From: Sclerodactyla briareus | Taxonomy: Eukaryota > Echinodermata > Holothuroidea > Dendrochirotida > Sclerodactylidae | Reading direction: 5' to 3' | Assembly: GCA_026419785.1 (NCBI GenBank) | Contig: JAODTK010000234.1 | Coordinates: forward strand, 62,001 to 126,000 | DNA: 64,000 bases | Shown: positions 1 to 64,000 of the stretch, piece by piece | Position numbering within the stretch: position 1 is the stretch's first letter | Layout: the number at the start of each line of letters is the position of its first letter | Translations under genes and position numbers: made by a program | The notes under the pieces: generated by a model | Seen by the model: the letters and a program-made list of their open reading frames with translations, nothing else | Databases searched by the model: none | What the model was told of the DNA's origin: nothing

Positions 1-693
1 CCCCATTCCATCACACCCCTCCTATCTCCTTGCCTCCTCCTTCAACTTTGTGGCTCAGTCTACCTTGTGTGCGTCCATTCCACTTGCTTAACCCCATTCC
101 ACACACACCTCCTTTCCTCCACGACCTTCTCCTTCCACCTTTGTGGGACTCTGTCACCTTTGTGCCTCATTCCACTTGCTTAACCACATCCATCACAAAC
201 CTCCTTATCCTCCATGACTCTCTTCACTTTGTGGCTCTGCTACCTTTGTGTGCGTCATTCCACTTCTAACCCCATTCCATCACCACACTTCCTTATCCTC
301 CATGACCTCGCCTTACACCTGGGGCTCTGTCTACCTTGTGGCGTTCCATCCACTTGCCTTAACCCCATCTCATCACACACCTCGTTATCCTCCATGACCT
401 CCTCCTTCAACCTTTGTGGTATGTCTACCTTGTGGAGTCCTTCCACCTTTTACCCCCATTCCAATCACACACCTCTTATCTCCATGACCTACTCAATTCC
501 ACCTTTGTGGCTTCGTTAATGTGTGCGTCCATTCCTCTTGCTTAACCCCATTCCATCACACCACTCCTTACCCTCCATGACCTCCTCCTTCCCCTTTGTG
601 GCTCTGTCTACCTTGTGGCGTCCATTCCACTTGCTTAACCCCATTCCATCACGCACCTCCTTATCCTCAATGACCTCTCATTCCACCTTGGTG
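1..693. repeat. Minisatellite, unit about 94 bp, about 7 copies
   Basis: The pyrimidine-rich phrase ending in CCACTTGCTTAACCCCATTCC returns about every 94 bp from the window start to about 690, with small indels between copies. Each unit also carries the words TTGTGGCTCTGTCTACC and CTCCATGACCTC. Open frames across it in both directions are by-products of the repeat. The array is cut by the window start, so its full length is unknown. Confidence 0.9.
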
Positions 694-2416
694 GCAGGAA
701 ATATAATAAGCCAGTTTGGAGTTCAGTTACAGGCACGGGCATTGCACAATTTGTCCATTTGTGACAAACTTTCTAAGCGTGCTGTCCCCTCAGAGGTTTT
801 ACTGTGTGGCTCCTAAGCTCGCCGAATTATTCAGTATGACAAAGGCAAGGACTTTGTGAACCAGCTGATTCCACAAAATAACTACAGGAAATCTATCAAA
901 TATTCCCAGGAACTAATCAGGTCACTAACAAACTATGAGAATAAATAGTGAATATTCACCCACTCAGACTGCCAAATTCGGACAGATGCCAGCCAAATCA
1001 ACACCGCCGTGCGAGCCGACGTTAGCAAGTTTAATTTTTTTTAAGAGGATTTCCATCGTAGGCCAGGCTCAGGTACACAAATATTAGTAGATCTCAAACG
1101 TGTAGCGTATGACCCATCAGTTATCAATTTCGTGGAATTTCTCTTGTTGTCTTATTTAATTAGCATACAGTGAATGCTTGAACTAATATATACAACTTGT
1201 TTATTATGTGTAGAGCTCAATTGAAATTATATTGTTGAAAAACAAGGGAGTAAAGTAAGTAATAATGTGAAGTTTCCCAAAGATCTCGGGGTAAGTCCAT
1301 TGAAATACTGTGGCGGATTGTCCGAGCAGTACAAATTTGTCACAATGCAGAAAGGGGGGACAATGTGACGCCTGCGGGAAAGGGATTCCGAACTGGCGTA
1401 ATTGGAGGGCTGGTTCAAGGGGGGAGCAAGCGGCACCTGTGTTTTCCGTTAGATTAGGAGCTAGGAAATATAACCAAAGTATGGTGAACAGGAAAGTATC
1501 CTCTAGTGATTACACCTACAATTAGTAAGCGGGGTTACAGAACTGAGCAAGGAACAGACAGACACGGGTTAATGCAGCAATGGATAAGATGGAGCGAATG
1601 ATCAAGAATAAAGCACAACTGTGAGACATTAATTGGGGAATTGACAGTCCAGATTAAAACGTCAGCTGAATATAAAGAGATATAGACTAGGCTGCTTCCA
1701 TCTTTAGCCAGTCGGTTCATGGCAAGATACGAGCTGAAAAAATTGTGGCGTCCTCCCATTCCACATCCAAAAGGGTCTCTCATAAGATACCTTATTATTG
1801 AATATAACTCTAGAAAACCAGAGGCAACAAGGCAACTGTATTAGTTGTCCCATCACAGGCACTTAGGATGCAGTATAGCCGGGTTTTGTGATACAATCAG
1901 CGAGTCGGTTTTGTGCGTAGAATTATGTCTTGGTGGAGGCAGACATATAACTGCATGTAGAGGCCTGGTCAAACAGCATTTGCATTTGAATTGTTATGCA
2001 ATCAAGAACGTGAGGTGATTGGCTACTGCTTGGCTGAATACACCATTCATGTGGCTTTGATTATTCAACGTGGGCTTCTGAGTTTGGGCTTTTGACAGTC
2101 TGTGCATTTAACACTGTTGATTGAAGGCCATCAAAAAAACATCTATTGACTATGGTGGAAGAAGGGGACTCCATCTTGTATTATTAGTTGATGGCCTCGG
2201 GGCCTTTGGGTTGAGTTGTGTTGTTTGTGTCATGTTCTATTTATAGGAACCACAGTGGAAATAGGGCCTGGCGGTTCAGCCTTTTTTGGGTATCCCTGCT
2301 AAACTTTTCTTGAAATTTCTATTCTTGTATCTTATTTTGTTCTGATTCTTTGTGTGAGTGCAATGAATCAACTCAAAAACAAATTAAATCATCCTGCAAC
2401 CAAAACAAGATCATTT
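694..2416. other. Unassigned stretch
   Basis: No conserved coding segment, RNA gene or clear repeat was recognised. The longest open frames are under 85 codons and resemble no family I know. No cytochrome b5 heme motif (HPGG), which would mark the missing first part of CYB5R4, was found here. Confidence 0.4.
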
Positions 2417-2730
2417 GATTGGTTAGTTACCAGATTCTTGTTACGCATAAAGACTGACTGTTATTGCAGAAAAAATGGATGGATAGAGCTAGCCAGTGGA
2501 CCATCAGAATAAAGCCTTGAAATAAGGGCATAGTAGGGGATGTAAAATAGATTTTAAAAAGTCTCCAGTTCATTTTTTGTAAGCATTCCAAACATAAGCC
2601 TGCAACAGATGACTGCGTACACCTATGTATGGAAGAGAATGTTTCAGATCTTCATTTACTAAACTCCCCTGCAGGTAAACAACTTCCAGCAAAAAAATAT
2701 TGTGAGTTAACAGTACACCTCTTGTAATAT
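2417..2730. repeat. Direct repeat copy A flanking the LINE fragment
   Basis: This roughly 300-bp stretch matches 4541-4880 in the same orientation. Shared blocks include TTACTAA.CTCCCCTGCA, AACAACTTCCAG and GTAAGCATT.CAAACATAAGCC. The two copies bracket the remains of a non-LTR reverse transcriptase. Its role (UTR of tandem LINE copies, an older repeat that received the LINE, or terminal repeats) cannot be settled from this window. Confidence 0.75.
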
Positions 2731-2882
2731 ATAATAATGAATATCAAATATAAAGCGCTTTCCAATAAAATATCAAAAGCGATGAACAGCGAACAGATAA
2801 CAAACTGAAACAATGAGAACAAAACACAGAATAGCTGGCGATAATAAAAAATAAAGAATCTAAAACAATACGCATATAAAGA

Positions 2883-3056
2883 ATAAAACACTCTAGACAT
2901 TTTGAAAAGTCGGTCTTCATAGGTAGAAAAATAAGGCTTATATAGAAGAAAAATCACTCTTGAGAATTAAAAAAAAGTTGGTCTTAAAGGTTAGAAAAAT
3001 AAAGGATTATAGAAAATAAATCACTCTAGACATTGTAAAAAAGTAGGTCTCAAATT
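2883..3056 (-). repeat. Short tandem repeat in the LINE 3' tail
   Basis: About 2.5 copies of a ~68-bp AT-rich unit carrying AAATCACTCT and GGTTAGAAAAATAA lie just past the C-terminal codons of the LINE reverse transcriptase on the - strand. CR1/L2-type LINEs commonly carry short tandem repeats in their 3' UTR, so this is probably the tail of the same element. Confidence 0.55.
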
Positions 3057-4530
3057 CCTTTAAAAACATTAGATATCTCCAAAGTGCAGAGATTCGATGG
3101 GAGGCTGTTCCAAACTGCAAGAGCAGCAGCGGAGAAATGTCTATCCCCGTAGAAAATGGTCCTCGAGTCGTGAGGGGTGCCGAAGAAGACGCTGCGATGA
3201 CGAGCGAAGAGACCGGCCAGGTTAACTGTATTCATCCGATGAGATCTGAGATATAGGCTGGAGCATGTGTGAGTGAGTTTAAAGGTCATCCATCGCTATC
3301 TTGTAGTTGATGCGGTATTCAATCAGGCAGCCAGTGTAGTCGCGGAGGTAGGTGTAGTGTTTCACTGCCTTCACTTGAACAGGTAACTAGACGGGCAGCG
3401 GAATTCCGTACCCGTGTAGCTTGATAAATCGTTTGATGGTAATCCATATAAAAAGCCATTACAATAAGCCAAGGCGTGGATTGGGACGAAGAGATGAAAC
3501 AAGCTGCTCGGTAGGACCTTTCTGTCCAAGATATCTGATTAGCTGACCGATCTGGATTGCGAAGCTGGCCGACGGTACAATGTTCACAGTGTTTTAATGT
3601 TGAGTTTCGAAAGTCCAGGACGGCAACCTAGGGCTCTGCGCAACACTGAAACCTCAACGAACATCATCAACGGCGATTTTCGGGAACGGTGGGCACTTCA
3701 TGAACTTGGACGTGATATGTAAAATGTCCGTTTTAGAATCATTAAAACATCAAACTTATTGCGAATGCTCAGACCGTGATTTACACGGAGGCAGAACTCC
3801 AAACGATCCACTGCCTTGGGCAACACGATTGCACGGTGCATGGAAAGATAAATCTGAGTGTCGTCAGAGCATTTACAAAATATGTTGATACGTTGTGGCC
3901 ATTGAGATATCACTGAGTGGGGTTTGTAGATACATACTGAAAATGACCGAGCACTGACCCTCGTGGAACACCATCATTTAAAGAAATGGATCAGAATAAG
4001 ACATGGTACCCAGCATTGACTTGGTAAATGCGATCTCAAAATAAGATCGAAACATTTCAGGGGTGTGCCAACAAGACATATCGGGACGTCAGTAGGTCGC
4101 GTTTGTTGATATCATGGGCGATAGTATCGAAGGCCAGCTTAGAAATCAAGCAGCACCAAAATAACCTCTTGGTGCCGATCAACAGCATCCAAAACATCGT
4201 TATTGGAATATGCAGCATCACTGTCTCTGTGCTATGCAACACATTTCCGGTGGTAGGGTCAGAGTGATTTCGGGAGCGAAACAGTTCCGATGGAGATGAA
4301 CGATTCAGCTGGGCTGCCTGGCAGCTGCATGCTTGATGACTTTGAAGATGAACTTCGGGTTGGATATTGACGGTAATGTGGGAGGTCATTGCCGGTTCAG
4401 GTGGGTTTCTTCAGGAGGGGTACAACCTGCCAAATCTTCAGTGAATCAGGTATAACTCCAGTTGACACAAATAATGATTGCTACAATCAATGAGGGAGCA
4501 GGTGATCAAGATGACTTGAGGAGGACGGTA
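3053..4530 (-). pseudogene. Degenerate non-LTR retrotransposon reverse transcriptase (CR1/L2 type)
   Basis: Read on the - strand in shifting frames, this segment shows the reverse-transcriptase landmarks of a CR1/L2-like LINE in the right order. Near 4450-4380 is a VPLLKKPT-like start followed by NDLPHYR. Near 4140 is LAFDTIAHDI (motif A region). Near 3860 is SDDTQIYLSM, the YADD-box region with the first residues changed. Near 3290-3070 is the C-terminal signature YGDRHFSAAALAVWNSLPSN. Stops and frameshifts separate all of these, so the copy is dead. The endonuclease domain and 5' end are missing, the usual 5' truncation. Direct repeats lie on both sides. Confidence 0.85.
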
Positions 4531-4540
4531 GGGTGTAGGA

Positions 4541-4880
4541 TTGTTGATTTACTCTGACCAGCTTCCTGTTATGCAAAAAGACGACTGTTATTGAGAAATA
4601 ACGAATGGCTGAGTAGCCAGTGCGACCAATCAGAATCGAGCATTTGAAACTAATGGATAGTAGGATGTAAAATGGATTTTAAAAGCATCCAGTTAATCTT
4701 TTGTAAGCATTTCAAACATAAGCCTTGCACAGAGACCTGGTACACCTGTATGTTCATGGACGATAAATGACAAGTTTCCATGTTCAAATCTTCATTTACT
4801 AACTTCCCCTGCATGGAAACAACTTCCAGGGGCCAAAAACCCAAAAAATTGTAAGTACAGTAACCCTCATTGTATTTGAC
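4541..4880. repeat. Direct repeat copy B flanking the LINE fragment
   Basis: This is the partner of 2417-2730, about 2.1 kb away in the same orientation. It lies next to the truncated 5' end of the LINE fragment, whereas copy A lies beyond its 3' tail. Confidence 0.75.
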
Positions 4881-5834
4881 CGTAATTAATACAATGTGTG
4901 ATACTGGAGATACAGTCAACCAACAGAGATATGGTTCAAAAGATCCAGTGTAAATCAACTGCTAGCATAGCTCCCCTATATCTGTTTGTCCAAACATGTT
5001 ACGTTCATGAGTAGATAGGTTCGGTAGTGCGAAGTAGGTATTGTTAGTCAGTAAAAGTCATTACGTTCATCAGTGCGTTGGAAAAACCGTGTTGAATTAC
5101 CCAAAGTTATGCCAATCATATTTCTTCGGAATATTGAAATCGGGAATCAGAATCTATTCTCTGTTAAACAGACAAGAAGCCGTCATCAACTTTCCTATCA
5201 CCTCCACAAACTGCCCCACAGAGAAGTACCTGCTTTCATGAAAATGATGCTACAGATGGGTTTTTCTTTGCCAATGTCGGTACTGCTGTACTAGTTGTAA
5301 TTATGTACGGAATATTTATTTGTTCTCACTTTGACTTTTCCTCAAATCGTAGTGCTTGCCGCTTTATGCAATGTAAGTTTTTGGCTTAAGTTTTTGACTT
5401 GAGCGTGTTTGTACAATTTCTAAATCATCTCCTACAGTGTGTAACATATGTACTGTATGCCAAAGCGAGTGTGTCCTGATTGCACAGAAATTGCCCTCCT
5501 ATGGTTCACCAATTATTCACTGCTTGCCACTGATCACAGGGAGAATAGTGTAATCAGTGTTTCTTGATAACCCAGCAGCAGTCACAAAATCAACCAAGCC
5601 GAATCAATGGTGTATCTGGCCTTGCCTTGAGCTGCTTGAAGTCATATGGTACATCAATATCTCTTCATCCTTGAAGCTCTAGACATGTGACGCATGCAGG
5701 ACTGTCAGTGACTCTGTTCTGCTCTTCAGGATTACTGTTCTCTGTTCAGTTCATTGTTTCCATTCAGTTTATACACAGTTTTCATTTTGTGTGGGTATGC
5801 ATTGCATAATAACCATGGGTTAGTATTATTTTTT
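4881..5834. other. Unassigned stretch
   Basis: No gene or known repeat was recognised. Two overlapping open frames at 5041-5294 (66 and 73 codons) have no similarity that I can name and no splice or promoter context. Confidence 0.35.
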
Positions 5835-5945
5835 ATTTTAGCTCAAACCAGCTATGCTGGTTGAGTATTCTAAATCTGCGGTCAGTCCGTCCGTCCGTCC
5901 GTCTGCCGTCCGTCCGTCCTTCCGTCCGTCTTTCCGTCCGGCATA
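5835..5945. repeat. TAGCTCAA palindrome followed by (CCGT)n microsatellite
   Basis: A near-palindromic head (TTTTAGCTCAAACCAGC, then GCTGGTTGAG) is followed by a CCGT-rich microsatellite. The same head followed by a simple repeat recurs at about 45429-45510, 61500-61590 and 62311-62370. It is therefore the start of a dispersed repeat family, not a local accident. Confidence 0.7.
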
Positions 5946-6164
5946 CCACCCATCGTCCAATCCAGTATGTCAACAATTGCCTTTTTCTCTTCGAGTGCAG
6001 CCACCCCACCAACAGTCATTGTGTTAGATGTCAACCAAACTTGAATACAATGTTTTTAGTGAACCCATGGGACCGTTTTAATTGGAAGGGTCAGGGTCAA
6101 AGGTCATTAAAGGGGGGCAAAGGATGTTAAAAAATTCGAAAAGATCTCCCGAACGAATTTAATG

Positions 6165-6720
6165 CACAGTGCTGATGTTCAGTCATAATGGGGGGGAAAT
6201 GTTGGGGCTAACAGCGACCTTGGCGTGTTCAGCAAGTTTGGTCCAAGGTCCTACTTGGGACCGAGGGTCCCCGATTTCGATTATTAAATTTTACATACTG
6301 TACTTGGAATGATGAAATCCATATCCTCCACAAGCTTCAATTGATGTTCGTCAAATTTACATGTATAATGGTTTGGGGTAGAGGACCATTGGTGGTGTTC
6401 AGGAATTCTGTGGCTCACCGAGGGCCCCCATTGTATGAAAAATACCACAGATTTTGTATCTCCTAACAAATTCTGTTGCAACAGTGCTTGATGTTCGGTT
6501 CGATAAGGGATGTAATGCCGTACGTTCAGAGGTTGTTTTCAGGAATTAGGGCCCAAGGCCCAATGTTAATTGGCATGCTAAGACGTCGGTGGCCATGGAA
6601 GATCAAGGTCAAAAGTTGTTGTGGCAGGGGCACATTGGGACATTGTTGACAACTGGATTCTTGGCCTCATGATCTTGAAAATTATCACATAATTGTTTTA
6701 TCTGTCTTTGGTACATTTGT
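6165..6720. repeat. Dispersed repeat family B (ggcccat/ttcaggaatt units)
   Basis: Diverged units carry TGTTCAGGAATTxTGGGCC, AAGGCCCAT and CACAAGCTTCAATTGAT. The same words build longer arrays at 52180-53600 and 62450-63560. No coding content is visible. Confidence 0.7.
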
Positions 6721-6834
6721 GTGGTTTGGGTTTGCGTTGGAGCACAGCGCCATTGGTGTCGGGTTAATGTTGTCATTCAAGAGTATATGACTGAAATTTC
6801 TGGTAGATTTTAGAAGTGTTTTTTGTTGTAGATC

Positions 6835-8700
6835 CATTTTTGATTCCTTGACGAAGTCAGGAGGAGGAATCTATGCAGTCACGTAGTTGTGGTGTGTGTT
6901 GTGCTGTGTGTTGTTTTGGGTGTGTTATTGTGTGGTGTGGGTAGTGTGTGTGGATGCGTTTGTGGATCCAGTAGAACGGGGACACACACGCGGATCCTTT
7001 CACGTTAACTGGGGATACGCGCGCGCAACCGGGGATATCCCGTGTGTTTGTTCCCCGTTTCCCATAGGAAAACGCCCCACAAAAAAAAAACGGAATGGGG
7101 ATATCCCCGGTTCGGGTGTTTCCCTTAAAAACTGCTTAAAAAAATGATACTTGTAGTGGTTGGGGTACCCTATGTAGGTGTGGGCACTGATGCTCCCCAT
7201 TCCATGTGAAAGATCCATGTCCGTTTGTGCGATCTCCCGTTTGGCGCCCTACACCAGGTAGGGGTGGTGGTTGTGACGCCCAGCTTGAAAACACGATACA
7301 TTGATCAGGTCTGGGTAGGTAAGCTCATCTTAAGATGTGTGTGCGTTGAACACGATAATTCAACCCCACCAGGATGGATGAAGCTCATTACTTGGTATGG
7401 TGTTCCCCTGATGAGTTCATGAACCTATTTTTTGGGGTCAGGTCAGAGGTCATCTGAGGTCACCAGAGTCAAAGTAGAAAACCTTGTAACACAGAGTCCA
7501 GAATGGTGGTATGATTCAAGTGAAATTAGGTGTATAGATTTTCTTATGGGGAGTACAGGAAACCCTATCGTTTTGGTTCATGGTCGGGGTGATGTGAATT
7601 TTGGTCAAGAACGGAAAATTTGTGAAAATTTGAATATTTTGGCCATTTGGCTTGTAAACACGATTGACTCGACCCCACCTGGATGGATGGAAGGTCATAA
7701 TTGTTATGTGGCCCATGATGAGTACATTAACCCTATGTTTTGGGGTCGGTCCAGAGGTCATCTGGCACCAGAGGTCAAAGTCTGGACAACCTTGTAAACA
7801 CGATAGTCAGAATGGTGGTCTGATCAAGTTGAAATTAGTGTATAGGCTTTCTTATGGGGATTACAGGAACCCTATTGGTTTGGTTCAGGTCAGGAGTGAA
7901 TTTTGTCGAACAGTAGAAAATTGGTGAGGAAAATTCGTTATTTGGCCAATTTTGGCTTGTAAACACGATTACTCGACCCACCAGGACTGGATGAAGCCTC
8001 ATACGTGTATGTGTGTTCCATGATGAGTACTGAACCCTATGTTTTGGGTCAGTCAGAGGTCCCAGGGTCAAAGTCTGAAAAAACCTTGTAAACACGATAA
8101 GTCCAGCATGGTTGGTCGGACCAAGTTGAAATCAGTGTATCGCTGTCTATGTATGGGGAGTACAGAAACCCTTATGGTTTTGGTTCAGGTCGGGGTGAAT
8201 TGTGGTCGAAAATAGAAAAATTTTGTGAAAATTGATATTTGTGCCAATTTGGCTTGTAAACACGAATACCGACCCACCCGGATTGGATTGAAGCTCAGAA
8301 ATTGTATGTGTGTTCCCCATGATGAGTACAGAACCCTATTGTTTTTGGGGTAAGGTTCAAGGTCTCTGAGTCCACCAGAGGTCAAAGTCTGAAAACCTTG
8401 TAAAAAGAAAAGTCCATAATGTTTGGTCTGATCAAAGTTGGAAATAGGTGTAAAGATTTCGTATGGGAGTACATGAACCATATTGTTTTTGTACCAAAGG
8501 CGGGGTGACTGAGGCTCAGATTGGTTTGTGTATTCCCCATGATGCTACATGAACCCTTTGTTTGGGGGTCAGGTCGGAGTCATCTAAGGGTACCAGAGTT
8601 CAAAGTCTAAACGTGAAATTTAGTGTGAGCTTCTTACAAGGGTACAGGGAACCCTTTAGGGGTTGGGATAAATTGGAATTTTGTCAGAAGTTATGTTGCC
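6835..8700. repeat. Family A repeat, tandem units of about 305 bp, 5-6 copies
   Basis: The array opens with the family head TTTTTGATTCCTTGACGAAG...TCTATGCAGTCA and a GT-rich run. Units then carry TTGTAAACACGATAA, GACCCCACCTGGATGGATG, CCATGATGAGTACATGAACC, TTTTGGGGTCAGGTCAGAGG and AGTCCAGAATGGTTGGTCTG in that order. The unit boundary returns near 7358, 7666, 7970 and 8268. The same family appears at about 16.97, 19.5-20.4, 21.8-23.1, 28.3, 54.4 and 57.1 kb, always in the same orientation. Open frames inside are shadows of the repeat. Confidence 0.9.
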
Positions 8701-8973
8701 TATAATGAGCTGGTGTTACTATCTCCCATTTGTCCGGTGTCTGGCTATGGGTTGACAGAAAAACAGTAAAGGAAGCACTAGCCTTTGGCTTTCTGGTTGA
8801 AACAACTCATATAGCAATTTGCATGAATTTGCATGATAATGAGAAAATCAGAGTGAAGCTTGTGTACAAGATATCTCTCAAGATCATGGTTGAATCAATT
8901 GAACAAAGAAGTATCATCTCAATGAAATGAATCTGAAAACTTGATGTCTTCTTTGCTACCTTCCTCGGAACAG

Positions 8974-9028
8974 CTAAGAAGCCCTGTCGCCCACCTTGCA
9001 CCCCCTCGCCATCCAGTACATATTGATG
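8974..9028 (+). CDS. CYB5R4: Candidate CYB5R4 linker exon
   Basis: This is a possible 55-nt exon with a pyrimidine-rich acceptor ending CAG and a strong donor (G|GTAAGT). It opens in phase 0 and encodes a Pro-rich peptide (LRSPVAHLAPPRHPVHID). It ends in phase 1, which joins in frame to an acceptor at 9765/9766. In CYB5R4 the stretch between the b5 and CS domains is a poorly conserved Pro/Lys-rich linker, so position and composition fit. There is no residue-level match to prove it. Confidence 0.35.
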
Positions 9029-9734
9029 GTAAGTAGTAATTGTAATACTGAGTACAGAACTGATTGGCAGGAGGGCTGTATAGGTACTGCAGGTACCCTG
9101 CCTATTCTATTACGAACAAGAGTTTGCATACATGCTAAGTACATTATGCATTATTTTGCATACTTGTGTGAAAATATGGTGATTCTAATATTAGGCTATT
9201 ACCAAAGTGAGTGGTTAAAGTGCTACGTATGGAATATGTATCAGTTGCATACCTTATGGACGATTTGTATAAGTTTGCATGTATAGGTGAAGCGTGAGAA
9301 AGCGAGGTGTAATTAGGCTAGACCAGAGCTGAACACGTGAAACTGTCAGTGCAGGTCTGGAGGATTGGTTATCGGTGCTAAATGCATCTGTCAACCATGA
9401 ACTTGTCCACCTCTCCTCTCCATCGTAGAATGAATGCAAGAGTGTATGTTTTCTAGATTCTGACTGGAAACGTTAAAGAAGATCAGGTTATTCAATGTCA
9501 CAACAATGCAAACAACTTATCAGGGTTTGAGATAGAACAATAGTTGATGATTAGATGGGAAAGGGGTTGTCAGGGACTGTGATCACTGTGGATGCTAGTA
9601 GACGCTGAACCAACCTGAAAAGACCTATTTGTATTTGCAAATGATGTATATCTTCCCTGGTCAATTTATCCTGCCTAATTCATCTTAGCTTTGCCTCATT
9701 CCCATGGTGTCATTTTGATGTACTTTTCTGACAG

Positions 9735-9790
9735 GTAAATCCCCATCTCCATGATTGCATTCCAGTGTATGAGGGACCACCTAAAGCTAA
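9735..9790 (+). CDS. CYB5R4: CYB5R4 exon: end of the b5-CS linker
   Basis: The exon encodes ...IPVYEGPPKAK and splices at AA|GTAAGG in phase 2. The next exon supplies the missing G and continues directly with YDWYQ, the start of the CS domain. Two acceptors are possible: 9734/9735 (phase 0, longer exon) or 9765/9766 (phase 1, beginning at VYEG). The second joins in frame with the candidate exon at 8974-9028. The phase match to the CS exon and the GPPK-x-YDW context make the 3' end credible. Confidence 0.6.
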
Positions 9791-11313
9791 GTAAGGGCTC
9801 TCTCCCTTTCTATATTCAATTGATATCCATTCCTCATCTCCGTTTTGTGTCAGCATTAGCAGTCTCGTATGTTGTTAATGGCGCTTATGTTGAATGTTAA
9901 GTTTTTGTCCTTTCTTCCTGAGTACCCGGGGGACAGTAAAATAGGTGTAGGGTAACTCATGCCTGCTATTAACTCCAACCATGCTGTTCCATCATAAAGG
10001 TACACCATGTCATCTGATATTCTGATTCTAATGAGGAGACACGAATCTCCGACCAGATTTCAGCTGATACAAGTGTCAAAATGGAACGCGTTTGCTGAGG
10101 GACAGCTCGCGAGAGTGTAAGTTCACCTTTATTAAAGCAATTCTTGGGTATAGACCTTCCCCATAAGACTACATTACATCCTTTATTTGATCTGGCCACA
10201 CATTCTTTGGGAAGTAAACCATTCATAGTGATGGTGGTTGCGCTATTGCAATCTGCCTGTCTTTCCATCCATCCATCAACTGTTCAAACATCATAAAATT
10301 CAGTGGATCATTTCTGCCATTTTGTTGTTAAAGTATTTAAAATGCTTCTGTTTGTTATAGATCGTTGAATTTTCTTCATAGTTCATCAGAAGTATCACTG
10401 ACTAGTGGTACATAAGGTGTCTTGGGGTTCAGGGTTCAATGGTCATTTAGGCCAAAATGATCTGGAAGGAGGGGCATTCTGGCCAGAGAGGTCATTTGAG
10501 GTCAAATGAACAGAACCAATAATGACCGTTGGTCAGCATACAATGCTACATCTAGTATGTTTAGGTATTTTAGCTCATTGCAAATTCATACACAAATATA
10601 ACCTTGACTTCTTTTCACACATGTTAAATTGGCTGTTTTTGTTTGGTCAGTTTCACGTTGGATCAAGAGGCCAGGGTATTTGATGTCATAGGTTGCCCAG
10701 TGGTCATTTCATTCATTATGCACTGTGGTGCTTAGTTGTAAAAACAGAATAAAATAGAAATGGATCAAATATACGTATAACTTTGAAGGGGGGTGGTAAA
10801 TTGTCCATAGGGAAGGAAATGCCAGTTAGGGTTTCATGGCATGATCATGCTCAGTGCAATTCCGTATAGATTATGTTATTCGATAGTTCAAGCTGGAATA
10901 TAAGCCAAGATGTCCTCTGCCCTAAGGAACATGATCAGCCTGATGGTCCAAAGTTGAGGAGTGAGTTGAGTTCAGCTCTAGCACAGTGAGCATACCCAGG
11001 ACATCAGGGTTCATCTGGGGACAACATGAAGGTGTTGAGCTAGAGATTCTTTGAATTTATCAACTGAACAGTCGGTCATTTTTCGTTACATTGTAATGTG
11101 GCAATACAATGTTATTTTGGATAGAGTGGGAGACTGGGAATTTGTTCTCATTGTGACTCATACAAATGATTCATGGATACAACGTAGCCTCTTCCTGTGA
11201 GTTATACTTGAAGTGAGTCCTGGATAGGATGTGGGCTCCTTCAACATGTTATGTTTTATATCGCTGAACAATAAAAGATTGAAATAGGCTTACTATGTTT
11301 GTTTCCATTTCAG
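9791..11313 (+). other. CYB5R4 intron
   Basis: This is intronic sequence between the linker exon and the first CS exon. I see no exon, RNA gene or well-formed repeat in it. The open frame at 9969-10268 on the - strand has no recognisable content. Confidence 0.45.
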
Positions 11314-11371
11314 GTACGATTGGTACCAGAAAGATGATGCTGTCTTTATTACAGTGTATGCCAAGTGTAAG
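11314..11371 (+). CDS. CYB5R4: CYB5R4 exon: start of the CS domain
   Basis: This 58-nt exon encodes YDWYQKDDAVFITVYAKCK, which lines up with the opening strand of the CS (p23-like) domain of CYB5R4 (YDWFQTD...ITIYTK in vertebrates). The acceptor is TTTCCATTTCAG and the donor is AAG|GTGAGG. Phases agree with both neighbours: it takes one base to complete Lys from the upstream exon and ends in phase 0. CYB5R4 is an ER-associated flavohemoprotein joining a cytochrome b5 domain, a CS domain and a b5-reductase domain. The CS domain is thought to position the two redox modules. No frameshift is present. Confidence 0.9.
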
Positions 11372-11482
11372 GTGAGGTTTCATTTCTTCTTCATTACAAT
11401 TTTGAGAACCTCAGAGCTCAACATTGATTTGATGCTGAAATGAAAGACAATGATTGAACTGCATCAGAAACCTCTCATTTTA

Positions 11483-12082
11483 GGCTACAGGCTGGCGAGC
11501 ACGCGTTGGGTACTCGTGGGTTATCCCGTTTCCGTGGACGCGGAGACGGGCAGGTGCTACGTTTTAACACAAGCATGCACCTCCTCCCCCATTTGATGAA
11601 CATTGGACACATACTAATGTTCAAACCTAAACGCCGGTGTTTAATTTCCGAGAACCCTTGTTCTAAATGTATTAAAACGATAGTGCCTAAAATAACTAAT
11701 GAATCTTGAAAATTGACAGGTTTGGGATTTAATTAGCATATACTTAAAATGTGAATGGTTTAAAGTATGTGTTCGAATAGGTGTCTGACAATTAAAAATA
11801 GAGAAAAAGTGTTTAAGATGTCATTATGAATGTTGAACAGTTACTAGTGTGTTTAAACATGAGTTGAACTAACATAGGATTATTCACTAACCTACACTAT
11901 CGCCGCTACGAGCCAGTGAGATTACAGAGAAATCCCTGGAAATTGATGATGAAATAACACGTGGGCACACAAATGGGTGCCCGCCCGCTCGCCAGCATCC
12001 GCGTGCATGGAAAAGGGTCTATAGAGAGTTATAGTGTGCAATTTATCCGCCCTGACCAGCCCGCGTGCACGGAAACACTGCT
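11483..12082. mobile_element. Harbinger-type MITE, copy 1
   Basis: This 600-bp non-autonomous element is flanked by TTA on both sides (11480-11482 and 12083-12085). Its TIRs are GC-rich and based on GTTTCC(A/G)TGCACGCGGGC. The interior is AT-rich and carries CAAACCTAAACxCCGGTGT, found also in copies 2 (18512) and 3 (55797). It has no coding capacity. A TTA target duplication is typical of the PIF/Harbinger superfamily. It sits inside a CYB5R4 intron and is the most diverged of the three copies. Confidence 0.8.
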
Positions 12083-12667
12083 TTAGGGACATTACTGTCA
12101 CTCGGAGGTGGGAGGGTGCCAAACCGATATCTGCTAATTGGACGACTGCACCCTACAAGTATGAGAAACATTTGAGAGAGTTGACTACCTCCACTACTCT
12201 CTCTATTTGGCCCCATCCTTGGTTACTACTTGACCATGTGTTCAACGTCGCAGTGCTTGGAAGGGCAAAGATGATTTGTGACTGTCAATCACTGACAATC
12301 ACTCTTTCTCAGGCATATGGTGCACCTCATGTTCACCATGTTCTCAGCATAGGACCGGGCATGGTGGGCTGGCCACTGAGTTGACCTTGTAGCTTTTTAT
12401 GGATGGCACAGTTTTGCAGATACCTCAGAGAGATGGGCAGGGTGACTTGTCTAAAGTGATTGGTAGTGGTAGATGGATGGATTCACATTGCTTCCAGGTT
12501 TGTGCTTCAATTAATGAGTGAGTGAAAAATGATATCTCCCGCCTGCTTAAAAGAGTAACACATACACCTCGAATTTATTATGTCAGTACACAGCATCTAA
12601 CTAGCTAATAGCAAGACTCTAGTGATTGCCATATTTAAATGTTCGGTTCTCGCTTTTTCCTTTTCAG

Positions 12668-12761
12668 AAAATAGATAGAGAACATGTGATCACCGATGTA
12701 AGTGATAAGCACTTCCGAACCACCCTCCACCTAGATGACCATGTGTACACCATATGCTTAG
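12668..12761 (+). CDS. CYB5R4: CYB5R4 exon: CS domain core
   Basis: This 94-nt exon encodes KIDREHVITDVSDKHFRTTL followed by HLDDHVYTICL. It aligns with the CS-domain stretch that in vertebrates reads KDINLDSIIVDHQ...FRAETII...YLIHIGL. The acceptor is CTTTTTCCTTTTCAG and the donor is G|GTAACT (phase 1). It enters in phase 0 from the previous exon, so the pair joins without adjustment. No frameshift is visible. Confidence 0.88.
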
Positions 12762-15165
12762 GTAACTGAATAATACTAACATGTACTTATGTTCTTACTA
12801 GCTATGTTTTTTTATTATTTTTCATGAACGCAAGACATGCAAAGGTTTTAACTATTACGAGGCCTGCTTGATAAGAATCAAAAGAGCTATGAAAGAGTAG
12901 TGAATCCAGACTTGGGAGGCTGAAGGTTGTAGGAAAGAGGGAAAGCAGACAGATGGCAAAGCATTCCAAAGGCGAGAGTTCTGACAACGAATGAGGAAGA
13001 ATGAGAAACAGAGCGGGCTGCAGGAATGCAAACAGTATATGGGTGCATGCTGCTTGTAAGCCGAGTTACCCGGGATGGAATGATATGTTTACTCAACCTA
13101 TACAGTGAATACGCCGTCTATTGCACAGAACAAACCCATTTTAAATTTTGATTCAGTGAAAAAATCTATATAGTCATGTTGTATGTGCATGGGTGTGTTT
13201 GTGGGTGAGTATGTATGTGATGCTTTGCTTGTTGGGTTATCTGAGATAGGCAATGGTCAAAGAATTGGTTTTAGTGGAGACTGATGGTCATTCTTGTCTA
13301 GTCTGAACTGAGTTGGTGATTCAGCAATTACTTCATGGGGGTGTGGGTGTCATAATGTTTGCATGTGAGCAGGATATCTCTGAAACCATGGCAGTGATTT
13401 TGATAAGATTTGATTTGTGTATTCGATCTGATTAGATTTTGGTAATTAGTTTATTTTATGTTGTATTTTATTGTTGTCATAGGCTGGGGTTCTTAATCAT
13501 TTCTTCAGCAGGCTGTTTTTAAATGCTCGTGATCACGGCAAGATATTGCTGCTGCATTGTTTGCACTATGGAGCTGGTGGCTTTGAAATTGTGGGGGTAA
13601 GACGAATCACCATCTAAGCAAAGTGCCATAATAGTTGGCGCACAATATCTGAATGGAATTGTGTCCTTCTAGGCTATGAGATTGCTGGATATGGGGTTCT
13701 CCTGGCCATTTGATGAACATTGAACTTACTCCAATGTGATTTTATACTTTTATTACTTTTTGTAGTACAAAATGAAGAATTATGGCTATTTTATCAATAC
13801 CGCTCGGACTATTTTGGGAGAGGAGGACGGCAAATAGATATTCCCCACTTTAGCAGGCGTGGGGACATTTTTTTTCCTCCTGTCACCCACCTATTTATTC
13901 TATTAATTACATTGACAGCTAGCGTATGTCGAGGCTGACAGCAAACCCCTATTACTCGTTTGTCTCTGCCTCCAATCCTTGTGCTGAGCCTGCTCCAAGT
14001 GAGAAGACAACTGTGCCAACCACTCCGTGATTTGAATTCCTCTGACAGGTTCCTTACCCGACCTTAAGGAAGCTCCTCTAAAAATCTGATATCCTTCCAT
14101 TCTGGTATTTGCTATGAAGGTCATGTAATCAGCTTAGTAATTATTGTGAGTTTTACTAAAAATGTTACCACCATTTGGGTGTATATGAAATGTTCCCAAC
14201 AGTTTCGTTGAAGATTGCAGGATTACAAAACCAGCAATTCATTATCGTTCTGGGTGTAGCTTCCTCAGAGAGTATCATGAATAGAACCATGTACATATCC
14301 TCTCTTACTCTGAAATTTCCTCATCAGTTCAAAGAACTGTACCAAACAAAAGTTAAGTTTCAACACCCTTATTAAATCAGGCTAGTATCTCTCCCGCAGA
14401 CTTTATCATAGAACCGTGAGTGATCCTCCAATTTAGCATCTGCATTAATCCTCCATTGATTTGACTAATTCTGGGTGGCTCCACTGAATCCTATCAGACA
14501 GTGTGATTCTTCTCCCTGCTAGAGGGAATCCAGCCTTCCAATCATCAGGACCTTGAAGCTCCTTTCCCCTCTCCTGTCCTCCTTCCCATCCACGAACTTA
14601 CTCCATACGTAGTATTCTATTGATTGACTGATATAACTACAATTGAAAAAATCTGTTGAAATGATAGTATTAGGTCAAATTCGTAATTTTGTTGAAAAGG
14701 TCCTAGCTGTCCTGAAACGAATACATTTTGTACGTCCTAACCGCTATTTGAATTCGCGGACTGATCACCATTTTCTCTCCAAATAGAAAAGATTTGGTGC
14801 TGTAATTTTGACTGAAGTTCTCTTGTAGAATGAGGTATCGATGATGGCATTCCATTTTCAATATCTTGATGCTTCTTTTCTCAATATTTCAAGGCTTAAT
14901 GGAGCTTTCATTTACTAACAGCTGTTCTTAGTTTCCTCTTGAGGTGCTTCCCAGCGCAGTCAGTTTCACCTCCTATCCTCCTACTTAACCAGTGACCTAT
15001 TCCCATACCACTGTTATCACCATAGTTTGCAGATGATGTTTGGAAGTCCTGCCTGCAGACTTTTTTCCCTAACTGTTGAATATTGTTTGATTTGACCATT
15101 TTTTTTTTTTTGTTTGTACTTTAACTTATTCACGGTGGTCATTTCTCATGATCTTTTTGCTGCAG
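12762..15165 (+). other. CYB5R4 intron
   Basis: About 2.4 kb lies between CS exons. I see no supported gene, RNA or named repeat, apart from short AT- and T-rich runs. Confidence 0.45.
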
Positions 15166-15185
15166 TTTCAAAGGAGAATATCAAG
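15166..15185 (+). CDS. CYB5R4: Candidate 20-nt CYB5R4 microexon in the CS domain
   Basis: A strong acceptor (CTTTTTGCTGCAG) is followed after 20 nt by a donor AAG|GTAGCC. Entered in phase 1 from the exon ending at 12761 it reads VSKENIK. The next recognised exon (20484) resumes with VRVRNG. Vertebrate CYB5R4 has about eight residues at exactly this point between the GL of one strand and the VRV of the next. The length leaves phase 0, but the next exon needs phase 1, so one base appears to be missing here or nearby. Confidence 0.5.
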
Positions 15186-15499
15186 GTAGCCTTTCATTTT
15201 GGCTCCTGTTCAATTATACGCACCCCCATCTCCTGGTCCTAGTGTGGTCTGCCCTGCTTGGAACAGATCTGGACTTTACGGCAGTTTCTTTTACAAATGG
15301 ATGGTCTTGGGCCTGATTGGTTAGGTGCCTGGGGGTAGTGGGAATTAGGCAGAAGGCTGGTGGCAGAAGAATAGGGCAGTCATTTTTTGTCTTGCCTGAA
15401 TGAAGTTGACACAGGTGATTCCGATGACATTTTGTATCTGGTTGGTTTTGTTATCATTAATTATGGTAATTTTTTGTCTCGCTTAATTGAATTCAGGAA

Positions 15500-16360
15500 G
15501 AGCCAAGTTAGTGGGTCCTCTGGTGTGTGTGTTTATGTCACACTTTCTCGTTCGCAATTTCTCCACAAACTGTGAGGCTGATTATGACGAAATTTTGTGT
15601 TAAGCACTGGGGTTGGGTTACATACACAATCTGATTAGATTTGGAGCAGCAAAGTCATCAATTAATTAAGTTGGGTATTAGCTATTTTATGTAATTTCCT
15701 GTTGAAGCTCGTTAGCACGATTATCAAGAACCGTATGTCTACATAATGTATTTGGGCATGTGGACCTGGATGAACAGATAATTACTGATTATTTTTCAGC
15801 CTGAAATATGGTAATTATGTGGTCTAATTTGCATAATTTATGGAATTTTCCAAGTTTTGTCATGAATTTCACGAAACTTGGTGAATGTGGTCTACGATTG
15901 TTCCCGAGAAATATTTAACAAGTGAAGTTGGGGTCCTGGAGGCCTTTAATTTGTCTCACTTTGCATATTTTCATGCAATTTTGAAAGTTCATTGGATTCC
16001 CCTCAAACATTGGTATATGTGATCCCCCTTGATCCCGATCATTTTGAAGTACAGCTGGGTCAGTAAGGTCATTGTATGTGCCTAATTTGCATAATGTATT
16101 CCATTCCAACGTGGTAAGAATTTTTTGCCAAACTCATAGGTATGGTCCCTTACACTTGCTGGATCTGATGTGTTTTGATGTTCGGATTTGACTTCCCATC
16201 AATATAGCTTCTGTTAGAATAAGCACGGAGGAACGAGTTAACTGCTCCGGGTGCATTGTGCTGCTTATAGCTTGGCCCACAAGCACACCCTCTCTTACCC
16301 AACCAATTAACCAATTTGATAGGTTGATCAGCATTCAAAATCTGTAATATTTTTTCTTTC
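15500..16360 (+). repeat. Dispersed repeat family C
   Basis: An ~860-bp repeat carries CTGATTATGACGAAATTTTGTG, TCTAATTTGCATAAT (several times) and GATCTGATGTGTTTTGATGTTC. It matches 59740-60600 in the same order and orientation. One copy lies in a CYB5R4 intron and the other in an SMS intron. Trailing words (GCAACCAGGCGAG) at 16910 and 60782 suggest the repeat extends further. Confidence 0.8.
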
Positions 16361-16969
16361 CTCTCTTCTTGCATGGATCTGGGGGACATGTGGAGGTTTC
16401 CTGAAGATATATTTGGGACATCTTTGCTGCTGCGTGGGGGAATGTTTGTTTGTGTGTGGGGAGGCAGGGGAGGGTGTTTTTCCTGGCAATGGGGGGGGGG
16501 GGAATGGCTTGTCCTGGCTGCTTTGAAAATAAAAAGCAATGAATAATGAGGAAATTGATTTCAAACAGGCAAGAAGCCCCGGCTGCTAAGGGGATTTTAG
16601 AACCTTTCACGTTGCATTTGGGTTAAAGAATTGAGTTTGACTGAGTGGATAAAACTTTATTTATTCAAATTTTGGGTGATTTATGGAGAAAGAGGGGGGG
16701 GGGGCATGAAGCAGAAAAAGCAATTAAGGGACTTTTGTAATAAGAGCAAACTTATGGTTCCAGTTATTTTAGGAATTTTCAGGAATTTTTTTTTGCTATA
16801 ATGTGAAAATATGTGATGTTCGTTTGACATGACGAGGTCTGCATGAACTAGTTTTTGGTTTGTTATAGTGTGTTGGTGTAGTAAATAATAGAAACCAGCC
16901 GGATCGTGCAACCAGGCGAGCCACTTTTTGGCGATCACCTTGTTTAAGCCTTGACCACATCCGGGAATC

Positions 16970-17215
16970 TATGCAGTCATGACATTGTGGTGTGGTATAA
17001 CAATGTTGGTGTGCGGCGCCCGCTTGTGGACCCACTTACTCAACCCCACCTACCCCATCCGGATGATTGTGCTATACGTGGTATGTGTGTACCCCAATGG
17101 TGAGTACATTGCTTTGGGGTTGGTCCAACGATCAGTCTGATTGGCAGCAAAACGGTCCAAAACCTAGAAAAAAGAGTCCCAGACCCGGTTGGTCTGATCA
17201 AGCTTTCTTTGTCTC
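16970..17215 (+). repeat. Family A repeat fragment
   Basis: This is a diverged partial unit: TCTATGCAGTCATGACA, CAACCCCACC..ATCCGGATG, CCAATGGTGAGTACAT and GGTTGGTCTGATCAAG. It lies in a CYB5R4 intron. Confidence 0.65.
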
Positions 17216-18511
17216 GGAATACTCATTCTCAATGTATTGATCAAAGTTAGACATAATGTTCACTGACTTTGAAGTCTCTTTGAAAGTGAAGAGCTATTGT
17301 GAGGAAATTTCTTCCTACAAAGAGCATAAATTTTCTTGGAAATACACTTTGAAAGGATGGCCAATGCACTTGCACTGTGTAGTGCATATAGGTACTCTCT
17401 GTAATTAGGGTGTCATTGCTCATTATGTGGTCTGTGGTCAGCAGGCATCTATGCGTCTGTTCTTACCCAGGTGTTGTCACGTGGGTAGTCAAATTGGGAA
17501 ATGTTTCTCTTGCAATTAACTTTCTGAACTTCTCGTGATGTTATCAGTGACCAGTGTTACATACTTTTTTTATTCAAGGAGTCAGTGTTTTTTTAAATTA
17601 GCAAAAAATGTAATTTAATAATCTCGATTAATCTTCATTGTGTCTAATTGAGCTACAACACGATTGGTGCTCTTGTTTTAGATATTATGTATATTTTTTT
17701 GTTCTAAACACTGCTCAAACTATCACCTCATCCCCCATAGCACTGAGGTGGAAAGCTGAGAGTCGAGTCCTGACTTATTCAAGCTAGTTCATTGTGAATA
17801 TCTCTATGTGTGCATCTCCCATGCTCCCAATCATTCTTCTTTTACAAGGTTTGAAATAGCACTAATATTGGGTACCACCAAAGTAGTTTCCTTCCAAAAG
17901 GTCCCAACATTTCACACGATTTTTGCTTGGGGGGGGGGGGCAGAGATCACAACCCCTCAACAGGGGGCATATGTCCCCCCCCCCACCCATATCATTATGT
18001 GAACCCCTTCACCCAGACCCTCAGACAGGCTTCTCTTCTCTGATCCAGCTACAAGGGGTATCGCTAGTAAATGTTGTCTCATTTGCATAATTCATACATT
18101 TTAGTCACATATTCACAAAACTTTGTGACCATTGTCAACACTTCATTCCCAAGTGATTGCAGGTTGGGGCGGCTGGTCCTGTTAATGCCTGTTGATTGTC
18201 AATCACATAGTTACACTGAGCAAACTACAGCCACTGCTCTTACTAATTTTGGGGAATTCTGCTGATATCTGCTACTAGCAATCCCCCCCCCCGCCTTTCA
18301 ACTACTCAAGTGGTTAAAATACCTAACAACCCCTGATCGCAGAACGGTGAGCCTAGTGGTTCGGGAACCACTCAGTAATCCAGAACATGCTGAGGCTATG
18401 GTATTGAAAAAATTCCCAAATAGATTTGTTGTAATTCTTACTGCAATACTATATTCAACCTTTTCCTGTCAAAAATCTATTATAGAAGCTACATTTGGGA
18501 TCTTTCAGTTA
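17216..18511 (+). other. CYB5R4 intron
   Basis: Intronic, with no supported gene. It contains a mononucleotide G run near 17930 and C runs near 17977 and 18286. Confidence 0.45.
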
Positions 18512-19267
18512 AGCCGCATTTCCATGCACGAGGCGGGCGGCGGCGGCTTTTGGAAGCCGTTCCCATGCATGCGGTGGGCGTTTCCCGAGTCACGCACCTC
18601 TTCTCATTTAGTTGTGTATAAGCGCTATATAAGAACCCGAGTAAGCCTCTTATTATATTGTGTTATTATTAGGTGGTTTTATTATTGTTATTATTATCAT
18701 TATCATTCTTCTTATTTTCATCAAACACCGGACGCATACTAAGTGTTTTAAACCTAAACACCGTGTTCATTTTCTGAAAAACCCTTTGTTTCCTAAAATG
18801 TCCACGATTTAGGGCCCACTCTTAAAACTTACTTTCAAATTGACATTTTGGAGATTTAATTAGCAATCTCTCTACTCGACATATAATCGGTTTTAACATG
18901 TAAATATGTGTTCAAGTAGGTGTCCGGCCGTTGAATATATAGACGCAATCTGTATAAAATCTCATCCTTCCCTAGTATTGAAAGTTTTGAATGTTGTTTG
19001 GAACATTATTTGAACCTAAAATTGTCCTCTACTCTCCATTAAAAAACCGGCTTCAAGCCGGTAAGATTGCAGGGAAATCCTCCTGGGAATGATTACGAAT
19101 ACCACACGGGAAACACCGGGGCGGGAGGACAAAATCACTAACTGACCGATCGAGAAAACGCCCGCCCGCCGCCCGCCTGTCGCGCGTGCATGGAATGGCT
19201 CATTGAAAATAACGATGATGGATTTTTAGACGCCTTCCGGCCCGCCCGGGTGCATGGAAACGCGGCT
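18512..19267. mobile_element. Harbinger-type MITE, copy 2
   Basis: This 756-bp element has left TIR AGCCGCATTTCCATGCACG and right TIR complementary to AGCCGCGTTTCCATGCAC, each running into G/C-rich subterminal repeats (GCCCGCC/GGGCGGGC). The left flank is TTA and the right flank CTA, a TTA-type duplication with one change. The interior holds TATATAAGAACC, a TNN microsatellite and CAAACACCGGACGCATACT, shared with copy 3. The 131-codon frame over its left half is not a gene. Confidence 0.88.
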
Positions 19268-19539
19268 CTACAGTTCTTGTGAGCAATTTGCCCCACATTT
19301 GTTGTCTGTGCTTCTATATCATGGCCTATGATGTACATTTCCTTGCCCCGCACGTTCTCAGGGCAACATGTCTTGAAATGTTGGAAAATTATAAATGCAT
19401 GCCAATATCAGATGAAATTCCTTCAGTTAGTTGTTTGACAATATTGCTTTATACAAGGGAATAGATGATGGAAGGGGGGAGGGTGGACTGTATGCTAACC
19501 TGTAAGCTTAAAATGACACACCATGTGTCACTTTTTTTG

Positions 19540-19583
19540 TATTCCTGCGAAGTCGGAGGAATCTATGCAGTCATGCCAGTGTG

Positions 19584-19616
<33 letters not shown>

Positions 19617-20440
19617 CTGTTTGGCTGTGTGAATACAATTACTCGACCCCACCTGGATGGATGAGGCTCATACTTGGTATGTGTGTTCCCCATGATGAGT
19701 ACATGAACCCTATTGTTTTGGGGTAAGGTCAGAGGTCATCTGAGGTCACCAGAGGTCAAAGTATGAAAACCTTGTGAACACGATAAGTCCAGAATGGTTG
19801 GTCTGAATCGGGTTCAAATTTGGTTTGTTGCTTTCTTATGGGAGTACAGGAACCCTATTGTTTTTGGCTTAGGTCGGGGTGAATTTTAGTCAAAAATAGA
19901 AAATTTGTGAAAAGTCAATAATTTGGCCAATTTTGGCTTGTGAACACAATAACCTCGACCCCACCTGGATGGATGAGGCTCATACTTGGTATGTGTGTTC
20001 CCCATGATGAGTACATGAACCCTATTGTTTTGAGGTCAGGTCAGAGGTCTTCTGAGATCACAGAGGTCAAAGTCTGAAAACCTTGTGAACACGATAAGTC
20101 CAGAATGGTTGGTCTGATTAGGTTCAAATTTGGTGTGTAGCTTCTTATGGGGAGTACATGTACCCTATTGTTTTTGGTATAGGTCGGGGGTGAATTTTGA
20201 TCAGAAATGGAAAAATTGTGATTAAGTCATAATTTGGCCAATGTTGGCTTTGTGAACACGTCCTCGACTCCCCTGAAATGGGATGAGCTCTCGTACGTGG
20301 TATATGTGTTCTCCCCTGATGGAGTACAAAACAAAATGAAAAAACCCCTATTGTTTTGAGGTCAGTCAGAGGTCATCTGAGGTCACCAGAGGTCAAAGTA
20401 TGAAAACCTTGTGAACACGATAAGTCCTGAATGGGTTACA
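19540..20440 (+). repeat. Family A repeat, about 2.7 tandem units of ~320 bp
   Basis: This is the least diverged copy set of family A in the window. It opens with CTATGCAGTCATG and a (GT)n run, then shows three successive units with near-identical CGACCCCACCTGGATGGATG and CCATGATGAGTACATGAACC blocks. It ends 40 bp before the next CYB5R4 exon. Confidence 0.9.
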
Positions 20441-20483
20441 TCTATTTGTGGTAATGTATATTCATTTTCTATTCTTCCATCAG

Positions 20484-20560
20484 TGAGAGTAAGGAATGGC
20501 CCTGTTAACAGAGCTGACTTCACACTCAGGAAATGTTGCTCAAAGAGATGGGAGAAACTG
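20484..20560 (+). CDS. CYB5R4: CYB5R4 exon: last CS-domain strands
   Basis: This 77-nt exon reads VRVRNGPVNRADFTLRK, then CCSKRWEKL. It has the CS-domain closing pattern (VRV...GK..I.L.KK....W..LG) found in CYB5R4 and p23-like proteins, including the Trp. The acceptor is TTCTTCCATCAG and the donor is CTG|GTGAGC. It enters in phase 1. It leaves in phase 0, whereas the next recognised exon (21644) needs phase 1. A short exon for the GHPLxxHN-like segment is therefore unrecognised between 20561 and 21643, or a base is lost. Confidence 0.75.
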
Positions 20561-20819
20561 GTGAGCCCAGGGAAAAGGACAACCAACTAGAGCCTGCAAA
20601 TGTTCATGGTGAGGGAAAACTAACATGGAAATTGGAATCATCACTTGTTTGCATCAGGAAAATACTGAGATGTGGCTGAGCTGCATTTCATTCATATAGG
20701 TGAAAACTGATAATAATTGGCAATCATATTGGGCATGGAAAAGCTAATAATAATATTCAACAAATCTATGCTGTGTAGTGACTCCAATTACGAGCACTGG
20801 CATATCATTCCTCTTTTTT

Positions 20820-21245
20820 CATTCCATGGCGGAGGCAAAAGAAACTAAGGCCGTCATACTGGTGTATGTGTGTGTGCGTGTGTAACGCACACACATTGTA
20901 TAATGTGGAAATTGCATGTTTTTGGCCCTTTAATAAGTCTTGTGCTTCGACAGATGTCGACCATCCATTGAAGTTCATCGACTCCTGGGTGATGGGTGAC
21001 TATGAGCCTAGTCTCGAAGGCTAAAATCTAGAGAATTAAAAGAAGCTTAATGGGCCATTGTGGGGAAATTTGGCAACTAGTCATATCTCCAGCTTGTTTG
21101 GGAATCTAAGGGTCATGATAGTCAATTCTGTGAAAATAGGGGAATTTGGGAACAATCTGCAGTGACCTATGATGCTCTCTGCAATACAGACATATTTGTT
21201 ATATTTGTGTAGTTTGAGCTACAGCACCATTGGTGCTCTAGTTTC
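20820..21245 (+). repeat. Dispersed repeat family D
   Basis: This stretch carries ATGTCGACCATCCATTGAAGTT, CTCCTGGGTG, GAGCCTAGTCTCGAAGGCT and TTTGGCAACTAGTC. It matches 63735-64000, and more weakly 28700-28800. No coding content is seen. One copy lies in a CYB5R4 intron and one downstream of the SMS exons. Confidence 0.7.
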
Positions 21246-21643
21246 AGTGCATGTAGAGATATTTCACCAAACCCTTTGATGTCTTATGTCTTTTCTTACC
21301 TTGATATTTCCGGTAGGCTGGATTGAATCGACAGACAGGCAGGATTCAACCCGTGGGCCATCCATCATTTGGGAACCCATGGTCTAAAGCCTGATGGGAT
21401 GTGTGCATTTTGCCTTTTAGTACCCGATCAAACTTTTATATCAGCATTCAGCAGCCTGAAAATGTGACAAAATTCTCAACAGCTTCCACTGGAAGTTGAA
21501 CCTATATTATTCGAACCTCTTATGACAGCCATGCAATACTATAACTATACTATATATTCCTTACTATGAACACAATACATCACATACATATCTGCTATAT
21601 GATATTCATCAGGAACATATTCTTATCACTTTATTCCTGGCAG

Positions 21644-21784
21644 AATTGATATTCAGGCCTTGCAGGGTTTGTGAAGTTGCTGAGGTGAGCCACGATACCA
21701 AGCTGATGACCTTTGAACTACCTCAAGGGACCACGATACATGCTCCTATAGGCTACCATGTGTACCTACAAAAAGAAATTAATG
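21644..21784 (+). CDS. CYB5R4: CYB5R4 exon: start of the FAD-binding reductase domain
   Basis: This 141-nt exon encodes LIFRPCRVCEVAEVSHDTKL, then MTFELPQGTTIHAPIGYHVY and LQKEIN. It matches the first strands of the b5-reductase FAD domain (C.L......DT.L....LP......PIGQHVYL in vertebrate CYB5R4). The acceptor is TTATTCCTGGCAG. The donor is G|GTAAAG in phase 1 and joins exactly to the next exon. The reductase domain takes electrons from NADH through FAD and passes them to the b5 heme. No frameshift is seen. Confidence 0.92.
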
Positions 21785-21829
21785 GTAAAGTGACTTTCAT
21801 ATTTTCTGTGAAAAGCAGATTTTTTATTT

Positions 21830-23060
21830 CTTGACAAAGTTCAGGAATCTACGCAGTCATGACAGCTGTGTGTGTGCGTATGTGACGCCCAGCTTGTAAA
21901 CATGATAACTTGACGTCACCTGGGTGGATCAAGCTCATACTTGGTATGTGTGTTTCAATAATGAGCAATTAACCCTATTGTTTTGTGTCGGTCAGAGGTC
22001 ATTTGAGGTCACCAGAAATCAAAGTCCGAATACCTTGTAAACACGATAAGTCCAGAATGGTTGGTTCAATCAAACTCAAATTTGGTTTATAGCTTCCTTA
22101 TGGGAAGTACAGGAACTTAATGTTTTCGGTGTAGTTGTAGATAGGGTATTCTTGGTCAAGAGTAGAAATTTTGTGAAAAGTCATCATTTATGCCAAATTT
22201 AGCTTGTAAATACGAAAATTCAACCCCATCTAGATGGATGAAGCTCGTTCTTGATGTTTGAGTTCCCCATAATGAGTGCATGGACCCTATTGTTTTGGGG
22301 TCAGGTCAGGAGCCATCTGAGGTCAGCTAGTGGTCAAGTCTAAAACCTTAAACACGATCTGTTCCCGAATGGTTTATTCGATCAATTGAAATTTGGTGTA
22401 TAGTTTCCATATGGAGAGCCAGGGAACCCTATTGCTGTTTTTGTAGATCGGGGGTAATTTTTGGTTGAAAATGGAAATTTTGTGGAAAATCATCAAATTG
22501 ACTAGATTTAGCTTGTAAATACGATAATTTGAGCTCATCTAGCCCATCTATGGAGACCTCATACTTGATATGTGTCACCCATGATGAGTATATGAGCCCA
22601 ATTGTTTTGGGTAAGGTCAGAGGTGAACAGAGGTCCAGTTGGAATATCTTGTAAACACAATAAGTCAAGGATGCTTGGTCTGATCAAATTGAAATTTGGT
22701 GTATAGTTTCCATATGGAGAGCCAGGGAACCCTATTGCTGTTGGTTGAGATCGGGGGTAATTTTTGGTTGAAAATGGAAATTTTGTGGAATGGAAAATCA
22801 TCAAATTGACTAGATTTAGCTTGTAAATACGATAATTTGAGCTCATCTAGCCCATCTATGGAGACCTCATACTTGATATGTGTCACCCATGATGAGTATA
22901 TGAGCCCAATTGTTTTGGGTAAGGTCAGAGGTGAACAGAGGTCCAGTTGGATATCCTTGTAAACACAATAAGTCAAGGATGCTTGGTCTGATCAAATTGA
23001 AATTTGGTACATGGTTGTCTTCTCAAAGAGTACAGGAATAATATCAAGATGGTGTCTCTG
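21830..23060 (+). repeat. Family A repeat, about 4 units, two nearly identical
   Basis: The array starts with TTCTTGACAAAG...CTACGCAGTCATGACA. Two consecutive units (about 22380-22680 and 22690-22985) are almost identical, including AATTTGAGCTCATCTAGCCC and GTATATGAGCCCAATTG, so a recent tandem duplication happened inside an old array. Confidence 0.88.
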
Positions 23061-23260
23061 TTGTGAAAAATGTTGGTAAAATTCCCCACTGTCCTTGTTT
23101 CTAGTCATTGGTTATCAGGAATGAGTCAAGGAATCACTAAGCCTGTTGGCTTTCTGGGTTAAACTTCCATTTCTATAGCATGTAACAATCCCCCAATGAG
23201 ATGACAAAGAATGACATGCGATATAATATCTGCTATCTACTTCTATTGTTTTGCTTCCAG

Positions 23261-23416
23261 GTGCAGTTATTACCCGACCGTATACTATTGTTGTTCCTTC
23301 GTTACACAAAGACGACAAGAAGATGAAGGAATTCACCTCTGGTCGGTATCTGCACTTAATGATCAAACTGTATGAAGATGGCCAATTGACACAGCGCCTC
23401 TCAACCTTGAAAGCAG
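23261..23416 (+). CDS. CYB5R4: CYB5R4 exon: FAD-binding RPYT motif
   Basis: This 156-nt exon encodes GAVITRPYTIVVPSL, then SGRYLHLMIKLYEDGQLTQR and LSTLKAG. RPYT is the conserved FAD-binding R-x-Y-(T/S) motif of the ferredoxin-reductase/b5-reductase family. The following strand (YLHLMIKLYEDGQLT) matches YIYFLIKIYPTGLFT of vertebrate CYB5R4. The acceptor is TTTGCTTCCAG and the donor G|GTATTA. It is phase 1 at both ends and in frame with both neighbours. No indel is visible. Confidence 0.93.
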
Positions 23417-24029
23417 GTATTATTATATACTTTCATGTATCAGTCATAACTGTCATGCCAGTCATAGGGTGTTGCAGTGTACCGGTGCACTGCATACTTC
23501 CAGTTTTTTTGAGACACTGATACAGTCAGTTTAAAAAAATGGGGTATTCCTGTGCACCATAATTTTTCAAGGGAAAAAAATGTTGTAGACATTCCCTAAA
23601 GATTTTCAATTGAAACACTGAAGTGAATGCCTTCATTGTAGTGTCGCAAATTATCTGTATCGCATTTTCACTTTATAATGCAATAGGATCTATCTCCCTA
23701 GTGAAGTCAAACTGTTTCGCACATTGGTTATGTGATTGCCAAGTCAAGCGACTCTCAGCAAGAATCCTCACAATGATAATCCTCTGTCATTATGGACAAG
23801 TCACAATGTTGTCATTATGCTGGTATTCAAGCAGGAACTGCATGCGTTCTGTTGCAATGCAGTGACGGATTTGAACACTGGTCTCAGTGCAATGGCAGGC
23901 AATACATGTACCACATAAGTGTGTGTGCTTGTGGGAATGGAATGAATGATGAAAGTGTGTTTGCTGACATAATCCAGTTTTTTTATGTGGACTGTGGCTT
24001 CAATCTGGGATTGTTGGTCATAGTGTAGC

Positions 24030-24690
24030 ATGGCCAAGTATCAAACGGGTATACACACCACTCACTACGATGTGCAAACTGAATGGACAGTACAGCATAG
24101 TGCCTACATAGTTGTATGGACTTCCATCAGTGTAATCATTGACCAATGGTACTCATGGGATGTTCAGAAATTTTGGGTCAATGATCATCTAGATGTCAAT
24201 TTTGAACAAAATGTCAAGCGGCTTCCTGCTCCTTTGGGACAGATCAGACGATCATGGGGGAAAAAGTTGGTCAGTATAAAACGTTGACCATTGTACTATG
24301 GTGGGTTCCCAAGAATTTGAAGTCAAAGGTCATCTAGGGGTCAAGTTTTGGCAATTTGGGTCAAATGGTCAAGCTGCACTCTCTTCTAACAGAATAGATT
24401 GGATGATCATGGTATTGATCTGTAATCATTGAACCATTGGTTTTATGGGGGGGGGGGCTCAGAAATTTGAGTATTTGAGTCAACTTGGGTCATTTTCGGG
24501 GTCAATTTTGGGCCATTTTTGAACGTTCTGTTTTGCCCCCTTTTTCCACAACATGATTGATGATCAGAAAGTGGTCAGTTAGCTTTGACTATAGACTGGG
24601 GTGTTCAGCAATTGGAGTGGAAGATGATCTTTCAGTTCTCGTGACATTTAATGCACAATGGATCCCTTTCACCATAGTTGATACGTGGTA
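24030..24690 (+). repeat. Local repeat of about 170 bp, 3 diverged units
   Basis: Three units share ATCATTGACCAATGGT, ATGGGxxGTTCAGAAATTTG, GGTCAA and GATCAGACGATCATGG. They sit in a CYB5R4 intron just upstream of the 165-bp array. The relation to family B (TTCAGGAATTTGGG) is possible but distant. Confidence 0.5.
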
Positions 24691-24699
24691 GCGCGTTCC

Positions 24700-26400
24700 A
24701 TTTTTGATTCCTTGGACGTGAGTCCCAGGAATCTAGCAGTCACTCGTGCGTGTGTGTGTGTTTTGTGTATTATGTATGTGTGTATGTATGTATGGTAACG
24801 CCTACCCCTTGTAATCAGGTAAGTCCCAGCATGTGCTGGTTGGGATCAAGTTCAAACTTGGTGGGTTGCTTCCCATGATGATGACATGAACCGCTATTTA
24901 TTGTTTATGCGTAGGGTCACTTTGGGCAAAAATGAAACTTGTACCGTTCTGGTATTTTGGGCACTTTTACCTGTAATCAGCAAAGTCCAACCTGCCTGGG
25001 GGGATGCAATTTCAAATTTGGTGGTGTGCTTCCCATGATGAGTACATGAACGCTATTTTATGTTGTATGAGTAGGGGGTCATTTTTTGGGCAAAAAGTGG
25101 AACTTGTAAAATTCGGTATTTTGGGGCAATTTTACCTTGTAATCAGGCAAAGTCCAACATGCCTGCTGGATCAATTCAAACTTGATGGGTGTGGCTCCCC
25201 ATGATGAGTACATGAACGCTATTAATTGGTGTATGAGTAGGGGTCAATTTTGGGCAACAAGTTGAAACTTGTAAAATTCTGTATTTTGGGCACTTTGAAA
25301 ACCTTGTAATCAGGCAAATCCAACATGCCTGTTGGATCAGTTCAAACGTTGTGGTGTGCTTCCCATGGTGAGTACCATAACGCTATTTATTGTTGTATGG
25401 GTAAGGGTCAATTTTGGGCAAAAAGTGGGAACTTTGGAAAATTCTGGGGTATTTTTGGGGGGCCCCAAAAAAACCTTTCCTTGTAATCAGCAGCCAAAGT
25501 CCAACATGCCTGGTGGGATCAAGTTCAAACTTGGTGGGTGTCTTCCCATGAATGAGTGACATGAATGGCTAATTCATGTTGTATGGGTAGGGGAGCAATT
25601 GGGAAAAGAGGGAACTTGTAAAATTCTCCTATTTTGGGCACTTTTACCTTGTAATCAGGCAAAGTCCAACTGCCTTGTGGGATCAAGTTCAAACTTGTGG
25701 GGTGTGCTCCCCATGGGACTACATAATGTATTTATTGTTGTATGGGGTAGGGGTCAATTTTGGGCGAAAAGGTGGGAATCCTTTGTAAATTATGGTATTT
25801 TGGGGGCACTTTTCCCTTGTAATCGGCACAGTCCAACATGCCTGGTGGAATCATGTTCAAAACTGGTGGGTTGCTTTCCCCATGATAGTAACAGAACGGC
25901 TATTTATTGTTGTATGAGGTAGGGGGTCACTTTTGGCAAAAAGTGGAAATTTGTAAATTCTGGTATTTTGGGTTCTTTTACCTTGTAATCAGGCAAAGTC
26001 CAACATGCCTGTGGGATCATGTTCAAACTTGGTGGGTGTGCTTCCTCATGATTAGTTACATGAACGCTATTTATTGTTGTATGAACAGGGGTCAATTTTG
26101 GGCAAAAAGCGAAACATGTAAAATCCCGTAATTTGGGCACTTTTAACCTTTAATCAGCAAATTCCAACATGCCTGGTGGATCAAGTTCAAACTTGTGGAT
26201 GGGTGTGCTTACCATGATGAGTACATGAACGCTTATTTATTGTTGTTTGTACGACAGTTCAAGGGCGGACCATCATAAAACGGCTGGTAAAATTCTGGTA
26301 TTTTTGGAAGATCTACTTTTTTTTACCTTGATAATCAGGCTAGGTTCAACCTGCTGGGCGGTCGAAACATGTCCTAGTACATTATGCTATTGATTCAGTT
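24700..26400 (+). repeat. Tandem array, unit about 165 bp, about 9 copies
   Basis: Units carry CTTGTAATCAGGCAAAGTCC, AACATGCCTGGTGGGATCAA, CCATGATGAGTACATGAACG, CTATTTATTGTTGTATG and GGGTCAATTTTGGGCAAAAA. The word CAACATGCCTG returns near 24988, 25160, 25325, 25502, 25840, 26000 and 26166. The array opens with the family A head (CCATTTTTGATTCCTTGGACG, a GT run), so it is a half-unit relative of family A. Many copies differ by single-base indels in homopolymers. Confidence 0.9.
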
Positions 26401-26933
26401 TAAGCATGAGACTGGTGTAAGCCCAATTAAGAACAAAACCTGTTTGGGAAAAAAAAAAAACATAAACCAGACCGTTGTGTCAAGGAAATCAATAAGCCTT
26501 TTGGATTTCTGGTTTACGTTGTGAACAGTGTGCTGGTGGCTTTGAACAAACAATCAAAATCATACCCCGTGCTCATCTACCATGCATTAACACCGACCCA
26601 CCGTGCATTAACGCAGGGTAATGCACAGTGTTAACTCACGGGCAGCTGACCTGATTCAGCCAATGGAGGGTATGTACAGCACCAACAGGTCTGAATGAAT
26701 AATGCATGATACTTTTCATTCATTTTGGCGTTTCGGTGATAAGAATGATAAGTCTTTCAACAAATATTATGAACTATTAATTGCACGGTGTATTAAAACA
26801 TGATACCTATGTACCAACCTGCGTCAGTTTTTGTCTCAGGAGCTCCATGGATGGCTCAGAAAAGCATATGTGAACTTTAGTTCATTGTCTTTGCTTTTAC
26901 TTTCACATGGATTTTTCCTACACATTTTTTCAG

Positions 26934-27084
26934 GAGATGAGATAGAGATAAGTGACTTTGAAGGAAGCTTTGATGTTTCTAGATGAAGGGGTGCTCAGAT
27001 CTTGTACTCCTGGCTGCGGGACAGGGCTGGACACCGATGATACGGACTGATTTACCAGACCACTGCTGGGAAATTACAAAAGAG
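26934..27084 (+). CDS. CYB5R4: CYB5R4 exon: NADH-binding start, with indels
   Basis: The exon opens in frame as GDEIEISDFEGSFDVSR, equal to the end of the FAD domain. Over the next 100 nt the reading frame shifts several times. Read across the shifts it carries the conserved leucine-alanine run, AAGTG and TPM, the GxGxxxPM NADH-binding signature, then LIYQTTAGKLQK. At least one base is missing after the Arg codon, one is missing in the Gly-Thr codons and two are extra further on. The acceptor (TTTTTTCAG, phase 1) and donor (AG|GTAAAT, phase 2) are intact and match both neighbours, which argues for sequence error rather than a dead gene. Confidence 0.88.
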
Positions 27085-27608
27085 GTAAATGCCATCACTA
27101 ATAGATGATAACAAGTCAGTTACAGTTCTAATATCACGCAGGGAGCAAACTGTGGGACACCACTTCATCTCTCTTCATGGTATGCCTCCTAGTACCGGAA
27201 TTCACTAGCTCTAAAGGACAACTGCAGGCTGGGAAACAACAGAGGATATATCTTGGAGAATGGAAAACTGTATCTATAGGTCCAAACCCCATTTCAATAC
27301 GATGTTCCTATGTGGAGTTATTGGCCTTCAAATTTGGCCCATTATGCAGAGAAATTAGGTAGAATCCCAATGCGCATCGATGTAACCCGGCATGTTTATG
27401 TCATGTATTTCATTGTTTGATTTTGTTGCATAAGTCAAACATTTAGAGAGCTCCGCTGTACTTCTGCACACCAAAGTAACCATTCAACACACAAATACAA
27501 CCCAGCTACAGCAATCCTCTCCCATAGAATGCTTCAAAGTGGAAATAACTGTGTAAATATATCTAGAAAGCAAAAATTGTTTGCAGGGTGTGCAAGTAGG
27601 ACATTATC
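27085..27608 (+). other. CYB5R4 intron
   Basis: Intronic; nothing recognised. Confidence 0.4.
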
Positions 27609-27621
27609 CACCCCCCCCCCC

Positions 27622-27664
<43 letters not shown>
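27609..27664. repeat. Poly-C/poly-G tract of about 55 nt
   Basis: An almost pure run of C on the + strand (one A near its start) lies in a CYB5R4 intron. A second G-rich tract lies 170 bp away (27834-27851). The pair could form G-quadruplex or H-DNA structures. A run this long is also where base counts in the assembly are least reliable. The poly-Gly frame on the - strand is an artefact of it. Confidence 0.9.
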
Positions 27665-28334
27665 TTACAGGACTGTAACTCAGTGACGGAAAGTAGTATG
27701 AACTTCAGGTTTGGACTGACGCATTCAGTTTCTCTCCAGTAATATATTAGCCTCCTCATAATCATCCTGCAGTTGTCCTTTAACTTTTTTCCATTTAGGT
27801 AGGTGGTTTTTTCCAACAGAGGGGTCTGTGATGGGGGGGGGGGGGGAGGGGGGAAATGGTGGTATAGCTGTTGACAAGATACCCTGGTACTGACACCTCA
27901 ATTACTGCATTCAAAAACTTCTTTCCTGTGCTCGTCCAGTCTCGGGCCAACTTCGTCCGTATTTTTGGTGTTAACTTGGTCACAGTTGGCACGGGTAGTG
28001 CTGATGTCATGGCTGTGGAAGACTGTAAGATACCATTCTGATAGACTTCCATGTACGGATTTGTCACATCTTATTTGTCGAGTCTGCTTTTCTCCATCTC
28101 TTTTCTCTGTATCTGTCTCTTCACCTCACTGATAGAATAGGTTGTGTAGCCACAATCTCTGGGAGGCTTTTGTTATGATTCTTTTCTTTTGCTATGATGT
28201 CCTCTGGTTCTGACACAATGTTGCTGTATCTTAAGCTATATTTCTAACTCGAACTGATGGAAAATGAAAGTAGTGAGACTGGCAGCCCCACCCAGTTATT
28301 TCTCTTGTCACACTCAAAGTGAAATCAAATTTTC

Positions 28335-28685
28335 CTTTCCCCAACTAGGTCGAGGAATCTATGTAGTCACACTGTGTGTTTGTGTGTGTATGGGTACGTA
28401 CATGCTTCTTGATGCTGGTCGTGAAAAGATCAACTTGACCCCAACTCGATGGATGAAGCCCATATGGTGTCGGTTTCCCAAATGAATGAACATATCGCTA
28501 TTGTGTTGGGGTTAGGTCAGAGGTCATCATGAGGGTGTCAAGTCTGAATTAGGCGGTTGTAAACATAAGCTCAGAGCGAAAATTTTGCACCCCGTTTAGT
28601 TTTCTTTTGGGAAGTTCAAGACCTATTGTTTTACAATGTGACTGGGGTCATTTTTAGTTGTGGTTGAGCAATTGTGATTGCCTCC
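28335..28685 (+). repeat. Family A repeat, single diverged unit
   Basis: GAGGAATCTATGTAGTCACAC, a GT run, then CTTGACCCCAACTCGATGGATGAAG and TTGGGGTTAGGTCAGAGGTCATC. It lies in a CYB5R4 intron. Confidence 0.7.
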
Positions 28686-29553
28686 ATTCAGCCTGCTGTC
28701 AGTCATCGGTCTGACAGCTTTTGACTTTTCTGGCTCTCAAATGTTCGATGTCGACCAAACTGGCACATGGTCATCGACCCATGAGAATCTTTGACCCATG
28801 GGAATCTTTGACATCTTCTTTGACAAACAATCAGATTAGACTCATTGAAATGATTACCAAATGAGTCTATAATTATTGATTCAAATGACCGAATGGAAAA
28901 ACCATCATTCTCTGGAAAATAGGCCGCCATATTTGTCCTTCCTCCAACCTCAGGAACCACAACTTTCTCTAGAGTTTTATGAGAGCTGATGAGACAGGCA
29001 TGTCAGCTGAAGTCTTGGAATAAGAGGCAATTCCCTTCTGGAACGAAGCAACTTCACAGTCCTTTCTGCAGTTCTCTTAACTGTAAGTATAATCAGGCAT
29101 ACAAACCACATCACTAATAATATTAGGACACGCCACCAGGTCAATCCTCAATTCTCAAGCGTCTTTTTTTGTTTCGGAAAACAAGAGAAATAACTGCCAC
29201 ATCCCGGGATATATCCGACTATGACTGATCAACCCCTCCCACTCACTGATCTAACAGTGGAACCATGCTGCATTTTGCTTTCTGCCTACTCTAACGGAAA
29301 GTGAAAAACCCACAAAAATTGTCCTTAATATTGGAGGTTTTTCTCCAAAACTCCCATTGGACACCATGAACTAAATGCCTGTCTAAAATTCATTATTCTT
29401 CGAACTGACCTCCAGAGATGATAAGGAGCCTCAAGAGCGGTAAAAATGCCCACTTTGTTTGCCTTTTAATGCCCGAAGTGGAGCGGATACTATTTTTGTG
29501 TGTAAATTTTTGCCTTCCATTATTTCTGACTTATCATATCACCTATCTTACAG
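28686..29553 (+). other. CYB5R4 intron
   Basis: No supported gene. The first 120 bp resemble repeat family D (TGTTCGATGTCGACCA). Confidence 0.4.
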
Positions 29554-29640
29554 CTGTGTCAAATTACTGTTTATTAACAAGACCAGAGAGCGAAATTCTT
29601 TGGCGGGTGAACTGGAGCAGTTGGAAAAGCAATATGACTC
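29554..29640 (+). CDS. CYB5R4: CYB5R4 exon: NADH-binding domain, with compensating indels
   Basis: This 87-nt exon opens as CVKLLFINKT and closes as GELEQLEKQYDS, matching KVKLMFFNKT...LEKLAFKDKR of vertebrate CYB5R4. Between these the frame shifts by an extra base after NKT, reads ESEILWR (equivalent to the EDDIIWR stretch) and shifts back with a missing G. Net length is therefore preserved. The acceptor is CTATCTTACAG and the donor TC|GTGAGT. Phase 2 at both ends agrees with the neighbours. Confidence 0.9.
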
Positions 29641-30317
29641 GTGAGTAGCATAGGATAAGTTGATGCTGCTGCGGTGGAATTTCATCGCTCCTAGTAATGA
29701 TACCAATTTTTTTCACATTTCCAATTACCCATATTGAACCATGCACCCCCATCCAAGGGCCATTCAACATTCTAGCAGTAACAAAAAAGTCTTTTCTCTG
29801 TGCTCAAAGTACTATATCCTACCAGCCTAAATCCGTTCTTCAGCTCATCCAAATCATGCCCATTTTGAGATAAAACATCGCGTCCCATCAATTATGGTAC
29901 ACTTGTCATTCCTCTCTCTAAGATCATCACCGCCCAACATACGATCATAGAAAACATGCCTCTGAAAAAACATGGAACAACCTACTTTGGAGAGGTTCCC
30001 ATAGTCATGGAAAACCTGGAAAAGTCATATGGAATTTCATCCAATAAAAATCCAGGCCTGTAAGTTTAGTGAAAATTTGTGAGGCATGGAAATTTCATGA
30101 AGTAATGTTGTTACTTTCTCACAGAGCTGTTCAATGTTGTGCTTTGGCTCTTTTTTAATGTTTAGTTGAAATTCTGTGGGAAGTCATAGAAGTCATAGAA
30201 ATCCTATATTCGTCATGAAAACGTCATGGTAATTGAATGCCCCCAGATCTGCAGGAATCCTTCTCCTCCCTGTCGCATTACAATTCCATCAATCTTTCCT
30301 CTGTATCCAATCAACAG
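29641..30317 (+). other. CYB5R4 intron
   Basis: No gene seen. 29990-30230 has a loose local repetition of GTCATGGAAA/GTCATAGAA words. Confidence 0.4.
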
Positions 30318-30490
30318 GTTCAAGTTGATCAATGTCCTGTCCGATGCAGACAAGTCATGGCCGTGGCTCAGGGGCAGAGTGTCGGAGACCTTGCTAAGGC
30401 GCAGCTAGCTGATGTTCCAACACCGACAAAGACCTCAAAGTGTCTGGTCTGTGTCTGTGGTCCGACAGGCTTCAACTCAGCAACCTTCAA
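30318..30490 (+). CDS. CYB5R4: CYB5R4 exon: CGP motif of the NADH-binding domain, one indel
   Basis: This 173-nt exon starts FKLINVLSDADKSW and reaches GRVSETLL. It then loses one base in an A/G run and continues as AQLADVPTPTKTSK and CLVCVCGPTGFNSATF. CVCGPTGF is the conserved CGPxxF nicotinamide-site motif of the b5-reductase family, and FVLS...W.G..G..S..LL aligns upstream of it. The acceptor is TCCAATCAACAG and the donor AA|GTGCGT. Phase 2 at the donor joins correctly to the last exon. Confidence 0.92.
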
Positions 30491-31922
30491 GTGCGTGATT
30501 CATGTCAGAGGTTTTGTTGGCAGTGTTTCAAAAAGTGTTTTGAATAATAGTGTAATAGCCAATCCCTCCAGCTACTGTCAGCAAATTGGCGAGTACAGGC
30601 CGAGTCTTCAACTGGTTGCTAAGAAACCTACCAGACTCGCACCCCTGGGCTCCTATATGGTATCCATTATAAATAAAAAGCCGATGTTCGAATTCCTGTG
30701 CATTTATCACAATTTATCAGAAGTTCAGAACTATTCCAGAAAACGATTCCTATTTCAGGCACTTGTACAACAACCTCCCTGAATAATACACACATTTAAT
30801 TTCCATCAGGGCTCAGCGATCATCGAAGTACTACCAAATGTTGAGCCAACTTTCTCTGATGCGTGTTTTTGGGGCATCTATCGAATTAATACAGTACAAT
30901 CTTATTCATCATCCCACACAATTGAACAACAAAACCATGTGAGGACAGCATGAAGTATAACTGAACCACGTTTAGAAAAAAGGGGGTTTATTTACCATAC
31001 ATGTTCAATTGGGCAAAGCACTTACAACACAAATCATTGTGAGTATTCAATGGGGATACCTATCTCTTAAGGAAATAGTTTGCAGATTGATTGTTCTATT
31101 TTGGATGGATTTGGCATAGTAGGCCTGCAGTCTGTCATAACAGCTGGTGAGGGGCAATTTATTGTGCGAATGATAATTACCTTTTACCACTATGGTTTGC
31201 AGTTAACCCACTCACCAGCCGCTGGGATCTGGCATCTTCTTTTAGCTAGGCTCTGGCCACTGTCCACCAAAGTTATCATTACGCTAAAGATCAATTAGGA
31301 ACATGAAGAGCTCTAAAGTATCAGAGCGCCAACTCTTTGGTATTTTGGAAGCAGAAAGTGAATATGCATGATCAACTGGATATGTGATCCAGGATTTATA
31401 TAGGTTATTGGATAATTCGCAAATGGACAGCCGTAGTAGAAACGTGGACGTCTCTGCCATCATGCAGCAATAGTGGACCATACCCAGAGAACTGATAAAC
31501 CCAGTCAAAAAATAAAACAACTACAATGCCATCAAAAACAACTATGAAGTGCTGTTTGACAAAACCAGGTAGAGGGCAGCGCAGTATTGAAGCTGGGTCT
31601 CATGAGTGTACGGCCCCAGTCTAAATATACATGGTAGTCGTGTAACTTTCGTTAGCCAAATAAGTAGGGGACCTGGGGTTTATTCCTTTCAAGATATGCT
31701 ACATATTGCTGTTTCATTCAGGTTTGGTTGGTGTATGCCCTCTTAGGCATTTGTTGTTAGTGTGCGAGACCTTATCTCATTGATACATTCCAAGATTTTT
31801 TGAAAATGGGTCAAGCTATGCATGTCATGATTTAAACTATTTGTAACAGCTTCTGTTAGTCCTCGTTATAGCCATGTATCATTCATGCATCATTGTTTGT
31901 TTTTTTTTTCCCTTCCTTGCAG
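30491..31922 (+). other. CYB5R4 last intron
   Basis: No gene or clear repeat seen. A T-rich tract (about 31891-31910) leads into the acceptor of the terminal exon. Confidence 0.4.
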
Positions 31923-31977
31923 AAGTCTGAAGAACCTTGGCTATCTGAGCGAAATGATACACATCTTCACATCTTGA
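31923..31977 (+). CDS. CYB5R4: CYB5R4 terminal coding exon with stop
   Basis: After a polypyrimidine acceptor (TTTTCCCTTCCTTGCAG) the exon completes a Lys codon from the previous exon. It reads SLKNLGYLSEMIHIFTS and stops at TGA 31975-31977. This matches the C-terminus of CYB5R4 (..LLHDLNFSKNEIHSFTA), with the conserved E-I-H-x-F ending. No canonical AATAAA was found close downstream, so the 3' UTR end is not placed. Confidence 0.92.
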
Positions 31978-32150
31978 CCTGACCGGCGATCACTCCCAGC
32001 CTCTGGTGTTCCAGCCCAGCCAGGGTGAACCAACTGCCATTGTTTGTGGTGTCCCACATAAGCAATAGAAATTAGGAAAGGCTAGCCGACTCCAGACAAA
32101 TGTCAAAGTCATTTATTGTTGCTCGTTAACCCGCAGAAGAGGGGAAAAAA

Positions 32151-32480
32151 ATTGGTGGAGTGGTATCAGTGACCACCTTTGCAACCAAAATATTCCGGGT
32201 TCGAATTCCAGCAGGCACTGGACGATTTTCCCTTGGGCTGTACATGCAGTTGCGATGGGCACAGGGTTCCTCCTATTACTGCGGTCCCGTTCACGTTCGT
32301 CATCCGCCGTTCCTGGCTGTGGTGGCAATGGATTTCTGGGCTTTGTTACCGGATATTTGCAATTAAGTCCTCGTCTGTCCGCTGTGAGCAGTAACGTTGG
32401 ACTTGAACTATCCACAGTATTAACCTCCCAGGGTGCCTGAGAGGATGAGGTCGGGTCCATGCTAGCTTTCCACTGAATAT
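32151..32480 (+). mobile_element. tRNA-derived SINE, copy 1
   Basis: The head has an A-box-like TGGTGGAGTGG (32153-32163) and a B box GGTTCGAATTCC (32198-32209) at tRNA-like spacing. About 270 bp of body follows, also found on the - strand at 55500-55793, with shared words such as TTGGGCTGTxCxTGCAGTT and the TTTCTG.G.TTTTGTT stretch. It is not a functional tRNA, because no complementary acceptor stem is seen. It lies 170 bp past the CYB5R4 stop in the same orientation. Confidence 0.8.
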
Positions 32481-33950
32481 CCTTCATCCTTCGTATGGGG
32501 CCACCGTAAAACTCGAGTCTTCCGGTGCACGCGTTTGGAATTCGGCTACAGTCCCCTTAGCCCGTCTAATCACTCTGTGTGCGCTGGTGTGTGTCAAGAG
32601 AGAATGCGAGTTACGTCCGTTGCTCATCCACGTCAATCGGCCAGGGCCTCCTAGATGAGCCCCAATGGGCGTCCTGAGCCCATAGAAATTAAATCAGATC
32701 GGGGTGAGGACAGCTAGTATCAACATGAAATGCAGTGGTCCTAGTTATTTGTAGAGCTATTTATACTGTTGCACCCAAGCAGTATGAAGCACAAGGGAAA
32801 AGTAGGAGGGAACAGAAAACCCCCTGACCTTTGGCCCCCTACTCAGATAATGTGACTGCATCATCCACTACGACCATGAATCGTCTCCAAGGCCAGGCCC
32901 AGGTCCACCCATTCCTCAACTCTTGAGCACTGACACAAATCTGCCAACCATAAGCTAAGTCACTGACCAGACATCTGACCAGTCCGGTCTCCAAAAGAAC
33001 CTTGACATTGGTCATGCCAGTGGTAAGATCGCTGGCAAGATCATGTGTCCAAGGTTAGGGTTCTATTTTTAGCAGACAATTGTTTCCTAGCACCTTCATA
33101 CAGTTAATTCTGCTGGCCTTTTTGTCTCACTGAACTCCATTCCAGGAGAGACACAGTGGTCCCTTTGTCGTGTGTGTGTGCTGTCTTTCTGTTTGTATGA
33201 TGCATGCTATCTCCTAAACCATGAATGCTCTCTAGCTGCAACTTTGTGTAGATGTTCATATTCAGGCAAACCTGTAGTAGTATGGTGCTCCCATAATCGT
33301 TTCGAGTAATTGTTAAAAAATATGGTGTACAATTTTCCTACAAAAATTATAGATTTTGACCATTTCGGCATAAACACAAAATTGCTTGTCTGCAACCAAC
33401 AGAATAGGCCACACATGTGCAAGCCTTGCCCAACAAAGTACTTAGTAGCAGTTGCAGTCCACATGACATAGCCTTAATACTGTCGGACGTTTGTATGCAT
33501 TATTTAAAGTTGGTTGAATCCATCATATGCATTTTGTCTATTGCTAAAATGTTCATTTTCAATTTCCATCATTTATCGTTTTCAATGAACATAAGTATTA
33601 CAAAAAATGAACAAATAAAATATTATAACTTGATAATAATCTTTTTGTTTAAGCCAAATAGAAGTACACTGAATGACGTGAGACCGAAAAAGCACTATCT
33701 AATACAGGTCATTTCACGACATTGTCCTTCTAGAGGTTGATTCTTGTTGTTAGCACAGGTCATTATAGGGCGCTTCTATTATAATTTTATTTTATTCTAA
33801 TTTATAATTGATGTTCTTGGGTGCAATGCGATTGACTTTCCGAAATTACATCGCATTCATATGGGCGACGAACTTTGTCTGTGGTTCGTCTCTGTCAGCT
33901 ACATTGGCTCGTGTCTTTGCATAATATCTTCAAGTTTGGTAAATAACATT
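32481..33950. other. Intergenic stretch
   Basis: No supported gene. 33120-33300 has faint resemblance to repeat family A heads (GTGTGTGTG...TATGATGCATGCTATCTCC). Nothing else was recognised. Confidence 0.35.
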
Positions 33951-33956
33951 CAGGTG

Positions 33957-34165
33957 TATCACGTCTATGGCTCCCATGTACTTAGCAGACCTTATAACAC
34001 TATCCTACTCTGGAAGGACTACTTCCTCTGGTTCCCCGCTCCACCCACCACCCCCCCGCTCACAGAGCAAAGCAAACAAGGACCCTCAAATCTTGCTGAT
34101 TGCAGGTTTTCTCCAGTATGGCTCCCCACATGTGGAACAGGTTGTCCTGGAGGTTAGTGATTCTG
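33957..34165 (+). pseudogene. LINE reverse-transcriptase C-terminal fragment
   Basis: Read on the + strand this encodes MYLADLITLSYSGRTTSSGS, typical of the PxYLxDLIxxYxPxRxLRSS block at the end of CR1/L2-like reverse transcriptases. After frameshifts it gives FSSMAPHMWNRLSW, the FSxAAPxLWNxLP block. The rest of the element is missing. It is a separate insertion from the LINE at 3-4.5 kb, on the opposite strand. Confidence 0.65.
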
Positions 34166-36600
34166 AATATGATCTTTGTTTTTGCAGAGGTCTTACCAAG
34201 CCCCATACAATATCAGCACATGAATTGTTTGGTCCAAAGGGCATGGTGTTGCATACGTAGGATTTAGTAATTGAGAAATCGATAAGCCTTCTTAGAACAA
34301 ACTGACATTGCTACCCTACTAAAAACAAAATAGATTGATATGTCTTCATTTGAGGTTTCATGGATTGTAATCCCCCGAACTGTCCGGGGACTGCATTTTG
34401 CATCTCTCTCGAGGGCATGATCAGTGAGCTCCTTCCTGACTATGCATCCTGGAAAAATGAAAGATTCATATCTAACGTGACTGCTCACAGCTGATGATGA
34501 CAAATATCCTAAACCTCAGGAACCCATGCCCGAATCCAATGCATCCAGTGGATACCGACACTGCAATCACCCTGCTTATTACTTTCCACCTGAGGGTCTG
34601 CACATTTAATTACCCTGTAACATGAACATGCACAAATGCACATTGAAGAAAATTCCTCACCACGCAATCTACATCACTGTTGCAGTTATTTTGTACATTT
34701 TAATACAAATGTCACATTTGTGTGTTCAACATAATGCCAAGGAATCACATCCTGAGTGTCATTTGTTTTTTCGATCAAAATCACATATTTATCTATTATG
34801 TATGATTATGTACTGTGGACATCATGTGTGTTATTCATAACCATAATTCTATTTTGTTGCCTAAATAAAATTGTACAATTATTCAATGGAGAGGCTTTCA
34901 TTTTTCAGTTTTGACTATATCCCTGTGCCTGTAGATAATATTTTGTTGCCTGCAGTTTGGAACATCAAATAACACATTATAACTTCAACTTTGTTAAGTC
35001 AACAACCTAATAAGTCAACAATTTCCTTCAAACTTGCAATGTGCTGGAGAAAAAGTAAAGTTATAAAAACTGCCCCTACCCCACCTCCCAAATGAATTGT
35101 AGAAAAAAAACTGCAGGTTGTGAGCTCTAGTTCATCCAATTTACCTCTGTTGAATTTTGGAGTGTATTAAATCTGGTGGGGGGGTGGAGCAAATACTGCT
35201 TATTGCTACAGTGAATGCTGCAATTTTGCCCTTGATAGCAGAATCATGGGGATAGGTATCCATGTAGTGATGTTGAACCACATGGTTGCTACATGAAGGG
35301 TATAATGTAGGGGGTGTAAGTAACGTATGTTCTGATTAGTAACACCAGATTGATGTACCTTTCCTTTGGTTGCTTATGCACAGCTCTGGTGAGTCTGCCC
35401 TTTTTTTAATCACTAGTTCGGTATGCCTTTCCTTCGGCTGCCAAGAAGTTAATTGTGATTTGCATCTCTGCATCCTCTGATGGCCTTGTAGTCTATATTG
35501 ATTTCTGCTGGGCGTTCACGGTGTGTACATGAGATGATAGAGCTGCATGGTGTACCTCTTCTTTGTGCACCTAACACACACATATATATAATACTGGATG
35601 ACGCATCAGTAGCGTAACTGAAGTGGTGAGAGGGAAGGGATGAAAATAAGCTAAATGTACTGACAACTCTAGTCCAATATCCCGACACTGTCCAGGCGCG
35701 GCAATCGAGGCAATACGTTGGGGAGATACTTACCTTGTGACAGGGCCGGAGTGCCACCATAGGCCTAAAAAATAGGTCAGAAGAGGCTTTCCCAGCTGCA
35801 AAAGGGCATTGACGTACTGTCCTGTTTGGCACATCATCTTCACACATTTATACCATGGACAATTGGAGTAAATGATCCTGAATTTGAGCATCAATATAAG
35901 AAAGTACTGGTACCTAGCTGTGGCGCCACAATTTTTTCAACGGGAGGTCCAGTTGGAGGACCATTGCAAGGGTAATTAATGAAGAGGCTAATATTTAGCT
36001 GGAGAAAAACTGAATGTATTAGTCCAAACCCAGTCTACGACTTTCTTGTACGAGTTTACATTCCTTTCCTTGTCCAATTTTGTGCCTTGTATTGTTTCAA
36101 GATTGAAAAGCATCCCATCATGCGATAATTAATGATGTCATACTTGCACAACCCTGGCAAACATCTTTGTTTTCTATTGAAATTCACACATCATTTCACA
36201 TCCAAAGGCATTTAGTCTATGGGAGAGGATTGCTGCAGTGGGTTGGGATATGTAGGTATTGATAGTCACTCGGTGCAGAAGACAACAAACTTCTTGCAAA
36301 ATTTTGACCTTGCAACAATTTCCAACAAAATGAAACAATGAAATACATGACATGACTTCCAGGGTTGTCCACGTGTAACGTCATGTGGTTATATTTTGTG
36401 CAATTGGGATTCTCCCCAAAAAATCTCTCTGCATGATGGACCCAGATTTGAAGACCAATACCTCACATAAACCTCGTATTGGAATGGGGTTCGGACTTAT
36501 AGATGAAGTTTTCCATTCTCTAACCTCTGGTATATCCATACCTGCAGTTGTCCTTCAACAGATCGCTAGAGAGGAAACGACTGTTTTATTCGGTTTGATG
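34166..36600. other. Intergenic stretch
   Basis: No supported gene. The 132-codon frame at 35449-35847 (-) has no recognisable domain or promoter context, and 34264-34503 (-) likewise. Confidence 0.4.
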
Positions 36601-36603
36601 GTG

Positions 36604-36685
36604 GGTCCCACTGTGAAACGAGGGATGATCAGTTGAGAGTTCCGGACAATAGGTGGCAATTATCAGTCCATAGAATTCTCTCGAT
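36604..36685 (+). repeat. Inverted-repeat arm paired with 39411-39487
   Basis: This ~78-bp segment (CCCACTGTGAAACGAGGGA, then TTCCGGACAATAGGTG and CAATTATCAGT) recurs in reverse complement at 39411-39487 with about 90% identity by eye. It begins about 50 bp before the TIR element at 36732. The other copy lies inside the CTCGCC-repeat element. Confidence 0.8.
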
Positions 36686-36827
36686 GCGGTGCATGCATGC
36701 AGCAGTATATTGGGATGCTAACTTCCACGAGTATGGAAAGCCCTGCTGGAAAGAAATACCTATTTGACTGCTTACCATATATTCCATTTTATGGTAGCAT
36801 ATATTCCATTTTATGGTAGCATATATT

Positions 36828-36856
36828 CACAGCCAATGGGAGCAAGGAATATATGG
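36828..36856 (+). repeat. CCAAT-containing boundary module 1
   Basis: CACAGCCAATGGGAGCAAGG, followed by AATATATGG. This is one of four copies of a ~28-bp module (others at 37122-37148, 38294-38322 and 38456-38485) that close the inner and outer ends of both subterminal arrays, pointing inward in each array. Confidence 0.8.
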
Positions 36857-37121
36857 TAGCATTAAATCGAATTTATGGTAGCATTAAATCGAATATATGC
36901 TACCATATATTCGAATATATGCTACCATATATTCGAATTTATGGTAGCATTAAATCGAATTTATGGTAGCATATATTCGATTTTATGGTAGCATTAAATC
37001 GAATATATGCTACCATATATTCGAATATATGCTACCATATATTCGAATTTATGGTAGCATTAATCGAATATATGCTACCATAATATTCGAATTAATGGTA
37101 GCATATATTCGATTTATGCTA

Positions 37122-37148
37122 CCATATATTCCTGCCTTCCCATTGGCC
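37122..37148 (-). repeat. CCAAT-containing boundary module 2
   Basis: This is the reverse complement of module 1, closing the inner end of the left array. Confidence 0.8.
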
Positions 37149-37252
37149 TTGTATGAACAGTCTATTCCTGTGTATAAAAAATATGGCTAACGAGGATTGC
37201 GCGCGCATATGACATTGTAATGCAACGTATCCCCTATATGCATTGTAGTACG

Positions 37253-37461
37253 TTACGCCGTCGTATATCGGCCGCGCTGAGTCCGAAAGTAGTATCGATG
37301 CTGTGATGTTACTCGTCGGAGACGAGTCGCCCAATCTTGGCATACTGAAGAGCTCTTCTCAGAATTACTAGTGTCAAAGGTAACTTGGAAAGTGGCCAAG
37401 ATCCAATGACTGTCCCTAACTACACTGAACACTCCCTCGTGTACTGGGACACTTCTAAATT
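37253..37461 (-). CDS. Unrecognised ORF inside the TIR element, possible second exon
   Basis: An open frame reads EFRSVPVHEGVFSVV, SHWILATFQVTF and CQDWATRLRRVTSQHRYYF and ends at a stop at 37253. Just upstream on the - strand is a good acceptor (TTTCTTTCTTGTAG). The frame is 1 base into the codon at that acceptor. It could follow the 37722-37985 frame as exon 2, but no convincing phase-1 donor is visible there, so the joint is unproven. The composition (Trp, Tyr, His, Arg mixture, no low complexity) looks protein-like. I do not recognise the family. Confidence 0.4.
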
Positions 37462-37721
37462 CTACAAGAAAGAAATACAACAGCGTATCTAATTGCTTCA
37501 CTATTCATTATATTGAACATTTAACCTATTGTCATCACCAACAAAACGTTATCTGTTATTATATCACTTAAAGCTTAAAATACTCATTACAACTTGACGG
37601 CAATTACGGCAATTTCAATGTCACTCCTTAATATCTGATCACTACTCATTAATTGCACCTAATTTCTGATCAATACTATTTCACTATCCAAATTCCTCAA
37701 ATCACTTGCTCTGTTAATTGA

Positions 37722-37985
37722 TTACATTACTTGGTGAAATTCTTTTACATTATTATAATTGCCTACTGCACGACATTCTAGTTTCCACTTGAATTGCAGG
37801 TACAACGCAGCTGCTCTCAAAATATCTCGAGTCAAAACATCTCGAGTGACTGAAAAACCTCCTCGCTGATTGTCATGTTCTGCCGCATTCCCACCTTGGG
37901 TATAAGTTGTCAAAACCCGACAGCAGTCATTCATTTCACGACGAAAATGATTAAGAAATTCCTCATTATCTGTTGGACGCGCCAT
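37722..37985 (-). CDS. Unrecognised ORF inside the TIR element, promoter-proximal
   Basis: An 87-codon frame starts at ATG 37985 in a good Kozak-like context (AAAATGG). It opens MARPTDNEEFLNHFRREMND and continues with CCRVLTTYTQGGNAAEHDNQ and RDILRAAALYLQFKW. A TATA-like GCTATATACC lies about 45 bp upstream, separated by GC-rich sequence. Possible donors sit near its end (CAA|GTAATG, AAT|GTAAAA), and a strong acceptor follows at 37462. I cannot assign a function. It may encode an element protein or a captured host fragment, or it may be chance. Confidence 0.45.
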   Translation of the reverse strand: MARPTDNEEFLNHFRREMNDCCRVLTTYTQGGNAAEHDNQRGGFSVTRDVLTRDILRAAALYLQFKWKLECRAVGNYNNVKEFHQVM

Positions 37986-38025
37986 TTTGACAATGCACAC
38001 GGGCGCGGCGCCGGCGCAGTCCACT

Positions 38026-38035
38026 AGGTATATAG
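38026..38035 (-). promoter_or_regulatory. TATA-like box upstream of the element's internal ORF
   Basis: On the - strand the sequence CTATATACC lies about 45 bp before the ATG at 37985. The intervening region is very GC-rich (GCGCCGGCGCCGCG). It resembles a core promoter, but no experimental support exists. Confidence 0.4.
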
Positions 38036-38293
38036 CGAGAGCAGAGAGCAAATGGCCAACTTGTGCGGAAAAAAATTATATCTACGGTTGGCGGTAAGCA
38101 AATGACAATGGGGATTGGTTATTTTCAAGGTAGTTGATTGGCCGAATATATGTAGCATTAAATCGAATTTATGGTAGCCTTTACTCGAATATATTAGTAT
38201 ATATTCGATTTAATGGTACCATAAACTCGATTTTATGGTAGCATATATTCGATTTAATGGTACCATAAACTCGATTTTATGGTAGCATATATT

Positions 38294-38322
38294 CACAGCC
38301 AATAGGAGGCAGGAATATATGG
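38294..38322 (+). repeat. CCAAT-containing boundary module 3
   Basis: CACAGCCAATAGGAGGCAGG, followed by AATATATGG, within the right array. Confidence 0.8.
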
Positions 38323-38455
38323 TAGCATATATTCGATTTAATGCTACCATAAATTCGAATATATGGTAGCATATATTAGAATTATGGTTGCATATATTCG
38401 ATTTAATGCTACCATATATTCGATTTAATGCTACCATAAATTCGATTTAATGCTA

Positions 38456-38485
38456 TCATATATTCCTGCCTTCCCATTGGCTGTG
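38456..38485 (-). repeat. CCAAT-containing boundary module 4
   Basis: The reverse-complement module near the outer end of the right array. It mirrors module 1. Confidence 0.8.
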
Positions 38486-38827
38486 GATATATGCTACCAT
38501 AAAATGGAATATATGCTACCATAAAATGGAATATAGGCTACATAAAAATGGTATTTCTGTCCAGCACGGCTTTCCATACACGAGAAGGCTACTGAGACAG
38601 GCGCTGGCTACAGTGACTTTCAGTTTCAGTTTGTCATAAAATAGAAACTCTCCAAGTTAAAATGCACTGAATACTGAAAGATGGCAGCGACAACCTATTT
38701 CTTGGAGTTCACCACAAATCCTGATATTGTCACGAACCATGGACCAGGTAAACCTGACAAATGTCCTTTAACCCTCGTTAGACTAGGCCTAACGTTACAC
38801 TTGCATTTATCTGTAGAATTCAATACA

Positions 38828-39684
38828 GAATGCGAGTCAACTCGCCGCAAGGGAAACTCGCCACAAGCCAAACTCGCCACAGGTAGAACGTGTGCCTGGA
38901 TGTATGAGATTAGTGTTAGGGATTAGGCCCAAGCCAGGGGTGAGGTTAGGTTCAGATTCCAATTACAAAGGTGTAGATGTGTCCGGCACTAGTGGAAGCG
39001 CCACTACGTTGGTTGTTTTCAGCTATATAACGAGTTATTAGGGACACAGTCAACTCGCCGCAAGTTAAACTCGCCGCAGAACAACGCGCCCGCACGTAAC
39101 TCGCCGCATGTCAATCTCGCCACACGTCAAACTCGCCGCATGTTTAACTCGCCACAGGTTCGAAACATCGTATAGGGCCATGATGATTATGAATGACTCC
39201 CCTACTATAGAGTTGTTTTTATCAAGGTGGCTGGTATTATGTACACTATTAAATAGTAGCTAATTAAAAAAAAATTGTTAAGATCGGAATAATATTACAG
39301 TATTACTTTGTGAATGTGGGGCTATATATCAGAGATTCTCTAGGCAAGATTTGGTGGCATGACACACAATGGGAGAATTGCCAGAATCGGAGGCTGGCTA
39401 CGCCCTACTCCAGAATTCTATGACTGATAATTGCACCTATTGTCCGGAACTCTGCAAGCGCTGATCATCCCTCGTTTCACAGTGGCCTACAATCGATTCA
39501 GTTGAATGAAGAACTATATCCACTTGTTTGGTCCACGCACCTTTATGACATACACCATTCTATCTGTGTCGAGTGTTGACGTGTGGACGACAGTTTGACG
39601 TGTGGCGAGTTAACATGCGGCGAGTGTGACGTGCGGCGAGTATTTCTGCGGCGAGTTTGTTTTGCGGCGAGTTGACTTGCATTC
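38828..39684. mobile_element. TIR element built of AACTCGCCGCA units
   Basis: The left end GAATGCGAGTCAACTCGCCG and right end CGGCGAGTTGACTTGCATTC are inverted repeats differing at one base. Inside, short units of about 15 bp (AACTCGCC(G/A)CA plus 3-5 variable bases) repeat in one orientation on the left (38836-38885, 39048-39160) and in the reverse orientation on the right (39600-39670). No coding capacity is seen. A target duplication is not obvious. It contains the second arm of the 36604/39411 inverted repeat. Confidence 0.78.
39411..39487 (-). repeat. Inverted-repeat arm paired with 36604-36685
   Basis: This is the reverse-complement copy of 36604-36685, including CACTGTGAAACGAGGGATGA and CCGGACAATAGGTG on the - strand. 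Confidence 0.8.
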
Positions 39685-39862
39685 TTATATGTAGGCCTAG
39701 GCTAGCCTATATTGATGCGTGCGCCCTCAATATTGACATCAGCAATTGCACAGGTCTGCGTTCGCAGATTGTCGTTCAGTTGGAGTAATAAACGTAAAAC
39801 TGTTTTACCTGGATTTTCGTGTGTGTTATTCGTGGAGTTTTATGAATCATTTTATCACAGGC

Positions 39863-40935
39863 GCTCGAAACTTTTGGCTAGGCTACCACTTTTCATATGT
39901 AACAAGGTGTGATACAAATCCTAACAACCGTTTGAACCGAACAACTTTCAAATGCCAATATCGCGATCGACCGGCGGGCTATAGACAAATTGAACGCTTC
40001 ACGTGAACCACGAACAAGAATCTTTCAATGGTACCTGCTGATATCGTCGATCTTGACTGGAAACTCGCGAAATCGGGAGAAGTTTCTGGACCAACAGGTT
40101 GAAATCTGCATTTGATAGCTGCGCGGCCACTCGGATATGGGTTGCCGATTAGCGCCTTGGACCTTAGTTGTCTGTGAGCGGCACTGCACACGATCGCGTC
40201 AAGATTATTAGACTGAGTGAGAAATTCGGGGTAGTATGACATGGGAATCAATGAATCATCTATCGATTATGTAATAGCCATGTATCACTAAGTATTGGCT
40301 CTCTGAAAAAGGGAGAGTTAGAATTTCGTTATTCCAGACATATGCAGGTGAAACAAGCAATTGGCACTCGAACTCACTGCTTTGGTTTTTGGCCGTTGGC
40401 CACCGTGTCAGTTTTAGTCATGTTAAAAGCACACTCAGACAACTGCTTTTGGTTGTATTGAGTGAAAACCTCTTTTTTATTTTAATATTCCAATAGGCAG
40501 CAGAATTAATGATTATTTCATTTTTACAACTTCGAATATAATATTTTCTCAGTTCTTCAATGCTATCTTCTGGTTTTGTTAGTGATATCAACTTCCCCCT
40601 CTGCAGTAACCGCTCCCAACAACTAAGGTCCCCAGGCGTAATCGGCAACCCGATATCCCGAGTGCCCCGCAGTCTCGTCAAATGCAGATTTCAACCTGTT
40701 GGTCCAGAAACTTATCACGATTCCGCGAGTTTTCTAGTCAAGATCGACGATATCAGCAGGGATACCATGTAAAAGATTCTTCCGTGGTTCACATGAAGCG
40801 TTAATGTCTATGCACGTAGGTCGATCTCGATATTGGCATTGAAAGTCGTTGTTCAACTCTCAAACGGTCATTAGGATTTGTATCACCAAACTGTTATATA
40901 TGATGAGGGTAGCGAGCCAAAACGTTTTCGAGCGC
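39863..40935. mobile_element. Foldback element with ~330-bp inverted arms
   Basis: The left arm (about 39863-40197) and right arm (about 40605-40933) are reverse complements of each other over most of their length. Matching blocks include GGATTTGTATCACC, TTGAAATCTGCATTTGA, CCAACAGGTTGAAATCTGC and GCGCTCGAAA at the ends. About 400 bp of unrelated sequence separates the arms. Arm identity looks like 75-85%, with indels. No transposase was found. Frames over the arms are shadows. Confidence 0.82.
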
Positions 40936-42090
40936 TATGTCCTTTATGGGTGGTTAGCAGCGTCAGGGATATTTTTCTCCCCATTCCTACGCCTAGTAAG
41001 TTTAACTTTACGACGATCGTGTCCCTCCCCATTTCTGAGGCCCGAACAGGTTCCAGTTTGTTAACCTACTGACTTGATTTGTAACAATGTATTAGGCTCC
41101 AAAAAACTATGCTACGTCTCATAACTGAGCTCCCAAGCAATGAAGCCTCCCTTGTTCAGAGACTAGGAATAGGAATAGAGAGATTAAGAATAGGCCTAAT
41201 TTGACTTTCAAACACCACAATCACTGGACCACATTTTTGCCTTTACTCGAATCAACCATAGCAGAAAGGCTATCTGGGGGCCCGGGAGGATCCGAGTTTT
41301 GAAATGGTAAAATTCCCTGCAGCAAATTCTGTGTTTTTCCACGCATCGCAAGATCGCCCTTTCCGGCGCATTCTGAGCATGTTTACATGTTCCGCGAAAG
41401 TCTGGCTTACGGATTCGAGCACTAACAACTAACCTTGAATTCCAATTACAAAGTTTTATCAAACTCCTCCTCAAATACCTAGAACTTGAGTGGTATCTAA
41501 TATGACTTGGTGCTGCATCACAATTAGCCACGTTGCACTGGCATGGCCATGCACCGTAACACAACCACCGGGGCAGAAAAACGGCCCGAGGCCGATTCAT
41601 CTAATTAACGTCTTCTCCACTGCAGGATTCACGGGGCCCACATGCAAAATAGACACAGTACAGTACAGGGTTGTCACCAAATGCCACACCGAACTTCCGT
41701 CAACAATGCCCAAGCTAATACTTTGGCTACCCTAAACATCGCCTTCTCGCGGCTAATGGTGGAATAGGAACATAATTATTGGGACGGCACTTAACCAATC
41801 GACTTTTAACATGGTGTGCAGTCCGCTGTCGCGGACGTGATGTGATAAATTCCCATCACATGGCTCTAAACTTGCCACAGTAGACATAAGCCAGCACATC
41901 GTGCACTCCTAATTGGTTCATTGACAGCAGAAGTCACGCCCCACTGACAGGGACGCGGTGCAGTGTCTGCCGCTTGTGTCTGTAGCAATTCTTGAAAAGT
42001 AACCCGGGTTTGGTTCTTCTGTTGAAAACCGGAGCGGAGTTCGCACAAGTAAAACTGAATAATAATACTATCAAAGCTTTTGGGAGTGTA
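40936..42090. other. Intergenic stretch
   Basis: No supported gene. The 130-codon - strand frame at 41208-41600 has no recognisable domain, signal or promoter. Confidence 0.35.
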
Positions 42091-42315
42091 TCCAAATTAT
42101 ATCAAATAAACGATGACAGTTTTTTAAAGGAACACAGAGACTGCAACTTGATTTCCGTGATACATGTAGGCAAGCACAATTTAAATCTGAATATACTATC
42201 GGAGGGGCATGGTGAGTGTAATCCAACGCTATATCAAATAAACGACCACAGTTTTAACGAAGGGAATTGAGATTTAAAGGAAACGGAGACTGCACCTTGA
42301 TTTTTTTGATAGACG
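42091..42315 (+). repeat. Two-copy direct repeat, about 125 bp apart
   Basis: TATATCAAATAAACGA, ACAGTTTTxA, AAAGGAAxC and GAGACTGCAxCTTGATTT recur in order at 42091-42160 and 42224-42305. The origin is unknown. Confidence 0.65.
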
Positions 42316-44630
42316 AGAACATTTCTGCGTAATCCGCCAATTCTCTAGAAATTTTGGCGCTGATGCCCGATTCCACGCTAACATGTTATTCCGCGGATTC
42401 GCCCGAAGCCTTAGCATAAATCAACCCCTCACAGCACAGAGGATCTTCGAGACCACGAAGAGGGAAGTGAGGCCACAGGATTGCTTTAACAAAAAAACGG
42501 CATTGGGCGTAATGCTAGCCAGATTGCCAACTTCTGTCCTGTCATCGCTCGAAATTTGATCGGAAAGGCTCCACTTCCCTGGCCTAGATTTGGTGTAACA
42601 TTTGCTTTCATTTCGAGGTTCAGACTAATGGCCATTTTCTGGACTTCCTAACATTAAATCCAAACCAAAAGTGAGATACGAGGATCTCTATCAGCGTATG
42701 TTTGTTCATGACAAAACCCTGTTCGCTGACCATCGTCAGCATTTGCCCAATAATAACATGATCAAGCATACAATGCCCAGCGCTTGGCGCCAAAATGAAC
42801 AGTTCAAGGCCACAGCTAACCAGACGTAATGGAACGTTCCTCTGCAGGTGGGGGTGAAACCAGGTTCACCTTTCAGAGAGGAACAGCAGGTGGTTGCTTG
42901 TGGTCGATGGACTTTGTAATCCCAGGACTCGGACACTGAAGTCCTCCCTGGCTGTTCATTTTTGGAAAGTGAATTGATGTGGACATGACCAAATTTTGGA
43001 TGCATCATAGCCAAGGGCCCCGCCCCCTGACTTACAAGTGGCCCACCGATCCCGTCACAGTTAATGTATCGTGTTAGGCGTACCCAGGATCATAGATGGC
43101 TTGAGAATGCTCGCCCAGAGGATGTTGGGGTTAATGTTGAGTATGACAACCATCATATATTTTTCTTGATTAACCCGTGGTTAATACTAGGCTGGTCACT
43201 GCCTTGCTGATGACCGCAGGTACAGCAAACCCCAGCCATCTCTCATGCCCGAGTGGACGACTTTCCGCAACATATCCAGTGGAAATGTAAGTGTAAGACT
43301 GATTTAACTAGTGCCTTCTACCAGCTCCCTTGGTAAGTCATCTATGAAGTGTTGTGGTTTGTGGTGTAGTAACCCCATTTAGAGGTGTTGGCTTAACTAG
43401 GTCTGCTATGGGCATGCCTTGGCCCGAAAAATGCTCTCCAATTGAAGTCGCGAACTACTGCGCCTGCGAGTGCGGTTTCCAGTCCACATTCAAATTTAAC
43501 ATTTCCAGCGAGTGCGCTGATTCACTTACAAGCGAGTCACATTAATAATGAAAATATAATGAAAATGTTCTCATTCTGGGGATGTATTAGGGGGTAACTA
43601 GCACTCAATTCTGAAAATATTTTGAAATTAATTCAGGAACACAATCAAATGTTATATGACCTCGAAGTGCCTATTTTGGTACCATTTAATAAGAGTTTAT
43701 TTGACTTCATGCTGACAGTTGCTGATGCATATTATTCCCTATCCTTCGTTACTTATCACGTAAGAGTTCCAGATTCCTTGTTATTATCAGTCTGAATGTT
43801 TTATCATTGTTAGGGGAGGGATGACGTTATCCCCCAAGCTGAAGAGCTTGTTTAAAGAGGCTGGATTCAACCATTGTACAGTAGCATCTCTTTGGCAATG
43901 AGAGGGAGTTTCTATGGTGTACACTGGCGAGACTGGATGGTAAATACTGCATTCTATTTATTTTAACCCATAGCCCCCCAAGCGTAATGACTCAATCAAG
44001 TGATCGGGATTTACAGGAGTATGTGTCTGGCAGGTCATGTCATACCAATGATCCAAATAACAAGAATATAACCCTACATAGAGTGATCCTCCTCCAACTC
44101 AAGGAACAACGGGTGGCTCCCAAAATATGGATGCATGCTATAACATTGCCAGTTTTTGCCATCGTTGATTTTGGTAGCATAGCATATTTTGAAGGAAATG
44201 CATGGATTGTGCTGCAAGGTGAAGGGGTTTCTTATCTCACACCTTCACAAGAGGTTCATGGGAAATGTAGTATGTCAGTTGTAAATTGACTTGTGATTTG
44301 TTTGAACAAGAAAATCAATCCTATCAGAACATTGAACTACATGTAAAGGTAACACGGTCAGGAGGTCAAAGTACAGACCAGAGTAATGTAGTTCAAACCG
44401 ACAAACAGAATTCCCTTATGCATTCTTCTAAAATGTCGTGGGCCTAACCTGAAACTCTCACAGCCTAATCTTTCACTATAGTACAGGGATATTTTTTCCA
44501 AGACAACCTACTCTTGGGACGGGTACATAATAGAGCCAGATATGAGGACTGTGGAGAGGTTCTGGACGAAAACAGAACTTGGAGTGTTCATTGAATTTTT
44601 GTGGGAGCTATGAAACACAAAAGTACCCCT
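42316..44630. other. Intergenic stretch
   Basis: No supported gene. The 100-codon + frame at 43987-44289 and the 92-codon - frame at 42736-43014 have no recognisable features. Confidence 0.35.
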
Positions 44631-44718
44631 TTAGTCCTTTCAGCTTCCGCTCGCCCAGCTTGTGACGGATGCATCATCACGATCAGGCACCCGTAATCAC
44701 AGTGAACAGAATCCGCGC
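44631..44718 (+). repeat. Direct repeat, left copy, bordering the Harbinger region
   Basis: The blocks CAGC.T..GCTCG.CC, TCATCACGATCA.GCA, CGTAATCA and GTGAACAGAA.CCGC match 51861-51948 in the same orientation, 7.2 kb away. The two copies bracket the Myb-like gene and the Harbinger transposase. Confidence 0.7.
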
Positions 44719-45048
44719 TCCCCCTCTTTGGTGACCACCACAGGGACTCTTGTATGGTGTGGATTTGGTCTGGATGATGTGTATGTTTAATCACATGGAA
44801 CACAGGGATATCTTAAAGGGCAGGTCTTCTATCAAGACCACAAACAAAGAACCGTGATGATGTAAATATTCCCATTCAGGGATGTGTTAAATCTGACAGC
44901 CACAAGTTAGGGTAAGGTCTTGGATATTCCCAACCTGTCTCCAAATACTGACCATTTCCTATGAGAGCAGAACTCAGTAGCTGGATGTCAGGTATCGCAC
45001 CGATGTATATTCTATTGAAGTCATCTGGCATACTTATTCTTCCCTTTA

Positions 45049-45213
45049 GGAATGCCATTGTCCAGACCTTTTCAGGGTCACGTGACTGTGAATATCCAAG
45101 ATAACAGTGAATGCTTCGAAACCACCATGATTGCGACGACGCACGTCGACGGTCAAATCACTATCAACAACTTTGAAGACATTGTTCCGAGCAGAAAAAG
45201 TGCAAAAACGTAA
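45049..45213 (+). CDS. Small unrecognised ORF or exon
   Basis: A frame of about 54 codons opens with an ATG two bases after a TTCCCTTTAG acceptor-like sequence. It reads MPLSRPFQGHVTVNIQ, then CFETTMIATTHVDGQITINN and FEDIVPSRKSAKT, then stops. The alternating Thr/Val/Ile strand-like pattern looks protein-like. I do not recognise the family. It could be a single-exon remnant, an exon of an unseen gene or chance. Confidence 0.35.
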   Translation, partial: GMPLSRPFQGHVTVNIQDNSECFETTMIATTHVDGQITINNFEDIVPSRKSAKT

Positions 45214-45428
45214 AATATTTTCTTTGTTCAAAAGGATCTGGTTGAAATTCGTGGAGGAGTTTCAGACAGATGAGAATGCTTTTGAAAATGGTTGATTATT
45301 TGATGCCCCCCCCCAACCAGGGAAGCAGAGGTTTGCTCTCCATGCAACCCTAGGTATCAAGCAATCTATTAAACTGAAGATGCATATTAGTGAGTGAAGC
45401 AAATAAAAATAACCCTGATAATTTTTGA

Positions 45429-45510
45429 GCTCAAACGTATGCGGTTGAGCTATTGTTGATGCCCATGTCTTCTATCTTCTATCTATATATTCTATCTATC
45501 TTCTATCGAT
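45429..45510. repeat. TAGCTC-type head with (TCTAT)n microsatellite
   Basis: TTTTTGAGCTCAAACG and GGTTGAGCTATTG are followed by TCTATCTTCTATC repeats. It is the same head-plus-simple-repeat structure as at 5835 and 61500. Confidence 0.6.
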
Positions 45511-45559
45511 CCAGCCGTAAACTTTTGCTTTTTGGGCCACACAAATGTAGGGCTTCGAG

Positions 45560-45790
45560 AATCTCTACTGACATAAGCTGCGTCACAGATGATGACGCAC
45601 GCGGCAAAGAAACGCAAGGTGGATCAACGCGTCATAAAAAGTCATGTGAACAGGCCGCGTCATCAAGAGGCGCCTTCCGTGATCAAGATCACGGGCCGTC
45701 GAATCATCAAGATCCACCTGCGCGGTCATCAACTTGTCATCAAAAGGAGCATGTGAATGCAACACGTGATTCAAGATCACCTTGTTTACT
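45560..45790. repeat. CpG-rich stretch with ATGACGCG and GATCACG words, possible transposon end
   Basis: The words GATGACGCACGCG, AACGCGTCAT, GTCATGTGAACAGGCCGCG and GATCAAGATCACG repeat through this stretch. Similar words (GTCATCACGATCACG, AATGTGAACAGAACCCGC, GGTGACGCG, GATGACGCGCGCG) occur at 51900-52010. The similarity suggests subterminal regions of one element on both sides of the Harbinger genes. I could not define exact ends. Confidence 0.45.
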
Positions 45791-46731
45791 AAGCTAAGTG
45801 ACGTCGTATTTATGACGTTTGTTTACAATAACAGAATGCAATGCGGGTGGCGGTATTTTCGCCCGTACTGGTACTACTATAGTACAGTATCAGTAGTACA
45901 CAAAACAATAATTACGTGTCGTAGTTGCCAGTATACGATAGGTTGTGCTAGCTCGAATACCAAAAAGTTTCCCTTTCAGCAGTTTTTCTTTCATGAGTTA
46001 CAAACCTTTTTTATTACATTTCATACACGTTAACCCGAAATAAATTTCCGCATATATCGGTAGCTTTCGTTCAGTTTCGCTACGTTAATAATCGTGTACT
46101 GAGGTGTTCCAATTGGGATTGTTTTGATTCCCTTACAAAAAAACTGGCCAAAAAACATGAGGTCATGGGTGCGACATGGTTGTTCGGGGGTGGTCTTAAA
46201 ACAGGGGGTTCAGGACAACCCGTACCATGGCAGGCCTGGTTTGACAGGTGTTGATGACAAGGGCAAGGCATGGTCTGGAATGGTCAGGGCCGGATGGACA
46301 CCCGTGTCACTTATTAGTACCGACAGCGGTCAAAACCATGTCACTGTCAAACATGCAGTGATTTCATTGAAATCTATAAAATGTGGCAAGTACTGTGACA
46401 GGTCTATGACATGAACTGACGTGGTTGAAAAACTACTGAGCGGGGTTGCCCAAGTCTAGCCTGCTTACACCGCCATGGACATGGCTGGACATGCGATACC
46501 AAAAAAGAGACCACCAATGGTTTTCGTCAGATTTTTTTTATAACGGGTTGTCGCTGCGAACTTCGCCTAGGCCTAGGCTATCAAGTACAGGAGGTAGTAG
46601 CGTAGTACAACTAGCTACAAAGTTAGTTAACCAAGTCGAGATAGGAGTTAGGACGTTGATAGGAAACTGTAGCCCTAGCACAGTAGCAGCTGTCACAGCC
46701 CATATTTAGCACATAGTAAATTACAGACGAC

Positions 46732-47125
46732 ATGGATCCTTGCAGTAGTAGTTCAAGAAGTACTAGTACAAGTCAGGGAATCAGGCTGAAGCGGAGGAAA
46801 TGCCATGGACGTGCCTTAGACGGAATCAGAACTTGGGCTCTTTATCGACATTTGGGGTAGCCATGAGATCCAGGAAGAAGATGGATGCACAACCAAGAAA
46901 TGCCTGAGTGTTTAGGTCCATAGTGGACAAATGACCGAAATGGCTTTGTGGGGACATCGGAGGAGATCAAGAACAAGATGCACAATTTGAAAAGAGACTA
47001 CCGTAAAGTTACCGACCACGATTAAGGAAACATGGTGTGGAACCAAAGACAATGGTTTTCCAGGATAAGCTGGAAATCATTCTGGGCGACAGGCGTGGCA
47101 CAGCCCGATACATGATACCCTCTTG
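46732..47125 (+). pseudogene. Myb/SANT-like DNA-binding protein of a PIF/Harbinger element, frameshifted
   Basis: ATG at 46732 opens a Ser-rich leader (MDPCSSSSRSTSTSQG) and a basic patch (RLKRRK). A frame change follows near 46828. The DNA-binding core then reads LGLFIDIWGSHEIQEEDG, TTKKCLSV, and, after another shift, EEIKNKMHNLKRDYRK and VTDH. This is the Myb/SANT-like (MADF-like) pattern W..E...L...W......Q......K....I...M...G....A.QCRNKIKNLKxxYRK carried by the second protein of PIF/Harbinger transposons. KLEIILGDRRGTARY follows, matching the usual EILGxRP tail. In these elements the protein binds element ends and helps the transposase into the nucleus. At least two frameshifts and one stop are present. 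Confidence 0.75.
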
Positions 47126-48740
47126 TATATTAGTAAATGAGAATGCTCTGTTCTGGCCTGGAGCACATGTCGTCTGCATAGGACCTTCCGGAGTGACATG
47201 CTGTACACCGGCCTTAGCCACAACCCAAGCGCTCAACACTGCACAGGTTCTGAACCCGTACCACTAATGAGAAGGGAGTCCATATTCCCCCGCATTATAA
47301 GGGCTACATACGTAGGCTTTGATGCACGCCCACCCCTCCCAACCTAGCTTGGAATCGAATGGGTAACCTGGATGAAAGGGGGACCGTTCAGAAGAACCCT
47401 CAGGAGTATTCAGTATGCCTTCATTAGGGAATAGAGGGCGCCGTTTTGTAAAACTACAAGTGAATGCTCTTCACAACAGTCCATCGGGCTAATTCTGCTG
47501 GGGCAAGGAATCTTTGCACCACAGGTTAGTAAATCAGAGGACCTAAGCCTATAAATAGCTGTCTATGAACAGTTTTTCTACAGCTTTTATATTAGCTATT
47601 AACAATGTATCTGCAGCTGTCCTTTTAATAGATGGAAAACCTTGTACCGATTTGGCAGGAGGATACGTACATGAAGAATAGCTTGCAATGAGAGCGAGAA
47701 CATGGTTCCACAAAATGTTTGATGCTAGGCCAATCTCGCAACGTACAAAGTATACAGTAGACCAATTGTTAAGGGACAGCTCCAGAAAAAAAGCAGCAAT
47801 GTTTATCTTTGTTAATAACAGCTAGCACCATGACAGAGATTTCTTCTCAACAATCTGACACCTGGGAAATAACAACTGACGAAGACAACAGCACTATGTT
47901 AGCAAGAACGAAGGTACTGTGTGGAGTGATAAACAGGCAGCAATAAGAAACAAACAATGAGGACTGATGAATATTTTTCCTCCATTTATGAGATTTTTTG
48001 CACAACCGAACCTACCATGCAAGTAGACATCAACCCCATGGTGCGGGGAGAGTTGAACTTTTTCCCTTTGGAAGACTAGGAATGTTCAATCTGCATAATT
48101 CCCACGTAAGCCTATTATTGGAGCTTGTCATTCACCCAATTTTTGACATAACCCCATTCAGGTTTATATTATACACAGATAATTTGATGAACAAAATATT
48201 TAGACGTCCATTCACCCTAGAAATAGTGGAGAAAATAGATCGAGATATGTAATCGAATGCCATCGTTCATTGACCCATCCACAAAAAAAATCAAGTCACT
48301 TACAACAACTGGAATCATTCTATGTTGGAGAAGATGACGGTCAGTCGCAAATTAAAAAAAAACCTGGGTACTGGCCGTAACCGGAAGGTTGCTATTGTTC
48401 CGCCACAGGGCATAGTCCACGACATTTATGGAATTGAACCATCGTTTTTTTCCAAATTGTTGGTCTTATATCATAATAACAATCGATTACTACAGGATGG
48501 TAGCTCATATTGGGGAAGGAGGACATGCAATGAAGGCTTGAATAGAACTGAATTGAAATAGGTTAGCACTATTTGACCTCGTAGGGTTTTACAAAAGTTC
48601 CTAAACAGAGAGGACAAGAGGACAGATACAGGGACAGCAACCCCTAAGGCATATTGTCATGAAGGTATGCAGGGCAACAAGTGAGACTAACTACTGACAT
48701 TTTGATGTAATCAATGCTATCAGAAACATCATAAAAAGCA
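47126..48740. other. Interior of the Harbinger region, unassigned
   Basis: I see no further conserved coding sequence between the Myb-like frame and the transposase. Frames of up to 85 codons (47998-48252 and 48322-48561) are unrecognised. Confidence 0.4.
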
Positions 48741-48896
48741 GCCCACTCATTTATTAGAAACACCCATCCCTGACAGCAGTAATTATGCAATGGAATACCA
48801 GTTACACTATACGAGTGGGACACACCCACTATTATTAGAAAACACCCAGCCCTGACAGCAGTTAATTATGCTAAGAATACCAGTACACTATAAGAA
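48741..48896 (+). repeat. Two-copy tandem repeat of about 85 bp
   Basis: TTATTAGAAA.CACCCA.CCCTGACAGCAG, AATTATGC and GAATACCAGT.ACACTATA occur twice in a row. Confidence 0.8.
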
Positions 48897-49199
48897 TTAC
48901 CACTTTTTGGCACTAAAAAAACACATACTGACATAAAATGTACACAAAAGCAAAAAGCATAAAAGCATAAAAGTTTGCAGCATGTGCCATCGATGCTAAA
49001 GTTATCAACCTTTTATGATTATTCGGTTTACACACTTTTTACATAGGAAACAGCGCCTCGCATTTGGCTGGATGCAAAAGGTCTGGTCTTAAGCAATGTG
49101 TTTCATGTTCTTCACAATGGCCACGTTAAAAAAATTGAGAATTTTGTCTGAGACTGTCCAACATAATAAATGGGCGCACATGTGTCACCCGGAATTGAT

Positions 49200-51720
49200 G
49201 GCACCCCCACTAAAACAATATGGCTGAGACACGACAGCTGGGATCCCTAACGGGGAGTGATGAAAGTGTCAATTGCCATCTGCGGAGTAGTTCACCAGAG
49301 CAGAGCAGTCTAGCCGCTTTGGCAGTATACGCTTTTCCTCTTTGGTTAGGGTCTGGTTCCTGTTCATCTCCGCCAACAATGCGGATTTACTGCTCCCCTA
49401 TTTCCTCGCAAAGGTGTGCAAAAACAGGAACAGCAGGATGAATGTGTAATAATCTTGTCGAATATCAGTGTCATTCCTTTTGAGGGAGGCAGCGCCATCG
49501 TGCTTTTGAGCGGCCAAAGGCGCATTCAACAACCATGCGGGCTCTACTCAGCGGTAATTGAAATTGAGCTGTTGTGGGGTAAGGCGTTCCATGGGCGCAA
49601 AGCCCTTCAGCAACACGGTAACAAAGGTAAGCAGGGGTCTCCCAGCAAATTGGAACGGTATGTTTAGTCAAACCCTCCGATGTTTCTCACAACATTCTGA
49701 AATACAAAAGAAGATCAGTATGTATAGGTCGGACATACATATAGAGAACCATAGTACTGACGGAAATGACGAGGGAGGGGGGGGAGTCGGAATGCAAGAT
49801 GAGTAAAAACCAACTGAAAAAAAAACAAAAATCTTGACCTTCACCTCCAGGATAGATAGGGCTATATTATACCGCCCTCTGTTAAAAAGAGCTGACGATT
49901 ATTGAAAAATTCAATTCCAAAACATTTGCAATGGCAGGTGTTTCCTATAGTACATGTCTGACCTGAATGGACGTTCTATCACCGCAGAAGTAATTTAATC
50001 ATATTTGTTAACAGCACAAAATACTGTTAGTTCTACGGTAAGGGAGGGGGGGGGGGGGTGTTTAACTTCTGACATACCTGGCACCTAACAGCACCAACAC
50101 AAATGGGTGGTTCCAATCTGACAATTCCCAGTTGGCTGAGTGGTGGTTGTGTATCATCGCTTGACGATCAGTGGGAGGAAATTTTCCCTGACAGAAACTG
50201 AAATAGTCCCCCCAGAGCAGCCCTGAGAAAGAGTGGGCTCACAGTAGATTTGAGAATGCCGGATTTAGTTTTAGAACTTTCGTACCATAACTACAGTGGG
50301 ACTACACTCTCAACCGGCTATTGCATGAACAAGGTTCCATCCTGGCCCTTCTGATAACTGGGAATTCGCCCCAAAATGTGTGCATCGTTTGCACACTCCA
50401 GGCCATCCAACGAAGATGTCAGTAAATCTGTAGGACAAATAAAGCACTCGTTAAGACTTAAAAAAGGTAAAATCCATAAGAAGAATCATACATATGTATT
50501 ACAGTAGGCTACCTTAATCAGCAAATTGAGGCGGCTTTCGATTTGCCTTCAAGAAATAAAGAATTTGTTTCCAATGAGTGCGAAGACATGTTATTCAACA
50601 ACAGTGGTACCCTTTAAGGTGCCATCTGGTTTGAACTATCATTGTAATGCTATGCATGATTACGGTATCCTCAGGCTTGTAAACTGCCGGAGGTAAACGC
50701 GATACCTTGGCAGTAGGCAACCAAGATGCAATTCAAATATACCTGTATGGTGGTTTTTGTTCGATCACATTGCCACAATGATAGGTTTGAGTTACAAATG
50801 TAAGATCGATCACATGTAAATAATGGGATACAGGATTAAACACTAATGATTCCATGCAACCGACTCATTACTTGGAAGAGAAGTGAAACACTCCTTATAG
50901 GAATGTTACTACAGTAGGTTACAACCTGAGTTCTATAATGAGTGTTGGAGTTTATCTTGAAGTCTACAACCGCCTTCCTGACGATGCTGTTATGCCCCTT
51001 CCTGTTGTAATAATCCGTGGAAATTCAGGGGGAGCCAAAGATTGGAATATATGTGTTCATATTATAGAAACACTTACTTGGGAAATCACCATGCGTCTCA
51101 CAGCCTCTCACCACGTCCAATTGTCAACACCGCGTGTGAAACAATGGAGAAGCGTTTTCCGAAAACCATTCATTAAGCAAGCAGTCCCTCATGTGTAACG
51201 TTTGGCAGGGCTGTTGATCTCCCTACACCAAACACAGGCTTATCGCCTGTTATTCCACATTTGTGGCCGACTCCAGGTATTGCAATCGGCAACTTTTCTT
51301 TCCACGCTAAGAAGACTGCCTGACCTTCTGCTGTATTATGTGAACTGGTCTAAGGCCAGTGCAAACAACATTGAAAGTGCTTGCTGAAACGGAAATTGTT
51401 CCTCCATCTATGGTGGTTCAATTCAGGTTAGATCAGTCCATAATCACTGGTTCGCATTACGAACCAATGACTCCGGTTGTACGATCGTCTGCAGTTTGCA
51501 ACACAAGCCTTGCGCGACAGTCAGAAACTGATATGTAGGTATGTACAGGGAAATTTGAAGTTTCATTCGAACAGACGTTGGATGCAAGTGCGGGACTGTC
51601 TTGCGGTTAAAAAGCACAACATTCTATTACGCGCCTTGTGCGCTGAAATTCAGCAACAAATTATACATTGGCAGGAGATGGAGAGTTTTAAAACCGTGAT
51701 CATTTATTAAATAAGCAAGA
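49200..51720 (-). pseudogene. PIF/Harbinger DDE transposase, frameshifted
   Basis: Read on the - strand in changing frames, the landmarks of a HARBI1-like transposase appear in the correct order. Near 51400-51350 is a TFNVV-like N-terminal region. At 51232-51209 is FGVGRSTA (helix-turn-helix). At 51016-50981 is YYNRKGHNSIV, followed by AVVDFK (first catalytic Asp region). At 50430-50401 is the FVGWPG block, then YQKGQDGTLF. At 49650-49622 is GDP..PLLP (second Asp), and at 49545-49480 RARMVVECAFGRSKARWR (catalytic Glu). RNDTDIR-like residues follow. Extra sequence separates the blocks at 50930-50440 and 50330-49670 and could be introns or insertions. Numerous 1-base shifts break the frame. Confidence 0.85.
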
Positions 51721-51860
51721 AATAGCTACATAGTATACGTTCCACCCGGACTATGCATGCAACTGATACGACATTCGCGGAGGAAAAGGGGAAATGGTTT
51801 ACCATGCAATGAAACACGTGGTAGCAGCAGACAGACCGCAAGTTAATATAAACTACCCAT

Positions 51861-51948
51861 CAGTCCTTTTAGCTTGCTCGGCCTTGCCTGATGACAGGCT
51901 ACGTCATCACGATCACGCAATCGTAATCAAATGTGAACAGAACCCGCC
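51861..51948 (+). repeat. Direct repeat, right copy, bordering the Harbinger region
   Basis: This is the partner of 44631-44718. It runs into the CpG-rich stretch 51940-52020 (GATGACGCGCGCG), which could be the right subterminal region. Confidence 0.7.
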
Positions 51949-52179
51949 GTAACACAGGGTGACGCGTTAAGTGGAATTGCGGTTTGATGACGCGCGCGTT
52001 ACCATTTGTGAACGCGGGGTTAGTCACAATGTTTATGGAATGATGGGTCCATTTTTGACCACCAAAAGGTTCAAGTCACATGGTATTTAAACAGGGCACA
52101 ATGGGCCATTAAGTAGGTAAACTGCAAAACACTACTTCTCCTAACCAAATTTTGGTACATCAATGTTGATGTTGACGGG

Positions 52180-53600
52180 TCAAATGATGTCGATTTCAGT
52201 GTAACCTTAGGGTGTTCGGAATTTTTTGAACAAGGTCCGACGTGGCCGAGGGCCCCGTTTATGCAATTACACAATGGTAATTGAAATGCATCTCCTTACC
52301 CACAAGCTTCAATTAATTTTCTTCAATTACATGTTAAAAGTCCTGGGAGAGGGCCAGGGGGGTGTTCAGGAAGTTGGGGCCTGGGGCCCAGTTTGGGCCG
52401 AAGGGCCAATTATGTGAAATACTGCGGAATCTTGTATCTCCTACAAATTTAGGTGGACAAATTAGTTTTGCACAGTCATAAGGGGTGTCAGGGATTTTTG
52501 TTCAGGTCCGACTTGGGCCCAAAGGCCCACATTTTATGATATTTCCACACAATGTTACTTGAAAAGCATCTCTTCCCACAAGCTTAATTGATTTCCTCCA
52601 AATTAACATGTAATGGTTCTATTGTAGGGCGCTATTGGGGTTGTTCAGGAATTTTGGGCCATGGCCGTGTGGGCCCGAGGAGCCCATTATATGCAAATAA
52701 TGAAAATTGGTGTTCGATTCTATGATCTAGTTGGCACAAGTTGCTGATGTTCAGTCAATATATTGGAAAGGATAGTCTGTACCTTCAGGGTGCCCAGGGG
52801 GATTTGGACCCACGGCCCAGTGTGGGTCCGAGAGGGCCATCAGTGGATTGTGAAATGCTCTCCTCTTACAAAGTTTGGTGCACTGTACTGACATGTCATA
52901 ATGGTGGTCTACCAAACGTACCTTCAGGGTGTTCAGGAATTTTTTTAACCAAAGTCCCACTCCTTACTTGGGCTTTGGGCCTGAGGGGCCCATTTTATTG
53001 AAATTTCCATTGGAATTCACACATGGTACTTGAAAGGCATCTCCTTCGACAAGTTCAATTTATTATATTTTTAATCGTTACATGCACGGGCTCCTCGGTA
53101 GGGGTCCATGGGGTGTTGCGAAACTTCTGGCTGAAGCCCATGTGTGGACCCATCATGATCATTACAAAATGATTCTAGAGTTCTAGAAATTTTGATGCAC
53201 AGGTCAGTGCTGATGTTTGTTCATAATGATCAGTACTAATCGCCGTAATCTTATGGTTCTCAGGAATTTGGACTACGAGCCCAGTTTTGGCCCTGAGGGA
53301 GGACCCATCATGTGAAATCATGCACAATGGGTTGGTCCCGCAAAAATATATCATAAAGCAGAGGTAAAGTTATACTCTCGTAAGCACCCATCCTGAAATT
53401 GCAAGCACCCTTAATGCTTAGCAGAATGATGAATATGGGATAGGTTCCTTGAGTGTTGCATCTTTCACATGTTAGGACAGTGTTGTAAAATCAGCCAATG
53501 TGTGGAAAAAAATATTGCAAAGGAAATACATGCACATATATGCATTGGTCTCTTTGTTAATGAAATTTTGGGCATTTCGACGGATTGAGATACAGCCATT
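52180..53600 (+). repeat. Family B tandem array
   Basis: About 6 diverged units carry GTTCAGGAATTTTxGGCC, AAGGCCCA, ATGTGAAAT, TCTCCTxCCCACAAGCTTCAAT and TTACATGTAAxGGTCCT. The same family occurs at 6165-6720 and 62450-63560. The frames inside, some over 80 codons, are repeat shadows. Confidence 0.85.
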
Positions 53601-54339
53601 GGTTGTTCTTGTTATTCTGATGTGGAAATGTGTTGTTGGTCAAGGAGGTAGGTGAGCTTGAAATTGTGGGCCAATCATGACTGGCTCACGAACACTTTCC
53701 TCTCTACTCTATGTGCTTTGCCTCTTTACCCCTTCTTACTCATTACGTACATATGTCATGAACAGAAGACTGCGTAGGGGCCAGCACCTTAACAAAAGGT
53801 AGCAATATGCCAGATCCTAAGCAGCTAGTAGGTGGGTTGACTGTCAAACATCAGTGGTAAAAATGTAAGACATTGCTTATAAATGTCAGCAGGACAGGGG
53901 GTTCTGGACAAATTGTTTTCAATCGGGTTAAGAGGCAAGTTGGTCATTATTGATATACCAATACTACATATGAGGGAAGTTCAGGTTGTCAAAAGTCACG
54001 GCACGGTAATTCTGCATCAGTGGGAGTTGTGGAATGACTATGAGGCGTTTACATATAGCTGCCATGATTGAATTTTCATGGGACTATGATGGTGTTCGTT
54101 ACTACAACTACTACTACATTAATGATCGATTAGTATCATGTGGGGGCGTTGTTCGGCTCAGGGAAAAGGGTCCCAGGATGTCAGAGTTCTGGCCCCTTGG
54201 TTTTTAAAAGTAATAGTTCACACCAGTTGGAGATCATGAAAGTTGCTCAGCATTTTTTTGGGGGGGGGGGCGGGCAGAGGCACATTATTGTGCATTGGAA
54301 TCGGAGATAAACTGTTGAAACGGCATATAAAATCGAGGC

Positions 54340-54560
54340 ATGTAGCGTTCTTAGCTACTGAACATGGTGCTCTAGTGAGTATATGAACTCTATTTTTTAG
54401 AACAGATCAAAAGTGACTGAGGTCCAAAAGAGGTCAAAGTATTATGAAAACATTATGAGAATGTGACAGTCCAGAATGCTTAATTAAGGGATCACTCAGC
54501 CTTGGGGCTTTTGTACGCTACTTTTCATCCATTGCTTTACCAGGGGTTGATAAATTAGGG
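54340..54560 (+). repeat. Family A fragment
   Basis: TGAGTATATGAACTCTATTTTT, GGTCCAAAAGAGGTCAAAGTAT and ACAGTCCAGAATG correspond to half a unit of family A. Confidence 0.6.
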
Positions 54561-54711
54561 ACCTGGAGTGAGTGTGGAAATCCAGATAGTTATCAAACGC
54601 AGTTGATGTGCAATCCCTGATTTACCATAACATCAGATCGGCTACTGGTCAGGTTACAGTAATCGGGTAGCGGTACCCGTTGAGTTTGTAATGGCAGTAG
54701 TTCACAGCATA

Positions 54712-55022
54712 AGCTTTTGCAACTTCCCCCAGTAGACACATGTGCTTGTGATCGAAAGGCTACCTCCCAAACACTTGCAATCAGTGGGCAGAGTGGGATA
54801 CACAACAATGACTGCATCTGGTATACTGTCTCATGCAGATCCCGCTAGTATGGACAGTGCTGTTGACACAGGTACTCCCAGAACACCACAATCAGTGGGC
54901 ACAGAGTATACTACACAACACTGACTGTATCTGTTATATGTTTCATGCAGCTTCCCGCCAGTAGACAGAGGTGCTGTGGATCGACAGTACCTCCCAAACA
55001 CTTGCAATTCAGTGGGCAGAGT
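54712..55022 (+). repeat. Tandem repeat, unit about 112 bp, about 2.8 copies
   Basis: Each unit carries CAGTAGACA, ACCTCCCAAACACTTGCAAT, CAGTGGGCAGAGT, CACAACA.TGACTG and TCATGCAG. The middle copy has diverged most. Confidence 0.85.
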
Positions 55023-55499
55023 CAGGAATTTGACCGGCTGGTGTACAAGGCAAATTCACCTTTCCAGAAAAATCCAGATCCGGGCAAACTCTGTCTCAGT
55101 ATGGAAACGTTATGGTGCGGATGACGATATATCGTGAGTGTTTGCTATCAAGACCGGACAAAGCTGCTGTGAATATAGATCTATAGATAGCAGTGTGTAA
55201 ATTTTATTAGGAAACATACCCAGAAATATTCTGTGTATAAGGCAGTGTGTGACTGTTGGGGCGATAGTGCCACGCTTCTGCCCCATCAGTGACAGGTGAC
55301 TATGTAATGTCTTTGCACAGGCCAAAGCTGATTTGGATTTTTGTTACTCGGTTCTCTCCGTTCAGGAAGCCAAGTGATGATCATCAAGGAACCCAGCAGT
55401 GTGGATTTGATGATCTAATCACCGGCACTAACGTTGCTTCTCTCTTGGACAGTTTGCTCAGATGATATCAAAATATTGCCACTGCTCCCAAGAACACCA

Positions 55500-55793
55500 T
55501 TTTAAGTCACTTTCAAAAATGACGACATCATCTCCAGGATCTGACCACTTCCTAAGAAACCTGAGGAGCGGAAAAGTACTGTCCGGGTGACTGCTTGCAG
55601 CCGAATGATGAGATACATTGCACATTTCCTAAAACAAAACTCAGGAAATTGGCACGAATCGACTGCATACCAGCAGAACCATGAAGTGAGACCACCAGTA
55701 TGTGGCCTATCACAAACTGCAAGAACAGCCACAAGGTAAAGAGTTTGGTGACTGCTGGGATTCGAACCTGGAAGTTTGCTTGCAAAGTGACAC
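55500..55793 (-). mobile_element. tRNA-derived SINE, copy 2, B-box side
   Basis: On the - strand the B box GGTTCGAATCCC (55768-55757) is followed by a body matching copy 1 at 32151-32480 (for example CCTTGTGGCTGTTCTTGCAGTT). Its 5' head is cut at 55793 by the MITE at 55797 and resumes at 56577. Confidence 0.8.
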
Positions 55794-55796
55794 TTA

Positions 55797-56576
55797 AGCT
55801 GAGTTTCCATGCACGCGGGCGGGCGGGCGGAAGGACGGGCGGGCAGGCGTTTTGGAGGACCGTTTCCATGAACGCGGGCGTTTTTTGAGTCACGCACCTT
55901 CCATTTAAGTTGTGTATATGCGCTATATAAGAACCGAGTAGCCTACTATTAGAATATTGTTATCATTAGTATTGTTTATTATGTGTGTTGTTGTGTTTTG
56001 TTGTCTTTGCGTGTTGTCGTTGTCATCGTTGTTGTGGTGCTGTCGTCGTTGTTGCGTTGTTGTCAAACACCGGAGGCATACTCGGGTTTAAACCTAAACA
56101 CGGTGTTTTTCTGAAAACCATTTGTCTGAATGTCAACGATTACGGCCACCATGGAAAGGTCACAATTGACATGTTTTGGAGATTTAAGTAGCAAAGACTT
56201 GCATATCTCGGTTTAAACATGTAATATGTGTTCAAATAGGTGTATGGCCGGTGAATATAGACAAATCTGTATAAAAACCATCCCTGTGTTGAAACAGTTA
56301 TGAATGTGGTGACATTATGCGAAACCTAAAATTGGTCTCTACTCTGCACTATCCGGCTACAAGCCAGTGGGATTGCAGGGAAATCCCCAAAATTGATTGC
56401 GAAATACCAGCGGACAAGACGGGCGGGCGGAAAAAAATCGCTACATGACCGATTCGAGAAAACGCCCGCCGCCCGCCTGCCCGCCCGCCCGCCCGCGTGC
56501 ATGGAAAAGGCCTCCATTGAAAATAACGGATGAGCGATTTTAACGCCCGCCGCCCGCGTGCATGGAAACCGCGGCT
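55797..56576. mobile_element. Harbinger-type MITE, copy 3, inserted in a SINE
   Basis: This 780-bp element has TIR AGC(T/C)G(A/C)GTTTCCATGCACG at both ends and a perfect TTA duplication (55794-55796, 56577-56579). Its subterminal arrays are GGGCGGGC/GCCCGCCC and it shares interior blocks with copy 2 (TATATAAGAACCGAG, CAAACACCGGAGGCATACT). The 113- and 131-codon - strand frames reaching into it are not genes. Confidence 0.92.
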
Positions 56577-56600
56577 TTATACCACTCCTGAATCTCTGCA
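56577..56600 (-). mobile_element. tRNA-derived SINE, copy 2, A-box side
   Basis: On the - strand TTCAGGAGTGGTATAA matches the A-box head of copy 1 (TGGTGGAGTGGTATCA). Joined across the MITE at TTA it continues into GTGTCACTTTGCAAGC, paralleling GTGACCACCTTTGCAACC in copy 1. Confidence 0.8.
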
Positions 56601-56751
56601 ATGTGAATGTGTTACTGGCACTGAAAGATTCAAATTAAGGCCTTATCCACTATATATAGATTATCGTAGGGTGTCTCTCTCTACGCTTGCTGCCAGGCCT
56701 ACCAGGCATATGTTATGTAAGGAGAATTGACTGCTGCTTGCCATTTGCAGG

Positions 56752-56846
56752 TCCTGTGGTTACCTGTATGACATTGCACCTGGGCGGTGAGGCAGTTTCC
56801 AGCAATGCCTCCATGGAACCAGAATGTCAAGCGAACCATGAAACCG
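56752..56846 (+). CDS. SMS: Possible SMS N-terminal-domain exon
   Basis: This is a well-framed exon-like segment: acceptor GCTTGCCATTTGCAG and donor ACC|GTAAGA. In one frame it contains CGYLYDIAPGR, then GSFQQCLHG after a stop that a single indel would remove. The pattern GYL....GSF...HG resembles the N-terminal domain of spermine synthase (HGYLATYTxxxGSF...YPHG). Another frame is fully open (PVVTCMTLHLGGEAVSSNAS) but resembles nothing I know. It lies 1.9 kb upstream of the certain SMS core exon in the same orientation. Confidence 0.45.
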
Positions 56847-57119
56847 TAAGAATCCATAAATCTTACTAGTACATTACTCTGCTATTAGGATGCATGGTTG
56901 ACAACATCTGCCCGTGCAGTATTTCTTCTGCAAGACAAATTCAGTGAGAGATTCAGTGATAATTTAGCATGTGTGTGTTTAGGCTGGAGTTGAGTATCTC
57001 CAATCCAAGTCCCAATTCCCATCCAAGTTTTGAGGATCTGTGAAATTTGAACCCTCCATGTATAATTGTATAATCATAAGTGTTTCCTATCTTTTTTAAC
57101 TACATTGTCAGCCTCATCA

Positions 57120-57570
57120 TGATGATTTTTTTTTTAAATTCCTTGATAAAGTCAGTGGAATTATGCCAGTGTGGTTGTATGTTGATGCCAGCTTGTAAGC
57201 ACACTAACTCGACCCACCGGGATGGATGATATCATAAACGTGATATGGCATTCCCAATGTTCCGTACAGGACCCTTCGATTTTGGGTCAGAGGCAAGGCT
57301 GGAACAGCTTGTAAAAAAGGACAAGTCCGAATGGTGGTTCCTTCAGTGAGTGTAGCTTTCGTACAGGGAGTTATAAGAACCCTATTTTTAGTTTCCTTGT
57401 AGATCTGGGTCATCTTGGTGAAAAATAGGGAAATCATGAAAAATAAATATTTTGGCCCAATTAGCTTGTGAACACGATAACTCACCCCATATAGATAATG
57501 AAACTCATATTGGTATATGTGTTCTCAGATGAGTACTTGAACCCTTTGGTTTGGGGTAGAAGTTCGAGGC
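57120..57570 (+). repeat. Family A repeat, about 1.4 units
   Basis: TTTAAATTCCTTGATAAAGTCAG, CTCGACCCACC.GGATGGATG, AGTCCGAATGGTGGTTC and TGAACACGATAACTCACCCC. Confidence 0.75.
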
Positions 57571-58197
57571 TACCTGAGGCACTGCAGGCCACAGCAGATA
57601 CCTTGCTAAACTTCCTTTAGCAGAACAAAGCACTTTGAGGGATTGCCCCACCCAGTTGCTTTTTACGATGAATGCCTGGACTTATGTATATGACTAGTTC
57701 CATTTCAACTCCTGGCGCAGTTGTAGTTTTTTTGGACATGTTATTTTTTAGGAAACTTGATCTTAAAAGTTTTCACATTGGTTCCAAGCCATGCACTTCC
57801 AGAAGGAAACAAAGGTTCCCAGTTGTGCCTCCGAATCTGTGCGTCATGGAAATCATAACTGAAATATGAGTTACCAACTACCAAAAAGAATCAGAGCAAG
57901 AGGTTGAAAGGACAGGCAATTTTTCCTACCAGCACACGCTGGTGGGCTGGGACGCTAAGATAGACCGTCCATCCTTGTTCTGCCATGCAGGCTCCAAACT
58001 GCCAGTAGCAGTTCGGACAGTGAGATTGATCTCTCAGTGTGTGATTGGTGGCTGTCAGTGGTTGATCCATGTGCAGGAGCTTGCAATACTTGATCCATTC
58101 GGAGTTTTATTCTGCTTGTACAGGAGCGAGAGAGAGCGCTCTTTCATTTCAGAGATTCTTTCACTCCCCACAGTACAGCTGTGGGGACTGGGACACT

Positions 58198-58590
58198 AGG
58201 GTGGGATTCCATAGATGCGTATACTGGTCCTCCAGTACGAATGTGAAAATCACACAATTTATGTGAACTGAGGCAGGGTCAGTATTCCTATTAGTTTGAC
58301 TCAGATAAATATCGGATCCACAAAAGCAAAATGTTTTAATAAATGAAGGGCAAACCAACCAGCACATGTAACAAGTGCATATATGGATGCGTATCACGCG
58401 AATGAACTCTATTGAATATCTTCTTAAAAAGCCAAGCAACAAAAAATATGCATGGGCCGGCTGTGCATTTCCATGGTCTCTCGCATAAACATTTCAGTGG
58501 TTTCTCTTAGGAACAAACGTTTGTCCGTAATATGTGATTTTCACATCCAGCCGGATACGGGGCATACGCATTCTATGGAATCCCAGCTTA
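58198..58590. mobile_element. ~390-bp MITE with ~60-bp TIRs
   Basis: The left end (GGGTGGGATTCCATAGATGC, and further ATGTGAAAATCACA) is inverted at the right end (TGTGATTTTCACAT, ATACGCATTCTATGGAATCC). Flanks are CTA on the left and TTA on the right, compatible with a Harbinger-type 3-bp duplication. It lies in the intron just upstream of the SMS core exon. Confidence 0.7.
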
Positions 58591-58671
58591 ACAATGCTGC
58601 AGGGAGTAGGACTGTCATTTATATTATTTGGAATAACATTGCGATATACGCATCATCATTCTCCTGAACAG

Positions 58672-58801
58672 ATCTGGCGAGAGGACTTTGCCTACACTAG
58701 GGCAATCACGGGAATGGTCGTGGTGGATTTCAGAGATAAGGAAGTTCTCATTTCTTGGAGGGGGGGGGGAGGGATGGAGGGATCCTCGAACTCAGACAGA
58801 G
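58672..58801 (+). CDS. SMS: SMS exon: SAM-binding core, with indels
   Basis: The exon follows acceptor TCTCCTGAACAG. After one small shift it reads EDFAYTRAITG, equal to SDLAYTRAIMG of spermine synthase, then FRDKEVLI. It then enters a G-rich run encoding the glycine-rich GGGDGGI loop that binds decarboxylated S-adenosylmethionine in the aminopropyltransferase family, and ILEL. The G run is miscounted, so the frame breaks there. The donor (GAG|GTCACA) is weak, so the 3' end is approximate. Spermine synthase transfers an aminopropyl group to spermidine in the cytosol. Confidence 0.82.
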
Positions 58802-59308
58802 GTCACAAAGTTCATCACTATGGTTGAAATATCCTTTTGAAAACAAATTTGTACAGTATAGCTGCCACTGGTATTTATTGAAGTTGTTCAACCCGTCCAC
58901 CCGTGAATCAAGTGGGCACTAAATTGTACTAGATTTTCCTTCCATTTGGTTGGCATATTGTCAATCCAAACCTATATTTCACCCCTGTGACCCACAGGTA
59001 AAGGCTGATTAAATGTAAACTATGAAAAAGTGAGGACTGCTGGGGCATTTCGGTTCAGAAGAAATGTTTGTTAGGGGCTCATATGCCTTAGTGGCAGCCA
59101 TGTTACAGATGACCTTAATAGCGCCAGTGTTACAGGCAATACATGCTGATGGCTATGATTGTGACTTTTGACACCAAGGCATCATATCAATTAAAACTTT
59201 GCATCATGAGCTTAAAAAAACCTGAATCTTGGCCCCATATCATAGAATGGAACTGTGGATTATTCATCAAATAGAACAAGGGCGTGTTATACTGACTGAC
59301 CTTAACAG

Positions 59309-59404
59309 AGATTAACATAGACCAGATGGTTTCTTGATGCTGACGGAAAATTTACGGGGTATCTGCTTACGATTCCTGATCAGTTGGAAGGTGTTAAATT
59401 TAAG
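59309..59404 (+). CDS. SMS: SMS exon: IDQMV helix region, with indels
   Basis: Acceptor CTTAACAG and donor AAG|GTGAGT. The exon starts EINIDQMV, equal to MVEIDQMV of spermine synthase (the acidic residue contacts the nucleoside). After several one-base shifts it gives a C-R-K-Y-like stretch and ends as QLEGVKFK, corresponding to NLKGDCYQV. An alternative frame (LDADGKFTGYLLTIPDQLEG) is longer but does not fit the family upstream. The spacing to the next exon (AVEE..LQVLEAY) fits spermine synthase. Confidence 0.72.
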
Positions 59405-59739
59405 GTGAGTGGTTTCAAAGAACTATTTATAATTATTGATTCATGAGGAGACACAAGGTCAAGCAGGTTATTCAAACCGAATAACCCAGGGACTGGGGTT
59501 AGTTAATGGGAGGAGATTAGATCCAGTGATAGCATCAACTCAAAGGGGTATGAATTAGCTGCAATCACTTGTTGATAACCGGTTCCTACAACAATATGAT
59601 ATATGCAAAATGGAACAAAAAAATGGATATACCACGATCTTGGAACTAGATCACCACATGATCCATAAATCTAGAGTGACCTGCGGACGGTAATGACCAA
59701 TTGTGGTGGGTGGTCATCTAGGTGTCATTTTGAGCCACA

Positions 59740-60640
59740 AAGGTAAACTTAGTCTCGCCTGCATGGAATTCAGGAAGAGACTAGTGGTCACTATGGCGCG
59801 CGCGTGTGTGTGTGGTGTGTGTGTGTACCGTTCTCGTTGCCAGGAAGTTCTTCCACAAACCGTGAAGCCGATTATGACGAAATTTTGTGTGTAGCACGGG
59901 GTTGGGTGTACCCGGCTGATTAGATTTTGGGCAGCAAAGTTTTTAATTAAGTTGGGTAAATAGCCTATATATATATAATTCATTGTTGCAAGCTCGTTGG
60001 TAGCAGGATTAAGCGAGAACCGTATTGTGCGTGATTGTAGTTTGGCATGTAGGACCTGGATGACAGGAGCTGAACAACTGATTAGATTTTCAGCCGAAAA
60101 ATATGCTAAATAAGTTAGTCTAATTTGCTTAATTTGTGCGAATTTTTCAAGTTGTCAGATTTTCACCACACTTGGTGGATGTAGTCTACCGTGGATCCCA
60201 AGAAATTTCAAAGGGTATTTGTATGCCTAATTTGCATAATATATTCAAATTTCCAACTTGGTAAGATTTTCACCAAACTCATTACGTATGGTCTGTTAAC
60301 ATTTTCCGGATCTGATGTGTTTGTAATTCATGAATTTGATTGAATTCCATCATAAATAGCTTCTGTTGAATTAAAGAGTACTGAGGACTAGAAACCATAG
60401 GCTCCTTGTGACAATTTATGCTGTTATAAGATCATTGTATGGGACTAATTTGCATAATTCATTCCAATTCCAAGTTGGAAGAATTTCAGCCAAACTCAGT
60501 TAGGATGGTCAGTTAACGTTTTCTTGAATCTGATGTGTTTGATGTTCATGAATTCGCTTGAATTCCATCATATTAATAGCTTCTGTTATAGTATAAAGCA
60601 TGAAGAAGAAGCAAAAAGGCAATTAGACGGACTTTGTATT
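59740..60640 (+). repeat. Dispersed repeat family C, second copy
   Basis: It matches 15500-16360: CCGATTATGACGAAATTTTGTG, TAATTTGCATAATATATTC and GATCTGATGTGTTTG, with an extra internal unit. It lies in an SMS intron and begins with a short GC/GT run. Confidence 0.8.
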
Positions 60641-61499
60641 GAGAGTAAAACTCATTGGGCAGTTATTTTAGGATTTTTTTATGTGTTTAGGTTAAACTAT
60701 GTGAGTTTGTGTGGACATGACAATGGTCAGCTATGAACAGTTGGTGATGGTGTAGTGAAATAATGAAAACCACGGATTGCGCAACCAGGCGAGACAATTC
60801 TTGGCGATTCCCTTGTTTGCTAATGAAATAATTACATTCTGTGGTTTGACCGCTAAGCACCATTGGGGTTGTTAGTTTACTTGACCTTTCAACGCATATA
60901 GTGAGGTTTGGACCCATCGATTCAAGAACCATTGCCACAAAGCTCTGTAAGTACCGTAACTACGTCCTAATTTTCGGAATATATTGGTTATCTGGAATAT
61001 CTCTGACCACACAAAAGGTCCAAGGGTCAACGTATGCCTGTTTATGATCATGAGGGAGGGGAACTTGATTTCAAAATTTCATTTGATTGTCAAATGAGAT
61101 TGAGGTCAGAAGTCACACAGATGTGGGGTACAGTGGGACTTCCCAACCCTCTCCAACATTTTGTATCAAGTGTTGAGAAAAAGCAAAGGAGCATATAAAC
61201 ATGGTTAGGACAAAATATATGTTGCATCCCATTAAATAGTGCGAAGATGATCCTTTCGTTTTTAGTGCTGATATGAATAATATTCACGAGTGGGCAGGTT
61301 CAGGAGCAAAGGTCAATATATTGACAACTGAAGGTCAGATTTTTCTTTCAAATTGGTATGCTGACAAACCTATTCAAATTTAGCCCAATTCGAGTGTTGT
61401 GGGTTCAAGCTTTGTAGCGGTTGTAAAGAAACAGCTGCCAAGCATTAAGGACTGAGCATACATATATTTCCACTGATTAACATATTATGAGATGTAGTT
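60641..61499 (+). other. SMS intron
   Basis: No supported gene. 60775-60830 continues family C (GCGCAACCAGGCGAGAC). Confidence 0.4.
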
Positions 61500-61590
61500 T
61501 TAGCTCAAAGCTGTTTGAGCTCTTTGCTATTGTGATCTGCGTGACTATCTATCTAGCTAGCTAGCCAGCTATCTATCTATCGATCGATCC
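61500..61590. repeat. TAGCTCAAA palindrome with (CTAT/GCTA)n microsatellite
   Basis: TTTTAGCTCAAAGCTGTTTGAGCTC is near-palindromic and is followed by CTATCTATCTAGCTAGCTAG simple repeats, as at 5835 and 45429. Confidence 0.7.
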
Positions 61591-61995
61591 ATTGACGAGC
61601 GACCGCACCGACGACAATCTGTTGTATCCAAAGGAACGACCGACCTTCTAGCTGTAGCCAAAGGATTTGTTTTTTGTAGCCATTCACTCCGGGTATGATA
61701 TACAACAACAAAAAATAGGCTACATAGGTAATTGTATATGGACAAATTCTCCTGCACATCAACATGTCCGTATGTCACAGGGACAGTTACTTGTTTAATA
61801 ACCTGCATGAGCAGCAGAAATCGCTCATAGTCCTCCTCAGTATTTTAGGCTAGTGATTTGTTTAATCCAAGGTTCATGCATGGTCAGCTGACCGGAATGG
61901 ACCAATCACATTCCCAAGATTATCATCGAGTATGACTGCTAATTTGCATTCACTTGAGGACTCACAGTTCGGTGTTCCCATCTCATACCCCACAG

Positions 61996-62079
61996 GTGCC
62001 GTTGAAGAGTGACTTCCAAGTACTTGAAGCCTATTCAAAGGAAGGGCGGACCTTTGATTATGTGATTAATGACCTCACA
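61996..62079 (+). CDS. SMS: SMS exon: catalytic [10 protein letters not shown] motif
   Basis: The acceptor is CATACCCCACAG. After a shifted AVEE.. start the exon reads [20 protein letters not shown] and TA, a near match to [22 protein letters not shown] of spermine synthase. The Asp of the NDLT motif is the catalytic-site Asp that deprotonates the attacking amine. One base is missing at the start and the frame is restored by an extra base after the EE codons. The 3' end is uncertain, since no GT donor follows directly. The remaining ~110 residues of the enzyme are not seen before the window ends. Confidence 0.9.
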
Positions 62080-62310
62080 GCAAATACCACATAACACAGG
62101 AATCCAGAGGTTGTTATTGGGAGACTTGGTGGCTATTGATTTGTAATGAACGATTCAGAGAAAGCACTTTTTGTCACGACACACCCATTTGTGTTAAAAT
62201 TCTGCAATCATTAACTTTGTTAACTGAACTAGTCTTGATCACCCATCCTCATTTTCTAAGCTATACATGCAGGCTTTTATATCGAAACATGCTCATTTTG
62301 TGGTGGTACA

Positions 62311-63560
62311 TTTTTAGCTCGAAATGGTTGAGCTATTGGGATCCTGGGTGTCATTCTATTCTATCTATTCAGTCTGTCACAATTGCTCGATTGCTAACTT
62401 TCCTCTCTTCTACCTGTTTGGATGGATCAGATTTAAAATTGGCACGTGGTTTCACCATGAAGGGACATGGTGTGTTTCAGAATTTTGGGGGCCCAGACCG
62501 TGTGGACCCTGGGGCCCATGATGTAGAATCTGCGAATGTTTGGGTTACTTACTAGCAGCTATACCTTTTGGGTGTTCCGAAATTTTTAGTCCAAGGTCCC
62601 ACTCGGGCATGAGGGCTCATTTCATGAAATTTCACACAATGGTTCTTGAAATGCATCTACTGCCCACTCCTCAGTTGTTTTTCTTCAACGTTACATGTAT
62701 GGTCCTTGGGTATAGGACTATTGGGGTGTTCAGGATTTGGGTCCCAGGGCCTGGTTTGGGCCATAGGAACCATTAATATTAAAATCTTGCAAAATTCGAT
62801 CTCTTGTTGCGCGCTCGTTCTGACTTTGGTCAAATGTTGTCTAATAGCTGTACCTTCAGAGTTCTCACGGATTCGGACCCAAGGGCCCTGTGGTCACTGA
62901 TAGATTACCACAGCTTTCATTCAGCTCTTGTATTTGCACAGTGCCGTCATAATGATGGTCCAACCGCCATACTTTGCGGTTATTCCAGGTATCTTTTGAT
63001 CCTAGGGTCCCACTTATGGAATTTCACAACAATTGGTAAACTTGAAATGCATCCTCCCACAAGTTTTGGTTGACTTTCTTACCTGTAATACTCCTTGGGT
63101 AGTGGTCCATCGGAGGCGTTTGCCAACGCCCAATGTGGGCCCCAGGGCCCATCATGTGTTATCATGCAAAATGCTTTTCCTACAAATATGATGCACATGG
63201 TCAGTGTGATGTTCGGTCATAATGACGGTCTAGCTATACCTTCAGGGGTTCTCAGATTTGGAACTCAACAAGGCCCATTGTGGGGTCCCAAAGCTCCATG
63301 TGCATCACGCGAAATGCTTCTTCTCCTCCTACCAATTTGGTGCAGAGTGCTGAGTTCGCTGGTGTATAATAGCCGTCCCTACAGTCTTTCAGGACTTTTT
63401 TGATCCAAGGTCCGTGGGCCCATTTTATGAATTAACACCACAATGTGCATGATTCATCTTTCGTCAAGCTTTGATTTTCTGTACACATAATGTTCTCGGG
63501 TAGAGACCCCTTGGGGGGTTTGGGGGAATTTCTGGCCCAAGGCACAATGTGAAATCTTGC
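62311..63560 (+). repeat. Family B array preceded by TAGCTC head
   Basis: TTTTTAGCTCGAAATGGTTGAGCTATT is followed by a TCTAT-rich stretch and then 5-6 family B units (TTCAGAATTTTGGGGGCCC, CCCACAAGTTTTGGTTGACTTTC, TCATAATGACGGTC). This shows the TAGCTC palindrome is the head of family B. Long frames such as the 139-codon one at 62136 are not genes. Confidence 0.8.
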
Positions 63561-63734
63561 AAATGATCTACATCCACCAAATTTCGGTCAAATGAATGCT
63601 CTAAAACCATACCTTGAAAGGTTTAGCATATTTTACTCTCCACTGCCCACTTTACTCTCATGGCCATTCAAAATACACATAATGGTTCTCCTCTCAATCA
63701 AACCAAGGCCCATGTGGGGCCCTTTGTTCATTGT

Positions 63735-64000
63735 GAATATAGGAATTGCATGTTTTTGGCTCTTAAAAGAGTTGTGTGTTTCGAAGGATGTTGACCATCC
63801 ATTGAAGTTGGACACAATGTATTGACTCCTGGGTGTCATGAGCCTAGTCTCAAGGCTACGGTTGAGAGATTCAGAGAAGCAGTAAAGAAGGGCCATTGTG
63901 TGGAAATTTGGCAACTAGTCGTACCTCTAGCTTGTTCAGGACTCTAGCGTCATTATGGTCAATTTTGGGAAATTTTGAAATAATTTGGCAAATCTGCATT
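63735..64000 (+). repeat. Dispersed repeat family D, cut by window end
   Basis: GATGTTGACCATCCATTGAAG, GACTCCTGGGTGTCATGAGCC and TTTGGCAACTAGTCGTACCTC match 20900-21130. Confidence 0.75.

Follow-up and report, generated by a model that had tools for sequence, protein, structure and literature searches.

IS3EU is an IS-like superfamily that counted 45 families in Repbase in 2022, and the passages of PMC10045372 that treat it give TA..TA termini and usually 6-bp target duplications for IS3EU, and 6-bp duplications with mostly TA..TA ends for GingerRoot. A set of IS3EU families from rust fungi, as described in part of PMC12730594, combines 6-bp duplications with terminal inverted repeats (TIRs) longer than 30 bp and TAYGG..CCRTA ends; these families also carry an alpha-kinase or a TET/JBP gene. 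Styx, whose transposase is related to that of IS3EU, likewise makes 6-bp duplications (PMC10853768), and tandem repeats similar to IS3EU are mentioned in an oyster (two satellites) and a beetle (half of TCAST10) in passages of PMC8268682 and PMC5844308. Non-autonomous elements are placed, under the Repbase rule as worded in an excerpt of PMC4455052, by duplication length and by comparing terminal positions 1-11 with a member, one mismatch being permitted.

Foldback-like elements share a design and do not form a clade: their long TIRs consist of outer and tandem-repeat domains around a unique middle. In Galileo, of the P superfamily, TIRs of more than 1 kb are internally repetitive, the transposase has a THAP domain and the tandem repeats hold extra transposase-binding sites; the published discussion of Galileo describes such binding as still untested for the Foldback and Phantom repeats. 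The non-autonomous Tetris of Drosophila virilis has TIRs built of an outer flanking domain and AT-rich tandem repeats around a middle domain (PMC4079207, in part), and the Mutator/Foldback element Tm1 of root-knot nematodes has composite TIRs with a short motif of ~14 bp in variable number (PMC3169594, in part).

Here we describe a bounded insertion of 1847 bp, at 36732-38578, in a 64,000-nt stretch of Sclerodactyla briareus DNA, which we call the window. Its layout is that of the Foldback-like design, and from its sequence we consider it probably a non-autonomous cut-and-paste DNA transposon of the IS3EU/GingerRoot type.

A bounded insertion with a 6-bp target duplication

The insertion begins with TATGGAAAGCC and ends with GGCTTTCCATA. 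These 11-base tips, perfectly inverted copies of each other, recur nowhere else in the window as exact matches; allowing one mismatch adds two sites, both within a tandem array at 22.4-22.7 kb. CACGAG adjoins each tip (Table 1), and because the bases beyond it differ (AACTTC left of the left copy, AAGGCT right of the right copy), the duplication is 6 bp long. Aligning the two ends gave 27 matches in 29 bases at the tip; extended to the outer ~100 bp, the alignment has 101 columns, of which 90 match and three are gaps. The ends and the exact CACGAG at both flanks had been reported in the first-pass annotation, and we found them where it had placed them, with a terminal repeat longer than it had reported.

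The window holds 2032 pairs of TAYGG..CCRTA 60-12000 bp apart, and a single pair, that of the element, is flanked by equal outer 6-mers; 18 of its 20 inverted end bases match. Since 0.5 such pairs are expected by chance from equal 6-mers alone, the case for an insertion lies in the combination of features. Among 1592 inverted 11-mer pairs in the window, 21 have equal flanking 6-mers, and among the matches listed (10 of 21), nine besides the element's tips sit wholly within its repeat-bearing arms. A BLAST search for a second copy within the window returned 12 short rows outside the element, the best of 23 bp with an E value of 0.008, which we took as chance. The insertion is real and was correctly delimited by the first-pass annotation.

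Searched in viral contigs, the tip pattern occurred in 12 stretches; all represent one related viral sequence that diverges directly after the 18-base match, and we dismissed them as chance.

Table 1 Features of the insertion and its flanks, in window coordinates.
Feature	Position	Strand	Basis
Target site duplication, left copy (CACGAG)	36726..36731		Adjoins left tip
Outer terminal inverted repeat, left	36732..36832	+	End-to-end alignment
Left array, 22-bp near-palindromic units between inverted CCAAT words	36833..37147	+	Unit scan, folding
Unique core, ~1 kb, without convincing coding evidence	37148..38140		Pfam, NCBIfam, ORF-length tests (as 37155-38140)
TATA-like word TATAAAAA (putative)	37173..37180	+	Read from sequence
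Open frame, 83 aa, possible second exon of the first-pass annotation	37256..37504	-	ORF list
87-codon ORF from ATG	37725..37985	-	ORF list; length within chance
TATA-like word CTATATAC upstream of 87-codon ORF (putative)	38028..38035	-	Read from sequence
Right inner array, 22-bp units	38141..38298	+	Unit scan
Right outer array between inverted CCAAT words	38299..38480	+	Unit scan, folding
Outer terminal inverted repeat, right	38481..38578	-	End-to-end alignment
Target site duplication, right copy (CACGAG)	38579..38584		Adjoins right tip

Near-palindromic repeat arrays in both arms

From left to right, the element consists of an outer repeat of ~100 bp, an array, a 1-kb core, further arrays and the other outer repeat. 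Scanning for sites with at most two mismatches to ATGGTAGCAT or ATGCTACCAT yielded 30 sites, and we counted 29 of them as units, leaving out the two-mismatch site at 36836, which belongs to a CCAAT bracket. These near-palindromic 22-bp units occupy both arms in both orientations, each made up of a 10-bp near-palindrome and a 12-bp spacer. The 26 exact units comprise 13 copies of ATGGTAGCAT, 11 of ATGCTACCAT and two of ATGGTACCAT, the last a perfect palindrome; TCGA is present in 19 of the 26 spacers that follow them. For the 29 units, intervals within an arm measure 22 bp in 19 of 27 cases and 21-23 bp in 23 of 27. Because the unit is nearly self-complementary, the register is kept through flips and the two orientations, ATGGTAGCAT and ATGCTACCAT, are just two bases apart. 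The arrays lie where the first-pass annotation had placed them, and its term "mirror-image" is loose for orientations that differ at two bases; its wider claim, of an element with TIRs, palindromic arrays next to its ends and a 6-bp duplication, is supported.

Inverted pairs of CCAAT words enclose the left array (at 36833 and 37142) and the right outer one (at 38299 and 38476); four more CCAAT/ATTGG words are found within the core or on its margin. Between its CCAAT words, the left array folds into one long hairpin of -181.1 kcal/mol, compared with a mean of -65.1 kcal/mol for 100 shuffles (z = -19.05), and the fold of 38141-38480 reaches -147.5 kcal/mol (z = -13.68). Self-complementarity between halves amounts to 87% in the left array and 79% in the right (38296-38480). 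The two bracketed arrays match each other better in inverted (92%, 155 columns) than in direct orientation (85%, 170 columns), as expected for the arms of one TIR. Viral contigs gave 0 matches both to the 20-base CCAAT bracket and to the one 18-base form of the unit that was searched.

Coding potential of the core

The first-pass annotation had also assigned the element its own promoter-like gene. The TATA-like box and the 87-codon ORF that it named are both present, the latter running from 37985 to 37725 on the minus strand, with minus-strand CCAAT words upstream at 38114 and 38137. Dinucleotide shuffling of the core produced a longest ATG ORF of 87 codons or more 117 times in 1000, and 13 of 61 other segments of the core's size contain one; the 117-codon stop-to-stop frame of the core was matched or exceeded in 61 of 1000 shuffles and 15 of 61 segments. 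Single-sequence structure prediction for the 87-aa product was helical, with a mean pLDDT of 56.3. Searched singly, the core frames, including the 68- and 67-aa parts of the 37256..37504 frame, had no Pfam match. Four assumed splices matched PF18870 (HEPN_RES_NTD1) at E values of 0.0017, 0.0032, 9e-4 and 0.13, the best score of 20 bits lying below the gathering cut-off of 27.4 bits.

Genomes were searched with PF18870: 10 viral records and 8 bacterial genomes gave 0 matches each, and among 299 genomes of one phylum seven matched at E ≤ 0.001, four of them over the cut-off. A test profile was built from five bacterial members, four that exceeded the cut-off and L137, which fell short of it; two partial matches (L135, L136) were excluded. 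Against this profile, 1102 to 1451 of 20000 random ORF pairs from the window equalled or surpassed the four splices; with five sequences behind it the profile is weak, and this negative result weakens the HEPN lead without disposing of it. Relatives of the 87-aa ORF were absent from viral contigs, 29 stretches of prokaryote contigs fitted the peptide pattern of an assumed splice with 0 confirmed, and an assumed splice had no relatives in plasmids or NCBIfam.

A real two-exon gene on the minus strand, with its promoter at the right end and encoding either a small HEPN-like protein or an N-terminal portion of the protein of an autonomous element, would account for the PF18870 matches of the splices and for the putative CCAAT- and TATA-like words upstream; the second frame also contains, by eye, an R-x4-H word, which is the HEPN motif (PMC3710099). 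Against such a gene stand the sub-cut-off scores on assumed splices, the silence of the single frames, the performance of random ORF pairs, an ORF length within chance and the lack of relatives in NCBIfam, prokaryote contigs, virus contigs and plasmids. Weak, unrelated-looking matches are moreover common, with values of 0.0038 (a leucine-rich repeat protein among solved structures), 0.14 (Pfam ElaD-SseL-like_C) and 0.018 (Pfam, for a different frame of the window). We regard such a gene as very unlikely and the promoter-like gene as unsupported by these searches, and we take the core to be non-coding or a decayed remnant.

Superfamily assignment

Among the superfamilies it knew best, the first-pass annotation found none to fit a 6-bp duplication with these ends; on published ends and duplication, IS3EU does. 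The element has a 6-bp duplication, in the single copy flanked by CACGAG, its TATGG..CCATA ends fall within TA..TA and specifically within TAYGG..CCRTA, and its TIR exceeds 30 bp. The comparison spans five terminal bases and the duplication length, where the Repbase rule spans positions 1-11, and its TAYGG consensus comes from fungal families. An autonomous member of IS3EU/GingerRoot encodes an IS3/IS481-like DDE transposase; the element holds no recognisable transposase gene, and neither an alpha-kinase nor a TET/JBP gene was seen in it. It differs from IS3EU/GingerRoot in the palindrome arrays of its arms, a feature for which the IS3EU passages of PMC10045372 and PMC12730594 have no mention. 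IS3EU/GingerRoot membership is most likely, as judged from the ends and duplication of one copy that lacks a transposase.

With IS3EU membership drawn from five bases and a duplication length, the element might instead be a non-autonomous member of a different or undescribed superfamily that makes 6-bp duplications (the hAT6 group, Polinton derivatives or a new one), with TATGG at its end by chance. Termini are of the CA..TG type in hAT and of the AG..CT type in Polinton, unlike TATGG..CCATA, and we set the two aside on these termini alone. Both hAT6 (from a title in the reference list of PMC12730594) and Polinton (PMC10045372, in part) make 6-bp duplications, and arms of the Foldback-like kind have been documented in P-type (Galileo) and Mutator-type elements (Tm1, Phantom); the duplications, however, are 9 bp in Tm1 (PMC3169594, same excerpt) and 8-10 bp in Tetris (PMC4079207, same excerpt). 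We consider this reading unlikely. Dada elements also have 6-bp duplications; they are described in part of PMC3706591 as lacking TIRs and located in small RNA genes, and we set them aside because the element has long TIRs and because neither a tRNA nor an Rfam family passing its gathering score was found in the window. If the element were of the Tc1/mariner type, with TGGAAAGCC ends and TA as its duplication, the TA at both ends would be explained and the flanking CACGAG would be a coincidence. An exact 6-mer match beyond TA has a chance of ~1 in 4096, the flank match ends directly after the 6-mer, and equal 6-mers outside TA show that TA is not the whole duplication; this reading is scarcely credible.

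Surrounding sequence

The element lies ~6 kb right of the last frame linked to a plus-strand cytochrome b5 reductase 4 (CYB5R4)-like gene. One CYB5R4-like exon, at 21526-21831 (+), matches Pfam FAD_binding_6 (5.5e-6) and solved CYB5R4 (4.2e-8); a second, at about 30447 (+), has a frame with a CVCGP motif, which we take to be that of CYB5R4. Pfam searches outside the element covered 20 of the 152 window frames of at least 75 aa, and FAD_binding_6 was the one convincing match; we dismissed three weak matches (0.018, 0.068, 0.079) as noise.

Tandem arrays of ~308-311-bp units at 7372-8489, 19621-20434 and 22165-23008 resemble one another in their consensus around the phrase CATGATGAGTACATGAACCCTAT; a related phrase occurs in a ~166-bp array at 24807-26246, and all four may belong to a single dispersed satellite family. 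A 15-16-bp unit of the AACTCGCCGCAAG type forms short arrays that begin about 260 bp right of the element and occupy 38839-38881, 39049-39156 and 39592-39680, the last reversed. On the minus strand at 3053-3973, frames resemble by eye the end of a CR1/L2-like reverse transcriptase; a Pfam search of 3322-3627 within them had no match.

Discussion

We favor a non-autonomous IS3EU/GingerRoot-type element with Foldback-like arms. Because it carries no recognisable transposase, it would be moved in trans, with a DDE transposase from an autonomous relative elsewhere in the genome recognising the outer repeat, cutting at the TA ends and joining them to target positions 6 bp apart. The many array sites may assist as extra binding sites, presented on one face of the helix given that 22 bp is about two turns of DNA. 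Replication slippage and hairpin-mediated inversion, which the palindromic design of the arrays favors, may have changed array length and flipped units, and hairpin-mediated rearrangement would explain flips at constant register. The core may be filler, or else what remains of a longer element. Observed/expected CpG is 1.14 in the element and 0.54 in the rest of the window, all 32 other windows of the element's size being lower (maximum 1.04). High CpG and the intact duplication are compatible with a fairly recent insertion, and composition, not youth, may account for the CpG.

The arms invite comparison with Galileo, which shares the long, internally repetitive TIRs and differs in its superfamily, transposase and TIR length; we propose, by analogy, the role of its repeats for the arrays described here. 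Tetris resembles the element in domain order, AT-rich repeats and non-autonomy, and differs in its duplications and in units of ~220 bp, as given in the same part of PMC4079207, against near-palindromes of 22 bp. Tm1 is alike in its composite TIRs and differs in its duplications and in the asymmetric 7-bp tips beyond its inverted repeat (PMC3169594, in part). Among open-licence papers we saw no IS3EU element with Foldback arms in print. A bolder scenario, which we consider a long shot, would make this the first Foldback-type IS3EU family, its flipping 22-bp palindromes serving at once to land transposase at many sites and to form a self-inverting cruciform, and a small expressed two-exon gene, possibly HEPN-like and acting on RNA-based silencing, aiding its spread.

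The 30-bp end offers a handle for finding the autonomous partner. If the assignment is true, an IS-like superfamily would join the P-type and Mutator-type elements already recorded with composite arms of Foldback style, lending weight to the view that repeat-rich arms evolve independently wherever many binding sites benefit a transposase.
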